Positions 1 through 64,000 of a DNA stretch of 64,000 nt are shown here, piece by piece. The number at the start of each line of letters is the position of its first letter. The stretch's first letter is position 1. Source of the DNA: an uncultured Erythrobacter sp. (GTDB lineage Bacteria > Pseudomonadota > Alphaproteobacteria > Sphingomonadales > Sphingomonadaceae); assembly GCA_947502305.1 (NCBI GenBank), contig CANMZA010000001.1:1054001-1118000 (forward strand), given 5' to 3'. The notes under the pieces were generated by a model. The model saw nothing but the letters and a program-made list of their open reading frames with translations. It did no database searches and was not told where the DNA came from. The position numbers were made by a program, and so were the translations under genes.

Positions 1-148
1 GCGACAAATCATGTTTTTGCGAAAACACCGTCGCCGGCGCATCCTCCGTCAGAGTGTTCCATTCCTTGCAATCATCGCATTGCCCCTGCCACCGGGGGGC
101 CACGCTGCCGCAGCTGGAACATACATATCGCCGTTTTGTCTTCGCCAT
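1..148 (-). CDS. radA: DNA repair protein RadA, N-terminal fragment (runs off left edge)
   Basis: Reading the minus strand from an ATG at 148 gives 49 codons beginning MAKTKRRYVCSSCGS and continuing APRWQGQCDDCKEWNTL. This is the N-terminal C4 zinc finger of RadA/Sms, the ATPase that processes branched recombination intermediates: CxxC followed by CxxC around the conserved RWxGxC stretch. The RecA-like ATPase and Lon-like domains lie outside the window. The gene is divergent from the patatin-like gene, with a gap of about 73 bases that must hold both promoters. Only the finger is visible, but its sequence is characteristic. Confidence 0.9.
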   Translation of the reverse strand, partial: MAKTKRRYVCSSCGSVAPRWQGQCDDCKEWNTLTEDAPATVFSQKHDLS

Positions 149-221
149 ATCGCAGTCCGTAAACAGAACATTTGCAGAACGCAATTGCCTTTTCCCGCAA
201 TCCCCGGCAGTGCCCTTTCCC

Positions 222-2567
222 ATGCGGCAAAAGGAACTTCGCCTCGCTCTGGTTTGCTACGGCGGCGTCAGCCTCGCTGTGTATATGCACGGCGTCACGA
301 AAGAGGTCTGGCACCTCGCCCGGGCAAGCCGGTGTTACCATTCTGGCGAAGGCGATACTCTGACCGGGGTCGCCGCAGTGTACCGCGATTTGCTTGCGGG
401 AATTGAGCGAGAAAATCGTTTGAGGCTGCGAGTTCTGCCCGATATTTTGACCGGGGCCAGCGCGGGCGGGATCAATGCGGTATTCTTGGCACAGGCGATC
501 CATTCTGGCCGGTCGCTCGAACCGCTGACCGATCTGTGGCTGGAAAATGCCGATGTTAGCGAGCTGACCGATCCCGATGCGCAGCCAATGTGGCGCTATG
601 CCAAGATTTGGGCGCAGCCGATTGCCGATTGGTTCTTGCGCCGCCCCGGTAACGCAGTGAGCGAAAGCGTGGCGCCCGAAACCCGCGAAGAGGTGCGCAC
701 GAAAGTGTCGAAGCTGGTGCGCGGGCGCTGGTTCAACCCGCCATTTTCCGGCTCGCGGTTTTCGGCGATGCTGTTTGAAGCGATGGGCAGCATGGCCGCC
801 ACCCCGTCCGGCCCGCCTTTATTGCCGCCGCGCCATCCGATTGATTTGCTGGTGACGGCAACGGATTTTCGCGGGCATGCCGAAATGCTGCGCCTGAATT
901 CTCCGCCAGTGATCGAAGAGACAGAGCACCGGATGCCGATTGATTTTCGCGGCATCACCCCGGTGGAGCCGGGCGAAAATTTGGCGGACCCGCTGGAATT
1001 GGTGCTGGCCGCGCGTTCCACCGCCAGTTTTCCGGGGGCTTTCCCGCCTCTGGTTTTGGCAGAGATTGACCGGCTCGCCGCGTCAGAGGGGCATTTGTGG
1101 GAGACACGCGGCAGTTTCCTTTCGCGGATCATGCCGGTGCATTTGCGCGATGGGACGGTGGATAGCGCGGCTCTGATTGATGGATCGGTCTTGGTCAATG
1201 CGCCGTTTGGTGCTGCGTTGGAGGCGATGCAGACGCGGAGCTCGCAGCGCGAAGTTGATCGCCGGTTTGTCTATATTGACCCGCGCCCGGATCGGTCGAA
1301 CACGGATCGCAAGGATGCCAATGACGATATTGCAGAGGTCGGATGGTTTGGCGCGATTTTCGGATCGCTCTCAACGATCCCGCGTGAACAACCGATCCGC
1401 GATGATCTGGAGAGGATTGAGAAACAATCCCGCGATGCGCAGCGTTTGCGGCGGATCGTCCTAGGCCTGCGCCCGGGGATCGACCGCGCGGTAGAGAAAT
1501 TGTTTGGCCGCACGTTCTTTATGGACAGCCCAACGCCAAAACGGCTCGCGAGTTGGCGCGCGCGGGCACAGCAAGCGGCGGCCGAAGGCGCAGGATACAC
1601 GTTCGGCGCTTATGCTCAGACGAAATATAGCGCGATCATTGATCGGCTTGCGCAATTGATTCATGCCGCCGCGCCGGAATTGGCGCTGACGGATTGCGGG
1701 CCAATTGCGGCGGCTTTGCGGGCCGAGATGGAGCGGCGCGGGCTGGAAATGCTGACGGAGGAAGGCGGCGGCGCGAATGAAACCGCCATCGCATTTTTCC
1801 GCGCGCATGACATCGCGTTTCGTATGCGGCGTTTGCAATTGCTGGCGCGCAGATTGGCCCGCGATTGGGAAATTGATCCAGAAATTCCTGACGATGCTCT
1901 CGATCTGGCGCGGGAGAAAATTTACGATATTCTGGCGCTGTACCGGCGCGCCGATGATGCGACGATCCTCAGCGCTTCAGGCAGTCTGGGCGAAGGTTTC
2001 CGCGATTGCGCGCTGTGCGCGATTGAGCAGCCGGGCAAGGTTCTGGATTTCCTAGCAGAAAAACGCCTCTTGCCAGAGACTGACCTTGAGGCGGAACGGA
2101 TGCTGGCCGACGCATTGTCGGAGATGCCGAAGAATTTGAAGCGGCGGATGCTGCTCACCTATCTGGGTTTTCCTTTTTACGACGCCGCAACCTTGCCGCT
2201 GACGCAGCGTGAGAGCCTTGGCGAATATCATGCGGTGAAGATTGACCGTATTTCCCCCGATGATGCGCTGTCCATTCGCGAAGGCGGGACGCAAGCGACC
2301 TTGAAAGGCACCGAATTCTACAATTTCGGCGCCTTTTTCAGCCGCGCCTACCGCGAGAATGATTACCTATGGGGCCGGCTGCACGGGACGGAGCGGATGA
2401 TCGACCTCGTTGCCTCCACGGTCGAAGGCGGCCTCGACAGCGCCGTCATTCGCAAAACCAAACGCGCCGCCTTCCTCGCGATCCTTGATGAGGAAAGCGA
2501 GGTTGGGCGGTGCCAGCAAGGGTTGATCGACGCCCTGCGCGGCGAAGTGGAAGAGCGGCTCGCGTAA
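222..2567 (+). CDS. Patatin-like phospholipase
   Basis: A protein of about 781 residues with the patatin lipid acyl hydrolase fold. The oxyanion/loop region KELRLALVCYGGVSLAVYMHG opens the protein, the nucleophile elbow GASAGG lies near residue 80, and the catalytic Asp is in DGSVLVNAPFG near residue 320, giving the Ser-Asp dyad. The long C-terminal half matches the DUF3376-type extension seen in large proteobacterial patatins, whose function is not established. The start at 222 is chosen because the family begins at this MRQKELRL; the open frame extends upstream to 54 but that stretch overlaps the radA promoter and does not look coding. No signal peptide, so probably cytosolic or membrane-associated. 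Substrate unknown. Confidence 0.85.
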   Translation: MRQKELRLALVCYGGVSLAVYMHGVTKEVWHLARASRCYHSGEGDTLTGVAAVYRDLLAGIERENRLRLRVLPDILTGASAGGINAVFLAQAIHSGRSLEPLTDLWLENADVSELTDPDAQPMWRYAKIWAQPIADWFLRRPGNAVSESVAPETREEVRTKVSKLVRGRWFNPPFSGSRFSAMLFEAMGSMAATPSGPPLLPPRHPIDLLVTATDFRGHAEMLRLNSPPVIEETEHRMPIDFRGITPVEPGENLADPLELVLAARSTASFPGAFPPLVLAEIDRLAASEGHLWETRGSFLSRIMPVHLRDGTVDSAALIDGSVLVNAPFGAALEAMQTRSSQREVDRRFVYIDPRPDRSNTDRKDANDDIAEVGWFGAIFGSLSTIPREQPIRDDLERIEKQSRDAQRLRRIVLGLRPGIDRAVEKLFGRTFFMDSPTPKRLASWRARAQQAAAEGAGYTFGAYAQTKYSAIIDRLAQLIHAAAPELALTDCGPIAAALRAEMERRGLEMLTEEGGGANETAIAFFRAHDIAFRMRRLQLLARRLARDWEIDPEIPDDALDLAREKIYDILALYRRADDATILSASGSLGEGFRDCALCAIEQPGKVLDFLAEKRLLPETDLEAERMLADALSEMPKNLKRRMLLTYLGFPFYDAATLPLTQRESLGEYHAVKIDRISPDDALSIREGGTQATLKGTEFYNFGAFFSRAYRENDYLWGRLHGTERMIDLVASTVEGGLDSAVIRKTKRAAFLAILDEESEVGRCQQGLIDALRGEVEERLA

Positions 2568-2570
2568 AAA

Positions 2571-3470
2571 CTATTGTTCGCTGTTCCAGACGGCGGTCAC
2601 AAATGCGTCGGCGCTGATGAAGCCGCCCTCGCCCCGGTCAATATCGCCCAAAGGCGCAGCGGCGATCGCCTGTTCCAACGTCATACCGTCTGCGCGTAAA
2701 GCGTCGATCCGCGACACCGCTTCGCCAATAACCGCGCGGTACGCGACCAATTCTGCCTTGTTAGACATTGCGCCGTGGCCGGGGATGACCTGCGTTTCGT
2801 CATCAATCATCGCGATGACAATATCGAGCGTTTCCATGGCGTTATAAACACTGCCGCCGGACCCTACATCGACGAAGGGATAGCCGGGTATGTTGAAATA
2901 CAGATCACCCATGTGGATGATATTGTCCTCTTCCCAAATCACCACGCTGTCGCCGTCTGTATGACCGCCGCCGAAATACATCAGATTGATCGTGTCGCCA
3001 TTCAGATGCATCCGCATCCCTTGGGCATAGGTGACAACCGGCAAAGCCTCACGCGCGGCAGGCGGCGTTTCGTTCCCGCCTGCGCTGCCGCCGGAAGCCA
3101 TGCGCACGCGCACATTGTCATGCGCAAAAATGGTCGCGCCGGTCCCGCCGAAATGTTCGTTCCCGCCGGTGTGATCGAAATGCCAGTGGGTGTTGACGAC
3201 ATATTTCACAGGGGTCGCGCCTAGGTTTGCGATGGCGCGTTCGATCTTGCCCGATAAGGGCGCGAATTGATCGTCGATAATGACTGTGGCGTCTTCGCCG
3301 TGGCTGACCCCAATATTGCCGCCCGCACCAAACAACACCGCCACGCCGGGCGCGATTTCTTCGGTGGTGATCTCGACATTGTCGAACCGGCCCTGCGCAT
3401 AAGCGATCGGCGCGCTGGTGGCGATCAGGCTGGCGGTTGCGGCAAAAGTGATGGCGGCGAAACGGTTCAT
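2571..3470 (-). CDS. Secreted metallo-beta-lactamase-fold hydrolase
   Basis: A 299-residue protein with a signal peptide (MNRFAAITFAATASLIATSAPIAYA) and the MBL zinc motif HxHxDH as THWHFDHTGG near residue 95. Further metal-ligand candidates are the His in GGGHTDGDS and in VIPGHGAMS. This is the general MBL hydrolase arrangement; the substrate cannot be told, and it is more like periplasmic class-B-like hydrolases of unknown role than a proven carbapenemase. The ATG at 3470 follows a GAGGAG ribosome site; an in-frame TTG 15 bases upstream would lie on top of that site. It ends 3 bases from the stop of the convergent patatin gene. Confidence 0.85.
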   Translation of the reverse strand: MNRFAAITFAATASLIATSAPIAYAQGRFDNVEITTEEIAPGVAVLFGAGGNIGVSHGEDATVIIDDQFAPLSGKIERAIANLGATPVKYVVNTHWHFDHTGGNEHFGGTGATIFAHDNVRVRMASGGSAGGNETPPAAREALPVVTYAQGMRMHLNGDTINLMYFGGGHTDGDSVVIWEEDNIIHMGDLYFNIPGYPFVDVGSGGSVYNAMETLDIVIAMIDDETQVIPGHGAMSNKAELVAYRAVIGEAVSRIDALRADGMTLEQAIAAAPLGDIDRGEGGFISADAFVTAVWNSEQ

Positions 3471-3545
3471 AGGGGCTCTCCTCAAGGTTTGAGAGGAACC
3501 TAGGTCAGCGCGGGCGAATTGCCAACCGGTCGCGCGGCCTTGCGT

Positions 3546-4697
3546 TTACGCGCCGAATGCGTCTTTCAACTTGCTGAAGAAACCCTTGCTCTCCGGGCAT
3601 TCATCCCCGGTTTCCGTTTCGCGGAATTGTTCAAGGATTTCTTTCTGTTTGCGGCTGAGTTTTGTTGGTGTTTCGACTGCGATCTCAACCACCATATCGC
3701 CGCGCCCGCGCCCTTGCAGAACCGGCATACCGGCACCGCGCACACGCAATTGTTTGCCCGATTGAATGCCCGTGGGAATTTCAACCGTGTTGGTGGACCC
3801 ATCAAGGTCAGGGATATCGACGCTGCCGCCGAGAGCGGCGGTCGTAAAGCTGACGGGTACGCGGGTCGCCAATGTGGTCCCCTCGCGTTCAAACAGCGGA
3901 TGCGGTTTGACGTGAATGAAGATGTAGAGATCGCCCGGTGTTGCGCCGCGTTGTCCGGCCTCTCCCTTGCCAGACAATCTGATGCGAGTGCCGGTATCGA
4001 CGCCCGGCGGAATATCCACCGCCAAGGCTTGCGGACGGTCCACGCGCCCTTCGCCGCGGCATTCCCCGCACGGGTCTTCGATAACTTGGCCGCGCCCGCC
4101 GCATGTGGGGCATGGCCGTTCGACGACGAACAAACCTTGTTTGGCCCGCACCGCGCCTGCGCCGTTGCACAGGCCGCAGGTCCGCTCGCTCGTCCCCGGC
4201 GTCGCGCCGGATCCATCGCAAGTGTCGCAGCTCTGCGAAACTTCGATTTCTATTTCGGTTGATTTGCCATTGAACGCCTCGTCCAGCGAGATTTGCATGT
4301 CATAACGCAAATCCGCGCCGCGCCGCTGTTGCTGCCGTCCGCCGCCCATTCCGCCGCCGCCGCCAAAGGCGCTGCCGAAGATGGTTTCGAAAATGTCGCC
4401 GATGTCGCCAAAATCGCCCTGCTGGCCTCTACCTCCGCCAAAGCCGCCGCCACCGGCCGCTCCTTGCGTGAACGCTTCATGGCCGAACCGATCATAGGCG
4501 GCGCGTTTTTGCGGGTCTTTGAGGCATTCATACGCCTCATTACACGCTTTAAACTTCGCCTCAGCCTCTGCATCACCCGGATTGCGATCCGGATGGAATT
4601 TCATCGCCAGTTTCCGATACGCGCTTTTCAGCGCCGCACCGTCCACATCACGCGAAACCTGCAGAGTTTGATAATAATCGGTTTGGGAGCCAGCCAT
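3546..4697 (-). CDS. dnaJ: Chaperone protein DnaJ
   Basis: Co-chaperone that stimulates DnaK ATPase and delivers unfolded clients. All type I J-protein parts are present in order in 383 residues: the J domain with HPD at residues 35-37, a Gly/Phe-rich linker (about 78-120), four CxxCxGxG zinc repeats ([32 protein letters not shown], about 150-220) and the C-terminal substrate-binding domain. Length is normal for the family. It lies 74 bases downstream of dnaK on the same strand, separated by a strong hairpin, and probably shares the dnaK heat-shock transcript. Confidence 0.97.
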
Positions 4698-4719
4698 TAC
4701 TATGCCTTTTCAGTTGCCA

Positions 4720-4749
4720 CCTTTGCCCGCGCATTGCGGCGGGCAAAGG
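4720..4749 (-). other. 11-bp perfect hairpin between dnaK and dnaJ
   Basis: CCTTTGCCCGC (4720-4730) pairs perfectly with GCGGGCAAAGG (4739-4749) around an 8-base loop. In the direction of transcription it is not followed by a T-tract, so it is not a standard terminator. It sits between dnaK and dnaJ and may protect or process the mRNA so that more DnaK than DnaJ is made; that role is inferred. Confidence 0.6.
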
Positions 4750-4771
4750 GGCAAACAGAGGAATTAATCGC

Positions 4772-6736
4772 TTAGTCCTTTTTGTCGTCTTCGGCGCCTT
4801 CATCGGCCGCCGCATCGCCGTCAACTTCAGAAAATTCTGCGTCAACCACGTCTTCGTCGGCATCTTCTTCTGCCGCCGCTTCTGCGCCTGCCGCATCCGC
4901 TCCATCAGGCGCAGCTTCTTGCTCTTGCTTATAGATCTGCTCGCCCATCTTCATGGCGGCCTGCGTCAGCTCTTGCGCCTTTGCATTGATCTCTTCGGCG
5001 TCGTCACCTTCAAGTGCAGTCTTGGTCGCGGCGAGCGCTTCTTCGACAGCGGTCTTTGTGTCCGCGTCGACCTTGTCGCCGTTTTCTTCGATCTGCTTCT
5101 CAGTCGCATGGACAAGACTGTCGGCTTGGTTGCGAGCTTCGGCAGCAGCGCGGCGCTTCTTGTCTTCTTCTGCGAATTTCTCCGCATCCTGAACCATTTG
5201 ATCAATATCGCTATCGTTCAAACCGCCGGATGCTTGGATCTTGATCACTTGCTCTTTGCCGGTGCCCTTATCCTTCGCCGCAACCGACACGATGCCGTTT
5301 GCGTCAATGTCAAAGGTCACCTCGATTTGCGGCACGCCGCGCGGTGCTGGTGGGATGCCAACGAGGTCGAAATTGCCGAGCAATTTGTTGTCTGCCGCCA
5401 TCTCACGCTCACCTTGGAACACTTTGATGGTGACCGCGCCTTGATTGTCTTCAGCGGTTGAATAGGTCTGCGTCTTCTTCGTTGGGATCGTCGTGTTGCG
5501 ATCGATCATACGGGTGAAAACGCCGCCCAATGTTTCAATACCCAGCGACAATGGCGTCACGTCGAGCAGCAGGACGTCTTTAACATCGCCCTGCAAAACG
5601 CCCGCCTGAATGGCCGCGCCCATGGCGACGACTTCGTCAGGATTCACGCCGGTATGCGGCTTGGCTTCAAAGAATTTCTCAACCACTTCGCGAACCTTAG
5701 GCATGCGGGTCATACCGCCAACCAGGATCACTTCGTCAATCTCGTCCTTGGTCACGCCCGCATCGGCCAATGCTTTCTTGCATGGGTCAAGCGTGCGATT
5801 GATCAAGCCGCCGACCATTTTTTCAAGGTCTGCGCGGGTGATGGTTTCGACGAGGTGCAACGGGGTGGAGGCGCCGCCTTCCATACGCGCCGTGATAAAC
5901 GGCAAGTTGACTTCAGTCGTGGCGGAGCTGGAAAGTTCGATCTTCGCCTTTTCCGCTGCTTCTTTCAGACGTTGAAGGGCGAGTTTATCCGCCTTCAAAT
6001 CCATGTTTTCTTTTTTCTGGAACTGCTCGGCCAGCCATTCAACGATGGTGTTGTCGAAATCCTCACCGCCAAGGAACGTGTCGCCATTGGTCGATTTCAC
6101 TTCGAAAACGCCGTCACCGATTTCCAGAACCGAAACGTCAAACGTACCGCCGCCAAGGTCATAGACCGCGATGGTCTTACCATCGTCCTTGTCCATTCCG
6201 TAGGCGAGCGCGGCAGCGGTTGGCTCGTTGATGATGCGGAGCACTTCGAGGCCAGCGATTTGACCGGCATCTTTGGTTGCCTGACGCTGAGCATCGTTAA
6301 AGTAAGCTGGCACGGTGATGACCGCTTGGTCCACGGTTTCGCCAAGATAGCTCTCGGCGGTTTCTTTCATCTTTTGCAGGATGAAAGCAGAAATTTGCGA
6401 CGGCGAATATTGATCATCGCCCGCCTCAACCCAAGCGTCGCCATTTTTGCCTTTGACGATGTTGTACGGGACCAGGCCCATATCTTTCTTCGTCAGCGGA
6501 TCTTCAAAACGGCGCCCGATCAGGCGCTTAATTGCAAACAAGGTGTTGTCGGGGTTGGTCACCGCTTGACGCTTTGCCGGTTGGCCGATCAAACGTTCGC
6601 TGTCTTTGGTGAACGCGACAATCGAAGGCGTCGTGCGCGCGCCTTCGGAATTCTCGATAACTTTTGGCTTACCGCCATCCATAACCGCAACGCAGCTGTT
6701 GGTGGTGCCGAGGTCGATACCGATTACTTTACCCAT
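4772..6736 (-). CDS. dnaK: Chaperone protein DnaK (Hsp70)
   Basis: ATP-dependent Hsp70 chaperone of 654 residues. The actin-like nucleotide-binding domain begins [20 protein letters not shown] and contains the conserved [28 protein letters not shown] and VGGMTRMP segments; the substrate-binding beta domain and an acidic alanine-rich C-terminal tail follow. The start at 6736 is fixed by homology; the frame stays open upstream into the heat-shock promoter. dnaJ follows. Expression is probably controlled by RpoH from the promoter at 6837-6864. Confidence 0.98.
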
Positions 6737-6836
6737 TTTATTCCCATTCTTTACGCTTTGTTGGACACCGCGCCTTGCGCTTCCCCGGTGGATCATCCTT
6801 TGGGCGAAACGGCTTGGCGGCTCGAATATGAGGCGG

Positions 6837-6864
6837 ATATAGGTGCGGTTTCGCTTGGCACAAG
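6837..6864 (-). promoter_or_regulatory. RpoH (sigma-32)-type heat-shock promoter of dnaK
   Basis: On the minus strand CTTG (6864-6861) is separated by exactly 17 bases from CCTATAT (6843-6837), matching the alphaproteobacterial RpoH consensus CTTG-N17/18-CYTATnT. Transcription would begin near 6830, leaving a leader of about 94 bases before the dnaK ATG at 6736. No CIRCE inverted repeat is visible in the leader. Confidence 0.7.
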
Positions 6865-6960
6865 AACTCAGCGGCTCTAGTTTTATCGCAATCCACAACC
6901 GGGACAGCTTAAGGAGTGTCTCGCAGAAGGCACAGGGCGAATAAAGAAATGGGAATTTTC

Positions 6961-7464
6961 ATGAAAACACACACGATAAAACGGGCCGTTAAAGGCGCAT
7001 TGATGGGCGGCGCCATGCTGGGGATGACCCTGACGGTGACGGCATGCGGCGAAGCAGAAGTGGCCGAGGCAGCGCCAGAAGGCGTGGTTGAGGGATTAGA
7101 AGTGAGCAATGCGCGGCTGGTCTTGCCGCCCGTATCCGGCAATCCGGCGGCGGTGTATTTCGATGTTGTGTATAATGGCGAACGCGGCGTTTCGATCAGC
7201 GGCGCCGAAGTTACCGGTGCCGCCAGCGCAACCGTGCATGACATGATGGAATATAATTTCGAAATGACCATGGCAGAGGCCGGGCCGATTGCTTTGCCCG
7301 CTGGCGAAGCGAAGAGTTTTGAGCCGGGCGGTTTGCATGTGATGGCATTTGAGCTTGGCGAAGGGTTTGAAGCGGGCGGTACGGCAGAGGTGGCGTTGCG
7401 TATTTCAGGCGGCAAAATGCACAAATTTGAGGCCGAAATTCGCGGCGCGGGCGAAGAACGCTGA
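6961..7464 (+). CDS. Periplasmic copper chaperone PCu(A)C, lipoprotein
   Basis: A 167-residue PCuAC-domain protein that carries Cu(I) in the periplasm, usually toward cytochrome oxidase assembly. The copper motif H-x10-M-x21-H-x-M is matched exactly by H93, M104, H126 and M128. The N-terminus has a basic start, hydrophobic core and a lipobox-like LTVTAC with Cys29, so it is probably membrane-anchored. The ATG at 6961 is chosen because it starts the signal peptide; GTG (6916) and ATG (6949) lie upstream in frame. No senC/sco partner is adjacent. Confidence 0.85.
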   Translation: MKTHTIKRAVKGALMGGAMLGMTLTVTACGEAEVAEAAPEGVVEGLEVSNARLVLPPVSGNPAAVYFDVVYNGERGVSISGAEVTGAASATVHDMMEYNFEMTMAEAGPIALPAGEAKSFEPGGLHVMAFELGEGFEAGGTAEVALRISGGKMHKFEAEIRGAGEER

Positions 7465-7529
7465 GCGCCAACAACCTTACCGAAAATACACGCTCCCTGC
7501 CCGCCTGTCCGGTCGGCGGGGAGCGTCAT

Positions 7530-7982
7530 TTGACGCCCGGCGAAGTTGAGATTGCGCGCACAATATTTGGCGATGCGATTGACTACCGCGCGGTTCAATT
7601 GCGGCGGCGCAAATGGTTTCCGTTTCAACCCAAGCGGATCACGATGGCGCCGCGCGGCCATGTCCATTTTCATCCGGATGGCGCGGCCTATTGCGATGAT
7701 TTCGCCGCTGAAAATCTGGTTCGCCAAGGTTTGCTGATCCACGAATTGACGCATGTTTGGCAGACGCAGCAACGCGGGGATTGGTATCTCCTGCTCAATC
7801 GCCATCCATTTTGCCGCTATTCCTACGCGCTGAAACCGGGGCAGCCATTCTCAGCTTACGGCATTGAGCAGCAGGCGGAGATCGTGAAGCATGCGTTCTG
7901 GCTGAGGCATGGGGCAAAGATCGCAGGCGTCGGTGACAAAGCCGCCTATGATGTGCTCGTGCGGTTCGACGGCGCAGGCTAA
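7530..7982 (+). CDS. vgr-related protein with HExxH-like metal motif
   Basis: A 150-residue protein of the family commonly named 'vgr related protein' in sphingomonads. It contains HELTHVWQTQ at residues 71-80, a zincin-type HExxH motif, and a possible third ligand in GIEQQAEIVKHAFW. That suggests a small zinc-dependent peptidase or peptidoglycan-associated hydrolase, but no activity is established. The TTG at 7530 follows GGGGAG at 6 bases spacing and starts the conserved TPGE region; the frame remains open further upstream over the end of the copper chaperone gene, without a better start. Confidence 0.7.
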   Translation: MTPGEVEIARTIFGDAIDYRAVQLRRRKWFPFQPKRITMAPRGHVHFHPDGAAYCDDFAAENLVRQGLLIHELTHVWQTQQRGDWYLLLNRHPFCRYSYALKPGQPFSAYGIEQQAEIVKHAFWLRHGAKIAGVGDKAAYDVLVRFDGAG

Positions 7983-8164
7983 ACGCTGACCGCGATTGCC
8001 ATGAACGCGGCGGCGCGACTCACAAAAATTTCTTCAAAATGTGCGGTTTCTCACATCGCGGACGGGGCGCGGTCCATATCACGCCCGTTAATCCGGTTAG
8101 CTAGGCATGCCGGATGTGATCGCTCAGATCCGCGATCATCACACTGTGTAGAGGGACGACAATT

Positions 8165-8650
8165 ATGATGAAAAACGCAATCCGTTTAACCGCAATCGCT
8201 GCTCTCGCCGCTGGGCTCAGCACGGCTGGCGCGGCGCAAGACATTTCGGCAGAACCGAACGCTGGCACCATTGTTCTGGAGGCCAATTTCACGCCCGATC
8301 CAACAACGATGGATGTGACATCAGGCGGCGAAATCGATGTCTCCGAAGTGATCCCGGGCTGCACCGGCTATATTTCCGAGGCGCCAGATGTGCGCCTGAC
8401 TTTCACGGCAGAGCCTGCGCCTGACGCCTTCCCGCTCTATATTTATGCACTTTCTAGCGGCGATACGACGCTGGTGGTCAACGCGCCGGACGGCAACTGG
8501 TATTGCAATGATGATGGCGAACAGGGGCTTGATCCCACGCTGGTCTTTTCCCCCGCAATGGGCGGCGATTATGAAATCTGGGTCGGTTCTTACGACGAAG
8601 ACGAATTTCATGACGCGAAACTCAGCGTCTCGGAACTTGAAGGCCGGTAA
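8165..8650 (+). CDS. Secreted PPC-like beta-sandwich protein, paralog 1
   Basis: A 161-residue exported protein with a signal peptide ending near GAAQD. The mature part has the pattern of bacterial pre-peptidase C-terminal (PPC) domains: FPLYIYA, GDTTLVVNAPDG, CNDD and a closing GGDYEIWVGSY strand. Two cysteines (GCTGY and WYCNDD) could form a disulfide. Unusually the domain stands alone, without a peptidase. It is a tandem duplicate of the gene at 8895; both keep FTPDPT, SGG, GCTGYIS and APDVRL. A T-tract terminator follows at 8676. Function unknown; carbohydrate or surface binding is possible but unproved. Confidence 0.75.
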   Translation: MMKNAIRLTAIAALAAGLSTAGAAQDISAEPNAGTIVLEANFTPDPTTMDVTSGGEIDVSEVIPGCTGYISEAPDVRLTFTAEPAPDAFPLYIYALSSGDTTLVVNAPDGNWYCNDDGEQGLDPTLVFSPAMGGDYEIWVGSYDEDEFHDAKLSVSELEGR

Positions 8651-8675
8651 TCAGCCTTTGGGTGAGACATGAGAA

Positions 8676-8707
8676 GGGGCAGAGCGGCGCAGGCTCTGCC
8701 CCTTTTT
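8676..8707 (+). terminator. Rho-independent terminator after PPC-like paralog 1
   Basis: A perfect 10-bp stem, GGGGCAGAGC (8676-8685) with GCTCTGCCCC (8693-8702), a 7-base loop, then TTTTT. It isolates this gene from its paralog, so the two are separately transcribed. Confidence 0.9.
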
Positions 8708-8894
8708 CGTTGCGGGCCATAATGCTGCGGAGCCAGCCGAAACGACCAAAGCCGCAAAGTTGTCAGCAGGAAATTATTCTGGCCCCCTGTGTGCGCGGCG
8801 AAAACCTGTTAGCACTGCGTTCATACAAAAAGGTACAAACCTGAATAAAGGGCGCAAGAGACACTTTTACCGAAGTTCAAAATAGGGGACATTT

Positions 8895-9395
8895 ATGATC
8901 AAGAAACAATCCGCATTGGCCGCATTCTCACTCAGCACTGCTTTGGGACTGGCGATCGGCGGGGCCGTGACAGGTTCCGCACAAGACATCACCGCAGAGC
9001 CCAATTCAGACACAGTGTTCCTCTCTTCAGGCTTCACCCCTGATCCGACCTCAGTGGACGTGATTTCTGGCGGAGACGTTGATGTGAGCGACCGCATTGA
9101 TGGCTGCACAGGGTATATCTCTGACGCGCCAGACGTGCGCCTTAGCTACACCGCTGATGGTGATGCGAGCACCCTGCCTCTTTATATCTACGCGCGCTCT
9201 GATGGTGATACGACATTGCTGATCAATGCGCCCGACGGAAGCTGGTATTGCAATGATGACAGTTCAGAAGGCAACAACCCCTTGGTCGTTTTCGGTCCAG
9301 CGATGACCGGTGATTATGAAATTTGGGTCGGTTCCTTCGATAACGGCGAATATCATGAAGCAACGCTCGAAATTTCGGAACTTGGCGGCGACTGA
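8895..9395 (+). CDS. Secreted PPC-like beta-sandwich protein, paralog 2
   Basis: A 166-residue exported protein with a signal peptide (hydrophobic FSLSTALGLAIGGAVTG, cleavage around SAQD). It aligns along its whole length with the product at 8165: FTPDPT, SGGDVDVSD, GCTGYISDAPDVRL, LPLYIYA, DGDTTLLINAPDGSWYCNDD and GDYEIWVGSF. Both cysteines and the acidic turn motifs are kept. It has its own leader of about 190 bases after the first terminator, and its own terminator at 9417, so the pair could be differently regulated. Function unknown. Confidence 0.75.
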   Translation: MIKKQSALAAFSLSTALGLAIGGAVTGSAQDITAEPNSDTVFLSSGFTPDPTSVDVISGGDVDVSDRIDGCTGYISDAPDVRLSYTADGDASTLPLYIYARSDGDTTLLINAPDGSWYCNDDSSEGNNPLVVFGPAMTGDYEIWVGSFDNGEYHEATLEISELGGD

Positions 9396-9416
9396 AACCT
9401 GCCAATTTTGACCTGC

Positions 9417-9452
9417 AAAGGGGGCGGAGCCATAGAGCTTCGCCCCCTTTTT
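9417..9452 (+). terminator. Rho-independent terminator after PPC-like paralog 2
   Basis: AAAGGGGGCG (9417-9426) pairs with CGCCCCCTTT (9441-9450); the stem continues inward as GAGC/GCTT with one G-T pair around a 6-base loop, and is followed by more T residues. Confidence 0.9.
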
Positions 9453-9594
9453 CATGCGCACATCCTATCCGAAGGGGGACAATCGCACTGCCTGACGTAG
9501 CGCGCCGTAAAGGCACCCTCAAAATAGCCATTGGCCCGGCGCGAGAGGGGCGATAAGCGCAGGTGATAGGCAATTACCGCGTGGGAGACGCAGC

Positions 9595-10275
9595 ATGATC
9601 ACCGTAAGCAAAGCCAGCGCAGAAACTGGGGGCGCTCACATCCTCACACTTGATGATGGCAAGGTGAATGCGCTCAATAAGGAAAAACTTGATAAGCTGG
9701 TCGCCGCCCTTGCGGATGCAGCGGGCGATTTTGCCCCCGTCATTATCCGGGGCCGCAAAGGGATCTTCTCCGCCGGATTTGATTTGAAGGGCTTCGGCGC
9801 TGGGCCAGAGATTGCCACTGCGCAATTGCAGGCCGGCAAAGACGCGATCCTCGCGATCCTGCGCCACCCTGCTCCGGTTGTTACCGTGTGTGAGGGGCAC
9901 GCTTATCCGATGGGCGCTTTCCTGATGCTGGCCGCAGACCGGGCAATTGGGACCGAGGGCGAGTACATTACGGGGATGAATGAAAGCGCGATTGGCATGG
10001 CCTTGCCGATTTATCCGATGATCCTTGGCGCAGCGCGGCTCAATTCAACCGGGCGCAAGGCGGTGGCGACATCGCAATTGTTCACCCCGCATGAGGCCCG
10101 CGAAGTCGGATATTTCGATGACGTTGCCGCGCCTGATGATCTGGAGGCCTTGGTCAGCAAAGTTACCGGCGAATTGAAGACGCTGAATGCGGGCGCTTTT
10201 AACGCCAACAAGTCCGCAATGAACGCGCAATTGATCGCAGACATTGAGGCCAGCCCGCTGCCCGATTTTGGCTGA
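9595..10275 (+). CDS. Crotonase/enoyl-CoA hydratase family protein
   Basis: A 226-residue crotonase-fold protein. The first oxyanion-hole segment is FSAGFDLKGF and the second is GHAYPMGAFLMLAADRAIG; both are recognisable but the usual AGAD and GGG patterns are changed, and the protein is shorter than typical hydratases (about 260). Crotonase proteins act on acyl-CoA thioesters as hydratases, isomerases or hydrolases; the substrate cannot be assigned. Good GGGAG-type ribosome site just before the ATG. It stands alone, convergent with the next gene. Confidence 0.8.
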   Translation: MITVSKASAETGGAHILTLDDGKVNALNKEKLDKLVAALADAAGDFAPVIIRGRKGIFSAGFDLKGFGAGPEIATAQLQAGKDAILAILRHPAPVVTVCEGHAYPMGAFLMLAADRAIGTEGEYITGMNESAIGMALPIYPMILGAARLNSTGRKAVATSQLFTPHEAREVGYFDDVAAPDDLEALVSKVTGELKTLNAGAFNANKSAMNAQLIADIEASPLPDFG

Positions 10276-10320
10276 GGCTCCGGCCAGACGTTTGGTCGGA
10301 TGGGCGCCGAAAATCGCGGT

Positions 10321-11166
10321 CTAGGATCCGCCTTTATCCACGGTCAATTCCACGATTTGCCAAGGGCGCGTTGCACCCGGCACACGTTCATAAGTGAACA
10401 CAGTGCGCACCGCGCGACCGGGCAAGTTTCGGACATAGCCAACGACCAAGCGTCCTTCTTCATCAAATTCGGCAATCTCAACGTCGGATAAGGCGCTGTC
10501 GAGCTGCTCCAACTCTGCCGCGCTCAATCCATCGGATGGAAAACGCGCCGCGAGTGAAGCGGGGCTTGGGCGGTCTTTCCAAACGGTGCTGAACATCATG
10601 TAATCGCCATCAATCCACGCATCGTTCAGCCACATATGTTTGGGGACGCCGCCTTCATTTGACGCGGCCAAGGCTTCGGGATCGATGCGCGGATTTGCAG
10701 CGCCGCTGGCCGCACTACCATCGCCTCCGGCCTCGGCGTCAGGTCTGCGCGATTGGGGACCGGACAGGCCCGGCGCGTTAATATCAAAACCGTCGATCCG
10801 CCATTCATCCCCTTCGGAAACAAACAGGATCGTCATCGGAATGACTGCGCCGCTTTGCGTTTCCACCGTGCCACTCAATTCGCCGGTACTGTTCTCAATG
10901 GACCGGCTCGACCAGGTCGTATCGGTAACATTGCCGATCCGGTGAATCTCGACAAATTCCTTTAAGTCGTCTGGTGACGTCGTCTCTCTTAATCGCTGAG
11001 AGGTGAATTCCTGCGCGGCCTCATATTCGCCGTCCGCCACTGCGGCAAAGAAACCGTCTGCCGTGTCGCTAATTCCGCTGGTGGCGTAGAATACCACGCC
11101 CACAATCATCCCGATAAAGGCGACGAGGCACACGACCCCGCATCCAATCGCTTGCCAAACTTTCAT
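10321..11166 (-). CDS. Membrane-anchored protein with NTF2-like domain, unknown function
   Basis: A 281-residue protein starting MKVWQAIGCG with one N-terminal transmembrane segment (about residues 6-28). The following stretch, ADGFFAAVADGEYEAAQEF through GDEWRIDGFDI, has the pattern of NTF2-like/lumazine-binding-like domains of the DUF4878 or DUF4864 kind. A low-complexity Gly/Ala/Asp linker leads to a second domain with conserved-looking WLNDAWIDGDYMMFSTVW. The ATG at 11166 is preceded by GGGGGAA; a TTG 27 bases upstream is less likely. Not recognised further. It lies downstream of grpE on the same strand, but a probable terminator intervenes. Confidence 0.6.
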   Translation of the reverse strand: MKVWQAIGCGVVCLVAFIGMIVGVVFYATSGISDTADGFFAAVADGEYEAAQEFTSQRLRETTSPDDLKEFVEIHRIGNVTDTTWSSRSIENSTGELSGTVETQSGAVIPMTILFVSEGDEWRIDGFDINAPGLSGPQSRRPDAEAGGDGSAASGAANPRIDPEALAASNEGGVPKHMWLNDAWIDGDYMMFSTVWKDRPSPASLAARFPSDGLSAAELEQLDSALSDVEIAEFDEEGRLVVGYVRNLPGRAVRTVFTYERVPGATRPWQIVELTVDKGGS

Positions 11167-11262
11167 GACTTCCCCCGCCCCTGTTTTGAACAAAACACGC
11201 GCGACCCAGTAGGCCGTCTATGCGGCCTTCTGTAGGGATAATACCAGATTGGCGGCTGGCGG

Positions 11263-11288
11263 TAAAATTGCGGCGTTAACTGCGCCGC
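11263..11288 (-). terminator. Probable terminator of hrcA-grpE
   Basis: On the minus strand GCGGCG, a 7-base loop and CGCCGC (11288-11270) are followed by AATTTTA. The T-run is short, so confidence is moderate. Confidence 0.5.
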
Positions 11289-11306
11289 CAGCATGCGCCG
11301 CGATTG

Positions 11307-11900
11307 TCAGTCAGGCTTCTTCGCGACGCCAACCATCGCCGGGCGCAGCAAACGGTCTTTGATCATCCAACCGGCCTGCATTTCCTGAATCACAGTGCCG
11401 GGCTCATGATCGGCGCTTGGCACTTCCATCATCGCCTGATGCTGGTTCGGGTCGAGCGGCATGCCCATTGCGGCAACGCGTTCAATTCCGTTCTGCTTGA
11501 ACACTTTTTCTAGCTCACGCTGCGTCGCCTCAATACCGATGACCAGACCTTTCATCTTGTCATCTTCGCGCAGACTATCGGGGATCGCATCAATCGCGCG
11601 CGATAGATTATCGGCCACGCTCAAAATATCGCGGGCAAAACCAGTGGCGGCATAATTGCGCGCATCGGCCACGTCTTTTTCGGCGCGGCGGCGAATGTTC
11701 TGGCCCTCTGCCTTGGCATAGAGAACCTCTTGCTTGGCTTCTTCCAAATCATTGCGCAGATTTTCCAGCGCCTCTGCAATCGCGCCGTCTCCTGACGCCT
11801 CGCAATCGCTGTCTTCGCCGTCGTCCAGAAATTCTTCCGGAACGCCTTTCAATTCTTCTTCTGCTGCCGCATCAACCTGCGGCTTATCATTGTCGATCAT
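11307..11900 (-). CDS. grpE: Nucleotide exchange factor GrpE
   Basis: Releases ADP from DnaK. The 197-residue protein has an acidic, variable N-terminus, a long alpha-helical/coiled segment (ALENLRNDLEEAKQEVLYAKAEGQNIRRRAEKDV, cut here only in description) and the conserved GrpE signature region ending MPLDPNQHQAM, with QEMQAGWMIKDRLLRPA near the C-terminus. The ATG at 11900 is preferred to a TTG 18 bases upstream. It follows hrcA by about 20 bases and must be cotranscribed with it. Confidence 0.96.
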   Translation of the reverse strand: MIDNDKPQVDAAAEEELKGVPEEFLDDGEDSDCEASGDGAIAEALENLRNDLEEAKQEVLYAKAEGQNIRRRAEKDVADARNYAATGFARDILSVADNLSRAIDAIPDSLREDDKMKGLVIGIEATQRELEKVFKQNGIERVAAMGMPLDPNQHQAMMEVPSADHEPGTVIQEMQAGWMIKDRLLRPAMVGVAKKPD

Positions 11901-11920
11901 GTGTCTGGTTTTTTCCAAAT

Positions 11921-12976
11921 TTAAGCGATGAGCTTGCCCAGTGTCCGGGCGGTTAAATCAATCATGGGGACCACGCGCGCATAGTTCAACCGTGTCGGCC
12001 CGATAACACCCAGCACGCCGACCACTCTGCCCTCCATATCGCGGTAGGGGGACGCGATCACCGATGATCCGGACAGCCCGAAAAGCCGGTTCTCACTGCC
12101 GATAAAAATGCGCGTTGCATCCGCGTCGCGCGCACTTTCGAGCAGCGAAGACACCGATTGCTTATTTTCCAAATCATCCAGCAAAGACCGGACCCGGTCG
12201 ATATCGCCCAGAGCAGCCTCATCAAGCAGATTGGCCGCGCCGCGCACGATCAGAACGGGCCGCTTTCCAGCATCCTCGCTCCACACGGCTAATCCGCGCT
12301 CAACCAGATCGCGGCTGGCATCGTCCAATTGCGATTTACCCGCTTTAATCTCGGTCTGCATCGCCTGAGAGGCTTCGGATAAAGTCCGCCCCGCCAGCCG
12401 CGCAGTGATGTAATTGCTCGCCGCCTCCAACGATCCTGCGCCTGCATGGTCGAGTTCAACGACGCGGTTTTCCACGCCGCCATCTTCGCCAACCAGCACC
12501 GCCAGAGCGCGCGCTTTATTGTCCGCGCCGGGGCCGAGCGGGACGAGACTGAATTGGGTAATGCGTTGTTCGCGCGTCGGCACCATCACCATCCCTGCCG
12601 CGCCGGACAGTTCAGACAACAACGCGCTGGTTTGCCGCAAGGCGTGTTCAACTGGTCCGTTTTCAGACAGGCGCGCTTCTATTTGGGCGCGTTCTTCTGG
12701 CGACGGTTCCGCAACCCGCATCATCCCATCGACAAAGATCCGCAATCCTGCATCCGTTGGCAACCGACCGGCACTGGTATGCGGCGCGGCGAGCAGACCC
12801 AGACTTTCTAAATCCGCCAAAACAGACCGGATCGATGCGGGCGACAATTCAATCCCGGCATCCGCGGCAAGCGTTTTGGAGCCCACCGGCTGGCCGCTAT
12901 CAATATAGCCTTCGACCACGCGCCGAAAAATCTCGCGCGCTCTGTCGGTCAGTTCGGTGATGGGGGGCGATGCCAT
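11921..12976 (-). CDS. hrcA: Heat-inducible transcription repressor HrcA
   Basis: Repressor that binds CIRCE inverted repeats, in this class usually ahead of groESL. The 351-residue protein has the N-terminal winged-helix part (LTDRAREIFRRVVEGYIDSG, PVGSKTLA, SPASIRSVLADLE, GLLAAPHTSAGRLPTDAGLR) and the GAF-like HrcA domain ending VGVLGVIGPTRLNYARVVP. The ATG at 12976 has no clear Shine-Dalgarno; the frame is open upstream but that part lacks homology. Divergent from rph, as in many alphaproteobacteria. No CIRCE copy is visible near this gene or dnaK. Confidence 0.95.
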   Translation of the reverse strand: MASPPITELTDRAREIFRRVVEGYIDSGQPVGSKTLAADAGIELSPASIRSVLADLESLGLLAAPHTSAGRLPTDAGLRIFVDGMMRVAEPSPEERAQIEARLSENGPVEHALRQTSALLSELSGAAGMVMVPTREQRITQFSLVPLGPGADNKARALAVLVGEDGGVENRVVELDHAGAGSLEAASNYITARLAGRTLSEASQAMQTEIKAGKSQLDDASRDLVERGLAVWSEDAGKRPVLIVRGAANLLDEAALGDIDRVRSLLDDLENKQSVSSLLESARDADATRIFIGSENRLFGLSGSSVIASPYRDMEGRVVGVLGVIGPTRLNYARVVPMIDLTARTLGKLIA

Positions 12977-12983
12977 AGCGGGT

Positions 12984-13012
12984 AAATAAGCGAGCGTTCT
13001 GAATTCGCCAAG
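12984..13012 (-). promoter_or_regulatory. RpoH-type promoter of hrcA-grpE
   Basis: On the minus strand CTTG (13012-13009), 18 bases, then CTTATTT (12990-12984), fitting CTTG-N17/18-CYTATnT. The transcript would begin only a few bases before the hrcA ATG at 12976, so the mRNA would be nearly leaderless, agreeing with the missing Shine-Dalgarno. Second match to this consensus in the window. Confidence 0.6.
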
Positions 13013-13111
13013 TGCCCCCTCTGCACAGGCGCTTTTTGTGCAAAACTTGCCCCCACGCCAGAACCCCGCCACACCGCCCGCCAACATCCGACTCGGCTAA
13101 AAGGAAATCCC

Positions 13112-13828
13112 ATGCGTCCTTCAGAACGCGCGCCCGACGAAATGCGCGCCATCACAATCGAAACTGGCTTTACCAAACACGCAGAAGGGTCTTGCCTGAT
13201 CAGCTTTGGCGATACCCGCGTGCTGTGCACCGCCAGCGTCGAAGAACGCATCCCGCCTTGGCTGCGCGGTAAGGGCGAAGGCTGGGTCACGGGCGAATAT
13301 TCCATGCTCCCCCGCGCCACCCACACACGCGGCAGCAGAGAGGCCGCGCGCGGCAAGCAAAGCGGGCGAACACAAGAAATTCAGCGGCTTATTGGGCGCT
13401 CTTTGCGCGCTGTGGTCGATTTGCAGAAATTGGGCGAACGGCAAATCACACTCGATTGCGACGTCATCCAAGCCGATGGCGGCACCCGCACGGCGTCAAT
13501 CTCTGGCGCATGGGTGGCCTTGCGTCTGGCGGTCAACAGTTTGATGGCGTCCGGCGCAATCAAAGAAGACCCGATCACATCGCAAGTCGCGGCCATCTCT
13601 TGCGGCATTTACAAAGGCACACCGGTTTTGGACCTCGATTATCCAGAAGATAGCGATGCCGATGCCGATGCGAACTTCGTCTTGCTGACAGGCGGCCAAA
13701 TCGCCGAAGTGCAAGCAACGGCAGAAGGCGCGACCTATGACGAAGAAGGCTTGCTGCGATTGCTGCGTCTGGCGCGGATTGGTTGCGACGGGATTTTTGC
13801 GGCGCAATTGGAAGCGGTAAAAGTGTAA
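13112..13828 (+). CDS. rph: Ribonuclease PH
   Basis: Phosphorolytic 3'-5' exoribonuclease that trims tRNA 3' ends. The 238-residue protein has normal length and the expected landmarks: N-terminal [49 protein letters not shown], the phosphate-binding [20 protein letters not shown], and [16 protein letters not shown] with [13 protein letters not shown]-like acidic residues (here [15 protein letters not shown]) for metal binding. AAGGAAA precedes the ATG. First gene of the rph-rdgB pair, divergent from hrcA. Confidence 0.97.
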
Positions 13829-13873
13829 GGCGGCGCGGATCGCCCAAATAAGCAAAACGCACAGGACATTCCC

Positions 13874-14503
13874 ATGACTGGCAAACTCGGCGGCGGATCA
13901 CTGGTCATTGCGACTCATAATGCGGGCAAGTTGAAAGAGATTTCGGCATTGCTCGAACCGTATGGTGTGAAGTGTATCTCCGCCGGGGCGCTGGGCCTGC
14001 CGGAGCCGGCTGAGACGGGTAAGACCTTCGCACAGAACGCTCTGATCAAGGCGCGCGCGGCGGCGGAGGCCTCCGGGCTCGCGGCGCTGGCGGATGATAG
14101 CGGGTTGAGCGTGGATGCCTTGGATGGGCGGCCCGGTGTCTACACCGCCGATTGGGCGGAGCGGCAGTGGTTTGAGGGCGAACCGGGGCGCGATTGGTAT
14201 ATGGCTATGGGCAAAGTCGAAGGGTCACTGCAAGCCAAAGGCGCAGGTACGGATCGCAGCGCGGCGTTTCATTGCGTTTTGGCCGCCGCTTGGCCCAGCG
14301 GCGAACACGCCATTTACGAGGGCAAATGCTCAGGCGCGCTCACATGGCCGCCGCGCGGGGAGATGGGGTTTGGATATGATCCGGTATTCATTCCCGCAGG
14401 CCGCACGCAAACCTTTGCTGAGATCGATCCGTCAGAAAAACACGCCATCAGCCACCGGGCCGATGCCTTTGCAAAATTGGTCGCGGATCAGTTCGGCGGA
14501 TAG
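13874..14503 (+). CDS. rdgB: dITP/XTP pyrophosphatase (RdgB/HAM1)
   Basis: Removes deaminated purine nucleotides (dITP, XTP) from the pool. The 209-residue protein shows the HAM1 substrate loop LVIATHNAGKLKEI, GKTFAQNALIKARAAAEASGLAALADDSGLSVDAL with the catalytic acidic residues, the GYDPVF motif (GFGYDPVFIPAG) and the C-terminal SHRADA. 45 bases after rph. hemW, the usual next gene, is displaced by an opposite-strand CAP gene. Confidence 0.96.
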   Translation: MTGKLGGGSLVIATHNAGKLKEISALLEPYGVKCISAGALGLPEPAETGKTFAQNALIKARAAAEASGLAALADDSGLSVDALDGRPGVYTADWAERQWFEGEPGRDWYMAMGKVEGSLQAKGAGTDRSAAFHCVLAAAWPSGEHAIYEGKCSGALTWPPRGEMGFGYDPVFIPAGRTQTFAEIDPSEKHAISHRADAFAKLVADQFGG

Positions 14504-14507
14504 AGTT

Positions 14508-15065
14508 TCATCGCCGCGTTAGACGTTCGCGCGGCGCAATTTGCGCGCCCATAACATTGCCGCCGGGCCAATATCGGCACACAAGCACATCGAAATGCGC
14601 GTTGCGCACCATTGAACAGCCGAGCTCGCGCGTTTCTGCCCAGACGATCTGGGTATAGTGCCCGACATCTGCCCAATTTCCGGTGCTGGAAACATTGGGG
14701 AAAGCGCCAGGGCGGAAATAGCGTTTTTCATCGGTGAAGGCTTTGATCATTTGATCCGCGGTGAAGAAGCCTGCGGTACCCATCCATAGGTTTTCGCCGC
14801 GCCCGCCGCGTTCTTGGATGGAGGCATGACGCAGCCGCCCTTCGCTTGCGAGCCTGAGCGCCCAATCCCGCGCCTCGCGCGCCAGACGCGCGTTCCACCG
14901 CAGCGCCGGGACGCCGAATTCTGCCCGTGCGATATTATGCGCCCTGAGCCACGTTTCTTCCCGCTCCGCGCCTCTATCCTGCGCCGCTGCTGGCGCCTGA
15001 GCCAAGGAACCCATCAGCAAAGTGGCGGCAATCAGGCCGCTAACAATTGTCGCGCGAAACTTCAT
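14508..15065 (-). CDS. Secreted CAP (SCP/PR1) domain protein
   Basis: A 185-residue exported protein with signal peptide MKFRATIVSGLIAATLLMGSLAQAPAAAQ (described, cleavage near AAAQD). The CAP fold is shown by WLRAHNIARAEFGVPALRWN at the start, GENLWMG, the signature GHYTQIVWAETRELGCS and VLVCRYWPGGNVMG near the end. The CAP cavity His/Glu residues (HN, GEN, HYTQ) are kept. Bacterial CAP proteins are secreted and of mostly unknown function. It lies on the opposite strand between rdgB and hemW, ending 5 bases from rdgB. Confidence 0.88.
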   Translation of the reverse strand: MKFRATIVSGLIAATLLMGSLAQAPAAAQDRGAEREETWLRAHNIARAEFGVPALRWNARLAREARDWALRLASEGRLRHASIQERGGRGENLWMGTAGFFTADQMIKAFTDEKRYFRPGAFPNVSSTGNWADVGHYTQIVWAETRELGCSMVRNAHFDVLVCRYWPGGNVMGAQIAPRERLTRR

Positions 15066-15112
15066 GCCCTAGCAGTGGCAGCGAAGCCCTTAAGAAAGAT
15101 TGAAACGCCACC

Positions 15113-16276
15113 TTGGCCCGCGCCCTCTACATCCATTGGCCCTTCTGCGAGAAGAAATGCCCCTATTGCGACTTCAACTCGCATGTCCGCGAGACCGTCG
15201 ATGTCGCCGCGTGGGAAAGCGCTTTACTGGCCGATATGCGCGCGGAATACGAAGTGGTCGAGGGACATGGCGGGGCAGAACCGCTGACATCGATCTTCTT
15301 TGGCGGGGGTACCCCCTCGCTCATGCCGCCCCGGCTGGTTGAGGTGCTGCTGCGCGAGGCTGAGCAATTATGGGGTTTTGCTGAGGGGATAGAGATCACG
15401 CTTGAGGCCAATCCTTCCTCGGTCGAAACGGCCAAGTTCGGCGCTTTGGCTCTGGCCGGGGTCGGGCGCGTTTCGCTGGGTGTGCAGTCGCTTGATGACC
15501 GGGCTTTGCAATGGCTCGGGCGGCTGCACAACGCGGCGCAGGCTCTGCATGCGCTGGAGACAGCGCAGGCGCATTTTGAACGGGTAAATTTCGATCTCAT
15601 CTATGCCCTGCCCGGCCAAACGCCGGATCAATGGCAGGCGCAGTTGGCGCGCGCGCTTGGATTTGGCACTGCGCATCTGTCGCTCTACCAACTCACGATT
15701 GAGCCGGGCACCCGCTTTGCCAGCGATGTGCGGCGCGATGTCTTTGCCCCCTTGGATGATGATGAGGCGGCGGAATTGTTTGCGATCACGCAAAACATGA
15801 CGGCGGCGGCAGGATTGCCCGCCTATGAAACCAGCAACCATGCGCGCGCAGGCGAAGAAAGCCGCCACAATCTGACCTATTGGCGGTATCAGGATTATGC
15901 CGGCATTGGACCCGGCGCACACGGGCGGCGCGGCGGTTTTGCGACGGTGCGTCATAAGAAGCCGGAGAATTACTTGCGCGCGGTCAATGAACGCAGGCAC
16001 GGAATATCGGAGCAACGCCATCTTGCTGTCGGCGAGCAAGCCTCTGAGGCTTTGTTGATGGGTTTGCGCCTGCGCGAGGGCGTGGACTTGGCCCAGTTTG
16101 AGGCGCGCTTTGAACAGCCGCGCGATACGCTCATCAAGCCTGCAAAACTGGCGCATTTGCAATCGATTGGAATGATGTGGGCCGATGGCTCTCGCATTGG
16201 AGTGACCGCGCAAGGCAGCCCGTTGCTTGACGGTATTCTGGGCGAATTGGTGGCCGATGATCTGGTGCAAGCGTGA
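15113..16276 (+). CDS. hemW: Radical SAM heme chaperone HemW
   Basis: Delivers heme to target proteins; homologous to coproporphyrinogen III oxidase HemN but normally without that activity. The 387-residue protein has the CxxxCxxC cluster motif at C12, C16, C19 (WPFCEKKCPYC), FFGGGTPSLM, ITLEANPSS and the heme-binding HNxxYW motif as HNLTYW. The TTG start at 15113 is the only sensible one, with no strong ribosome site. It overlaps the next gene by GTGA. Confidence 0.95.
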   Translation: MARALYIHWPFCEKKCPYCDFNSHVRETVDVAAWESALLADMRAEYEVVEGHGGAEPLTSIFFGGGTPSLMPPRLVEVLLREAEQLWGFAEGIEITLEANPSSVETAKFGALALAGVGRVSLGVQSLDDRALQWLGRLHNAAQALHALETAQAHFERVNFDLIYALPGQTPDQWQAQLARALGFGTAHLSLYQLTIEPGTRFASDVRRDVFAPLDDDEAAELFAITQNMTAAAGLPAYETSNHARAGEESRHNLTYWRYQDYAGIGPGAHGRRGGFATVRHKKPENYLRAVNERRHGISEQRHLAVGEQASEALLMGLRLREGVDLAQFEARFEQPRDTLIKPAKLAHLQSIGMMWADGSRIGVTAQGSPLLDGILGELVADDLVQA

Positions 16277-17190
16277 GCGGCGATGATGTCATCGCCCAGT
16301 GGCGCGCGCATTTAACCGATGCCCGCCGGCGCAGTCCGCATACCGTGCGCGCCTATGTCGCTGCGGCGGGGCGATTGATCCGCGACCGGGGCCTATCAAC
16401 ATGGCAGGAAGTCGGCGCGTTAGAGGCGCATGATCTCCGCCGTTTCCTGGCTGAACGCCGCGCGCAGGGTATCGCCAATGCCAGCGCGGCGCGGGAATTG
16501 TCGGCGCTCAAATCCTTCATCGCCTTTGCCCGTGCGCAAAGCGGCGATCCTGATCCTGCCGCGCCGCGTTTGCGCGGGCCCCGCATCAAGAAAGGCCTGC
16601 CCCGTCCCGTCACACCGGATGAAGCGGTGAATATTGCTGAGCTGACCGATGGTTTGGCGAGCGAGGATTGGATTGGCGCGCGTGACCGTGCGGTGTTGCT
16701 GCTGATGTATGGATCGGGCTTGCGGATTGCGGAGGCATTGTCGCTGAAAGCTGCGGATTTGCCGCTTAGTGAAACGCTGCAAGTTACCGGCAAAGGCGGC
16801 AAGCAGCGCCTTGTCCCGATCCTGCCGATCACGCGCGATGCGGTGGCGGTTTATACCGATGCCTGCCCGTGGCCCTTGCCCGCGGATGAGCCCCTGTTCC
16901 GCGGCGCAAAAGGCGGCCCGCTGTCGCAAGGCATGGTGCAAAAAGCGATGGCGAAAGCGCGGCGCGCGCTGGGTCTGCCCGACACGGCCACCCCGCACGC
17001 CTTGCGCCATTCTTTCGCGACGCATCTGCTGAGCGCAGGTGCGGATTTGCGCAGTTTGCAGGAATTGCTGGGTCATGCCTCGCTGGGGTCGACGCAGATA
17101 TACACGCAGGTGGATGCGGCGACATTACTCGAAACCTATCAAGCGGCGCATCCAAGAGAGAATAGAAATCACGAGCGGAAGAAACCGTAA
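16273..17190 (+). CDS. xerC: Tyrosine recombinase XerC
   Basis: Site-specific recombinase that, with XerD, resolves chromosome dimers at dif. The 305-residue protein has an N-terminal core-binding SAM-like domain and the full catalytic set: Arg in GSGLRIAEAL (about 151), Lys in TGKGGKQR (about 178), HxxR in HALRHSFATH (about 242-245), His in LLGHASL (about 268) and nucleophile Tyr in STQIYTQVD (about 277). GTG start overlapping hemW by 4 bases, so translation is coupled. Assigned XerC rather than XerD by context and sequence feel; XerD is the alternative. Confidence 0.88.
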   Translation: MSGDDVIAQWRAHLTDARRRSPHTVRAYVAAAGRLIRDRGLSTWQEVGALEAHDLRRFLAERRAQGIANASAARELSALKSFIAFARAQSGDPDPAAPRLRGPRIKKGLPRPVTPDEAVNIAELTDGLASEDWIGARDRAVLLLMYGSGLRIAEALSLKAADLPLSETLQVTGKGGKQRLVPILPITRDAVAVYTDACPWPLPADEPLFRGAKGGPLSQGMVQKAMAKARRALGLPDTATPHALRHSFATHLLSAGADLRSLQELLGHASLGSTQIYTQVDAATLLETYQAAHPRENRNHERKKP

Positions 17191-17208
17191 TCCGAACCGC
17201 CATTCACG

Positions 17209-18015
17209 TTATCTGTTGAGCCGCCAAGTCATCGGGATCGCATGATAAAACGGCGCATCAGCCGCTTCGACCCCCTCCATCGGTTCAAATGCAATAAATC
17301 TGAGCGCATATTTGCATGCGGCCGTGTCGAGCAGTGCGCTGCCTGCGCTCTCAAATGGTCGGCATGACAATAATGATCCGTCCATTGCCACTTGCAAGAG
17401 CATGCGGGTCGTTCCCTCTAGCCTTTGCGTGATTGCGGCCCTTGGATAGCGCGGCGGCGCGGCAACAGGCAGCATCCGTGTCGGATCATTCTCTAACCCT
17501 TCGCGCTCAACCGGCGATAACGGCGCGTAATCCAAATATTCTGTGTCGGACAGATTGTTCAAACCAAACACAAACGGCGAAGCGGGCGCGCTGCCTGCGA
17601 CTGAAATACCCTGAAGTTGATTATACGGCTGCTTGTTAACCGCAACGATCCCATTGCGTCCGCCAAGCGATATCCGATCAATAATATCCACTCGCGACGT
17701 CAGCAAAAGATCGCGGCACAGCCTCGTTCCAAGCTCATCGGAAATCCCCTCTCCAATGACCTCACACCGGATAGGTTGGCCATCTTCTCTTGCCGTTAGA
17801 AGAAATTCCGCTTCCCACGAATCGCGCAGGTTTTCCCAGTCTTCATATCGGTCCTGATCAGGGCGAAACGACAATTTCGCCAACCCGGTTAAGTTAACCG
17901 GAGGCATTTGTGCAGTTGGCGCAGGATCAATCGGTGCGGTTTCTTGCGCGGCCAATGAAGTAGAGCCAGTGGCGCCCATACCGCTCAAGAATAGTACGAA
18001 CAAAATATGCTTCAT
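17209..18015 (-). CDS. Secreted protein with TonB-C-like domain, unknown function
   Basis: A 268-residue protein with signal peptide MKHILFVLFLSGMGATG and cleavage near LAAQE. The C-terminal part, YPRAAITQRLEGTTRMLLQV followed by DGSLLSCRPFESAGSALLD and AACKYALR, has the spacing of a TonB C-terminal domain, here in a stand-alone periplasmic protein. The N-terminal half, with RCEVIGEGISDELGTRLCRDLL, resembles a second degenerate copy. No membrane anchor or Pro-rich spanner as in true TonB. The ATG at 18015 is 11 bases after the gshB stop, so it may be the last gene of that operon. Confidence 0.65.
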   Translation of the reverse strand: MKHILFVLFLSGMGATGSTSLAAQETAPIDPAPTAQMPPVNLTGLAKLSFRPDQDRYEDWENLRDSWEAEFLLTAREDGQPIRCEVIGEGISDELGTRLCRDLLLTSRVDIIDRISLGGRNGIVAVNKQPYNQLQGISVAGSAPASPFVFGLNNLSDTEYLDYAPLSPVEREGLENDPTRMLPVAAPPRYPRAAITQRLEGTTRMLLQVAMDGSLLSCRPFESAGSALLDTAACKYALRFIAFEPMEGVEAADAPFYHAIPMTWRLNR

Positions 18016-18025
18016 TCGCAAAGCG

Positions 18026-18982
18026 TTACATATCCGCAATCCGCTTTTCAATAGCGTCCCAAATCATCCCGGCGGTATCGGTGCCGTTAAACGCATCAAT
18101 CGCCACAATCCCCGTCGGCGATGTCACATTGATCTCGGTCAGCCACTTGCCGCCGATCACATCAATTCCGACGAATGTCAGGCCAAGCCGCTTCAATTCC
18201 GGGCCCATTGCTTCGCAAATCTCAATCTCGCGCGGGGTTAGGCCCGTAGCCTCCGCACTCCCGCCCATTGCCAAATTGCTGCGAAACTCGCCTTTGCCCG
18301 GGATGCGGTTGATTGCGCCTGCAACCTCGCCGTCGATTAAGACGATGCGCTTGTCTCCCTCGGCCACTTCGGGGAGGAAGGGTTGGACCATATGCGGTTC
18401 GGGCCATGTCTGGTTGAATACCTCAAACAGCGCCGTCAAATTATCGCCGTCGGCTGGCACGCGAAAAATTGCTTTGCCGCCATTGCCGTGGATCGGCTTG
18501 ACCACCACCGCGCCGTGCTCCGCCATAAACCGGCGCACCTCATCGACGCTGCGCGTGACCAAAGTGGGCGGCATATATTGCCGGTAATCCAGCACCATGA
18601 CTTTTTCAGGGGCATTGCGAACATTCGCAGGGTCATTGACCACCAATGTCTCGCTCTTGATCCGCTCCAACAGATGCGTGGCGGTGATGTATCCCATGTG
18701 GAACGGCGGGTCTTGCCGCATCAGGATCACATCAATGTCCTTGCCAAGGTCAAGCCGCACGGCCTCGCCTTTGTTCACATGGTCGCCGACCACCCGTTGC
18801 AACGTCACCGGATACCCTTGCGCAAACAACCGGTCATCCGCATCCAAAGTCAGGCTTTCGACATGATACTCAAACACCTCATATCCGCGTTCCTGCGCGG
18901 ACAGCATCAGTGCAAATGAGCTGTCGCCAGCGATATTGATGTCCTCAATCGGATCCATCTGAACGGCGATTTTGAGCGTCAT
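18026..18982 (-). CDS. gshB: Glutathione synthetase
   Basis: Joins gamma-glutamylcysteine and glycine with ATP. The 318-residue ATP-grasp protein has the GSH-S N-domain (KIAVQMDPIEDINIAGDSSFALM), the QDPPFHMGYIT and PEKVMVLDY segments, ATP-grasp VVVKPIHGNGGKAIFR and GGKWLTEINVTSPTG with metal ligands. Normal length. Lies downstream of rsmI and yraN, which fits a common alphaproteobacterial operon. Confidence 0.97.
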   Translation of the reverse strand: MTLKIAVQMDPIEDINIAGDSSFALMLSAQERGYEVFEYHVESLTLDADDRLFAQGYPVTLQRVVGDHVNKGEAVRLDLGKDIDVILMRQDPPFHMGYITATHLLERIKSETLVVNDPANVRNAPEKVMVLDYRQYMPPTLVTRSVDEVRRFMAEHGAVVVKPIHGNGGKAIFRVPADGDNLTALFEVFNQTWPEPHMVQPFLPEVAEGDKRIVLIDGEVAGAINRIPGKGEFRSNLAMGGSAEATGLTPREIEICEAMGPELKRLGLTFVGIDVIGGKWLTEINVTSPTGIVAIDAFNGTDTAGMIWDAIEKRIADM

Positions 18983-18991
18983 TTGATTGTC

Positions 18992-19348
18992 CTAAGGTTG
19001 CCAAGCATTGGCGATGTGGCGTGTCGGGGTGCCGGGTGCAAGGAGCAGCACATCAATCCGCAGATCTTCGCCGTCTTTTGCATATTCATGCGCGATGATT
19101 TCCGCCGCTGCTGCGACGCGGGAGAGGCGTCGTTCATCAATTGCCGTATCCAGATCGCTGGCGCGTTTGCGCCATTTCACCTCAATAAAGGCGACCATGC
19201 CGGGTTTGCGCGCGATCAGGTCAATTTCGCCGCGCTTCGTTTTGACCCTTTCGGCCACAACCTGCCACCCCTGCTGCATCAACCACTGCGCCGCCTGCGC
19301 TTCTGCTTCGCGGCCTTTTCGCTCTGCGGTTTCGCGTTTGGCGGTCAT
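18992..19348 (-). CDS. YraN/UPF0102 family nuclease-like protein
   Basis: A 118-residue protein with a restriction-endonuclease-like fold: RKGREAEAQAAQWLMQQGW, then GEIDLIARKPGMVAFIEVKWRK, giving the E...D-ExK core (Glu, Asp, EVK). The family is widespread and its cellular role is unsettled. Its start overlaps the rsmI stop by 4 bases and gshB follows after 9, so the three are cotranscribed. Confidence 0.92.
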   Translation of the reverse strand: MTAKRETAERKGREAEAQAAQWLMQQGWQVVAERVKTKRGEIDLIARKPGMVAFIEVKWRKRASDLDTAIDERRLSRVAAAAEIIAHEYAKDGEDLRIDVLLLAPGTPTRHIANAWQP

Positions 19349-20214
19349 TGGGATTTCAGCTCCACTGCGCGGGCATAAAGCATCTGCCGGTCCAGCCCGG
19401 TTAATTTCGCAACGCGCCCAGCGGCCTTGCTCACGCTAACCTCCGCCAAAGCCTCTTTGAGCAAAGCGTCTGGGTCTGCCGTTGTCGCCGCCGCGACGGG
19501 CGGGCCGGCCAAAAGCACAATCTCACCCTTTGGCGGGTGCGCAGCATAATGATCCGCCAATTGCGCCGCTGTGCCAGTGCGGCATTCCTCGTGCAATTTG
19601 GTAAGCTCCCGCGCGACAGCGATTTCGCGCCCCGGCCACAGGTCCGCCATGGCCCGCAAAGACCGCTCCAATCGCGGGCCTGTCTCGTAAAACACCAAGG
19701 TTGTGGCGACACTCCCTAATTCTTCGAGCACATCGCGGCGCGCTTTGTCTTTTACCGGCAAAAATCCGGCAAACATAAACCGATCATTGGGCAATCCCGA
19801 TAATGTCATCCCCGCAACCGCCGCGCATGCGCCGGGGATCGTGGTCACAGCAATGCCCGCATCGCGCGCTTCTTTCACCAAACGATATCCGGGATCGGAA
19901 ATCAGCGGCGTGCCCGCATCGCTGACCAAGGCAACCGCCCCGACCCGTGCGCTGTCCAGCAACCGCGCGCGTGTTTCGGGAGAGGCGTGATCATCATAAC
20001 GCTGCATCCGGGTGGAAACCTCGGTCGCTTTCAGCAATTTTCCCGTCACCCGCGTGTCTTCGCATGCGATCAGGTCCGCCCGCTGCAATACGTCGACCGC
20101 CCGCCTCGTTACATCGCCAAGATTGCCAATCGGCGTCGCGACAATATAGAGACCCGGTTCAAGAGGTTCACAAAGGACTGATTCAGGGGCTTGCGTTTTC
20201 ACGTGGGCTTTCAT
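19345..20214 (-). CDS. rsmI: 16S rRNA (cytidine-1402-2'-O)-methyltransferase
   Basis: Methylates C1402 of 16S rRNA with S-adenosylmethionine, in a tetrapyrrole-methylase fold. The 289-residue protein has LYIVATPIGNLGDVTRRAVDVL, ACEDTRVTGKLL, VALVSDAGTPLISDPGYRLV, TTIPGACAAV and the C-terminal RsmI-specific helix-rich tail. The ATG at 20214 is chosen over a more distant start that would run into the divergent lipoprotein gene 26 bases away. First gene of rsmI-yraN-gshB. Confidence 0.95.
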   Translation of the reverse strand: MKAHVKTQAPESVLCEPLEPGLYIVATPIGNLGDVTRRAVDVLQRADLIACEDTRVTGKLLKATEVSTRMQRYDDHASPETRARLLDSARVGAVALVSDAGTPLISDPGYRLVKEARDAGIAVTTIPGACAAVAGMTLSGLPNDRFMFAGFLPVKDKARRDVLEELGSVATTLVFYETGPRLERSLRAMADLWPGREIAVARELTKLHEECRTGTAAQLADHYAAHPPKGEIVLLAGPPVAAATTADPDALLKEALAEVSVSKAAGRVAKLTGLDRQMLYARAVELKSQ

Positions 20215-20240
20215 GAAGCAGCGATCAGGGGTCGGCAAGA

Positions 20241-21452
20241 ATGAAGCTAACGGCAACACCGGTTTTTAGCGCAAATTGGATGCGCAAGCTGGGTACACAT
20301 TTCAACAGGCGCAGCCTGACTATCGCCGGGACGGCGGTCCTTTTGGGTGGGTGCCAATTGGTGCCCAAGACTGAAACGGTCGCGACCGCCCCGCCCCCAA
20401 CGCCAACACCTGGGCCAAGCGCGACCGCTTTGCCAACCGATTCCACCCGCCACCGTGTCGCCTTGCTGGTACCCATGGCGGGCACCACAGCAGAGGTCGG
20501 GCAATCGCTCGCCAATGCCACGACGATGGCCTTGCTGGATACCAATGCAGAAAACTTGCGGATCACCACATATGACACATCACGCGGCGCGGGCGCGGCG
20601 GCGCGTCAGGCGATTGCGGATGGCAACAAATTGATCCTCGGCCCCTTGCTGGCGGACAATGTCCCTGCGGTGCAGGCGGCGGCCCGCCCGGCCAGCGTTC
20701 CGTCTATCGCGTTCAGCAATGATGCTACCGTGGCGAGCGCGGATGTATTTGTGGTCGGCCATATCCCCGAACAATCTATCCGCCGTTCTATCGCTTATGC
20801 GCGGCAAAACGGATCGACCAGCTTTGGCGCTTTGCTGCCAGAGGGTGATTATGGTCAGCGTTCTTACACGGCGCTCACCAACAGCTTGCGCGATTATGGC
20901 GGCAATTTGATCGCCTTTGAACGCTATGCACGCGGCAACACCTCTATCGTCGGCGCGGCGCAGCGTCTGCGCACACGCGGCGGCTATGACACGGTGCTGA
21001 TTGCGGATGGCGCGCGGCTTGCGGTGCAGGCTTCGGGCGAATTGCGCAGCGATGGGGCATCCGGCACGCGCATTTTAGGCACAGAATTGTGGAGCGGCGA
21101 ATCGTCTCTCACCCGCTCTGCTTCGGTTAATGGCGCTTTGTTTGCGGCCGTTTCTGATCGCCGGTTCAGGCGTTTTGCAGAAAGCTATGAGGCCCGGTTT
21201 GGAACGCGGCCTTATCGCATCGCTACGCTGGGTTACGATTCCGTCCTGCTGACATTGCGGATCGCACGCGATTGGCGTGTCGGGAGCGATTTCCCCGTGC
21301 GCCAAATGTATGATCGCGGCGGGTTCTTGGGCGTTGATGGCCCGTTCCGTTTCAACCGAAACGGCGTTGCAGAACGTGCCTTGGAAGTCCGCGAAGTGCG
21401 CGGGAACCAAGTCGTTGCGGTTGATCCGGCCCCGGCCACATTTGGGGATTGA
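20241..21452 (+). CDS. LpoA-like penicillin-binding protein activator, lipoprotein
   Basis: A 403-residue lipoprotein with lipobox LLGGC (Cys near residue 38), a Pro/Thr-rich linker (TAPPPTPTPGPSATALP) and a periplasmic-binding type I domain starting HRVALLVPMAGTTAEVGQSLANA. In enterics the related LpoA activates PBP1a; the alphaproteobacterial relatives are shorter and beside rsmI, as here, and the role is transferred from that. Other type I binding-protein functions are possible. Divergent from rsmI with only 26 bases between starts. Confidence 0.8.
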   Translation: MKLTATPVFSANWMRKLGTHFNRRSLTIAGTAVLLGGCQLVPKTETVATAPPPTPTPGPSATALPTDSTRHRVALLVPMAGTTAEVGQSLANATTMALLDTNAENLRITTYDTSRGAGAAARQAIADGNKLILGPLLADNVPAVQAAARPASVPSIAFSNDATVASADVFVVGHIPEQSIRRSIAYARQNGSTSFGALLPEGDYGQRSYTALTNSLRDYGGNLIAFERYARGNTSIVGAAQRLRTRGGYDTVLIADGARLAVQASGELRSDGASGTRILGTELWSGESSLTRSASVNGALFAAVSDRRFRRFAESYEARFGTRPYRIATLGYDSVLLTLRIARDWRVGSDFPVRQMYDRGGFLGVDGPFRFNRNGVAERALEVREVRGNQVVAVDPAPATFGD

Positions 21453-21532
21453 GACAAAATCGGGTTGATATCGGCGCAAAACGGCCGCGTCCCTCCTTGT
21501 GAGAACGGCCGCGCGGCGCCTATATCACCCGT

Positions 21533-23521
21533 ATGTCCGACGATCTTTTTGAAAACACGCCCACCTCCAGCGGTGATTATGACAGCTCCTCGATCGAGGT
21601 TCTGGAAGGGTTAGAACCCGTCCGCCGCCGCCCCGGCATGTATATTGGCGGCACCGATGATCGCGCTTTGCATCATCTTGCCGCAGAAGTGCTCGACAAC
21701 GCCATGGATGAGGCGGTCGCTGGCCATGCGAGCCGCATCGAAATGCGCCTTGATGAGGCGAACCGTTTGCACATTTCGGACAATGGCCGCGGCATTCCTG
21801 TTGATGAGCATCCGAAATTTCCGGGCAAATCCACTTTGGAAGTGATCCTCTCGACGCTCCATTCCGGCGGTAAGTTCAGCGGCAAAGCCTACGCCACCAG
21901 CGGCGGTTTGCACGGGGTCGGCGTCAGCGTGGTGAACGCGCTGTCTTCCCACACACGCGTTGAGGTCGCGCGCGACAAACAGCTTTATGCGCAGGAATTT
22001 TCCAAAGGTCTGGCGCTCGGTAGAATCGAAGTGGTCGGAGCGGCCCCCAATCGGCGCGGCACCACCGTCAGCTTCACACCGGACACTGAAATCTTTGGCG
22101 ACCGCCAGTTCAAACCCCACCGCCTGTTCAAACTCGCTCGGTCGAAAGCCTATCTGTTTGCCGGCGTCGAAATCCGTTGGAAATGCGCAGAAAGCCTCGT
22201 CTCCGAAGACGTTCCGGCAGAGGCGGTGTTCAAATTCCCCGGCGGATTGGCCGATCATTTGGCCGAACAGGTCGGCGGGCGCGAATGCGTCACGGCGCAG
22301 GCCTTTACCGGCAAACAAGATTTCCCCGAATTGGACGGCACATCCCAAGGGCGGGTGGAATGGGCGATTGCTTGGCCGCTTTATTCCGACGGATCGACCA
22401 GTTGGTATTGCAACACCGTGCCCACACCCGATGGCGGCACGCATGAACAAGGGCTTCGCGGGGCGCTGACGAAAGGGCTGCGCGCCTTTGGTGAATTAAC
22501 AGGGGCAAAGAAAGCGAAAGACATTACCGCCGACGATGTAATGACCGGCGGCGAAGTTATGCTGAGCGTCTTTATTCGCGATCCTCAATTCCAATCCCAA
22601 ACCAAAGACCGGCTGACATCGCCGGAGGCCGCGCGTCTGGTTGAAAACGCCATGCGCGATCATTTCGACCATTTCCTCACAGACAATATGGACCGTGGCA
22701 AAGCGCTCTTGGGTGAGGTTATGGAGCGCATGGACGAGCGTCTGCGCCGCAAACAAGAGCGTGAAATTAAGCGCAAGACCGCGACCAATGCCAAGAAACT
22801 GCGCCTGCCCGGCAAGCTGACAGATTGCAGCGGCGAAGGGGAGCGTGAGACGGAATTGTTCATCGTCGAAGGCGATTCCGCTGGCGGCAGCGCCAAACAA
22901 GCGCGCGACCGTAAGACGCAGGCGATCCTGCCGATCCGGGGCAAAATCCTGAACGTTGCGAGCGCAACTGCCGACAAGATCCGCGCCAATAGCGAGATTG
23001 CCGATCTAACGCTGGCGATGGGTTGCGGGACGCGCAAAGATTGTGACGCGACCGATCTGCGTTATGACCGGATCATCATTATGACCGATGCGGATGTCGA
23101 TGGCGCGCATATTGCAACATTGCTGATGACGTTTTTCTTCCAAGAAATGCCGGATGTTGTGCGCAGCGGTTCGCTCTATCTGGCTCAACCTCCGCTATAC
23201 CGTCTGACCGCCGGGAAAGAGAGCCGCTACGCCCGCGATGACGCGCACCGCGCAGAATTAGAAGCCAGCGTGTTCAAGGGCAAAAACGTCGAAGTGGGCC
23301 GGTTTAAAGGCCTCGGCGAAATGAACCCGCAGCAATTGCGCGAAACGACCATGAACCCGGAAACGCGGTCTTTGATCCGCATCACCTTGCCCGCAGAATT
23401 TGAACAACGCGCGGTTGTGAAGGAATTGGTCGATCAATTGATGGGCCGCAATCCAGAACACCGTTTCAATTTCATCCAAAACCGCGCCGGGGAAATGGAC
23501 CGGGATATGATCGATGCCTGA
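21533..23521 (+). CDS. parE: DNA topoisomerase IV subunit B
   Basis: ATPase subunit of topoisomerase IV, which decatenates daughter chromosomes with ParC. The 662-residue protein has the GHKL ATPase region (VLDNAMDEAVAG, HISDNGRGIPV, TSGGLHGVGVSVVNALS), the transducer, and the TOPRIM domain with IVEGDSAGGSAKQARDR and TDADVDGAHIATLL. Length and the short C-terminus (no GyrB insert) favour ParE over GyrB. Ends overlapping the next gene by 8 bases. Confidence 0.95.
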   Translation: MSDDLFENTPTSSGDYDSSSIEVLEGLEPVRRRPGMYIGGTDDRALHHLAAEVLDNAMDEAVAGHASRIEMRLDEANRLHISDNGRGIPVDEHPKFPGKSTLEVILSTLHSGGKFSGKAYATSGGLHGVGVSVVNALSSHTRVEVARDKQLYAQEFSKGLALGRIEVVGAAPNRRGTTVSFTPDTEIFGDRQFKPHRLFKLARSKAYLFAGVEIRWKCAESLVSEDVPAEAVFKFPGGLADHLAEQVGGRECVTAQAFTGKQDFPELDGTSQGRVEWAIAWPLYSDGSTSWYCNTVPTPDGGTHEQGLRGALTKGLRAFGELTGAKKAKDITADDVMTGGEVMLSVFIRDPQFQSQTKDRLTSPEAARLVENAMRDHFDHFLTDNMDRGKALLGEVMERMDERLRRKQEREIKRKTATNAKKLRLPGKLTDCSGEGERETELFIVEGDSAGGSAKQARDRKTQAILPIRGKILNVASATADKIRANSEIADLTLAMGCGTRKDCDATDLRYDRIIIMTDADVDGAHIATLLMTFFFQEMPDVVRSGSLYLAQPPLYRLTAGKESRYARDDAHRAELEASVFKGKNVEVGRFKGLGEMNPQQLRETTMNPETRSLIRITLPAEFEQRAVVKELVDQLMGRNPEHRFNFIQNRAGEMDRDMIDA

Positions 23522-23900
23522 CGATCCGCGAGAGGACACTGGCCGCAAATATCCGAACCCGCGCGAAGAAGACATTATGGCGGGCGACAGGCGGCTTTCG
23601 CGCCCCGACAGCGCTCTGCCAGATTGGGAAATGCCTGATACCGCGTACCGGCCTGTGCCGATAGTTTGGTTCACCGGCGCATTTTTCCTGCATCTTATTG
23701 TGAGCGTCATCTTCTTCGCCATCCTGATCTTTCAAGCGGCCTGGATCAAAATTGCCTTTGCCGCTTTGGCGGCCGGGGCGGTTGGCAAATGGACATGGGA
23801 CCGGGGCATGGAAAGCGCCGGAGCCGGTTGGAAAATCGCCACGATTGTGATGTTGATCACAAATATGTTGATGGTCGCGGCGGCGGCTTCGATCGGATAA
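23514..23900 (+). CDS. Small membrane protein, unknown
   Basis: A 128-residue protein: a polar, acidic N-terminal half (about residues 1-48) followed by three hydrophobic segments (about VWFTGAFFLHLIVSVIFFAIL, WIKIAFAALAAGAVG, WKIATIVMLITNMLMVAAAA). The ATG overlaps the parE stop by 8 bases, suggesting coupling. No family recognised. Confidence 0.6.
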   Translation: MPDDPREDTGRKYPNPREEDIMAGDRRLSRPDSALPDWEMPDTAYRPVPIVWFTGAFFLHLIVSVIFFAILIFQAAWIKIAFAALAAGAVGKWTWDRGMESAGAGWKIATIVMLITNMLMVAAAASIG

Positions 23901-23959
23901 TTTTCGCAGCATCGCGCATCGCCGTGTAAGAAATCCGTCCCGCAGCCGACTAAAGGGAC

Positions 23960-24484
23960 ATGACACAAAACGCAGATGCCCTTTACCGCGAGGCGGGTCA
24001 GCAATTCGCGCCAGCGCTTGCTCGGCTCGCCAATGCTGTGGAACGCAATCCTGATAGGGCGCGCGATCTGGAGCAGGAAATGCACTGCGCCTTGTGGACC
24101 AGTTTTGCCCGGTTTAGGGGCGACTGCGCTTTAAAAACTTGGGTGTACCGCGTCGCTCATAATGTGGCCGCCGATCACGTAACCAAGTCGGCGCGCGGGC
24201 CAAAGAAAATCCCGCTTGAAGACATCGACAGCCTTCCCGCACCAGAAAACCCGGAAACCGGCGCGGCAGAAGCCTTGGTGATGCAGCAAGTCGCTGAATT
24301 GATCCGCAACCTTCCCCCCATCGACACACAGACAATCGTGCTGTGGTTAGAGGGCGAAAGCACCGCCGACATTGCAGAGATCACCGGCCTTTCCGCAGGT
24401 GCGGTTGGCGTCCGCGTGCACCGCATAAAGGCTTTGCTGGCCGGGCATTTTTCCGCCCCCAAACAATCAGGAGACACTCTATGA
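23960..24484 (+). CDS. ECF-type RNA polymerase sigma factor
   Basis: A 174-residue sigma-70 family protein with only regions 2 and 4. Region 2 is RARDLEQEMHCALWTSFARF with CALKTWVYRVAHNVAADHV (core binding and -10 recognition); region 4 is ELIRNLPPIDTQTIVLWLEG with ADIAEITGLSAGAVGVRVHR (-35 helix-turn-helix). The stop overlaps the start of a four-helix membrane protein by ATGA, an arrangement typical of a sigma/anti-sigma pair, although the partner is not a known anti-sigma type. Target promoters unknown. Confidence 0.88.
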   Translation: MTQNADALYREAGQQFAPALARLANAVERNPDRARDLEQEMHCALWTSFARFRGDCALKTWVYRVAHNVAADHVTKSARGPKKIPLEDIDSLPAPENPETGAAEALVMQQVAELIRNLPPIDTQTIVLWLEGESTADIAEITGLSAGAVGVRVHRIKALLAGHFSAPKQSGDTL

Positions 24485-25056
24485 GCAAGCCCCCCTTCCC
24501 CCAATGGCAGGCCCAATCGAGCAATGCAGAATTCAGTAGCCCGGAGGCCTGCGCAAAACGCGCGAGCAAGTTTGAACGGCAAATCAATCTGCGCAACGCA
24601 ATCGAATATGTGGCGGGCGCGTTCGTCTTTGTCCTGTTTGGCGGGCTGACTATCATGGCATTTGTGAAGGGCGAAGCGTTGATCGGCGCCGCCTCTGCTG
24701 TGATCCTCGCTGGCGCGGGGCGCGTCATCTGGAGCCTGCGCCGCAATGCGAGCAATTTGGAGCGGCGGCCAGAGGATGCCTGCCTCGCCCATTTGCGCCG
24801 CCAGTTTCAGCATCAATATACCGCTCTGCGCACGGTGCCGCGCTGGTATATTGGGCCGTTTGTGCCGGGCATCATGTTGTTCTTTGCCGCCATCACGGTG
24901 AAGACAGCAGAGGTCACCGGTTGGCCGGCGGCGATTGCGGGCGGGCTGTTTTCTGCGGCGATAGCGTTTGGCCTGTTTGCGCTCATCATCTTTGTGAATT
25001 GGCTCGCGGCGAAGGCGTTGAAACGCAAGATCGAGGCGATCGACGCGCTAACTTGA
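24481..25056 (+). CDS. Four-helix membrane protein coupled to the ECF sigma factor
   Basis: A 191-residue protein with a cytosolic N-terminus (residues 1-40, containing EACAKRASKFERQINLRNAIEY) and four predicted membrane helices in two pairs (about 42-62, 66-86, 120-140, 145-175) split by a polar loop, LERRPEDACLAHLRRQFQHQ. The ATG overlaps the sigma stop by 4 bases. There is no zinc anti-sigma HxxxCxxC motif or extracytoplasmic sensor domain. By position it may restrain the sigma factor or be its main target; neither is shown. Confidence 0.7.
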   Translation: MSKPPFPQWQAQSSNAEFSSPEACAKRASKFERQINLRNAIEYVAGAFVFVLFGGLTIMAFVKGEALIGAASAVILAGAGRVIWSLRRNASNLERRPEDACLAHLRRQFQHQYTALRTVPRWYIGPFVPGIMLFFAAITVKTAEVTGWPAAIAGGLFSAAIAFGLFALIIFVNWLAAKALKRKIEAIDALT

Positions 25057-25115
25057 TGCACTGGCCTCATCAACCGCGCTGTTCTATTCGTTCCTTCTTC
25101 TCAGGAGACGCCCGC

Positions 25116-26432
25116 ATGAAACTTTCCCCAAAATCCCCGCTCTACGGCGCTCTGCTTGCGGCGTCTTTGCTGACAATCCCCGCCGCGCCCGTTTTCGCAC
25201 AAGAAGAAGCGCCAGAGGCAAGTGAGGGTGAGCAGCAAACCACGCTTGAGATAAAAGCGGATCAGGTCGTGGCCGTGCTCAATGGCGATCTTGATCCAAG
25301 AGACGTCTTCACCGCCGGTTTTCTCGCCGCGGTTCCGCCTGCGCAAGTGACCGCTTTAGCAGAGCAATTGACCGGACAATTTGGCGCGGCAATTTCTGTC
25401 GAAGCGCTTGATCCCCCCAGCGGCGACCGCGCCGCCCTGTCAATCCGGTTGGAACGGGCGATCACACGCGGCGGGATCGCGATTGATACAGCGGATGATA
25501 ACCGGATCAGTGAATTGCTGTTTCAATCCTTTGAACCGGTTGGCGATACGCCTGAGAAGATTGAGGCGGAATTGTCCGCCCTGCCCGGCGATGTCACCGC
25601 TTGGTTTGGGCCGCTTGATGGCGGCCCTGCGACCCTTGCTCTTGATGAGGCGGAGCAAATGCCGCTTGGATCGACGTTTAAACTCTATGTCCTGGCCGCT
25701 TTGGCGCGCGAGGTCGCGCAAGGGACGCGCGCATGGGACGATCAAATCCCCTTGACCGCGCGCAGTTTCCCAAGCGGGATGATGCAGGATTGGCCCGAAA
25801 GCTCGCCGGTCACGCTGCAAACATTGGCGACCATGATGATCTCCATCAGCGACAACACCGCGACCGATCAATTGATCACCTTGCTCGGCAGAGACGCCGT
25901 TTTGCAGACCGTGATCGACAGCGGGCACAGCATGCCCGGCCTGAACGATCCGTTCCTCACCACGCGGGAGATGTTCCTGTTGAAAGGCGGCTCGGCTGAT
26001 CGGCTTTCGGTGTTCCAGAACGGCGATACCGCGTTGCGTTCCCAAATCCTCGACGGGATTGAGGGCGAAGCGGTGTCGGGCAACCAAATTCAGGCGGCTT
26101 TCGCCTCGGGTCCCTCGGCCCTTGATGTGGAATGGTTTGGGAATGGCCCCGACATTGCAAACCTGATGCGATTTATGCGCGCGACCGCCGATCCTTTGGC
26201 GTTTGAGATTATGGGCATCGACCCTTCTATGCCTGCCGCGACGCGCGCGCGCTGGGCCTATGCCGGGTATAAAGGCGGGTCGGAACCGGGCGTGCTCAAT
26301 TTGACTTGGTTGCTGACGGATGAGGCGGGCCGCGATCACGCGCTCATGCTAAGTTGGCGCAACGAAGACGCCAATCTTGATGCGACCGCTTTGGAATTGC
26401 TGGCTTTGCGAATTTTGTCGCTCCCGCAATAA
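25116..26432 (+). CDS. Class A beta-lactamase-like serine hydrolase
   Basis: A 438-residue exported protein: signal peptide MKLSPKSPLYGALLAASLL with cleavage near VFAQE, an N-terminal Cpl-7/NTF2-like segment of about 100 residues, then a penicillin-recognising domain. The three motifs are SxxK as GSTFKLY (about 186), SDN as ISDNTATD (about 245) and KGG in place of KTG (about 386). The extended N-terminal part and KGG suggest a cell-wall or generic serine hydrolase more than a resistance enzyme. AGGAG lies 8 bases before the ATG; the frame is open upstream over the previous gene but that has no such signals. Confidence 0.85.
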   Translation: MKLSPKSPLYGALLAASLLTIPAAPVFAQEEAPEASEGEQQTTLEIKADQVVAVLNGDLDPRDVFTAGFLAAVPPAQVTALAEQLTGQFGAAISVEALDPPSGDRAALSIRLERAITRGGIAIDTADDNRISELLFQSFEPVGDTPEKIEAELSALPGDVTAWFGPLDGGPATLALDEAEQMPLGSTFKLYVLAALAREVAQGTRAWDDQIPLTARSFPSGMMQDWPESSPVTLQTLATMMISISDNTATDQLITLLGRDAVLQTVIDSGHSMPGLNDPFLTTREMFLLKGGSADRLSVFQNGDTALRSQILDGIEGEAVSGNQIQAAFASGPSALDVEWFGNGPDIANLMRFMRATADPLAFEIMGIDPSMPAATRARWAYAGYKGGSEPGVLNLTWLLTDEAGRDHALMLSWRNEDANLDATALELLALRILSLPQ

Positions 26433-26538
26433 ACGGCGCGAACGCACTCTCCCCAAAAACACGAGGCCGCGCCCTCTTGCGCGCGCCGCTATTGCGCCGT
26501 ATCGCCGCGTCTAAATATTACGTTTTGAAGGGAAACCC

Positions 26539-27408
26539 ATGAGCGAGCCGACTACCGAACAACAGCGTTTTGAAGGCACGAGCGATTACATCGCGACCGA
26601 GGATCTAAAGGTCGCCGTCAACGCTGCCGTTACATTGCGCCGGCCGTTGCTGGTGAAAGGTGAGCCGGGAACAGGCAAAACCGTCCTTGCGCATGAAATT
26701 GCGAAGGCTGTCGGTGCCCCCTTGATCGAATGGAACATCAAATCGACCACGAAGGCGCAGCAAGGTCTGTATGAATATGACGCCGTCGCCCGTCTGCGCG
26801 ATGGTCAGCTAGGCGAAGAGCGCGTTCACGACATTCGCAATTACATCAAAAAAGGCAAACTTTGGGAAGCCTTCACCTCTGAACAACTCCCCGTGCTGCT
26901 GATTGATGAGATCGACAAAGCGGATATCGAATTCCCGAACGATCTGCTGCAAGAACTCGATCGGATGAGCTTCGACGTTTACGAAACGCAGGAGCGCGTT
27001 GCCGCCAAAGAGCGCCCGATTGTGGTGATCACATCGAACAATGAGAAAGAATTGCCAGACGCATTCCTGCGCCGGTGTTTCTTCCACTATATCAAATTCC
27101 CTGACCGCGACACGATGCAATCGATCATCGACGTTCACTATCCCGGCATTCAAAAAACGCTGGTGAAGAAGGCGATGGATATCTTCTATGAACTGCGCGA
27201 AGTGCCCGGTTTGAAGAAGAAACCTTCGACCAGTGAATTGCTCGATTGGCTCAAGCTGCTGCTCAACGAAGACATGCCACTCGATATCTTGCAAGACGCC
27301 AATCCCAACAGCGCAATACCGCCGCTGCACGGGGCGCTGCTTAAGAACGAGCAGGATGTGATGATGTTTGAACGGCTCGCCTTTATGGCGCGGCGCAATC
27401 CGACCTGA
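26539..27408 (+). CDS. MoxR-family AAA+ ATPase
   Basis: A 289-residue AAA+ protein with Walker A GEPGTGKT (41-48), Walker B VLLIDEIDKAD (about 119-129), sensor 1 ITSNNEKELPDAFLRRC and the arginine finger region. MoxR ATPases act with a VWA-domain partner as metal-insertion or folding chaperones, for example CoxD/CoxE-type pairs. The partner here is most likely the VWA protein at 30259, separated by two unrelated genes. AAGGG precedes the ATG. Confidence 0.93.
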   Translation: MSEPTTEQQRFEGTSDYIATEDLKVAVNAAVTLRRPLLVKGEPGTGKTVLAHEIAKAVGAPLIEWNIKSTTKAQQGLYEYDAVARLRDGQLGEERVHDIRNYIKKGKLWEAFTSEQLPVLLIDEIDKADIEFPNDLLQELDRMSFDVYETQERVAAKERPIVVITSNNEKELPDAFLRRCFFHYIKFPDRDTMQSIIDVHYPGIQKTLVKKAMDIFYELREVPGLKKKPSTSELLDWLKLLLNEDMPLDILQDANPNSAIPPLHGALLKNEQDVMMFERLAFMARRNPT

Positions 27409-27485
27409 TCGCTGCGGGTACCGCAACGGTCTCTTGCGTACATCTTTGCTAGGCCTATGATCTTCCCCATATTGGGAGGGGATCT

Positions 27486-28652
27486 ATGTTGGTGTCTATT
27501 TTTCGCGAAGTTTCAAAGGCCTGCCTTGGCTTAACGCTAGTCCTAGCGTTGGGTTTTGGCGGTTCGGCAAAGGCGTTCGCTCAGAGCGCCGAACTCGCGG
27601 TGCCTGCCGATAAAGATTGGCAGCACGATTGGACGTCCATGACCTTCCCGGCTCAGCTTGGAGGTTTTGAACGCAGCGCTATTTCTCAACTTGAAGAGCG
27701 ACAAACCAACGTAGCCGCCCAATATGCAGAACCAAGTTCTGGGTCGATTTTAACGCTGTATATTTATCGTCCGGGCAATCCCTCTGCGGCAATCTGGTTT
27801 GACCGCGCGCTGGTCGCGATTGGCATCGCAGAGGAATACGGGACCGTTGATCTCGAAGAGATGAAAATCGGAACATTCGTGCCGGCGGGCGGAACCAGCG
27901 CAAGCGGCCAGTTCGGTGTATTGGAGGTTGATGGCAATTTTCGAAGCACCGGCGTTGCGCTTTATCGAGCGGGGGAATGGCTGGTCAAATTGCGGATCAG
28001 TTCGCGCCGACTCACGGTTGCGCAAATGGATGCTCTGCTTAAGGAAACTTTGACGCAGCTGCCTGCTCTTCAAGGTCAACCGACTGGCGCGGCCAAATCT
28101 GTGATTGCGTGCGAAGATACACTTGAATTTGGCGAAACCCGCCCAGTTGTCACTGATCTTGGCACTGTCGCCATGGGCCAAGCGATTTCGGTCACGGCGC
28201 AGCAAAGTGCCGCAAATGGCACGACGGAACAAGAACGAGCACAAGGTCTCAGAGTCGCAGACCCAAGCGGGGTAACCTATTGCCGCGAAGGTCAGCGCAA
28301 TTATGAGTATAATGTGTTTCGTCCAATCGGCACGGATGACCGATATACAATCGCGGTGAGGGATGCTGGGTTCAGCATTGAAGTCTATCCCGACATCGTC
28401 GGCACAGCATTAGACACCACAGAAAATAGCACCGGAACCGGCGACGGAGACGGCGATAAAAATGGCGACACTGTATTTGCAGTGCGCTCCGCAACAGGAT
28501 TGGAGATCACCTTGCACACGCCGTTTCGCGGGCTTCCCAACCTTGGGCCAGCATCACAAAGCGCATTGCAAGGCCCCGCAATAGCAAAGGTAAACCGCCC
28601 GCTGTCGGACGATGAAAATCCCGCTGTAACTCTAATGGTTGCCCCAGAATAA
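27486..28652 (+). CDS. Secreted protein, unknown function
   Basis: A 388-residue protein with a signal peptide (hydrophobic ACLGLTLVLALGFGGSA, cleavage near AFAQS). The mature part has an N-terminal domain with DWTSMTFPAQLGGFERS and TLYIYRPG, and a C-terminal half with two cysteines (IACEDTL, VTYCREG). A Gly/Asp-rich turn, GTGDGDGDKNGD, near residue 320 could bind calcium or be a linker. No family recognised. It sits between the MoxR ATPase and its VWA partner on the same strand; whether it is a client of that pair is open. Confidence 0.6.
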   Translation: MLVSIFREVSKACLGLTLVLALGFGGSAKAFAQSAELAVPADKDWQHDWTSMTFPAQLGGFERSAISQLEERQTNVAAQYAEPSSGSILTLYIYRPGNPSAAIWFDRALVAIGIAEEYGTVDLEEMKIGTFVPAGGTSASGQFGVLEVDGNFRSTGVALYRAGEWLVKLRISSRRLTVAQMDALLKETLTQLPALQGQPTGAAKSVIACEDTLEFGETRPVVTDLGTVAMGQAISVTAQQSAANGTTEQERAQGLRVADPSGVTYCREGQRNYEYNVFRPIGTDDRYTIAVRDAGFSIEVYPDIVGTALDTTENSTGTGDGDGDKNGDTVFAVRSATGLEITLHTPFRGLPNLGPASQSALQGPAIAKVNRPLSDDENPAVTLMVAPE

Positions 28653-28682
28653 GTTTACGCCAGCGAGTTTTTCGGTGAAGCC

Positions 28683-30080
28683 TCAATCCGCATAAGCAAA
28701 TTCAAAGTCACCCCAGCGGCGGCCATTGATAAACAGCGGGACGTAAATGTTGCGCACCACCATATATTGGGTCCCGTCGCCTTCCTGACGATACACCGCC
28801 ATCATATAAGGGGCGTTGCTGCTCTTGGCGCGTTTGTCGATCGGCTCCAGCAAGATGCGGCCATTGCGGCAATGTTTGGTGTCATGCGTCAAATCGCCGG
28901 TCGGCTCGCGTGACATTTCGCTGATATGAGTGGGCAAGAACCCTTTGGTATCGGTGCACGCGGCGGCGCGCACGCTGGGGTCGGCATCCTTGGCCGCGTC
29001 CAGCATTGGCCGCCAATTGCGGTCGGCCCAATCGTTCAAACCTGTGCGGAAACGCGGCGGGTTGCTGCCGGTGATGGGCTGGTAATCTTGGTCGAAAAAC
29101 TGCGCGGCGGAAATCTCACCGCTTTGGATCGCGGCTTCTGCGGCGGCGGCGACTTCGCGGGCCATTTCCTGCGCGCGTTCAACCATGATGCTGTCTTGCG
29201 GGCTTAGCCCGGCTTGCACCAGAGAATCGAACATCTCGCTCGCGGTCAGCTCCAGCTCCTCCATCTGGTGATGGGCGCCTTGCAATTGATCTTCATTGGT
29301 GCGCGCCGCTTCGTCAAAACTGGTCAGAACGCGCTGCACCGCATCGACATGGCCGCTGATCGTGCCGGTTGACCGCGCGATCACATCGTTTTGCTTATCA
29401 ACTTCTTCGACCAATTCTCCGACGCTGGAAATTGTGCTTTCGATCCGCGCCACCGATTCCTTGGCCGCGCCGCTTGCTTGCGACCCCTCTTCGATACGAC
29501 CGATAAACACGCCGGCCTCTTCGCCGAGTGCATCAATCGTTGTCGCGATTTCAACGGTTGCTTGCCGCGTATCATTGGCGAGGCTTTTGACCTCTGATGC
29601 CACCACCGCGAATGTCCGGCCCGCATCGCCCGCACGCATCGCCTCAATCGTGGCGTTCAGCGCCAGAATATTGGTGGTTTCTGCAATGTCTTCAATGTCT
29701 TTGGCGCTGCGGCGGACTTGTTCCATCGCGGCGGAAAAACTCGTCACATGTTGGCCCAGCGTATCGACCAATTCCAACAGAGAACCAATCTGGCTGAGCG
29801 AGGATTGGATAAGCGATGTGCCCTCGCCCAACCGTTCAATCGCGCGCTCAGACAGCAAACGCGCCTCATCACTGGCTTCGGCAACCTTCGATTGGTCTGC
29901 TTCCAGCGCAGAAACGGTGCCTTGCAGAGCATGATGCTCTTCGCGCAAAACTTCGGAGGACCGGATCACCGCCTCAACCACGCCCGCCACATCGGAACAG
30001 CCCACGGTGACGGCCCCGCATTTCTCGGGTATTTTGTCCAAAGCAGATGCGTTGGCGGTATCGATTGCAATCGGTTTCAT
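28683..30080 (-). CDS. Soluble methyl-accepting chemotaxis-like protein with C-terminal sensor
   Basis: A 465-residue protein without transmembrane segment or HAMP. Residues about 35-300 form the MCP coiled-coil hairpin, with the conserved tip [20 protein letters not shown] and [19 protein letters not shown]. The last 135 residues ([38 protein letters not shown], ending [12 protein letters not shown]) form a Cache-like domain seen C-terminally in some cytoplasmic transducers. So the sensor follows the signalling hairpin. No che gene lies nearby. Ligand unknown. Confidence 0.85.
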
Positions 30081-30258
30081 GTGAGCTCAGTCCCCTGTCT
30101 GCACCCGCACTAACTCGAATATGGTTAGCGAACCTTTAAGGGTTTCCCCGCGGTGCGGGTTATTGGCCTCGATTAATTGTCTGAGCCGATTGATCTGATC
30201 AAAATGAAGGGGGCGAAGGGACTAGTAAGCGCCGCGCTTCGCCGGTATCACTGCGCCC

Positions 30259-31443
30259 ATGTTTTTCAACTTCATGGACGAGCTGCGCGAATCCGGCATT
30301 GGCGCGAGTTTTAAAGAACATCTGACCCTGCTTGAGGCGTTGGATAAAGACGTGATCGAGCAGACGCCTGAGGCGTTTTATTACCTGTCACGCGCAACCT
30401 TTGTGAAAGACGAAGGGATGCTCGATAAGTTCGATCAAGTGTTCCACAAAGTATTCAAAGGTGTGATGACCGATTACGGCCAAAACCCGGTCGATATCCC
30501 CGAAGATTGGCTCAAAGCCGTCGCCGAAAAATTCCTCACAGAAGAGGAAATGGCAGAGATCGAATCCCTGGGTGATTGGGACAAGATTATGGAGACGCTG
30601 AAAGAGCGTCTGGCCGAACAAGAAAAGCGCCACGAGGGCGGCAATAAATGGATCGGCACGGGCGGCAAATCGCCCTTCGGCAATTCCGGTTACAACCCAG
30701 AAGGCGTGAGGATCGGCGGCGAAAGCAAGCATAAGCGCGCGATCAAAGTCTGGGAAAAGCGCGAGTTTAAAAACCTCGACAACACCAAGGAATTGGGCAC
30801 CCGCAATATCAAGATGGCCCTGCGCCGTTTGCGCCGGTTTGCCCGCGAAGGGGCACAGGATCAGCTTGATCTGGATGCGACCATTGATGGCACAGCGAAA
30901 CAAGGCTGGCTGGATATTCACATGCGCGCGGAACGCCGCAATGCGGTGAAATTGCTCCTGTTCCTCGATGTGGGCGGGTCGATGGACCCGTTTATCAAAC
31001 TGGTCGAAGAATTGTTCAGCGCCGCGACGGCGGAGTTCAAAAATCTCGAATTTTTCTACTTCCACAACTGCCTTTACGAAGGCGTGTGGAAGGACAACAA
31101 ACGCCGCTGGCAAGAACGCACCAAGACATGGGACGTGCTGCACAAATACGGCCATGATTACAAAGTGATCTTCGTCGGCGATGCCGCGATGAGCCCCTAT
31201 GAAATCACCCATGCCGGCGGCAGCGTCGAACATATGAACGAAGAGGCCGGCGTCCAATGGATGAAGCGTGTCACAGACACATATCCCGCGACCGTGTGGC
31301 TAAACCCCGTGCCCGAAAAGCAATGGGGATATTCCCAATCGACCAAAATGCTCAAGGAACTGGTCGGGGACCGGATGTATGGATTGACGCTGGACGGTTT
31401 GGACGATGCGATGCGAGAGCTAAGCCGTAAGCAAGGGCATTGA
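30259..31443 (+). CDS. VWA-domain CoxE-like protein, MoxR partner
   Basis: A 394-residue protein with an N-terminal helical region, a Lys/Gly-rich linker (GGNKWIGTGGKSPFGNSGYN) and a C-terminal von Willebrand A domain. The MIDAS is FLDVGGSMDPF near residue 236, with the first Ser of DxSxS changed to Gly, as is common in this family. It belongs with MoxR AAA+ ATPases such as the one at 26539. TGA of this gene is 4 bases from the next GTG start. Confidence 0.88.
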   Translation: MFFNFMDELRESGIGASFKEHLTLLEALDKDVIEQTPEAFYYLSRATFVKDEGMLDKFDQVFHKVFKGVMTDYGQNPVDIPEDWLKAVAEKFLTEEEMAEIESLGDWDKIMETLKERLAEQEKRHEGGNKWIGTGGKSPFGNSGYNPEGVRIGGESKHKRAIKVWEKREFKNLDNTKELGTRNIKMALRRLRRFAREGAQDQLDLDATIDGTAKQGWLDIHMRAERRNAVKLLLFLDVGGSMDPFIKLVEELFSAATAEFKNLEFFYFHNCLYEGVWKDNKRRWQERTKTWDVLHKYGHDYKVIFVGDAAMSPYEITHAGGSVEHMNEEAGVQWMKRVTDTYPATVWLNPVPEKQWGYSQSTKMLKELVGDRMYGLTLDGLDDAMRELSRKQGH

Positions 31444-31447
31444 GGGC

Positions 31448-32704
31448 GTGAGAACAATTTTCAAAGGCGGCCTGATTGTTCTCGGGCTGCTGATTGCTTT
31501 GCTGTTGATCTTTGGGCTTTGGTTGTGGAACGCGACGCGCCTGCCGGTTGACCTTCCGCCATCACAGGTACCTGTCCGCGGCGATTTTGTGTTGTCACAA
31601 TTCTATGTGCCGCCTGAAACAATCCCCTCCGATCCGGGCGTGATGATCCGGCAAGAAACGCTCGAAGGAAATTCTGTTCTTGAGAGCGCGGACGCCAATA
31701 TCCGCCTGTTATACAGTTCAACCGATGGACTTGGCGGACAGGATGTCACGGCCGTTTCAGGAGCTCTATACCTCCCTGCTGGTGAAGCTCCCGAAGGGGG
31801 CTGGCCATTGATGATTTGGTCGCATGGGACTGTTGGTATCGGGGACGTTTGTGCGCCGTCATATGCCGGGCGCGGCGAACGCGATCCGGCCTATCTCAAT
31901 CCTTGGCTACAGCAAGGATTTGCGATTGCTGCGTCCGATTATCAAGGGCTCGGCACCCCCGGAACGCATCCGTATATGGATGCCCGGACTATGGCGTACA
32001 ACAATCTCGACCTGGCCCGGGCACTGCACTCCACTGATTTGCCTTTATCGACCAATTTCGTGATCGCTGGACAGTCGCAAGGAGCCACCGGCGCCCTCGC
32101 CAGCGCCAGTTATGCCGAAGATTACGCGGGCGGCGCGGACCTTGCTGGCGTTATTGCGACCGGGATCCCGCATTTTTCACCACCCGTGATTTGGGAGTTG
32201 GCGGCCAATTCAGATCGCGACGAAGTCTCCGCTTCGGTTGGTTTGTCCTTGTATATGCTCGCATTTGCAGAAATGCTCGACCCAGATTTCGAGATGGATG
32301 CAGTGTTGACTGACCAGGCGAGAACTGTGGTGGAAAAGATCGATGAAACATGCGTTTTCGACTTCATCAGCGCCACGCAGCAGGCCCGACTTTCAAACAG
32401 TACAACCTTCAATTCTCGGGTCGAAGTGCCGCTGATCAAAGTGTTCTCCCGCGCCGGGCTGTATAACCTTGATTTTGACACGCCGGTCTTTGCTGGATCC
32501 GGCACCGCCGATAAAATCACGCCATTCTTTATGCAGCAGGAATTTCTAGCTGATGCATGCGATGCAGGGGCAACGATCAATGCGGTGACTTATGACGGGG
32601 CGAACCACAATCAAGGATTGTTGCAATCGACCCAAAGCGCTCAAGACTTTGCGAGATTGGTTCTATCCGGCGGTGAGGTTTCCAACAGCTGCGAAGAGCG
32701 ATGA
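31448..32704 (+). CDS. Secretory lipase family alpha/beta hydrolase
   Basis: A 418-residue protein with an N-terminal signal anchor (about residues 5-27, GLIVLGLLIALLLIFGLWLW) and an alpha/beta hydrolase fold. The nucleophile elbow is IAGQSQGATGA (Ser about 209); ASDYQGLGTPG before it is typical of the secretory (LIP) lipases, and FAGSGTADKITP and GANHNQG supply the likely Asp and His. GTG start; ends in a 4-base ATGA overlap with the next gene. Substrate probably an ester or triglyceride, not shown. Confidence 0.85.
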   Translation: MRTIFKGGLIVLGLLIALLLIFGLWLWNATRLPVDLPPSQVPVRGDFVLSQFYVPPETIPSDPGVMIRQETLEGNSVLESADANIRLLYSSTDGLGGQDVTAVSGALYLPAGEAPEGGWPLMIWSHGTVGIGDVCAPSYAGRGERDPAYLNPWLQQGFAIAASDYQGLGTPGTHPYMDARTMAYNNLDLARALHSTDLPLSTNFVIAGQSQGATGALASASYAEDYAGGADLAGVIATGIPHFSPPVIWELAANSDRDEVSASVGLSLYMLAFAEMLDPDFEMDAVLTDQARTVVEKIDETCVFDFISATQQARLSNSTTFNSRVEVPLIKVFSRAGLYNLDFDTPVFAGSGTADKITPFFMQQEFLADACDAGATINAVTYDGANHNQGLLQSTQSAQDFARLVLSGGEVSNSCEER

Positions 32705-33102
32705 CCACGCTAAAATATGCCTTATACGGCCAATTTATCTGGTTCGCGCTGGCCTCAATTTACAACGGCCTAAGTCTCGTTTCGCTTAGCCACAGCGGGG
32801 TCGGGTTTGCTGGCGATCAAGCAATTACGGTTTCGGCTATGATGGCCGCGCTCGTTTTTTTCGCCGTGACATTGATTGGATTGAAGAACTGGCTTTTAGC
32901 CTATCGCGTTCTCGCCCCGGGAGTCACGATAATGCTGTTTTTGGGCGGCGTTCTCAAACATGTGAGCGCCGGACCTGTTGATTATGCCTCGTACTTAGCC
33001 TGGGCACTTGCAATTGGTATCAATGTGTTTGGCGTTGTCGTTTACACGCTCGGTTCTGCCGCCGCTTTTTCGGCGCGCTTATCCTCAACCTCACCTCAAT
33101 AA
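32701..33102 (+). CDS. Small four-helix membrane protein, unknown
   Basis: A 133-residue hydrophobic protein with four predicted membrane helices (about 8-28, 42-60, 68-86, 95-118). It is translationally coupled to the lipase gene by an ATGA overlap, and its 3' end overlaps the convergent NamZ-type gene by 7 bases. No family recognised. Confidence 0.65.
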   Translation: MTTLKYALYGQFIWFALASIYNGLSLVSLSHSGVGFAGDQAITVSAMMAALVFFAVTLIGLKNWLLAYRVLAPGVTIMLFLGGVLKHVSAGPVDYASYLAWALAIGINVFGVVVYTLGSAAAFSARLSSTSPQ

Positions 33103-34328
33103 ATCACATGCTCTCGCACGGCCTGCGCCCAAGCCGCCTCATCATGCGACGCCAGTGCATCAAGCGCATCCGGCCCAGCATCTGGATCATCGACCCATTC
33201 GCGCAATGACGGCCCGCCATTGATCACATCAATCGCCAGCACATCATTGGTGTACTCATATTTGAAATCCTTACCCCGCCACAGATCATAGTCTGGATAA
33301 AGCCGCCGGATCGCTTTGAACGCCAACGCTTGCATGCGCCATGGTTGGAATTGATCGTGACCGTAATCCGGCCCTTCTGCGTGCAACATCAATGCATTAC
33401 ACAGCTTTCCTGCGTGTTTGTGGAAAGTCGGTTCAAACCAGCAATCGCGAACGCGCACGCCGCTGCACCATTCAGGCGCGAAGGATAGCATCTCCGCCAT
33501 TACCGCTTTGGCGTCAATGTCGGGCGCGCCGAACAGAACCTCCAATGGCCGCGTGGTCCCGCGCCCTTCTGAGACCGTGGCGCCTTCGATCATCACGGTG
33601 CCAGCATAACACCGCGCCATATTCACGCTGGCGGCATTGGGCGATGGGTTGATCCACACGCGGTCGGCGGGCCAGCCATAACCGCTGCCGACTGATTTGT
33701 TACCCGATGCGGGCCGCCACCCTTCCATCGCCACGACTTTATAGGCGACGCCGAGTTCGAAATGTTCGGAAAACCAATGCCCCATTTCGCCAAGCGTAAG
33801 GCCGTGCCGCATTGGCATCGGCGCCGCGCCAACGAAACTCTCATGCCCGGGAACCAGCATCGTCCCCTCCACAATCCGGCCAGCGGGGTTTGGACGGTCC
33901 AAAACCCACACTTCTTTGCCGTGTTTTTGTGCCTCTTCAAGCAGATAGAGCAATGTCGTGACAAAGGTGTAGATGCGGCACCCCAAGTCTTGCAGGTCGA
34001 ATAAGAACACATCCGCGCTCGACATCATTTGCCCGGTTGGGCGTCGCACTTCGCCATAGAGGCTGAAGACCGGAATGCCGTAATGGGCATCAACCTCATC
34101 GCCCGTTTCAACCATATTGTCTTGCTTGTCCCCCTTCAGCCCGTGCTGCGGGCCAAAGGCGCTTGTGATGTTCACGCCCGCCGCGATTAGCGCGTCGAGG
34201 CTGTGGGTTAGATCCTCGGTCACGCTGGCCGGATGGGCAACAAGCGCGACGCGCCGCCCTTCCAATTCGCCCAGCAATTGCGGGTCAGCGAGCAAGCGGT
34301 CGATGCCAAATTTCACAGATGAAGTCAT
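33096..34328 (-). CDS. DUF1343 / NamZ-type exo-beta-N-acetylmuramidase
   Basis: A 410-residue protein of the DUF1343 family. Characterised members (NamZ) remove N-acetylmuramic acid from the non-reducing end of peptidoglycan fragments. Family landmarks are RVALVAHPASVTEDLTHSLD, FGPQHGLKGDKQDNM, IPVFSLYGEVRRPT, FDLQDLGCRIYTFV, LDRPNPAGR and HGLTLGEMGHWFS. No obvious signal peptide, which would place it in the cytosol unlike some relatives. The ATG at 34328 is chosen because the conserved region starts there. Confidence 0.88.
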   Translation of the reverse strand: MTSSVKFGIDRLLADPQLLGELEGRRVALVAHPASVTEDLTHSLDALIAAGVNITSAFGPQHGLKGDKQDNMVETGDEVDAHYGIPVFSLYGEVRRPTGQMMSSADVFLFDLQDLGCRIYTFVTTLLYLLEEAQKHGKEVWVLDRPNPAGRIVEGTMLVPGHESFVGAAPMPMRHGLTLGEMGHWFSEHFELGVAYKVVAMEGWRPASGNKSVGSGYGWPADRVWINPSPNAASVNMARCYAGTVMIEGATVSEGRGTTRPLEVLFGAPDIDAKAVMAEMLSFAPEWCSGVRVRDCWFEPTFHKHAGKLCNALMLHAEGPDYGHDQFQPWRMQALAFKAIRRLYPDYDLWRGKDFKYEYTNDVLAIDVINGGPSLREWVDDPDAGPDALDALASHDEAAWAQAVREHVIY

Positions 34329-34398
34329 AAAGACCGAGTTGGAACAGCGCGGCGGCAAAGGCAATTGCTTTTGCGCGTATGAAGCCTATCGCACAAGG

Positions 34399-34890
34399 AT
34401 GGATATCGAATGGACCCCCGCCCTGATCGCCGCTGCATGGGCCATTGTTCTGGGCGGTGCGGGCGGGTTGCTGACTGAAATCGGCGAATGGTACCGGGAT
34501 TTGAACAAGCCGAGCTGGCAACCGCCCGATTGGCTTTTCGGCCCGGCATGGACGCTTATCCTCGGCCTTTCCGGTTGGAGCTTTTATCTCGCATGGACCG
34601 CCGCGCCGCAATTGGGTGACCGCGCGTTTATCGGCGCGCTGTTCGCCGCCAATTTTGTGCTGCATTTGCTTTGGTCACCGCTGTTTTTCAAGATTAAACG
34701 GCCTGATTGGGCGTTGTTTGAAAACGGCTTTTTGTGGCTTTCGGTACTGTCGCTATTCGTGTTTTTGGGCGACTACTCGACCCTCGCAGGTTGGCTCAAC
34801 GCGCCATATTTGGCGTGGGTCACTTTTGCGGCATTCCTCAATTGGAAAATTGTTCAGCTCAACGCCCCTTTCGGCAAAGCTGCGACCTAG
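34399..34890 (+). CDS. TspO/MBR family protein
   Basis: A 163-residue, five-helix membrane protein of the tryptophan-rich sensory protein family, which binds porphyrins and related ligands. The marks are GAGGLLTEIGEWYRDLNKPS, the WQPPDWLFGPAWTLI motif and many Trp residues in the helices. The ATG at 34399 starts the conserved part; the frame extends upstream over the divergent gene without homology. Divergent from the NamZ-type gene, with about 70 bases between. Confidence 0.9.
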   Translation: MDIEWTPALIAAAWAIVLGGAGGLLTEIGEWYRDLNKPSWQPPDWLFGPAWTLILGLSGWSFYLAWTAAPQLGDRAFIGALFAANFVLHLLWSPLFFKIKRPDWALFENGFLWLSVLSLFVFLGDYSTLAGWLNAPYLAWVTFAAFLNWKIVQLNAPFGKAAT

Positions 34891-34894
34891 GCTC

Positions 34895-35440
34895 CTATGT
34901 ATTGGGTGTAGCGCCCCGCTCCACAATCATCTGGCGGCAGGCTTCTGCGTGAAACTCCGCTTTGCCCGGCCCGAATGCCAGCGCCCAGAATTGTAGACCG
35001 CCATCGGCGTGTTCAACAATCGCGTTGAGCGCAACTTGTGCAGGCGCCGCCAATTCTGCCGCGATCTTTGCCTTCAGCACCAATTCGCCCATCCCATTCG
35101 CGCTGGCATGGCCGCAGCTTAGCGAAATCGCATCAACCGGCGCATCACGCATCCCTTCGCGGAAGGAATCGAAATCATACGCGGCCCAGCGGCCTGATGG
35201 GGACAAGTTGAATTCGCGGTACCAGGTGCCGCCGATTGGCTGCCAAAAAATTTCAAAACAGGTCGTCTTCCAAAGATCGTCCGTCCGCTCAGAGGGGCGC
35301 GCCGGTGGCAGAATGATCGCACCCACGTCCCCTTCAAAGCAAAATTCCGCCTCGCATCCTTCAGGTGTGGCGTTAAGCGAAGCGGTCACGGCCTTTATCG
35401 GGCCAAGGTCGCATGTCTGATGAAGCATGAGTGGTTGCAT
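34895..35440 (-). CDS. DOMON-like domain protein
   Basis: A 181-residue soluble protein matching the short DOMON-like family common in sphingomonads: DDLWKTTCFEIFWQPIGG, YREFNLSPSGRWAAYDFDSFREGM and the C-terminal FWALAFGPGKAEFH. DOMON domains bind heme or sugars; no function is known here. No signal peptide. It ends 5 bases from the convergent tspO gene and is divergent from tyrS. Confidence 0.8.
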   Translation of the reverse strand: MQPLMLHQTCDLGPIKAVTASLNATPEGCEAEFCFEGDVGAIILPPARPSERTDDLWKTTCFEIFWQPIGGTWYREFNLSPSGRWAAYDFDSFREGMRDAPVDAISLSCGHASANGMGELVLKAKIAAELAAPAQVALNAIVEHADGGLQFWALAFGPGKAEFHAEACRQMIVERGATPNT

Positions 35441-35516
35441 ATATTTTCTATCGCTTAGCCGCCGCACATGAGCAAGCCACTAGAAGCGCCCTCCCCACAC
35501 TGATAAGCGCCATCAC

Positions 35517-36758
35517 ATGAAAACTTACGAATCCGATTTGCTGCGCCTGTTGGAAGAGCGCGGCCACTTGCACCAGATCACCGATGCTGGCGCACTTGAT
35601 GCTTTGGCCGTGAAGAAAACCATCACCGGCTATGTCGGTTTCGATCCCACGGCCCCTTCGCTGCATATCGGAAATTTGGCGTCCATCATGTTGCTGCGGC
35701 GGCTGCAACAGGCGGGGCACCGGCCCATCGTCATCATGGGCGGCGGCACAGCCAAGGTGGGCGATCCCTCGGGCAAAGACGAAACGCGCCAAATGTTGAC
35801 GGATGAACGGCTCGCCAGCAACATTGCGTCGATCAAAGGCAGCTTTGAAAAGGTTCTGCGCTTTGACGATAGCGCCAATGAGACTGAAACTGGCGCTGTG
35901 CTGATCAACAATGACGATTGGCTCAGCAAATTGGGTTACATCGAATTGCTGCGCGATGTCGGGCCGCATTTCACCATCAACCGCATGCTCAGCTTCGATT
36001 CGGTCAAAACCCGCCTTGATCGGGAACAGCCGCTCAGCTTCCTCGAGTTTAATTACATGATCATGCAGGCGTATGATTACCTCGTTCTGGCGCGCGATTA
36101 CGATTGCCAGCTGCAATTGGGCGGCAGCGATCAATGGGGCAATATCGTCAATGGTATTGAACTGAACCGGCGGATTGATAGCCGCGAAGTGTACGGCTTC
36201 ACCGCGCCGCTGATCACCCGCGCCGATGGTGCAAAAATGGGCAAATCCGTCGATGGCGCGATTTGGCTGAATGAGGCGCAATTGCCCGCTTATGATTTCT
36301 GGCAATATTGGCGCAACACGGATGACCGTGATGTCGGACGGTTCTTGAAACTCTTCACCGACTTACCGCTGGATGAAATTGCCCGGTTAGAGGCGTTGGA
36401 AGGCGCTGAGATCAATGATGCGAAAGTCGTTCTTGCCAATGAAGTGACCAAATTGGTCCGCGGAGAAGACGCGGCCAAAGGGGCCGAAGCAACCGCGCGC
36501 GAGACCTTTGTCGGAGGCGGCGCTGGGGATGATTTGCCCACTCTTGCGGTTGGCTCGTCCGGCATGCGGCTTGGCGCGGTTCTTACTGATATTGGGTTCA
36601 CCGCGTCGAACAAAGAGGCAAAGCGCAAGATTGCCGAGGGCGCAGTGAAGATCGACGATGACACGATTTTGGACCCAGGATTTGTCGTTGTCGCGCATGA
36701 AGGCACGACACTCAAAATCAGTCTTGGCAAAAAGAAACACGGGCTAATTACGCGTTAG
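35517..36758 (+). CDS. tyrS: Tyrosyl-tRNA synthetase
   Basis: Charges tRNA-Tyr. The 413-residue class I synthetase has the HIGH-equivalent FDPTAPSLHIGNL, the tyrosine-binding LQLGGSDQWGNIV, the KMSKS-equivalent KMGKSVDGAIWL and a C-terminal S4 RNA-binding domain (SNKEAKRKIAEGAVKIDD). Normal length. The stop codon lies inside a 10-bp hairpin. Confidence 0.97.
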   Translation: MKTYESDLLRLLEERGHLHQITDAGALDALAVKKTITGYVGFDPTAPSLHIGNLASIMLLRRLQQAGHRPIVIMGGGTAKVGDPSGKDETRQMLTDERLASNIASIKGSFEKVLRFDDSANETETGAVLINNDDWLSKLGYIELLRDVGPHFTINRMLSFDSVKTRLDREQPLSFLEFNYMIMQAYDYLVLARDYDCQLQLGGSDQWGNIVNGIELNRRIDSREVYGFTAPLITRADGAKMGKSVDGAIWLNEAQLPAYDFWQYWRNTDDRDVGRFLKLFTDLPLDEIARLEALEGAEINDAKVVLANEVTKLVRGEDAAKGAEATARETFVGGGAGDDLPTLAVGSSGMRLGAVLTDIGFTASNKEAKRKIAEGAVKIDDDTILDPGFVVVAHEGTTLKISLGKKKHGLITR

Positions 36759-36764
36759 CCCGTG
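36738..36764 (+). other. 10-bp hairpin spanning the tyrS stop codon
   Basis: CACGGGCTAA (36738-36747) pairs perfectly with TTAGCCCGTG (36755-36764) around a 7-base loop; the TAG stop of tyrS at 36756-36758 is in the 3' arm. No T-tract follows, so it is not a classical terminator; it may stabilise the 3' end. Confidence 0.5.
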
Positions 36765-36891
36765 CCGGCGGCGGGCTGAATCCACACACATTCCCGCAGA
36801 ACTTTACGAATTATCAGCCTTTTTCACGCATTACAGGTTGTCCGGGCAAATTGGTCCGGATCGGGTAATTGTAATGAAGGGGTGTTGACCT

Positions 36892-37230
36892 GTGTCAGCC
36901 GGAGCAAGTCTTAGCGTAACCGATCTGCGCCGCGCTGCGCGTCATCCGGTGGATTTCCCGGTGATCGTGGAACATTTTTCCTACGGCGACCTCAATTTGC
37001 ATGTCTGCAATATTTCCGCCCACGGCTTTATGGTCGATGATGCGGGTAAGCTCGACCGGGGTGACCGGGTCATTATTCGCCTGCCGATTGTTGGCCGGAT
37101 TGAGGCTTACGTTATCTGGACCCGCGAAGAACGCGCCGGTTTTCAGTTTGAACGGATCATCCGACTTGATGATTTTGTCGCCATTATCGACACGCTGCAA
37201 CCGAACCCACGCCTGCGCCGCGACCGGTAA
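36892..37230 (+). CDS. PilZ domain protein
   Basis: A 112-residue single PilZ domain, the common receptor for cyclic di-GMP. The two binding motifs are present: RRAARHPVDFPV (RxxxR) near the N-terminus and CNISAHGFMVDD (D/NxSxxG) about 30 residues later. GTG start; the AAGGGG ribosome site is about 10 bases away, a little far. Flanked by tyrS and an MFS gene, so the partner process is not evident. Confidence 0.88.
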   Translation: MSAGASLSVTDLRRAARHPVDFPVIVEHFSYGDLNLHVCNISAHGFMVDDAGKLDRGDRVIIRLPIVGRIEAYVIWTREERAGFQFERIIRLDDFVAIIDTLQPNPRLRRDR

Positions 37231-37299
37231 CCCCCCCCTCTAGGGTACAATTCAAACAGCTTGCTTGGCAGACCGCATCGCGGCTGGCATGGCATTTGG

Positions 37300-38592
37300 G
37301 TGAGCGCCGCAAATCCAACCCATCCGATACAGATTCACAATTTTCGCGCCTATTGGATAGCGCGGCTGACCATGACGTTGGCGCAAAATGCGATGCTGCT
37401 GGTGATTGGTTGGCAGGCCTACAACCTCGTGCGCGATGGCGGCCTTAGTGTCGCGGAGGGGTCTGGAACCCTAGCAATCATCGGTCTGCTGCAATTTCTG
37501 CCGCTGTTCGTTCTCACACCGTTTTCGGGGCTTGCTGCAGATAGGTTTGATCGCAGGCTGCTGGGCCTGTTTACGATCCTTTTGCAACTTGGCTGTGCGG
37601 CTGTGCTCGCTTTGTACACGTCGAACGGCGCGGTCACATTGCCGCTGCTGTTTGGCGTTGCAGTCGTTCTTGGCATAGCGCGCGGTTTTGCGGGACCGGC
37701 CTTGTCCGCCCTCTCGCCCAACCTTGTGCCGAAAAAGCTGCTGCCAACGGCGATCGCGCTCTCCTCAATCTCTTGGCAAGTCGGCGCTCTCGTTGGTCCA
37801 GCGATTGGCGCGGTACCCTATGCGATCTCGCCCTCCCTACCCTATTTCATCGCTGCGGGATTGTTCGCTGTGTCTGGCGCCGCATTGCTTACCATTGGCA
37901 ATGTCCCCCAGCCCGCGATGCGGAAGGATCAGCGGCCTGTCGGCGCAATTGTCGATGGGCTGAAATATGTCGTTCAGAACAAAATGGTTTTGAGCGCGAT
38001 TACCCTAGATCTGTTTGCTGTGTTTTTGGCGGGGGCCAATGCGCTGATCCCGGTGTTCGCACGCGATATTCTGATGGTGGGAGAATTCGGCCTTGGACTC
38101 TTGGCCTCTGCGATGCCTGCTGGCGCGTTGGTGACCGCGATATTCTTCTCTTTCCGCCCTCTTAGAACACAAGTTGGCCCCAAAATGCTCGGTGCCGTTG
38201 CCGTCTTTGGAATTGCCACAATCATCTTTGGCCTCTCGACCAGCCTGATCCTTAGCCTCGCCATGCTGTTCATTATCGGCGGCGCAGATATGTTCAGCGT
38301 CTATGTCCGGCAATCGCTCATCCAATTACACACGCCGGATGATAAACGCGGCCGCGTATCGTCGGTCAGCATGATGACGATTAGCGCCTCGAACGAAGGG
38401 GGCGATGCGTTTTCCGGCGGTCTGGCATTTTTGCTTGGGCCCGTGGCGGCGATTGTGGCGGGCGGCGCAGGGGCGCTTGTAACCGTTTTGGTCTGGAGCC
38501 GAATATTCCCCGTGCTACGAACAACGAAGAGCTTCGATCAGCCGGACGATCTGTTAGAAGAGCAAGAAACAACAAAACCTCAGGAGACCTGA
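37300..38592 (+). CDS. Major facilitator superfamily transporter
   Basis: About 430 residues with roughly 12 membrane helices, of the MFS_3/EntS-like type. It begins [26 protein letters not shown] and has the loop [16 protein letters not shown] with the DRxxRR-type MFS motif. The C-terminus is hydrophilic ([15 protein letters not shown]). Related exporters move siderophores or drugs; substrate unknown. Start chosen as GTG at 37300, since the conserved part follows closely; a TTG at 37261 would add 13 residues. cysK follows immediately. Confidence 0.85.
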
Positions 38593-38593
38593 C

Positions 38594-39514
38594 ATGAAAG
38601 CAGCAAACATCCTCGAGACGATTGGCAATACCCCGCATATTCGCCTGTCGCGTTTGTTCCCCGACCACGAAGTGTGGCTGAAATCCGAACGGTCTAATCC
38701 CGGCGGTTCGATCAAGGACCGGATCGCTTTGGCGATGGTTGAGGATGCCGAAGAGAAAGGTTTGCTCAAACCCGGCGGCACGATTGTTGAACCCACCAGC
38801 GGCAATACCGGTATTGGGCTGGCGATGGTTGCGGCGGTTAAAGGCTATTCGCTGATCCTTGTTATGCCGGAAAGCATGTCGATAGAGCGGCGCCGTTTGA
38901 TGCTTGCCTATGGCGCGACATTTGATCTGACGCCGAAAGAAAAAGGCATGAAGGGCGCGATTGGCCGGGCAACAGAGATTGTCGAAAGCACCGAAGGCGC
39001 ATGGATGCCGAGCCAGTTTGACAATGGCGCGAACCCTGCGGTTCATGCGCGTACAACGGCACAAGAAATCCTGAATGATTTTGCCGATAGCCCGGTGGAT
39101 GTGATGATCACCGGCGTTGGCACTGGCGGCCACCTGACGGGCTGTGCCGAGGCGTTGAAAGAACATTGGAGCGGGTTCAAAGCCTACGCGGTTGAACCCG
39201 AAGCATCGCCCGTCATCAATGGCGGAGAGCCCGGCCCGCACCCAATTCAAGGGATCGGCGCAGGCTTCATTCCCGGCAACCTGCACACTAGCGCGATCGA
39301 CGGCGCGGTGACCGTCAATGCCGACGATGCCAAGGAAATGGCGCGGCGTGCGGCAAGCGAAGAGGGCATGTTGATCGGGATTTCAAGCGGCGCGACATTG
39401 GCCGCAATTGCGAAGAAATTGCCCGAGCTTGCGCCGGGATCGCGAGTGCTTGGGTTTAACTACGACACTGGCGAGCGGTATTTGTCGGTCCCAGATTTCC
39501 TCCCGGTGGAATAA
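38594..39514 (+). CDS. cysK: Cysteine synthase A
   Basis: PLP enzyme making cysteine from O-acetylserine and sulfide. The 306-residue protein has the PLP lysine in [15 protein letters not shown], the substrate loop [14 protein letters not shown], the phosphate-binding [10 protein letters not shown], and [10 protein letters not shown] near the C-terminus. It starts one base after the MFS stop, so the two are one operon. CysM or a cystathionine beta-synthase-like role are less likely. Confidence 0.93.
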
Positions 39515-39580
39515 CCACCCACAAAACGCACCAATACCCATCTGGCAAAGACCCCGCCTGGTAAAGACACCCGGCTGGTA

Positions 39581-39619
39581 AAAACAAAGAGGCCCGGCTC
39601 CCCCCAGAGCCGGGCCTCT
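39581..39619 (-). terminator. Rho-independent terminator of the acyl-CoA dehydrogenase gene
   Basis: AGAGGCCCGGCTC (39588-39600) pairs perfectly with GAGCCGGGCCTCT (39607-39619) around a 6-base loop. On the minus strand it is followed by TTTGTTTTT (39587-39581 region), making it a terminator for the gene ending at 39645. The same hairpin lies about 75 bases after cysK but has no T-tract on the plus strand. Confidence 0.9.
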
Positions 39620-39644
39620 ATCACATGACGAACCGGGTAACCCG

Positions 39645-41450
39645 TCAGGCTGCTGTTGCGAAAGCGTCTTCTGGCAGCGCCATCATATGGTCGCTGCCGG
39701 CTTCGAGCTTGCGCCGCAGAGCGCCTGCATCGGGCAAAAACCGCTCTGCGTAATAGGACGCAGACGTCATTTTTGCTTCATAGAAGGCTTTATCCTCTGT
39801 TCCGGCAGCCAAAGTCGCCGAAGCGACTTTCGCCATTTTCAGCCAGAAGAAACCGAGCGTGACGATGCCCATCATATGCATATAGTGGTGTGCGCCCGCG
39901 CCGAGATGGTTCGGATTGGCCATCGCATTTTGCATGAACCACATCGTCGCCGCTTTCTGTTCGCCAAGCGCCTTTTCAAGTTTTTCGGCCAGCGGAGCGA
40001 GGGTTTCGTCGGTTTTTACAGAGGCGATTTCGTCGTCGATCATCTTAAAGAATGCCTGAACCGCGCGGCCACCTTTGCTGGCGAGTTTGCGCCCGCACAG
40101 ATCCATCGCCTGAACACCGTTGGTGCCTTCGTAGATCATTGCGATGCGGCTATCGCGGACGAATTGTTCCATGCCCCATTCGCTGACATAGCCGTGGCCG
40201 CCATAAACCTGCTGCATATTGTTGGCGATGTCATAGCCCTTGTCGGTGCCATACCCTTTGATCACCGGGGTCATCAGACCAATGAGATCATCGGCCAATT
40301 GGCGCTCTTCTTCGGTCTGGGCCTTGTGCGTCAGATCAACTTGCAAGGCGCCCCACAGGCACAAGGCGCGCATGCCTTCATTGAAGACTTTGGCGTCCAT
40401 CAACATGCGGCGAACGTCTGGGTGTACGAAGATCGGATCGGCTTGCGCTTCTGGTTCTGCGGGGCCGGTCAGGCCGCGGCCTTGGCGGCGATCAAGAGCG
40501 TAAGTGACAGCGTTTTGGTAGGAGACTTCTGCTTGCGCGAGGCCTTGCATACCGACACCCAAGCGCGCGGCGTTCATCATCACGAACATCGCGGCGAGGC
40601 CTTTATTCTCCTCGCCCACCATGTAACCCGTCGCGCCGTCATAATTGAGGACGCAGGTCGCGTTGCCGTGGATGCCCATTTTCTTTTCAATGGAACCGCA
40701 CGACACGCCGTTGCGCTCCCCCGGCTCGCCATTATCGTCGAGCAGGAATTTCGGGACGATGAAGAGCGAAATGCCCTTTGAGCTATCCGGTGCCCCCGGC
40801 GTTTTCGCCAGAACGAGGTGGATGATATTGCTGGTGAGGTCATGCTCACCCGCAGAGATGAAAATCTTGGTGCCAGTGATCGCATAAGAACCATCGGCAT
40901 TCGGCTCTGCTTTGGTGCGGATCATGCCGAGATCGGTGCCGCAATGCGGCTCTGTCAGGTTCATCGTGCCGGACCATTCCCCCGAAATCATCTTCGGCAG
41001 ATAGGTTTCTTTCTGTTCCTGCGAACCGGCAGCTTCGATCGCTGCGGATGCACCATTGGTTAGGCCGGGATACATGCCGAAGGCTTGGTTGGCGCTGGCG
41101 GTGAATTCCTCAACAACGAAACCGAGGACATGTGGCAGCCCTTGCCCGCCAAATTCCTCAGACTTCGCCAAAGTGCCCCAGCCCCCTTCGACATAGGCGT
41201 CATAGGCTTCTTTAAAACCGTCGGGCGTGGTGACAGAACCGTCTTCGTGACGGGTACAGCCTTGCTCGTCGCCAATTTGGTTGACCGGAGCGAGGACTTC
41301 GGAGCAGAATTTGCCCGCTTCATTGACGATGGCTTCGACCATGTCGGGTGTGGCATTTTCGAAACCCGGCAAATTGCCATAGCTGGCCAGATCGAGCATT
41401 TCGTCGACGACAAAGCGGGTGTCGCGGGTGGGAGCGGTGTAAGTTGGCAT
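39645..41450 (-). CDS. Acyl-CoA dehydrogenase (large, DmdC/FadE-like)
   Basis: FAD enzyme of fatty-acyl-CoA oxidation, 601 residues. Domains in order: N-terminal helical, FAD/substrate segment ([35 protein letters not shown]), middle beta, and the extended acyl-CoA dehydrogenase C-terminal domain. The catalytic Glu is in [19 protein letters not shown]. The long form is shared with DmdC (methylmercaptopropionyl-CoA dehydrogenase) and other FadE-like enzymes; the chain length or branched substrate is not determined. Upstream lies a MerR regulator with a LiuR-like box, hinting at fatty-acid or branched-chain regulation. Confidence 0.92.
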
Positions 41451-41498
41451 CGGAAGATCCCCTTCGGAAGCGTGAGACGGATTGGGTGAGAGTTTGGT

Positions 41499-41969
41499 TT
41501 ATTTACTGAGATCGAGGCGTTGAATTTCTTCAACAAATCCCGTGAGTTCTTTGATAGAGCTATCAATGTCGGCGCGCTGCGCTTTCAATTTGGCAATGTG
41601 CTCTTTGCATTTTTCGACCGTGACGCGGCGCTGTTCAACGCGGCCATCATCCAGATCGTAAAGGTCGATCATTTCGCGAATTTCAGTCAGGCTAAACCCG
41701 ACATTCTTCGCCCGCATGATCCATGCAAGCCGCGTTCGATCACGCTTGGAATAGACACGCGTTAGACCAACGCGGGCCGGACTGATCAGCCCCTCATCCT
41801 CGTAAAACCGAAGCGCCCGCGCCGTGCATTCAAATTCCGACGTCAGGTCAGAGATCGAATATTGCTCTCGGCTCAATTTATCCGGGCGATCCAGATGCGC
41901 GCCGTTGTGACGTTGGTTTGCGCCCGCATTGTGGGCGTTTTCGGATTCGTGTTCAGGTGCAGTAGCCAT
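41499..41969 (-). CDS. MerR-family transcriptional regulator (LiuR-like)
   Basis: A 156-residue regulator with an unusual 35-residue polar N-terminal extension, then the MerR winged helix-turn-helix (YSISDLTSEFECTARALRFYEDEGLISPA with RVYSKRDRTRLAWIMRAKNVGFSLTEIREMI) and a C-terminal coiled coil (about residues 110-150) without conserved effector Cys residues. It is like the regulators of fatty-acid and branched-chain catabolism. The downstream acyl-CoA dehydrogenase is the likely target, and the palindrome at 41989 may mediate autoregulation. Confidence 0.88.
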   Translation of the reverse strand: MATAPEHESENAHNAGANQRHNGAHLDRPDKLSREQYSISDLTSEFECTARALRFYEDEGLISPARVGLTRVYSKRDRTRLAWIMRAKNVGFSLTEIREMIDLYDLDDGRVEQRRVTVEKCKEHIAKLKAQRADIDSSIKELTGFVEEIQRLDLSK

Positions 41970-41988
41970 GACGATGGCCTACCTTACC

Positions 41989-42004
41989 TTTACGTGAGCG
42001 TCAA
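41989..42004 (-). promoter_or_regulatory. Possible LiuR-like MerR operator
   Basis: TTTACGTGAGCGTCAA (41989-42004) is an imperfect palindrome TTKACG-N4-CGTMAA, 20-35 bases before the regulator's ATG. From memory it is close to the box described for LiuR-type regulators. A weak CTTGAC -35-like element overlaps it on the minus strand. Confidence 0.5.
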
Positions 42005-42035
42005 GTATTGACCTTAACGAGAGGCCGCGCTGTCA

Positions 42036-42515
42036 TCACTCACAATCGGACAGAGCCTCTGCATCATCAGCCGCCCGATCCAACTTGCGGTAAAAGCAGC
42101 TTGTCGCCCCGGTATGGCAAGTCGGACCAGCAGGAACAGCGCGGATCATCAAGGCGTCTTGATCGCAATCGACCAAAATCTCGTCAACCTTCAGCACGTT
42201 TCCTGATGTCTCCCCCTTCATCCACAAGGATTGGCGTGAGCGAGACCAAAAATGCACAATGCCGGTAGCCCGAGTGCGCTCCAGCGCCTCCGCATTCATA
42301 AACGCCACGACCAAAACATCCTTTGTCGCCGCGTCAGCAACCACAGCCGTCAGCAAGCCGGATGCGTCAAACTTTGGGGCAAAATAGGCACCCTGCTCAC
42401 GTTGCTGAGTCGTGAGGGTCGATGGCTGCGTTGGCTGTGACAAGATTGAGGGACTCCGGGAAAATGGGGCACTTTTGCAGAAAGTTGCCAGGCCATACGG
42501 CAGGCGGTTCGTCAT
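42036..42515 (-). CDS. hisI: Phosphoribosyl-AMP cyclohydrolase
   Basis: Third step of histidine synthesis: opens the purine ring of PR-AMP. The 159-residue protein has KFDASGLLTAVVADAATKD, VVAFMNAEALERT, the FWSRSRQSLWMKGETSGN motif and DCDQDALMIRAVPAGPTCH with the zinc and magnesium ligands. The start is uncertain: ATG at 42515 is used, but the 50 residues before KFDASG look unconserved, and an internal TTG (SQPTQPSTLTT) is possible. It is not near other his genes. Confidence 0.9.
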   Translation of the reverse strand: MTNRLPYGLATFCKSAPFSRSPSILSQPTQPSTLTTQQREQGAYFAPKFDASGLLTAVVADAATKDVLVVAFMNAEALERTRATGIVHFWSRSRQSLWMKGETSGNVLKVDEILVDCDQDALMIRAVPAGPTCHTGATSCFYRKLDRAADDAEALSDCE

Positions 42516-42599
42516 ATGCGACAGTTTGTTGCAGGATAACAACAGAAGGCGAGGAAAATCCACCTAGTTGCTTGTTTACACTTCACCATCGGTAAGAGG

Positions 42600-42846
42600 A
42601 ATGGAACAACGCACCCTAGTGAGTGCGTAAGCGCTCTTCCACCAGACAAAGGCATCTCTAAGATGCCAGGTTCGGGGGTGATTGATCAAAGCTGGACGCG
42701 GGGGTTCAGCGTGATCAATTGAACGATGAGGGATCGGATCCTGATGGCGAAGTTAGGGGGTCGCCATCTGAGCTCTTTAAGAGCGGTTCCAAACCATTTC
42801 GTCACGTGGCGCCCGGGGTTGTAATGACCCCGGGCGTTTCGCTTTT
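42600..42846 (+). ncRNA. Candidate structured small RNA ending in a terminator
   Basis: Six hairpins in a row and no reading frame: (1) GAGTGC/GCGCTC (42621-42636) with a GTAA tetraloop, in competition with ACGCAC/GTGCGT (42609-42628); (2) GGCATCT/AGATGCC (42651-42667); (3) a two-part stem ATTGATCA/TGATCAAT with GCTGGAC/GTTCAGC inside (42681-42719); (4) GATGGCGA/TCGCCATC (42743-42768); (5) GCTCT/AGAGC (42772-42784); (6) the terminator stem. The terminator points to plus-strand transcription, yet no plus-strand gene precedes it. Not RNase P, tmRNA or SRP RNA by their signature sequences. The 5' end and promoter are not defined. Confidence 0.5.
42811..42846 (+). terminator. Rho-independent terminator with no upstream gene on this strand
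   Basis: GCCCGGGGT (42811-42819) pairs with ACCCCGGGC (42827-42835) around TGTAATG, followed by GTTTCGCTTTT. The reverse strand has no T-tract after the stem, so it serves a plus-strand transcript. Confidence 0.8.
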
Positions 42847-42870
42847 CTGGCCCATTTGTATTTTGCGCCC

Positions 42871-43719
42871 TTAGGCTTTGTGGCCCGCAGAGAGCTGCGA
42901 AGCGCCGCCCGACTGCTCGCTTTTCCGCGTGCCGGTCCCTTTGCCCATCCCTGCGCCATCCACGACTCTGGCGAAACATGCGATACGCACCGAAACCGCG
43001 CCAGCATCCAGCAAAGCGCGAACGCAGGCATCGCTGGTCGCGCCGCTGGTCAAAACATCATCGACCAAGATAACCTCACGGCCAGCAATCTTTGCCGATT
43101 TCCCCCGCCGCACTTTAATTGCGCCAGTCAGCGCCTCCTTGCGCTCATCTTGCCCAAGTCCGCCAAGGCTGGGTGTACTCTTCACCCGGATCAGCCCATC
43201 GACCAGCAATTCCCCTTTGCCGCGTTTTGCGATTTCACGGGCCAACATCGCTGATTGGTTGAAGCCCCGCCGCCAAATCCGCCAGCGATGCAGCGGCACC
43301 GGGATCAAAAGAGCCGGCCGGGTGTCATCATCATCTGATGGATCGGGAATACGCGCCGCCAAAAGCTGCGCCAGCAAAGGCGCGAGCGCTATCTTTGACC
43401 CGTGTTTGAATGTCAGGATCAACCGGCGGGAGGCATCATCATAAATTGTCGCGGCGATCACCCCGCTATGCGGTGGAGGCTCTATCGAACATGCCGCGCA
43501 ATGGTCTGATTTGGAGGCATAAATCGCGTCCATTGGACGCTGGCACGCCGCACAAGCGGGATCCCCCGGTACCGTCAAATCGCCCCAACATGTCCCGCAA
43601 AGACCGCCCTGCTGCGCGATGGAATCGCCGCATAGCGGGCAGCGCGGCGGGTAAACCAAATCTACGACCGGTTTCAAACCCTCCTTAACGGTGTCTGCGA
43701 GTTGCGCCCTCAGCCCCAT
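42871..43719 (-). CDS. comF: ComF-family phosphoribosyltransferase-like protein
   Basis: A 282-residue protein with an N-terminal zinc-binding segment (YPPRCPLCGD, GLCGTCW, ACAACQRP, HCAACS) and a C-terminal PRTase fold with the PRPP motif VILVDDVLTSGATSDACV. ComF takes part in DNA uptake in transformable bacteria and is widely conserved otherwise. ATG at 43719 is chosen because the zinc domain starts there; the frame stays open across the divergent gene but that part is not conserved. No other com genes here. Confidence 0.9.
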   Translation of the reverse strand: MGLRAQLADTVKEGLKPVVDLVYPPRCPLCGDSIAQQGGLCGTCWGDLTVPGDPACAACQRPMDAIYASKSDHCAACSIEPPPHSGVIAATIYDDASRRLILTFKHGSKIALAPLLAQLLAARIPDPSDDDDTRPALLIPVPLHRWRIWRRGFNQSAMLAREIAKRGKGELLVDGLIRVKSTPSLGGLGQDERKEALTGAIKVRRGKSAKIAGREVILVDDVLTSGATSDACVRALLDAGAVSVRIACFARVVDGAGMGKGTGTRKSEQSGGASQLSAGHKA

Positions 43720-43774
43720 AATGATCTGTGTCGCATGGCTTGCACTGCCGTGGCAAGCGCGGCAGGGGGGCGCC

Positions 43775-44542
43775 ATGCAAGAGAACGCCGTCCCCAACAT
43801 CTTTTCCGAATCCCGCAGGGTAAACCGCTGGCATCGGTCGCGCAGGCGGCAAGGTGTGGTGCTCGATCCCGCGCGCTTTGTTTGGGACGATGCGGCCGAG
43901 GATATGATCGAGCGTTTGTTATTCTTGCGCCACGAACCTGACGTCTCGCTGGTCCCTGACGAGGCAGGCGGCGAGATTGACGCGCTGCTCTTAAAGCATG
44001 GCGGCACGGTGGATCGCCGCGCTTGGATCGATCTTGAAAACCCGTTTGCCAGCGCGGAATATGATTTTATCGGATTGGCGGAGCATATTGGCAGCGTGAA
44101 CGATCTGCCCGGTGCGCTCATTCATCTTCACAGCGCGCTGAAGCCGGGCGGGCTTGCAATTGTCAGTTTCATCGGCGGCGCGAGTCTGCCGCGCCTGCGC
44201 AGTGCGATGCTGGCCGCTGATGATGACCGTCCCGCGGCGCGCATTCATCCGATGGTCGATCCGCGCGCCGCGCCGATGCTGTTGCAACGCGCCGGTTGGA
44301 AGGACCCCGTCGTAGACACGCACACACTGACCGTTCGCTATTCCTCGCTAGGCCAGCTTGTTTCTGATCTGCGGGATCAGGGGCTCACCAGCGCGCTGTC
44401 CGATAGCGCATCGCCGCTTGGCAAAGCCGCCCTCAGCCGTGCAAATGCGGCATTTATGCAGCACGCTGATGCCGACGGCAAAGTCGCAGAGACCTTTGAG
44501 ATCATCACCCTTACCGGGCGCAGATCGCTCGCCGGGACCTAG
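43775..44542 (+). CDS. SAM-dependent methyltransferase domain protein (BioC/NDUFAF5-like)
   Basis: A 255-residue class I methyltransferase-like protein. It starts FSESRRVNRWHRSRRRQG as in the BioC/NDUFAF5-like group, but the glycine-rich SAM loop is poorly conserved; DLENPFASAEYDFIGLAEHI and LPGALIHLHSALKPGGLAIVSFIGG show the later strands. AGGGGGG lies 6 bases before the ATG at 43775. Divergent from comF, as seen often in alphaproteobacteria. Substrate unknown; activity is not certain. Confidence 0.75.
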   Translation: MQENAVPNIFSESRRVNRWHRSRRRQGVVLDPARFVWDDAAEDMIERLLFLRHEPDVSLVPDEAGGEIDALLLKHGGTVDRRAWIDLENPFASAEYDFIGLAEHIGSVNDLPGALIHLHSALKPGGLAIVSFIGGASLPRLRSAMLAADDDRPAARIHPMVDPRAAPMLLQRAGWKDPVVDTHTLTVRYSSLGQLVSDLRDQGLTSALSDSASPLGKAALSRANAAFMQHADADGKVAETFEIITLTGRRSLAGT

Positions 44543-44550
44543 CTGTTCGG

Positions 44551-44584
44551 GGCTCTTAAGGGCTCTTAGGCGTCCTTAAGAGCC
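44551..44584. repeat. 11-bp inverted repeat between convergent genes
   Basis: GGCTCTTAAGG (44551-44561) and CCTTAAGAGCC (44574-44584) form a perfect stem; the loop holds another GCTCTTAGG copy. It lies in the gap between the methyltransferase and ppdK and covers the ppdK stop. No T-tract on either side, so it may act as a weak bidirectional stop or 3' stabiliser. Confidence 0.55.
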
Positions 44585-47250
44585 GCCTGAGCCGCCGCAA
44601 GCCGAGCAATTGGCACCCGGTATGGCGAGGCGCTGACATAGTCCAAACCGACTTGCTCGCAGAACGCAATGCTCGCCGGGTCACCGCCATGTTCGCCGCA
44701 AATGCCCAGCTTGATGTCTGCCCGGGTTGCCCTGCCCCGCTCCGCCGCCAGCTCTACCAATTGACCAACACCGTCAATATCGAGGCTGACAAACGGATCG
44801 CGCGGGAAGATGCCCTGATCCACATAGGGCGCCAAGAACCGCGCCGAATCATCGCGTGACACGCCCAATGTCGTCTGTGTCAGATCGTTCGTGCCGAAGC
44901 TGAAGAACGCGCCCTCATGCGCGATTTCGCCAGCCATCAGTGCCGCCCGAGGCAGCTCAATCATCGTGCCAACGAGATACTCGACCCTTGCGCCCTTCTC
45001 GGCAAAGACCTCTTCTGCAACCCGCTCCACCAAAGCGCGCAGGATCGCTAATTCTTTGCGTGTCGCCACCAAAGGCACCATGACCTCCGGCAAAGGCGCA
45101 GCACCAGACGCCGCTTGCACATCACAAGCCGCCTCAAAGATCGCGCGCGCCTGCATCTCGTAAATTTCGGGATAGGTGATCCCAAGGCGGCAACCGCGGT
45201 GCCCCAGCATCGGGTTGAATTCATGCAGTTCATCCGCGCGCCGTTTCAGGTGATCGACACCAAACCCGGTCGCGTCCGCCAGATCAGCAAACTCATCATC
45301 GCGCGTCGGCAGGAACTCATGCAAAGGCGGATCGAGCAGCCGGATCGTGCATGGCAGCCCGGTCATCACCTCGAAGATCGCCGTGAAATCCGCGCGCTGT
45401 TCAGGCAGCAATTGTTCCAAAGCACGCCGCCGTCCGGCCTCGTCATCGGCTAGGATCATCTGGCGTACGGCGCTGATACGGGATGCGTCGAAGAACATGT
45501 GCTCCGTCCGGCACAGCCCGATGCCTTCTGCGCCAAATTGCCGCGCCATTTTGCAATCCGCTGGCGTTTCGGCATTGGTGCGCACCCGCATCCGGCGCAG
45601 GTCGTCCGCCCATTCCATCAAAGTCCCAAAGTCGCCCACCAGCTCCGGCTCAACCGTGGGCACAATACCCAGCATCACTTGGCCCTTCGCCCCGTCCAGC
45701 GTGATCTCGTCGCCTTCCTTCAGCTCCATCTCGCCAATCCGCAATGTCCGCGCATTGCGATCAATCGACACGCCCGTCGCGCCCGATACGCATGGGCGGC
45801 CCATCCCGCGCGCCACAACTGCCGCGTGGCTGGTCATCCCGCCGCGCGCGGTCAGGATCCCTTGCGCGGCGTGCATGCCATGAATGTCCTCTGGGCTTGT
45901 CTCAACACGCACCAACACGACCTTCTCGCCGCGCCCTGCCCATTGCTCTGCCGTGTCCGCATCCAGCACGATCTTGCCTGCCGCCGCACCCGGAGATGCT
46001 GGCAAACCTGTCGTCAGCACATTGCGCGGCGCATCCGGGTCAAGCGTGGGGTGCAGCAATTGGTCAAGCGCCATCGGATCAACGCGTCGCACGGCCTCTG
46101 ACTTGTCGATCAGCCCCTCGGCGACCATGTCCACCGCCATCTTGAGCGCCGCTTTCGCAGTCCGCTTGCCAGAGCGCGTTTGCAGCATCCACAGCTTGCC
46201 GCGCTCCACCGTAAACTCGATGTCCTGCATGTCGCGGTAATGCGCCTCAAGCAGGTCGAACACCCGCGCCAGTTCGCCATAAGCGTCCGGCATCGCCTCT
46301 TCCATGCTCAGCGGCTTTGCCCCCGCCGCATCGCGCGCAGCAGCAGTCAGATATTGCGGTGTACGGATGCCCGCCACCACGTCTTCGCCCTGCGCGTTGA
46401 TCAGATATTCGCCGTAATAGGCCCGCGTGCCAGTCGCCGGATCGCGCGTAAACGCCACGCCGGTTGCGCTGGTTTCGCCCATATTGCCGAACACCATCGC
46501 TTGCACGTTGACGGCCGTGCCCCAATCCGCCGGAATGTCGTTCAAACGCCGGTACACTTTGGCCCGGTCCGCATTCCAACTGGCGAACACCGCCGCAATC
46601 GCGCCCCACAATTGCTCGGTCACATCCTGCGGGAACGGCTTACCCTGCTCTTGCTGAACCAAGTCCTTATATTCCGCGACCAGCTTGCGCCAATCATCCG
46701 CGCTCATCTCTGTATCGGCGTAGAACCCTTGGTCTTCTTTCGCGATTTCCAACGCTTCTTCAAACAGACCATGATCCAGCCCCAGCACCACATCGGAGTA
46801 CATCTGGATGAACCGGCGGTAACTGTCCCAAGCAAACCGCGCATCGCCCGATGTCTGCGCCAACCCTTCGACCGTCGCATCGTTCAGGCCAAGGTTGAGA
46901 ACCGTGTCCATCATCCCCGGCATCGACACCCGCGCGCCAGAGCGAACCGAGACGAGCAACGGCCCGCTGCCCGTCTGATCCGCATCGCCAAAGCGCTTGC
47001 CAGCGGCCTCTTCGATATGCGTCAGGGCGCTCGCCACTTCGCTGCGCAACTCCTCGCGGAATGCCTCGCCATCGTTCAGATAGCGGACGCTTTCCTCGGT
47101 GCTGATCGTGAAGCCGGGCGGCACCGGCAATCCGATGCTCGCCATCTCCGCAAGGTTCGCGCCTTTACCGCCTGTGACCGTCTTGTCCCCTTGGCGCGGG
47201 TCCGAGTGGGGGGCGTTTCCGCCGAAGGTGAAGACCGTATTCATGAGCAT
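44566..47250 (-). CDS. ppdK: Pyruvate, phosphate dikinase
   Basis: Interconverts pyruvate, ATP and phosphate with PEP, AMP and pyrophosphate. The 894-residue protein has the N-terminal ATP-grasp domain (TVTGGKGANLAEMASIGLPVPPGFT), the swivelling phosphohistidine domain GGMTSHAAVVARGMGRPCVSG and the PEP/pyruvate TIM barrel (CRTEHMFF, MVPLVATRKEL, FGTNDLTQTTLG, catalytic Cys in GICGEHGGDP). Start uncertain by 2 codons: an ATG at 47244 has the better spacing from AGGA. It follows glyS on the same strand. Confidence 0.96.
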   Translation of the reverse strand: MLMNTVFTFGGNAPHSDPRQGDKTVTGGKGANLAEMASIGLPVPPGFTISTEESVRYLNDGEAFREELRSEVASALTHIEEAAGKRFGDADQTGSGPLLVSVRSGARVSMPGMMDTVLNLGLNDATVEGLAQTSGDARFAWDSYRRFIQMYSDVVLGLDHGLFEEALEIAKEDQGFYADTEMSADDWRKLVAEYKDLVQQEQGKPFPQDVTEQLWGAIAAVFASWNADRAKVYRRLNDIPADWGTAVNVQAMVFGNMGETSATGVAFTRDPATGTRAYYGEYLINAQGEDVVAGIRTPQYLTAAARDAAGAKPLSMEEAMPDAYGELARVFDLLEAHYRDMQDIEFTVERGKLWMLQTRSGKRTAKAALKMAVDMVAEGLIDKSEAVRRVDPMALDQLLHPTLDPDAPRNVLTTGLPASPGAAAGKIVLDADTAEQWAGRGEKVVLVRVETSPEDIHGMHAAQGILTARGGMTSHAAVVARGMGRPCVSGATGVSIDRNARTLRIGEMELKEGDEITLDGAKGQVMLGIVPTVEPELVGDFGTLMEWADDLRRMRVRTNAETPADCKMARQFGAEGIGLCRTEHMFFDASRISAVRQMILADDEAGRRRALEQLLPEQRADFTAIFEVMTGLPCTIRLLDPPLHEFLPTRDDEFADLADATGFGVDHLKRRADELHEFNPMLGHRGCRLGITYPEIYEMQARAIFEAACDVQAASGAAPLPEVMVPLVATRKELAILRALVERVAEEVFAEKGARVEYLVGTMIELPRAALMAGEIAHEGAFFSFGTNDLTQTTLGVSRDDSARFLAPYVDQGIFPRDPFVSLDIDGVGQLVELAAERGRATRADIKLGICGEHGGDPASIAFCEQVGLDYVSASPYRVPIARLAAAQAALKDA

Positions 47251-47319
47251 CGTTCCTGTTGAAACTGGGTATTCGGGACCTGCGGGGCCGCCCGCTCTGA
47301 CACACCTGACACACAGTCC

Positions 47320-47379
47320 AGGGCCAAAACATGAGGGGCCAAAACATAAGGGGCCGAAATCAGGGGGGGCAAAATCATC
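47320..47379. repeat. Four degenerate 15-bp tandem repeats between glyS and ppdK
   Basis: Units at 47320-47334, 47335-47349, 47350-47364 and 47365-47379 follow GGGGCCAAAACATRA, decaying in the last two. They are perfectly in phase at 15 bp. A second short tandem, CTGACACAC, lies at 47297-47315. Position is the ppdK leader; a role in regulation or slippage is only a guess. Confidence 0.7.
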
Positions 47380-49443
47380 TCAGCCTTCGATCCGGCTGAA
47401 ATTAGCGACATTGCCGACCGCGCCGGTAAACCGGGCGAGCAAGTTAAGCCGCGCTTCGCGCTTCTCTTCGGCATCATCATTGACCGTCACATCCTCAAAA
47501 AAGGCATCAATCGGCCCGCGCAAAGTTGCCAGCGCCGCCATTGCATCCTCAAACCGCTCTTCAGATACAGCCGCCGCCGCTTTAGGCGCCGCATCAGCAA
47601 GCGCATCGATAAGAGCCTGTTCGGCCTTTTGCGCCGTGTAGGAAACATCTTTACCAGACAGGTTTTCTGGCGCTTCCCACTTCTCTTTCTTCAAGATGTT
47701 GGAGGCGCGTTTGTAGCCCGCCAGCAGATTGGTGCCGTTTTCGGTTTCAAGAAAGTCTTGGAGCGCCTTTGTTTGCAAAACCACACCAACAGTATCGCCG
47801 TCTGTTTCCAAGGCAAAAACTGCATCTAGCATGTCATGCCGAATGCCAGCGTCGCGCTGCTGAACCTTTAGTCGCTCGATCAAGAATGTTGCCACCGGTC
47901 GTCCGGCATCGGCGCTGCCGCCTTCATGCGCAGCCGCCGTTATCAACGTCCGCATGCTCGCTCTGATCTCGTTATCCAATATCAGGGCAAGAATGCCGAG
48001 TGCCGCGCGGCGCAGAGCAAAGGGATCTTTCGATCCTGTTGGTTTTTCATCGATTTGGAAGAACCCAACCAAAGTATCGAGCTTATCCGCCAACGACACC
48101 GCCACAGTAACCGGCGCGGTGGGTACATCATCGCCCTGCCCCACCGGCTTATAATGATCGCGGATCGCGTCTGACACTTCGGTCGGCAAGCCTTCTTTGG
48201 CGGCGTAATATCCGCCCATCAGGCCTTGCAATTCAGGAAATTCGCCGACCATTTCGGTGACCAAATCGGCTTTGCACAAACGCGCCGCCTGTTCGGCCAA
48301 ATCGGGATCGCCTTTGACCACGCCCTCTTCGCACAACCAGCGCGCCAATTTCGCCACACGGTCGACTTTGTCTGCGACCGTGCCCAATTTTTCATGGAAC
48401 GTAATCCGCTCCAATCCCTTGGCGTGCTGCTCAAGCTTTTTCTTCTGATCCAATTCCCAGAAGAAACGCGCATCGGCGAGGCGCGCAGCCAGAACTTTGC
48501 GATTGCCATCGACCACCACTGCCGGATCGGCGGCGGCGATATTGGCGGTGCAGATGAAGGCGTTGGCGAGTTTGCCCTCGCTGTCTTCGCACACGAAGTA
48601 TTTTTGGTTCACCCGCGCGGTCAATTGGATCGTCTCTGGCGGCACGTCGAGGAAATCATCCTCAAACCGCCCAAGCAGCGGCACCGGCCATTCGGTCAGG
48701 CCGGCATTTTCGGCAACCAAACCTTCATCCTCAACCAGCACAAGCCCAGCATCCGACGCCGCCTTGCGCGCGCCATCACGGACGATCCCGGCGCGTTCTT
48801 CATGATCCACAATCACAAATGCATCGCGCAATTTCGCCGCGTAATCATCCGCGCCGTCAATCATGATTTCGCCGGTTGAATGGAACCGGTGCCCCTTAGT
48901 CACACGCCCGCTGGCCAAACCATCGGTGACGCAAGGCACAACTTCGCCATCCAGCAACGCCACAATGCCCGACAATGGCCGCACCCATTTGGTGCTTTCG
49001 CTGCTGATCGATGCCGCGCCCCAGCGCATGCTTTTCGGCCAGCTGAAATCGCGCACAATTGCGGGGATCGCCGCGGCCAACAGGTCGGCGACCGCCTGAC
49101 CCGGCTTCTCAATCACCGCAAAATATGTCTCGCGGCCTTTGATCTCGCGCACTTCCAATTGATCGCGCGTCACGCCGTTCTTGCGGCAAAATCCATCCAC
49201 GGCTTGATCTGGCGCGGACGCTGGCGGCCCTTTCGCTTCTTCGCGCACGGCTTCGGTTGCCAACGGCAAATCGCGCGCAATCAAAGCCAAACGGCGCGGC
49301 GTTGACCACACCGCCATATCTTTAATCGGGGCGCCAGCGGCGTCCATCTCGCGGCGCAGCAGCTTCTCAAGCTCCGCGCGCGCGCCCTTTTGCATCCGCG
49401 CCGGAATTTCTTCGCAGCGCAATTCAAGCAGGAAATCAGCCAT
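47380..49443 (-). CDS. glyS: Glycyl-tRNA synthetase beta subunit
   Basis: Beta subunit of the bacterial alpha2beta2 glycyl-tRNA synthetase, 687 residues, involved in tRNA binding and editing-like domains. It starts [21 protein letters not shown] and has SMRWGAASISSESTKWVRPL, LTEWPVPLLGRFEDDFL, VPPETIQLTARVNQKYFVC and a DALR-type C-terminal anticodon-binding part. ATG at 49443 shares one base with the glyQ stop, so the two are strictly coupled. Confidence 0.96.
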   Translation of the reverse strand: MADFLLELRCEEIPARMQKGARAELEKLLRREMDAAGAPIKDMAVWSTPRRLALIARDLPLATEAVREEAKGPPASAPDQAVDGFCRKNGVTRDQLEVREIKGRETYFAVIEKPGQAVADLLAAAIPAIVRDFSWPKSMRWGAASISSESTKWVRPLSGIVALLDGEVVPCVTDGLASGRVTKGHRFHSTGEIMIDGADDYAAKLRDAFVIVDHEERAGIVRDGARKAASDAGLVLVEDEGLVAENAGLTEWPVPLLGRFEDDFLDVPPETIQLTARVNQKYFVCEDSEGKLANAFICTANIAAADPAVVVDGNRKVLAARLADARFFWELDQKKKLEQHAKGLERITFHEKLGTVADKVDRVAKLARWLCEEGVVKGDPDLAEQAARLCKADLVTEMVGEFPELQGLMGGYYAAKEGLPTEVSDAIRDHYKPVGQGDDVPTAPVTVAVSLADKLDTLVGFFQIDEKPTGSKDPFALRRAALGILALILDNEIRASMRTLITAAAHEGGSADAGRPVATFLIERLKVQQRDAGIRHDMLDAVFALETDGDTVGVVLQTKALQDFLETENGTNLLAGYKRASNILKKEKWEAPENLSGKDVSYTAQKAEQALIDALADAAPKAAAAVSEERFEDAMAALATLRGPIDAFFEDVTVNDDAEEKREARLNLLARFTGAVGNVANFSRIEG

Positions 49444-50375
49444 TAGACGAGGCTCCATTCCGGATATTTCTCGGCCCATTCGGGCGCCTTAATCTCTGCA
49501 TATTTCTCGCAAGACCCGCGCGCCAAATCGCGCACCCGGCCCATATAGCTGGCGCGTTCTTGCACGCTGATCACGCCGCGCGCTTGGAGGAGGTTGAAGA
49601 TATGGCTGGCCTCGACCGCTTGCTCATACGCGGCAATCGGCACGTCATGCGCCAAAGCGTTCTGGCATTCCGCCTCCGCCTTGGTGAACAGGTCGAACAA
49701 GGCGTCCGTATCCGCAACCTCGAAATTCCATTTCGACATTTGCTTCTCGTTTTCGAGAAACACGTCGCCATAGGATACGCCGTGTTGGTTGAAAGCGAGG
49801 TCGTAAACGCTGTCGACGCCCTGAATATACATGGCCAATCGTTCGAGCCCGTAGGTCAATTCGCCCGCAACCGGCTTGCAATCAAACCCGCCCATTTGCT
49901 GGAAATAGGTGAACTGGGTGACTTCCATCCCGTCGCACCAAACCTCCCAGCCTAGCCCCCACGCGCCGAGCGTTGGCGATTCCCAATCATCCTCGACAAA
50001 ACGAATATCATGTTTCAGCGGATCGACACCGATCGCGGCCAGGCTTTTGAGATACAGCTCTTGGATATCGGACGGCGATGGTTTCAGGATCACCTGATAT
50101 TGATAATAATGCTGAAGCCGATTTGGATTTTCGCCATAGCGCCCATCGGTCGGCCGGCGGCATGGCTGAACGAACGCCGCATTCCACGGCTCTGGCCCCA
50201 GCGCGCGCAGGGTTGTGGCGGTGTGAAACGTGCCCGCGCCCATGCGCATATCGTAGGGTTGCAAGATGACGCAGCCATTCGCCGCCCAGAAATCATGCAG
50301 GGTCAGGATCATGTCCTGAAACGAACGGGTCGGGTCACGCTCAGGAAGCGGCGGAGATTGCGGCTCGGTATCCAT
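49443..50375 (-). CDS. glyQ: Glycyl-tRNA synthetase alpha subunit
   Basis: Catalytic class II subunit, about 310 residues. Landmarks: [63 protein letters not shown] (class II motif 2 region), [20 protein letters not shown] and [19 protein letters not shown] at 50375 is used; a TTG at 50402 is possible. glyS follows directly. The genes upstream are divergent. Confidence 0.96.
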
Positions 50376-50483
50376 GGGATCGGCCAATGGCTTATGCCCC
50401 AACCCTCGTCAATGGTGCACCGCAGCAAGCCGGGTGGCCTTTGGGCAAAAGTACGTTTGAAGCCTCACGAGGTCACCTCTTCT

Positions 50484-50532
50484 TGACGTTGTGTCAGGTT
50501 CTCTTGACATTGTCAGCGAATCGCTACATAAA
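50484..50532 (+). promoter_or_regulatory. Promoter with TGAC/GTCA palindromic operators
   Basis: A TTGACA -35 (50504-50509) and CATAAA -10 (50527-50532) with 17 bases between. The palindrome TGACATTGTCA (50505-50515) lies on the -35, and TGAC-GTTGT-GTCA (50484-50496) just upstream; a weaker TGAC-ATATC-GTCG is at 50545-50557 and a half-site TTGACA at 50565. Suits repression by the XRE protein at 51006. Confidence 0.55.
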
Positions 50533-50580
50533 GTAACGGTAACCTGACATATCGTCGGGATATGTTGACAGGATACGCCG

Positions 50581-51009
50581 ATGTTTATGAATCGATTGAA
50601 CCGTGACAACCAATTGCGCGTTGCCGATCTCAGCTTTGCCCTCATGGGCGGATTCGGCTTTCTCGGGGTAATCATGGATGCGTTTGATACGAACCCTATT
50701 ATCCCCAATGCCCCCGACCCCATTCTTACCGGCCTTGGTGTTAGCGCGCTGATGATATTGGTCGGCTTTGTCATCGCCCATGTCGCAATGCTCGATCGCA
50801 AACGGTCTGAGGAATATGCCTATCAAACCATGGCCAGCGGCGCGGTTGTCAGCGTGATAACGACGTTGGTGATCCTTGTCCTATGGACCACCGATTTCTT
50901 GCTCGAACGTTGGCTGGGCGCACCCAGTCCAAGCCAGATAATCGCTTTGCTTCTGGGCAGCTGGGCCATCGGATACTTTACGTACCGGATTAAGGGCATC
51001 CACGAATGA
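50581..51009 (+). CDS. Four-helix membrane protein of the XRE operon
   Basis: A 142-residue protein with four predicted helices (about 18-36, 45-70, 85-108, 118-136). The third residue is also Met, so the start could be at 50587; AGGA is 7 bases before the first. It overlaps the XRE regulator by 4 bases (ATGA). No clear family; it may sense or be controlled together with the regulator. Confidence 0.65.
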   Translation: MFMNRLNRDNQLRVADLSFALMGGFGFLGVIMDAFDTNPIIPNAPDPILTGLGVSALMILVGFVIAHVAMLDRKRSEEYAYQTMASGAVVSVITTLVILVLWTTDFLLERWLGAPSPSQIIALLLGSWAIGYFTYRIKGIHE

Positions 51010-51200
51010 AAAACCGCCTCAAAGTGCTGCGCGCAGAACGCGATTGGAGCCAGGCCGATTTGGCCGTGCGGCTCGACGTGTCTCGTCAGGCTGTGAATGC
51101 CATCGAAACCGGCAAACACGATCCGTCCCTGCCCCTAGTTTTCCGTATTTCGCGCCTGTTCGAAATGCCTATCGAAGAGATTTTCCATGACGAAGCCTGA
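51006..51200 (+). CDS. Small XRE-family HTH regulator
   Basis: A 64-residue stand-alone helix-turn-helix protein: MKNRLKVLRAERDWSQADLA, LDVSRQAVNAIETGKHDPSL (recognition helix), FEMPIEEIFHDE. Such minimal Cro/XRE proteins pair with adjacent membrane proteins in many bacteria and archaea. It overlaps the upstream gene by 4 bases and the downstream gene by 14, so all three are one coupled operon, probably autoregulated through the palindromes upstream. Confidence 0.9.
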   Translation: MKNRLKVLRAERDWSQADLAVRLDVSRQAVNAIETGKHDPSLPLVFRISRLFEMPIEEIFHDEA

Positions 51201-51831
51201 ACAAGAAACGGCCGAAACTGGCCGCGACAATGAAAGCCTGAAACGCCTTGGATTGGGCATGTTGGGCGGATTTGCGCTCCTGTTCTTCCCGTCATTTGCC
51301 TTGGGCTTTACCCGCGCAAGGATGGATCAGGGGGGCTTAGAAGCCGCAGATTACACCATCCTCGGCGTGGCCGCTTTGATCGCGGTTGTTATTGGCGTCA
51401 CCGTGTGGCGTTTATGGCCCGCGCCGAGCACAGAACCAGAGGCGCCTCGGGTCAAAAACTCTCGGATTATGATCTGGCTTTGCATGGGTGTTGGCGCGCT
51501 TATCGGCGTATTGCTGGTCATCACCGACGATGCGGGTAACGCGATCCTGTCCAATGGAACCATCAACCCGGTTGTGGCCGGGGTGGTGATCGCAGTGTGG
51601 CTGATCTTTGTGCCGATCGCGACAGTAAAATGGTTGCGCATCGTCGATGAACACGAGGTGGAGGCGTATAATAACGGCGCGTTCATTGCCGGGCACGCTT
51701 ATCTCTTCATCGTCCCGGCATGGTGGATGGCCACGCGTGCCGGTTGGTTGCCAGCACAGGACCCGATGATCGTTTTCATCCTAGTCTGCACCATCTGGTC
51801 CGGCGTCTGGTTCGCCAAACGCTATCTCTAA
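51187..51831 (+). CDS. Six-helix membrane protein of the XRE operon
   Basis: A 214-residue protein with about six predicted helices (22-42, 55-75, 95-117, 128-148, 163-180, 190-210) and a cytosolic acidic N-terminus. The start overlaps the XRE gene by 14 bases. Partner of the upstream regulator by position; function unknown. Confidence 0.7.
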   Translation: MTKPEQETAETGRDNESLKRLGLGMLGGFALLFFPSFALGFTRARMDQGGLEAADYTILGVAALIAVVIGVTVWRLWPAPSTEPEAPRVKNSRIMIWLCMGVGALIGVLLVITDDAGNAILSNGTINPVVAGVVIAVWLIFVPIATVKWLRIVDEHEVEAYNNGAFIAGHAYLFIVPAWWMATRAGWLPAQDPMIVFILVCTIWSGVWFAKRYL

Positions 51832-51912
51832 ATAATCTCAACGCGAGCGCGCCGCATTCACGCCGCCTCAATATCTTTCAACGCATACCCTCATCGCAAA
51901 AGGAAAAACTCC

Positions 51913-52845
51913 ATGAAAATTCGTGCACTTATCACCGCCTCCGTTGCTGCATCCGCATTGCTGGCCGCTGCCCCTGCTTTGGCCGATGCTCATACAGAAG
52001 CACCCGCGGGCAATTCCGCCGAAACCCAATTGCCCAGCGGCCCGGATGGCCCGGCCCTGTGGAAAGTCGCGGATGAAGACACCACGATCTATTTGTTCGG
52101 CACTGTCCACGCTCTGCCGTCCGATTTGGAATGGTATGATGCAGAGATCGCAGAGGCGCTGAATGCCTCAGACACTGTCGTCACCGAAATCCGCATGGAT
52201 CCGGTCAGCGAAGGCGCAATGCAGCAATTGGCCATGGAAAAAGGCGTCTTCACCGACGGCACCACTTTGCGATCCTTGCTGACCCAAGAACAAACCGCCG
52301 CCTATGAAACCGCGCTCGAAGGGCTTGGCGTGCCAGCGATGGCGTTTGACCAATTTGAACCGTGGATGGCGGGGCTGACGCTGGGCGTATTGCCGCTGCT
52401 GCAACAAGGGTATGACCTGCAATCGGGCGTTGATAAGGTGATCCTGTCAAAAGCGGGCGATAAACCGCAAGACGCGCTGGAGACGGCTGAATTTCAGCTC
52501 GGCATCTTTGACGGATTGCCGCAGGATCAACAGATTGAATTTATGATGGCCGCTGTTGAAGGAATGGGCGAAGCCGCCCCGATGCTCGACAGTATGGTTG
52601 CCGAATGGGCCGAAGGCGATGCCGACGGGCTGGCCGCAATCATGAATGAAGGGTTGGAGGATGAAGAATTCGCCGCCGCGCTATTGTATGACCGCAACGC
52701 CAATTGGGCAGAGTGGATCGAAGCCCGTTTGGACAACACGCCGGGCACCGTCTTTATCGCGGTGGGCGCCGGGCACCTTGCCGGCCAACGCAGCGTCCAA
52801 GATTACTTGGCGCAGCGCGATATCGAAACGACACGCGTTCAGTAA
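51913..52845 (+). CDS. TraB/GumN family protein, paralog 1
   Basis: A 310-residue exported protein with signal peptide MKIRALITASVAASALLAA, cleavage near ALADA. The TraB/GumN (PrgY-like) fold is shown by ALWKVADEDTTIYLFGTVHALP at the start, the GxxH motif FGTVH, later ETAEFQLGIFDGLPQDQQI, RNANWAEWIE and a closing FIAVGAGHLAGQRSV. These are proposed metal-dependent peptidase-like proteins with unproved activity. AAGGA precedes the ATG. A second copy follows. Confidence 0.88.
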   Translation: MKIRALITASVAASALLAAAPALADAHTEAPAGNSAETQLPSGPDGPALWKVADEDTTIYLFGTVHALPSDLEWYDAEIAEALNASDTVVTEIRMDPVSEGAMQQLAMEKGVFTDGTTLRSLLTQEQTAAYETALEGLGVPAMAFDQFEPWMAGLTLGVLPLLQQGYDLQSGVDKVILSKAGDKPQDALETAEFQLGIFDGLPQDQQIEFMMAAVEGMGEAAPMLDSMVAEWAEGDADGLAAIMNEGLEDEEFAAALLYDRNANWAEWIEARLDNTPGTVFIAVGAGHLAGQRSVQDYLAQRDIETTRVQ

Positions 52846-52857
52846 AAGGGCACCGGT

Positions 52858-53769
52858 TTGATCACCAAACACCTGCGTTTATTCGCCCTCGTCTGCACTT
52901 TGGCCTTGGCCGGGTGCAGCGGGGGCGAAAACACGTCTGATGACGGCGCTCAGCTGCTCGCGGCGGATGAGACAGCGAACCCGCTGCTCTACGAAATCAC
53001 CAATGCTGAGGGCGAATTTGAAGGGTGGATGCTGGGAACGATCCATGCTTTGCCAGACGATACAGACTGGCGCACAGCGCAAATTGAGACAGCGATCGAG
53101 GATGCGGATCTGTTGCTGGTCGAAGTCCCCGACCTTTCTAGCGGATCGCAGATAGCGGAAATTTTCGCAGAATTGTCGACCACCCCCGACATCGGCCCCC
53201 TGCCCCCGCGCGTCGCGCCGGACCTGCGCGCTGAACTGACCGAGATGATGGCGCTGTCAGATTTTTCGCCGGGCCAATTTGATGACACCGAAAGCTGGGC
53301 CGCCGCCATCATGCTTGCGCGGGTCGGCGCAGTGGGCCGCCCCAGAAATGGCGTGGACCGATATGTCATTTCCCAATTCGAGGATCGCCGCATCTATGGT
53401 TTTGAAATGGCGGCGCAGCAATTGGGAATCTTCGATCAGCTATCCCCCCAAGATCAACGCGATTTGCTGGAGGGGACAGTGCGCGAATGGGCGGCGTCAC
53501 GTGCCAATCCCGGCCATCTGACCCGCGCATGGCTGCGCGGGGATGCGGCGACGTTGGAGCAGGCGACCTCCACCGGGATTATGGCCGATGAGGAACTGCG
53601 CGAAGCGTTATTGGTCGGGCGCAACAATCGCTGGATGCCGGTGCTTTTGACGCATTTAGAGGGCAACGAAAGCGTGCTCGTCGCGGTCGGCGCGGCGCAT
53701 TTGGTTGGCCCTGACGGCTTGCCCGCTTTGCTAGCGGAGCAGGGTTACACCGTGCAGCGCGCGCCTTAG
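52858..53769 (+). CDS. TraB/GumN family protein, paralog 2 (lipoprotein)
   Basis: A 303-residue lipoprotein with lipobox LALAGC (Cys about 19). It repeats the plan of its neighbour: GWMLGTIHALPDDTDW, FEMAAQQLGIFDQLSPQDQR, VGRNNRWMPVL and VLVAVGAAHLVG. TTG start at 52858, with AAAAGGG 8 bases upstream, 12 bases after the first paralog, so cotranscribed. One copy is soluble and one anchored, which hints at different sites for related activities. Confidence 0.85.
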   Translation: MITKHLRLFALVCTLALAGCSGGENTSDDGAQLLAADETANPLLYEITNAEGEFEGWMLGTIHALPDDTDWRTAQIETAIEDADLLLVEVPDLSSGSQIAEIFAELSTTPDIGPLPPRVAPDLRAELTEMMALSDFSPGQFDDTESWAAAIMLARVGAVGRPRNGVDRYVISQFEDRRIYGFEMAAQQLGIFDQLSPQDQRDLLEGTVREWAASRANPGHLTRAWLRGDAATLEQATSTGIMADEELREALLVGRNNRWMPVLLTHLEGNESVLVAVGAAHLVGPDGLPALLAEQGYTVQRAP

Positions 53770-53864
53770 CCAAAGCAGAATTAGGTTGAGTTTTCCGCCG
53801 CGCACGTTAATTGCGCGCCCTTCGGCGTTCTGGTCATCCCTGGAGGCGGCACGCGCGAAGGTAC

Positions 53865-53870
53865 TATAAT
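53865..53870 (+). promoter_or_regulatory. Consensus -10 element of rplY
   Basis: A perfect TATAAT at 53865-53870, about 22 bases before the rplY ATG. No good -35 hexamer at 16-18 bases upstream (GGAGGC-like there), so an activator or extended -10 may help. Confidence 0.5.
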
Positions 53871-53892
53871 ATGCATTTGAAAGGCACATGTT

Positions 53893-54558
53893 ATGAGCGA
53901 CGCTCTCACACTGCCGGCTGAAACGCGCGAACGGGCAGGCAAGGGAGCCTCCCGTGCACTTCGCCGCGAAGGCCGGATCCCCGCTGTTATTTATGGCGGC
54001 AAAGAAGAACCCATTGCGATCCACGTGGAAGAAAAAGAATTGACCCGTCAGCTGATGACCGGCCAATTCATGAACTCCATCGTGCAAATCGAACTCGGCG
54101 GCGATAAAGTCCGCGCCATCCCGAAAGATGTTGCGCTGCACCCGGTCTCCGATCGTCCAATGCACGCCGATTTCTTCCGCCTCGCAAAAGGCGGCAAGAT
54201 CGAAGTCAGCGTCCCAGTGGTCTTCATCAACGAAGAAGATTCGCCCGGCCTTAAGAAAGGCGGCGTGCTTAACGTTGTCCGTCACGAGCTGGAACTGGTT
54301 TGCGAAAACGACAAAATCCCTGGTGAGATCGAAATCGACGTCACCGGCAAGGAAGTCGGCGATTCGCTCCACATCAGTGAAATCCAACTGCCAGCAGGCA
54401 GCGAAAGCGCGATCACAGACCGCGACTTCACAATTGCCACACTGGTTGCTCCATCCGCTCTCAAGAAGAGCGACGATGAAGAGGAAGAAGGCGAAGAGAT
54501 TGCAGCAGATGCAGTCGAAGCGACCTCTCAGAAAGCTGAAGAAGAAGGCGGCGAGTAA
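53893..54558 (+). CDS. rplY: 50S ribosomal protein L25/Ctc
   Basis: Binds 5S rRNA. The 221-residue long form has the L25 domain ([21 protein letters not shown]) and a C-terminal TL5/CTC beta domain, ending in an acidic low-complexity tail ([17 protein letters not shown]). AAAGG precedes the ATG. It heads the rplY-pth-ychF order common in these bacteria. A T-rich terminator follows. Confidence 0.96.
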
Positions 54559-54594
54559 GCGGCCGGGCTTCTCAGTTCGAGAAATCACCAAAAG

Positions 54595-54630
54595 CGCGGG
54601 ACTGGGAAACCAGTTCCGCGTTTTTGTTTT
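54595..54630 (+). terminator. Rho-independent terminator of rplY
   Basis: CGCGGGACTGG (54595-54605), GAAA tetraloop, CCAGTTCCGCG (54610-54620), one G-T pair, followed by TTTTTGTTTT. Confidence 0.9.
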
Positions 54631-54983
54631 GCGCACCCCATCCGGGGTGCGATATCCTCGCGCCTTCGGCGCTGCGGGCGCCCGGTCGGGCTTGCGGCCC
54701 GCTGCGCGGGCCGAGCTCCGCCACCATGCAGGTCGGACATAAAGGGGCTTCAAACAGCGTTGCGCTGGCTCGGCTGCGCAGCAGCCGCAAGCGCGACCGA
54801 ACTCCGCCATCAGGCCTACCGGCTTGCGCTGGGATCAAGGCACTATTGTTGAGAGTGCCAGTGGCTCGGACCCGATAGGGTTCGCAAGGCCGACTGGCCG
54901 CCCGAGCTGATGCGAGGAAGCCCAGCGCGCGGATGCGCGTGCCCGGCGCTTGAGGCGCAGGCGAAGCCTGCTAAGGAACAAAA
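54631..54983. repeat. GC-rich, hairpin-rich intergenic region between rplY and pth
   Basis: No reading frame with gene-like content. A stem GCACCCC/GGGGTGC (54633-54650) follows the terminator, then GC-rich inverted segments (GCGGCCCGCTGCGCGGGCCG near 54696, GGCTGCGCAGCAGCC near 54771). Two related stretches about 90 bases apart share GARCTCCGCCAYCA (near 54713 and 54799). It looks like a REP-type extragenic repeat inserted before pth. Confidence 0.5.
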
Positions 54984-55556
54984 ATGCAAATCTGGACAGG
55001 CCTTGGAAATCCCGGACCGCAATATGCGCTCCAACGCCACAATGTCGGCTTTATGATGCTGGACGTGCTGGCCGACATGCATGGCTTCGGCCCTATCCAA
55101 AAAAAATTCCAAGGCTGGGTGCAAGAAGGTCGCATTGGCGGGCAGAAAATCCTGCTGCTCAAACCGGCGACCTTTATGAATGAAAGCGGGCGCAGCGTTG
55201 GCGAAGCGATGCGGTTTTATAAGCTTGAAACCGATGCCCTCACCGTCTTTCACGATGAACTCGACATCGACCCGTTTCGGGTGAAGGTGAAACAAGGCGG
55301 CGGCCATGCCGGTCACAACGGCCTTCGCTCAATTGATCAACATCTCGGTGCAGATTTTCGCCGCATCCGGCTTGGCATTGGCCATCCGGGTCATAAAGAC
55401 CGCGTCCACGGATATGTTCTGGGCAATTATGCAAAGGCCGAACAAGACGGCCTCGCCGCGATGCTCGGCGCAGTCAGCGCAGAGGCTTCGTGGTTGGCTG
55501 AAGGCAACAATCCCCGCTTCATGAGCGAAGTCGCCAAGCGGATGCAAGACGACTGA
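54984..55556 (+). CDS. pth: Peptidyl-tRNA hydrolase
   Basis: Releases peptides from prematurely dropped peptidyl-tRNA. The 190-residue protein has IWTGLGNPGPQYALQRHNVGF with the catalytic His, KPATFMNESGRSVGEAM, FHDELDIDPFRVKVKQGGGHAGHNGLRSI and GIGHPGHKDRVHGYVLG. Normal length. It is separated from rplY by a terminator and the repeat region, so it needs its own promoter. Confidence 0.96.
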   Translation: MQIWTGLGNPGPQYALQRHNVGFMMLDVLADMHGFGPIQKKFQGWVQEGRIGGQKILLLKPATFMNESGRSVGEAMRFYKLETDALTVFHDELDIDPFRVKVKQGGGHAGHNGLRSIDQHLGADFRRIRLGIGHPGHKDRVHGYVLGNYAKAEQDGLAAMLGAVSAEASWLAEGNNPRFMSEVAKRMQDD

Positions 55557-55586
55557 ATTTTGGCACAATCATTGAGAGACACGACT

Positions 55587-56594
55587 ATGACCCAAATCAC
55601 TCCGGCAAAAATTAACCGCCGCACACTCCTTGCCGGTGCCGCCGCAACTGGCGTCTTGGTCGCGACCGCTGCCGCCGCGCATGATGACGTGATGACCGCA
55701 GCACCGGACCTGTCGGGCAAAAGCGTGTTGATCACCGGGTGCTCCACCGGGTTTGGACGGCTCGCGGCGGAACATTTCGCCCGCCAAGGCGCAAAAGTGT
55801 TCGCAACAATGCGCGGTCTGCCGCGCGCAGAGGCGACGCAATTGGCCGGGATCGCCGCCTCAGATGATCTCGACATTCACATCATCGAAATCGACGTTTT
55901 GTCGGACGAACAAGTCGCCGCTGGTGTGGCCCGCGCCGAAGAAATCAATGGCGGCGCGATTGACGTACTCATCAACAATGCCGGCATTTCATTCGGCGGC
56001 CCGGTTGAAATTCAGGATATGGAGGCGACCCAGCTCACCTTCGACACCAATGTCTTTGGCCCGCAGCGTATGATCCGCGCCGCCCTGCCCGCAATGCGCG
56101 CGGCAAAGAGCGGTTTGATCATCAACATCACATCGCAATTGGGCCGCGTCATCGCGCCGTCTTATGGCATGTATTCGCCCACAAAATTCGCGCTAGAGGC
56201 GCTCAGCGAAGGCCTCGCCTATGAATTGGTGCCGCATGGCATCGAGGTGTGCGCGGTCGAACCGGGCGGCTATCCAACGATGATCTGGTCCAACGCCAAC
56301 ACCAATTCGGTCGCCCTGCTCGAACGCAGTGATGATACGCACACTTCTGGCTACCCCGCGCTTGTGTCGCGATTGGGCCAGCGTACCGGCGGCGGGTCCA
56401 CCGATCCGATGGATGTGCCGCGCGCAATGTCTGAAATCATCGCCATGCCCGCAGGCACCCGCCCGCTGCGCCGCGCTGTCCATCCGGGCGGCAAACCGCA
56501 ATTGGCGATCAACGAATTGACCGCGCAGGTTCAGGTCGGCTGGCTGGGCGAGACGCCATACGGCCCGTGGATCAAGGCGGTCCACAACGTGTGA
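55587..56594 (+). CDS. Tat-exported short-chain dehydrogenase/reductase
   Basis: A 335-residue protein with an N-terminal Tat-like signal: INRRTLLAGAAATGVLVA, then AAAAHDD. The SDR domain has VLITGCSTGFG (cofactor loop), LINNAGISFGG, and the catalytic Ser-Tyr-Lys as ITSQLG with MYSPTKFALEAL. GAGAG precedes the ATG at 55587; a TTG 27 bases upstream is less likely. A redox enzyme of this class needs NAD(P), so export is unusual. Inserted between pth and ychF. Confidence 0.82.
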   Translation: MTQITPAKINRRTLLAGAAATGVLVATAAAAHDDVMTAAPDLSGKSVLITGCSTGFGRLAAEHFARQGAKVFATMRGLPRAEATQLAGIAASDDLDIHIIEIDVLSDEQVAAGVARAEEINGGAIDVLINNAGISFGGPVEIQDMEATQLTFDTNVFGPQRMIRAALPAMRAAKSGLIINITSQLGRVIAPSYGMYSPTKFALEALSEGLAYELVPHGIEVCAVEPGGYPTMIWSNANTNSVALLERSDDTHTSGYPALVSRLGQRTGGGSTDPMDVPRAMSEIIAMPAGTRPLRRAVHPGGKPQLAINELTAQVQVGWLGETPYGPWIKAVHNV

Positions 56595-56701
56595 TCAGCC
56601 GCGGATCAGCGCTGTGCCATGCTGAGACGCCGCCTCTTTGAGAATGGAAGTCCAAGATCGGAGTCGCTTAGGCTTTTAATTCAAAAACTTAGGCGGATCT
56701 C

Positions 56702-57082
56702 ATGATTTTTGATCGTAAATCCACAATACTGGCATGCACAATCTCGGGCGCTTTGCTTGCGATACCCGTGGCCGCTTTGGCGCAAAATTCGCAAATGCAT
56801 GGCGGTGGTACTGGTGCCGGTACTGGCGGTTCTGTCTCAACCTCCAGCACAACGTCCGGCGCGATGGTGGGCGGCGGCACCAGTGGCGGCATGATCACGT
56901 CGACTGGCGGCACATCAACGACATCAGGTTTCTGTATCCCCGGCGGCCTTGGCTGCGGCCCGGACAGTGATCTGACCCCGCTGGGCACCGACGTTCCTGA
57001 ACCTTCCTCCGCTGCTTTGCTGCTGATCGGGTTTGGGATCATCGCCGCGGGATCGATCCGGCGTCGCCGCAAAACCGCCTGA
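56702..57082 (+). CDS. Short PEP-CTERM protein
   Basis: A 126-residue exported protein: signal peptide MIFDRKSTILACTISGALL to ALAQN, a Gly/Ser/Thr-rich low-complexity middle (about residues 32-75), two cysteines in FCIPGGLGCGPDS, and a C-terminal PEP-CTERM sorting signal VPEPSSAALLLIGFGIIAA followed by RRRRK. Such proteins are processed by exosortase (EpsH/XrtA), whose gene is not in this window. A surface or exopolysaccharide role is typical. Confidence 0.82.
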   Translation: MIFDRKSTILACTISGALLAIPVAALAQNSQMHGGGTGAGTGGSVSTSSTTSGAMVGGGTSGGMITSTGGTSTTSGFCIPGGLGCGPDSDLTPLGTDVPEPSSAALLLIGFGIIAAGSIRRRRKTA

Positions 57083-57200
57083 TTGCACGGCGCGGCGGCG
57101 CGCCGCATGACTTATGCCTCTCACTTAAGATTGCCTATCCGCACCGCCCCGGTTAAAGGCGCTGCTTCCAATCGGCATTTAGAAATTTAGAGAGCAAAAC

Positions 57201-58301
57201 ATGGGTTTTCGTTGCGGGATCGTAGGGCTGCCAAATGTTGGCAAGTCGACCTTGTTTAATGCGCTCACTGAAACGCAGGCCGCGCAGGCTGCGAATTATC
57301 CGTTTTGCACGATTGAACCGAATGTCGGCCAAGTCGCTGTGCCGGATGAACGGCTCGACAAAATCGCCGCCATCGCCAGCAGCGCGAAGGTCATTCCAAC
57401 TCAGCTTGGCTTTGTCGACATTGCCGGTTTGGTGAAAGGCGCAAGCGCAGGCGAAGGATTGGGCAACCAGTTCCTCGGCAATATCCGCGAAGTCGATGCG
57501 ATTGTGCATGTTTTGCGGTGTTTCGAAGATGACGACATTCAACACGTCTCCAACACTGTCGATCCGCTCACGGATGCAGAAGTGGTTGAGACGGAATTGA
57601 TGCTGTCGGACCTTGAAAGCCTAGAGAAGCGCGTTCCCAATGCCGAAAAACGCGGCAAGAACGGCGACAAAGAAGCCAAAGCGCTCGCCAGCGTGTTGGG
57701 TCAGGCGCTGGAATTGCTGAAGGAAGGCAAGCCTGCGCGTTTGACCGTGCCGGAGGGTGAGGAAGAAGAGCGTCTGTTCGCCCAAGCCCAATTGCTGACC
57801 GCGAAACCGGTTCTGTATGTCTGCAATGTTGCCGAAGAAGACGCCGCAGACGGCAACGAACTTTCCGCAAAAGTCTTTGCCAAAGCAGAAGCAGAAGGCG
57901 CGCAAGCCGTGGTGGTATCCGCCGCGATTGAGGCGGAATTGGTCGAAATGCCGATGGAAGACCGCGAGGAATATTTGACCGCACTGGGCCTGACCGAAAG
58001 CGGCCTCGCACGGGTGATCCGCGCCGGATACACTTTGCTGGGCTTGCAAACATTCTTCACCGCTGGCCCCAAAGAATCGCGCGCTTGGACGTTTCCAGCG
58101 GGCGCGAAAGCACCGCAAGCTGCGGGCGAGATTCACACCGATTTTGAAAAAGGCTTCATTCGCGCAGAAACCATCGCTTACGCTGATTATATCGAGCTAA
58201 ACGGCGAAGCAGGCGCGAAAGACGCGGGCAAAATGCGGCAAGAGGGCAAGGACTATGACGTTCAGGACGGCGATATCATGCTGTTCAAATTCAACGTCTA
58301 A
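57201..58301 (+). CDS. ychF: Redox-regulated ATPase YchF
   Basis: A universally conserved Obg-related P-loop protein that prefers ATP. The 366-residue protein has G1 [18 protein letters not shown], switch region [13 protein letters not shown]3 [20 protein letters not shown], a coiled coil, and a C-terminal TGS domain ([28 protein letters not shown]). Normal length. Third member of the rplY-pth-ychF order. Confidence 0.97.
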
Positions 58302-58389
58302 TCTCGCAATTGCTCCGGCGCCCCCTGCGGCCTCTACCTATTAAATCTGGCGCGGCTTTGCCCGTTCTGTCTTCCTTAGGGAGGACGCC

Positions 58390-59844
58390 ATGTCACAATT
58401 TGATCTCGTCGTATTGGGCTCCGGCCCCGCTGGCCGCAGGGCCGCCATTCAGGCCGCAAAGCTCGGCAAATCCGTTTTGGTGGTGGATGACCGCAGCAAA
58501 GTTGGCGGCGTTTCCGTCCACACGGGCACCATCCCGTCCAAAACATTGCGAGAGACCGCGCTAAACCTATCCGGGTGGAGAGAGCGCGCCTTTTACGGCC
58601 AAGGATACCGCGCAGGCGCGACGATCAAACCCGGCGATCTTGAACAACGCATTGCCAAGACTTTCGATTACGAAGTCGCCGTTTTGGAACACCAATTTGC
58701 CCGCAATGGAGTGCGCACCATGAATGGGCGCGGCCATTTTGTCGGCCCGCATCAAATCGTCGTCACCCGCCAATTGGACGATGCGCACGTGGAAGAGACG
58801 GTGGAGGCGAAGAAGGTTCTGATCTCTGTCGGCACGCGCCCTTACCGCCCCGATCATATCCCTTTTAACAACACAAATGTTCTGGATAGCGATACGTTCA
58901 TCCTGCAACCGCGCATGCCGCGCAGCCTGACGGTGGTGGGCGCAGGCGTCATTGGTCTGGAATATGCGACGATCCTCAGCGCGCTCGATATCCCTGTGAC
59001 TTTGATCGAACCGCGCGAACGTTTGCTGGAATTTATGGATGCGGAAATTGTCGAACATCTGATCCATTCCATGCGTGAACGCGGGATCACTTTGCGATTG
59101 GGATGTTCGCTGGCGCATGTCCATTTTAGCGAAAAGGGCGATCCGATTTGCCAATTGCAAGACGGCCGGCTGATCGGATCAGAAATGGTGCTGTATGCCG
59201 CTGGCCGGATCGGTTCGACCGATAGCCTCAACCTGTCCGCCTGCGGATTGGAAGCAGACAGCCGGGGCCGATTGGAGGTCGACCGCACCACATTCCAAAC
59301 CACCAATCCTGACATTTACGCCGCTGGCGATGTCATCGGTTTCCCCTCTTTGGCCTCCACATCAATGGAGCAAGGGCGCGCGGTTGCCTGTCATGCCTTT
59401 GGCGACCCAATCAGCGCCGACGATCAAAAGCCGCCTTACGGTGTCTATGCCGTCCCAGAATTGTCATCGGTGGGCCTGACAGAGGAGGAGGCGCGCGATG
59501 CCGGGATCAATTACGAATGCGGGATTGCGCGGTTTAAAGAAACATCGCGCGGGCACATTATGGGGCTGGAATCGGGCATCCTCAAATTGATTTGCGACCG
59601 TGACACACGCAAATTGGTGGGCGTCCATGTGATCGGCGAAGGGGCCAGCGAATTGGTCCATGTTGGTCAGGCAGTGCTGAATTTAGGCGGGACCATCGAC
59701 TACTTTGTTGAGAACAGCTTCAATTATCCGACCTTGGCAGAGGGGTACAAGGTGGCGGCGCTGGATCTGTGGAACCGTTTGCAGATTTGCCCGGCGGAAG
59801 GCGCAGTAAGCAGGGATAATGAAAGGGCGAAACGCGCGGCTTAG
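58390..59844 (+). CDS. sthA: Soluble pyridine nucleotide transhydrogenase
   Basis: A 484-residue FAD flavoprotein that exchanges reducing equivalents between NADH and NADPH. It has the FAD loop VVLGSGPAGRRAAIQAAKLG, TGTIPSKTLRETAL in place of the redox CxxxxC of lipoamide dehydrogenase (as in true SthA), NAD loop VVGAGVIGLEYATI, YAAGRIGSTD, and IYAAGDVIGFPSLASTSMEQGR. Monocistronic with a GGGAGG ribosome site. Confidence 0.95.
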   Translation: MSQFDLVVLGSGPAGRRAAIQAAKLGKSVLVVDDRSKVGGVSVHTGTIPSKTLRETALNLSGWRERAFYGQGYRAGATIKPGDLEQRIAKTFDYEVAVLEHQFARNGVRTMNGRGHFVGPHQIVVTRQLDDAHVEETVEAKKVLISVGTRPYRPDHIPFNNTNVLDSDTFILQPRMPRSLTVVGAGVIGLEYATILSALDIPVTLIEPRERLLEFMDAEIVEHLIHSMRERGITLRLGCSLAHVHFSEKGDPICQLQDGRLIGSEMVLYAAGRIGSTDSLNLSACGLEADSRGRLEVDRTTFQTTNPDIYAAGDVIGFPSLASTSMEQGRAVACHAFGDPISADDQKPPYGVYAVPELSSVGLTEEEARDAGINYECGIARFKETSRGHIMGLESGILKLICDRDTRKLVGVHVIGEGASELVHVGQAVLNLGGTIDYFVENSFNYPTLAEGYKVAALDLWNRLQICPAEGAVSRDNERAKRAA

Positions 59845-59860
59845 GTCGGTTATCGCTGCC

Positions 59861-60310
59861 TTACCCCGGCAAGCGCGGCAGTGCGCATTCCGGCGTCGCA
59901 ATCCGATTAAACCGCAATTGCGCAAAGATATCCGGTGACGTCGCCCGGTCCAGCGCGACGATCAAAACAGGGCCATCGCACCTTTTACGGCTTGCTTGTA
60001 TCTCGCCGCATTCAAAATGGAGTTCGCGCGTGCCTGAAACGTTGCGGGCCGCCGATTCAATTTGACGGCAAGCGGAAACAATACCGATCAGTTCATCAAC
60101 CGAAAGCGGGTTCCGTTCCCAATCATAGGCGGTGAAACGCATTGCTTTCAAAGCATCCCCGTCGCGCTGTTCAATCGCCTTGGCCGCACCGTCCACGATA
60201 TCCACTGGCTCAGCGGCGCAGACACTTGCGGAAACCGAAAATGCGAAAGCGAAGAATAAGCGCACAGATTTCAAAAATTTGTCCCTGATAAAGAGCCCGT
60301 ACGCTGCCAT
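59861..60310 (-). CDS. Small secreted protein, unknown
   Basis: A 149-residue protein with a hydrophobic signal (SVRLFFAFAFSVSASVCAAE) preceded by a basic start. The rest is soluble, with cysteines in SACRQIE, FECGEIQ, KRCDGPV and PECALP that could form two disulfides. Lies between convergent sthA and mutL on the mutL strand. Weak ribosome site; no family recognised. Confidence 0.6.
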   Translation of the reverse strand: MAAYGLFIRDKFLKSVRLFFAFAFSVSASVCAAEPVDIVDGAAKAIEQRDGDALKAMRFTAYDWERNPLSVDELIGIVSACRQIESAARNVSGTRELHFECGEIQASRKRCDGPVLIVALDRATSPDIFAQLRFNRIATPECALPRLPG

Positions 60311-60325
60311 CTATCCGCGCATAGT

Positions 60326-62194
60326 TTAATGCCGCCCGAACAGTTTCTCGACATCATCCATGCCCAGTTTCACCCAAGTGGGCCGCCCGTGATTGCATTG
60401 CCCAGAGCGCGGCGTCGCTTCCATTTCCCTCAACAGGGCGTTCATCTCCGCCACATTGAGCACCCGCCCTGCCCGCACCGATCCGTGGCACGCCATTGTC
60501 GCCAGCACCAATTCGAGTTTCTCGGACAATAGCAGCGATCCGCTGTCTTCTTGCTTGCCATGTTTGGCGATGTCATCGGCGAGGTCTTGGAGTAGCTTGC
60601 CGCTATCCGCTTTGGCAATCGCGCTTGGAACGGCCCGGACCAACATGGCGGCGGGGCCGAAACGCTCCACCGTCAAACCAAACCGCGCGAGCCCCTCGGC
60701 GGCATCCTCCAACCGGTCGCAATCCGCCTCGTCCATTTCGACCACATCCGGGACCAGCAGCGCTTGCGAACGGGTCACCGCTTCCTCCGCCCCCGCCGCT
60801 TTCAACCGTTCCAGCACAAGCCGTTCATGCGCGGCGTGTTGATCGACTAGGATCAAACCGTCTTTGCTTTCCGCCACGATATAGGTGTTGGCGACTTGCC
60901 CTCGCGCAATGCCCAGCGGGTATTGATCCGCGTCTTCGGGAATCGGGGCGGCTTCTTCGGCGCGGCCGGTGGGCAAGGCGCTGTCATAACGCGCATTCTG
61001 GGCTGATTGCGCAGGCGCCCAAGCCACGCGCGGTTCGGCCACATGGGCCGATGATGCGCCAAAATCGCGCTCTTCAAATATAGACCGCAAGGCCGCAGGT
61101 TCCTCGCGCGCCGGCTCTTGTTGCCACCGGCCCATCGCTGTGCGGTCCGGCCCCTGCGCGCTGCGCCGGTCGCCTGTGTCCAAAGCGCGCCGCAGACCCG
61201 ATACGATAAATCCGCGCACATGCGCCGCATCGCGGAACCGCACTTCGGTCTTTGCCGGGTGAACATTGACGTCGACATCTTGAGGCGGAATTTCCAGAAA
61301 CAGCGCCAGCACCGCGTGCCGGTCCCGTGCGAGCATATCGGAATAAGCCCCGCGTACCGCGCCGGTTAGCAATCGGTCTTTCACCGGGCGGCCATTGACG
61401 AACAGATATTGATGATCGGCCACGCCGCGATTGTATGTCGGCAATCCCGCAAGCCCAGTCAGCCGCATCATTCCATGCGGCGTCTCTCGCTCCAACTCAA
61501 TCTCAACCGCATTGTCTTTCAATTCACGCGCCACGATCTGAGACACACGGGTCGCCAATTCTTCATCCGCTTGCGTGGACAGCGCCTTGCGCGTCTTTCC
61601 CTCCGCACCGTTTTCAAGCGAGAAAGCAATATCAGGCCGCGCCATTGCAAGACGGCGGGTGATGTCGAGGCAGGCGATATACTCGCTGCGCGGGGTGCGC
61701 AGGAATTTGCGCCGCGCGGGCACTTTCGCAAAAATCTGTTCAACCCGGACACGGGTGCCAAACGGGACAGCCGCCGGACCATCCTCGATCACTTCGCCGT
61801 GATCGACAATTTTGCGCCAGCCTTGCGAATCTTGGCCGCCATCCGCCCCGCGCACCCGGCTTTCTAAAGTCAGCCGCGCCACGCTGGCAATCGAAGGCAA
61901 AGCCTCGCCCCGGAACCCAAGCGTGGCGACCAATTCGATCGCCTCGTCCGGCAATTTCGATGTCGCATGCCTCTCCAGCGCCAGCGCCATGTCATCAGCG
62001 CTCATCCCGCAACCATCATCGGTCACTTCTAACCGCGTCAAACCGCCATCGGTTAAAGTGACAGCGATTCGCCGCGCACCGGCATCGACCGCGTTCTCAA
62101 TCAGCTCTTTAAGCGCCGCAGCGGGCCGTTCGACCACTTCACCAGCGGCAATACGGTTCACAAGATCGTTTGGAAGGCGGCGAATTTGGGGCAT
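60326..62194 (-). CDS. mutL: DNA mismatch repair protein MutL (endonuclease type)
   Basis: Links mismatch recognition by MutS to strand removal. The 622-residue protein has the GHKL ATPase (NRIAAGEVVERPAAALKELIENAVDAGA, DDGCGM, TLGFRGEALPSI) and a C-terminal domain with the endonuclease motif DQHA-x2-E-x4-E as DQHAAHERLVLE, plus ACHGSVRAG and CNHGRPT. This is the self-nicking type, so no MutH is needed. Start at 62194 fixed by MPQIRRLPND; the frame is open further upstream. Confidence 0.97.
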   Translation of the reverse strand: MPQIRRLPNDLVNRIAAGEVVERPAAALKELIENAVDAGARRIAVTLTDGGLTRLEVTDDGCGMSADDMALALERHATSKLPDEAIELVATLGFRGEALPSIASVARLTLESRVRGADGGQDSQGWRKIVDHGEVIEDGPAAVPFGTRVRVEQIFAKVPARRKFLRTPRSEYIACLDITRRLAMARPDIAFSLENGAEGKTRKALSTQADEELATRVSQIVARELKDNAVEIELERETPHGMMRLTGLAGLPTYNRGVADHQYLFVNGRPVKDRLLTGAVRGAYSDMLARDRHAVLALFLEIPPQDVDVNVHPAKTEVRFRDAAHVRGFIVSGLRRALDTGDRRSAQGPDRTAMGRWQQEPAREEPAALRSIFEERDFGASSAHVAEPRVAWAPAQSAQNARYDSALPTGRAEEAAPIPEDADQYPLGIARGQVANTYIVAESKDGLILVDQHAAHERLVLERLKAAGAEEAVTRSQALLVPDVVEMDEADCDRLEDAAEGLARFGLTVERFGPAAMLVRAVPSAIAKADSGKLLQDLADDIAKHGKQEDSGSLLLSEKLELVLATMACHGSVRAGRVLNVAEMNALLREMEATPRSGQCNHGRPTWVKLGMDDVEKLFGRH

Positions 62195-62297
62195 TTGTCG
62201 CAAGCTAGACTGCACACGCCGCAAATTCGAGGGCTGCCGGGGAAAATAACCACCATCGTCAACAATAATTTTGGCCTTTTTCGCAAGCATTCGCTAG

Positions 62298-63440
<1,143 letters not shown>

Positions 63441-63504
63441 TTCGTTCCACGCACACCTCGCGCGGGAGTATATTCGACAACAGTTTAAGGGATTGGACAA
63501 ACCC

Positions 63505-64000
63505 ATGGCGCCGTCATCATCGCGTCGATCGGGCTTTTCGAGAAAGCAGCAATATTCGGTTTTTACCGGGTACCTGCTGGCGACCCTTGGTGCTGTCGTC
63601 GGGCTGGGTTTGCTGACGATTTCCCTGTGGCAACCATCGGTCTTTCAACCTTTGCGCGGGGCGGCATCTGATGCCGCATCCCCGGCAGGCGAGGCGACAG
63701 CGACCGTGCGCGCGGGCGGCAACAACACTTGGGACAGTATCGCGGGATATTGGAACGCCGGTAGCCAAAACGCGGCGCTGCGCCGGGAGATTGAGGTTGC
63801 CCGCATCCGCTTGGCCGAGGCCGAGGCGGTTGAGACAGAGAACCGCCGGTTAAAAGCGCTTTTGGGCCTAGCCGATGACGAGGTTCAGCCAATCGCTGCG
63901 ACGCGCCTAGTCGGCTCCAGTTCCGCCAGCGCGCGGCGGTTCGCCTATATTGGTGTCGGCAAAAGCGACGGGATTGCGATTGGCATGCCGGTCCATTCCG
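63505..64000 (+). CDS. mreC: Rod shape-determining protein MreC, N-terminal part (cut by right edge)
   Basis: Membrane-anchored periplasmic protein that links MreB to wall enzymes. The 165 visible residues begin MAPSSSRRSGFSRKQQYSVF, with one membrane helix (about 23-44), a coiled coil (NAALRREIEVARIRLAEAEAVETENRRLKALLGL, described in part) and the start of the beta domain (ARRFAYIGVGKSDGIAIGMPV). The ATG at 63505 is followed without interruption to the window end. Confidence 0.93.
   Translation, partial: MAPSSSRRSGFSRKQQYSVFTGYLLATLGAVVGLGLLTISLWQPSVFQPLRGAASDAASPAGEATATVRAGGNNTWDSIAGYWNAGSQNAALRREIEVARIRLAEAEAVETENRRLKALLGLADDEVQPIAATRLVGSSSASARRFAYIGVGKSDGIAIGMPVHS

Follow-up and report, generated by a model that had tools for sequence, protein, structure and literature searches.

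Known RNAs most similar to the hisI-comF element

Sphingomonads are widespread in marine, soil and freshwater habitats and are put to use in breaking down pollutants. Among the structured RNAs described in bacteria, 6S RNA is single-copy, measures about 180-240 nt, has its own gene and forms a long interrupted hairpin. In sponges of the CsrB/RsmZ type, a single structured RNA carries several loops with purine-rich motifs. In Alphaproteobacteria, the suhB / MmgR sRNA (RF00519) has an end resembling an intrinsic terminator, and GsrN is an sRNA of Caulobacter.

The element described here lies between hisI and comF in an Erythrobacter window of 64 kb (the whole stretch of DNA analysed). It is comparable to 6S RNA (RF00013) in its size range (about 180-240 nt) and as a structured bacterial RNA that is single-copy and has, as predicted, its own gene, but differs in being multi-branched and in ending with a terminator, and the genome holds a separate 6S candidate. 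Identity with 6S RNA is therefore unlikely, the one genome match of RF00013 being located at C1:1235184-1235371 and not here. That candidate (L274) scores 44.6 bits, just under the gathering score of 46.4. The suhB sRNA shares an alphaproteobacterial origin and a terminator-like end; in contrast, its 77-position model includes a pyrimidine-rich unpaired stretch, and its one genome match (42.4 bits) is on contig C2, so that identity was rejected as well. A role as a sponge for suhB, the RNA with which target pairing was tried, was also discarded, as the predicted duplex (-57.4) is no better than those of shuffled sequences (mean -55.2, sd 3.9; 49 of 200 as good). Like the CsrB/RsmZ sponges, the element has several purine-rich loop motifs; these are, however, GGGG and not A(N)GGA, a motif found in 0, 0, 0, 0 and 2 of 43 sequences for the five hairpin loops. 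GsrN is likened to it by description, as an alphaproteobacterial sRNA gene.

The sequence-only reading had found no resemblance to RNase P, tmRNA or SRP RNA. Searches bear this out: none of the 4227 families of Rfam 15 matches the 64 kb window at its gathering score, and ARAGORN detects 0 tRNA and 0 tmRNA genes in it. Rfam 15 has no match either in 20 other loci totalling 114479 bases, including L224, L229 and L230 (and also L207, a terminator-only match). A lax search of 451 bases yielded eight sub-threshold pieces, five of them over the terminator, with a best E-value of 0.013. In the open-licence literature, as seen through titles and the starts of abstracts, no description was recognised as that of this sphingomonad RNA. 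On sequence comparison, the element represents a new RNA family, though the kind of gene is a known one. It is absent from Rfam 15, and most of the genomes sampled from its bacterial family, Sphingomonadaceae in the GTDB taxonomy, have a match; with matches in 305 of 397 of them, it would be missed by Rfam-based annotation.

The locus and its predicted fold

As the sequence-only reading had it, both flanking genes are on the minus strand (Table 1). No plus-strand gene lies downstream of the RNA, which is convergent with comF. Because comF has this convergent orientation at all 57 of the 57 genus loci, a riboswitch or attenuator of a same-strand downstream gene was rejected. The names HisI, LolC/E (the model being silent on which one), ProS, PurF and CtrA are given by NCBIfam or Pfam models above a cut-off; ComF and MerR-type proteins are assigned by Pfam domains, below the NCBIfam cut-off. 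The ComF/GntX models reach E-values of 1e-23 and 5e-34 with the comF product, below their curated cut-offs, and its homology begins near residue 110-150 in many relatives and at residue 1-2 in others.

The plus strand of the hisI-comF gap folds at -108.1 kcal/mol, beating 200 of 200 dinucleotide shuffles (z -5.3). Folding of the minus strand is likewise extreme (z -6.6), and hence folding by itself cannot assign the strand. Five hairpins had been announced; they are present, but their number is six when the terminator is included. Perfect stems of 7-8 bp, also predicted earlier, are found as 8 bp stems in 42681-42719, which has in addition an inner stem, and in 42743-42768, with further hairpins at 42651-42667 and 42772-42784. 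The GNRA (GTAA) hairpin is there together with the rival stem proposed for it, an alternative ACGCAC/GUGCGU pairing. The final terminator was correctly identified, its hairpin (42805-42841) being followed by a short TTTT tract (42843-42846).

Table 1. Features of the hisI-comF locus (window coordinates)
Feature	Position	Strand	Basis or remark
hisI	42036..42515	-	divergent neighbour; exceeds the NCBIfam cut-off for phosphoribosyl-AMP cyclohydrolase; start codon set by eye
Conserved inverted repeat TTGTTGCAGGATAACAACAG, TGTTG-N8-CAACA, putative operator	42526..42545		57 genus loci
Conserved A-rich block (c)aAAAAt after the inverted repeat	42553..42559		42555-42558 at 1.87-2.0 bits
Putative promoter region: GTTT, invariant CTT (42581-42583), TGGAACAA (42602-42609)	42574..42609	+	conservation; role inferred
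5' hairpin GAGUGC-GUAA-GCGCUC, GNRA loop	42621..42636	+	fold; present in part of the relatives
Conserved RNA body	42639..42846	+	basis of covariance model R1
Stems P1-P3: CACC/GGUG, GAAC/GUUC-type, GGCAUCU/AGAUGCC; GGUUC(A)GGGGG on the 3' side	42640..42680	+	86.0, 84.9 and 88.5% of cells paired
Hairpin P4-P6: AUUGAUCA/UGAUCAAU, inner stem, GCGGGG loop (42698-42703)	42681..42719	+	both-sided changes at every pair
AACGAUGAGGGAU(A/C)GG	42722..42737	+	ACGA 42723-42726 pairs with UCGU 42799-42802 (P7); remainder unpaired in the model
Three-way domain: P8 GGAUCC/GGUUCC; P9 GAUGGCGA/UCGCCAUC, loop AGUUAGGGGG; P10 GCUCU/AGAGC	42736..42790	+	covariation
UUUCGUCACG, putative seed	42797..42806	+	one of the best conserved segments
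Intrinsic terminator, 14-pair stem, UUUU	42805..42846	+	fold, terminator scan, helix 11
comF ORF	42871..44121	-	convergent neighbour; ComF/GntX models

Covariation and strand

The structure, strand and terminator of the RNA, its upstream element, its distribution and its location are all backed by comparison between genomes. Alignment A1 started from 57 genus loci, of which 46 passed a filter at 88% identity and 43 were kept, the length outliers L037, L048 and L054 being left out; in L048, from a genus relative, the body (1300-1477) is about 30 bases shorter (178 against about 203-224). A 61-pair model derived from one of the 43 sequences has 92.8% of its cells paired, compared with 85.0% in shuffles. 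Changes on both sides are observed at 39 pairs (21.4 in shuffles) and 245 doubly changed cells still pair (72.0 in shuffles); none of 500 shuffles reaches the observed pairing, number of both-sided pairs or number of doubly changed cells. When partners are slid by 1-3 columns as a control, pairing drops below 50%. Since the structure was taken from one member, the percentage paired is favoured; the double changes measured against shuffles are not. Both-sided changes concern all eight pairs of P9 and all six of both P8 and P6. The GAAC/GUUC stem has none among the 43 sequences, but shows them at three of its four pairs in a wider set of 38. In that set (model R2), 90.7% of cells are paired and 357 cells are doubly changed (104.5 in shuffles); 24 of its sequences had no part in model R1, and the alignment of all 38 was fitted to that model.

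The compensatory changes that the sequence-only reading had suggested looking for are thus far above both shuffles and slid controls. Outside the terminator, G-U pairs outnumber A-C combinations by 156 to 35 (296 to 35 with the terminator), an excess that favours the plus strand as the RNA. Compensatory change, this asymmetry and the terminator together support the earlier proposal of an intergenic plus-strand small RNA. Sequence comparison confirms that 42639-42846 (plus strand) encodes a structured RNA, conserved and ending in an intrinsic terminator.

Conserved parts of the RNA

The 5' tip is the weak part, with low sequence conservation; its GNRA hairpin, counted with at least four pairs, is present in 29 of 57 relatives and in 1 of 57 reversed controls. 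Stems P8, P9 and P10 have 94.2, 94.8 and 93.0% of cells paired, and 17 of 18 pairs in these stems change on both sides. The P9 loop has GGGG in 43 of 43 sequences, and the P6 loop in 36 of 43, one subclade missing it. P7 is 99.4% paired and almost invariant, with a few G-U/U-G changes in the broader set, and is unproven because it scarcely varies. In the single-sequence ensemble, the segment 42722..42737 is just of intermediate accessibility, and the first ~8 bases of UUUCGUCACG are mostly unpaired. The columns of the latter are largely invariant in the 43-sequence alignment and the motif is kept in the 38-sequence consensus. Conservation falls just beyond the terminator in the 57 genus loci. 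An anti-Shine-Dalgarno mimicry was also considered for Erythrobacter, where AGGGGGUGAU is complementary to the 16S tail, and was rejected, as more distant relatives, inspected by eye, do not retain the extension.

Distribution of the hisI-comF form

By blastn, the element is detected in 57 of 61 same-genus genomes (its own included) and in 0 of 39 genomes from other families of the order. The check across relatives that had been suggested for the hisI-comF gap gave a uniform picture, all 57 genus loci carrying the element between both genes and on the opposite strand. The other four genus genomes, drafts of 80-440 contigs that are 70-94% complete, have no credible model match. A pattern scan of titled genomes returned at least 118 stretches, 105 with both neighbours on the expected strand, 10 with one (for the most part near a border of the retrieved sequence) and 3 with none; among the matches listed with a genus name, most belong to Erythrobacter, Qipengyuania, Porphyrobacter, Altererythrobacter, Pontixanthobacter, Citromicrobium and relatives.

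Model R1 also matches other genera of the bacterial family. Among 47 distant loci hand-picked from its matches, 34 have hisI and comF nearby, 2 have comF only and 11 have neither. Model R2, built from 38 chosen loci (A3; the remaining hits of that search were left out), matches 153 of 397 family genomes and 44 of 96 genera at E<=1e-6, and hisI and comF are present at 14 of 14 further R2 loci checked. In 385 genomes drawn from the class, R2 has four matches at E<=1e-4, all within the family. At two loci of one genus (L220 and L222, g42), hisI was not found at its place and the RNA still adjoins comF; in L220 the order is a MerR-family gene, the RNA and comF, which argues that the RNA is independent of hisI.

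A terminator following a CtrA-type gene (L253, C2:796016-796216) resembles that of the RNA and is picked up by the covariance model as a false match (E 6e-4). A second copy in the genome was accordingly rejected, the 25.4-bit match on C2 being the end of this response-regulator gene and its terminator. Because a like match in genome G021 has an E-value as low as 7e-5, weak model hits needed other evidence to be counted as members. As E-values come from a shortened calibration and this terminator-only match (R1) scores so well, reliance is placed on values below 1e-6, together with neighbours where these were checked.

A shorter form beside a lolC/E-type gene

A LolC/E-type gene lies on the opposite strand at all 11 loci devoid of hisI and comF; at three of them, proS is interposed. 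With 20 more fetched, a lolC/E-type gene is present at 30 of 31 loci, the exception (L312) looking terminator-only. The RNA found there, as exemplified by L224 and L303, is shorter and divergent from the lolC/E-type gene or from the proS before it. By eye, its motifs follow the same order as in the window RNA: a GGUUCgGGG-type segment, AAGGGGG, GACGAG-UCGUCACG, and a GCGCCCGGG terminator. It appears to lack the three-way domain P8-P10, where much of the covariation seen in the hisI-comF form is located. A small open frame was considered for the shorter form and rejected by eye, looking open in L228 and being shifted in L306.

Model R3 was built from 18 of the 31 fetched loci (A6), leaving out one genus-like group misaligned by MAFFT and the weak or atypical L226, L250, L252 and L312; its 20 pairs are all in the terminator and one hairpin. 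At E<=1e-6, it matches 157 of 397 family genomes and 41 of 96 genera, some near the threshold. Neighbours were checked for the 14 further R2 loci and for the best 30 R3 matches, beside which lie lolC/E in 23, proS in 5 and neither in 2. With R2 and R3 taken together, 305 of the 397 genomes have a match, and these represent 81 of the 96 genera; the other 92 genomes match neither model at E<=1e-6. Almost every matching genome has a single match; G960 is an exception, with two equally scoring ones near either end of one contig. Both models match in five genomes, at the same place in the three that are comparable (G102, G221 and G764).

In nine of nine genomes examined with the hisI-comF form, the 1.5 kb region upstream of the lolC/E-type gene contains no such RNA motif, and in six of these nine, purF starts within ~420 bases of that gene. 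Conversely, purF adjoins hisI in 9 of 15 genomes where the hisI-comF form is not detected, against 0 of 57 genus loci. The simplest reading of these gene orders would be an exchange of divergent partners, hisI-RNA and lolC/E-purF in some genomes, and lolC/E-RNA and hisI-purF in others. The swapped arrangements are visible at loci L258-L273 and L293-L302. The shared motif order, terminator and upstream inverted repeat suggest that the two forms are homologous, one family that moved.

It is improbable, if less so than some alternatives discussed below, that the two forms are unrelated RNAs, alike through a common terminator and chance G-rich motifs. R3 indeed has all its pairs in the terminator and one hairpin, and terminators alone reach 28.8 bits with R1. 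Against this stand the common motif order (by eye), the similar upstream inverted repeat, the swapped neighbours, and a near mutual exclusion of the two models (5 of 305 genomes match both, with the same coordinates in 3 of 5, the comparable ones).

Control region

Between hisI and the RNA, TTGTTGC, ACNACA and the A-rich block are nearly invariant in the 57 loci. At 24 of 26 loci with the lolC-side form, a similar repeat precedes the RNA, whereas 0 of 26 have it downstream. These counts are obtained with a broader pattern, written after viewing the sequences and applied to the 26 orientable loci of 30; a narrow pattern finds 14 of 31. The repeat accompanies the RNA, not hisI, suggesting that it serves the RNA. 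Its use as a regulon marker was discarded, the combined exact pattern occurring once in the whole genome. For the hisI-comF form, no sigma-70 promoter is recognisable, the consensus scan giving one weak site located inside hisI. The lolC/E-side form displays a promoter-like TGACA-N15..19-TA in 25 of 26 loci, compared with 0 of 26 in the downstream control.

Proposed function and alternative readings

With somewhat better than even confidence, the element may be viewed as an independently transcribed structured RNA gene of about 210-240 nt, conserved in the bacterial family, whose product would be a trans-acting regulatory sRNA. Regarding its being a unit of its own, the terminator and gene layout fit, with a promoter-like site clear only in the lolC/E-side form; transcription itself is presumed from these features. 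A DNA-binding regulator would bind the upstream repeat TGTTG-N8-CAACA and thereby set RNA synthesis. The RNA would then fold into a compact core and stop at its own terminator, the U-tract of which is short. Unpaired conserved segments would be left exposed, namely UUAGGGGG in the P9 loop, UUUCGUCAC ahead of the terminator, and perhaps AUGAGGGAU, and could base-pair with mRNAs or other RNAs. Both UUUCGUCAC and the UUAGGGGG loop are among the most conserved segments and are predicted to be mostly unpaired, which favours the trans-acting sRNA and leaves a protein-binding scaffold as the main rival; AUGAGGGAU is intermediate. Conservation is not limited to unpaired segments, as GGUUC and the terminator stem are paired yet equally conserved.

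Such a scaffold or sponge, on which G-rich segments would titrate or organise an RNA-binding protein as in CsrB/RsmZ or 6S RNA, is on the unlikely side but deserves consideration. The recurrence of GGGG runs in the P6 and P9 loops and the compact, family-wide architecture would suit it, as would the retention of a single match, bar one exception, in most sampled genomes, expected of a housekeeping partner. The near absence of AGGA/ANGGA from the hairpin loops and the separate 6S candidate elsewhere in the genome, however, speak against it. An attenuator or riboswitch acting in cis, as a minus-strand leader of hisI, is largely refuted and the least credible of all: the minus strand folds strongly and hisI starts just downstream on it, but the G-U/A-C asymmetry favours the plus strand, the terminator points the opposite way, the RNA persists at the two loci where hisI was not found nearby, and the related form adjoins a lolC/E-type gene. 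Hardly more plausible is an antisense or 3' regulator of comF, acting by terminator readthrough into the convergent gene. The RNA is convergent with comF in all genus loci and still adjoins it where hisI is not found; yet the 11 loci of the other form keep the core motifs with no comF within ~3 kb, and conservation drops just past the terminator.

A further reading, put forward quite tentatively and with more doubt than belief, is that of a housekeeping-class sphingomonad RNA, structured, near-universal and single-copy, which would work with a dedicated partner or act globally. It would have been kept, together with its own upstream control element, through a rearrangement that swapped the divergent partners of hisI and the lolC/E-type gene, the RNA and purF. 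Retention of the RNA by most sampled species of the family, seemingly once per genome, suggests that it is probably something these bacteria rely on. The two forms constitute a natural test of which parts are essential, the shorter one apparently doing without P8-P10.
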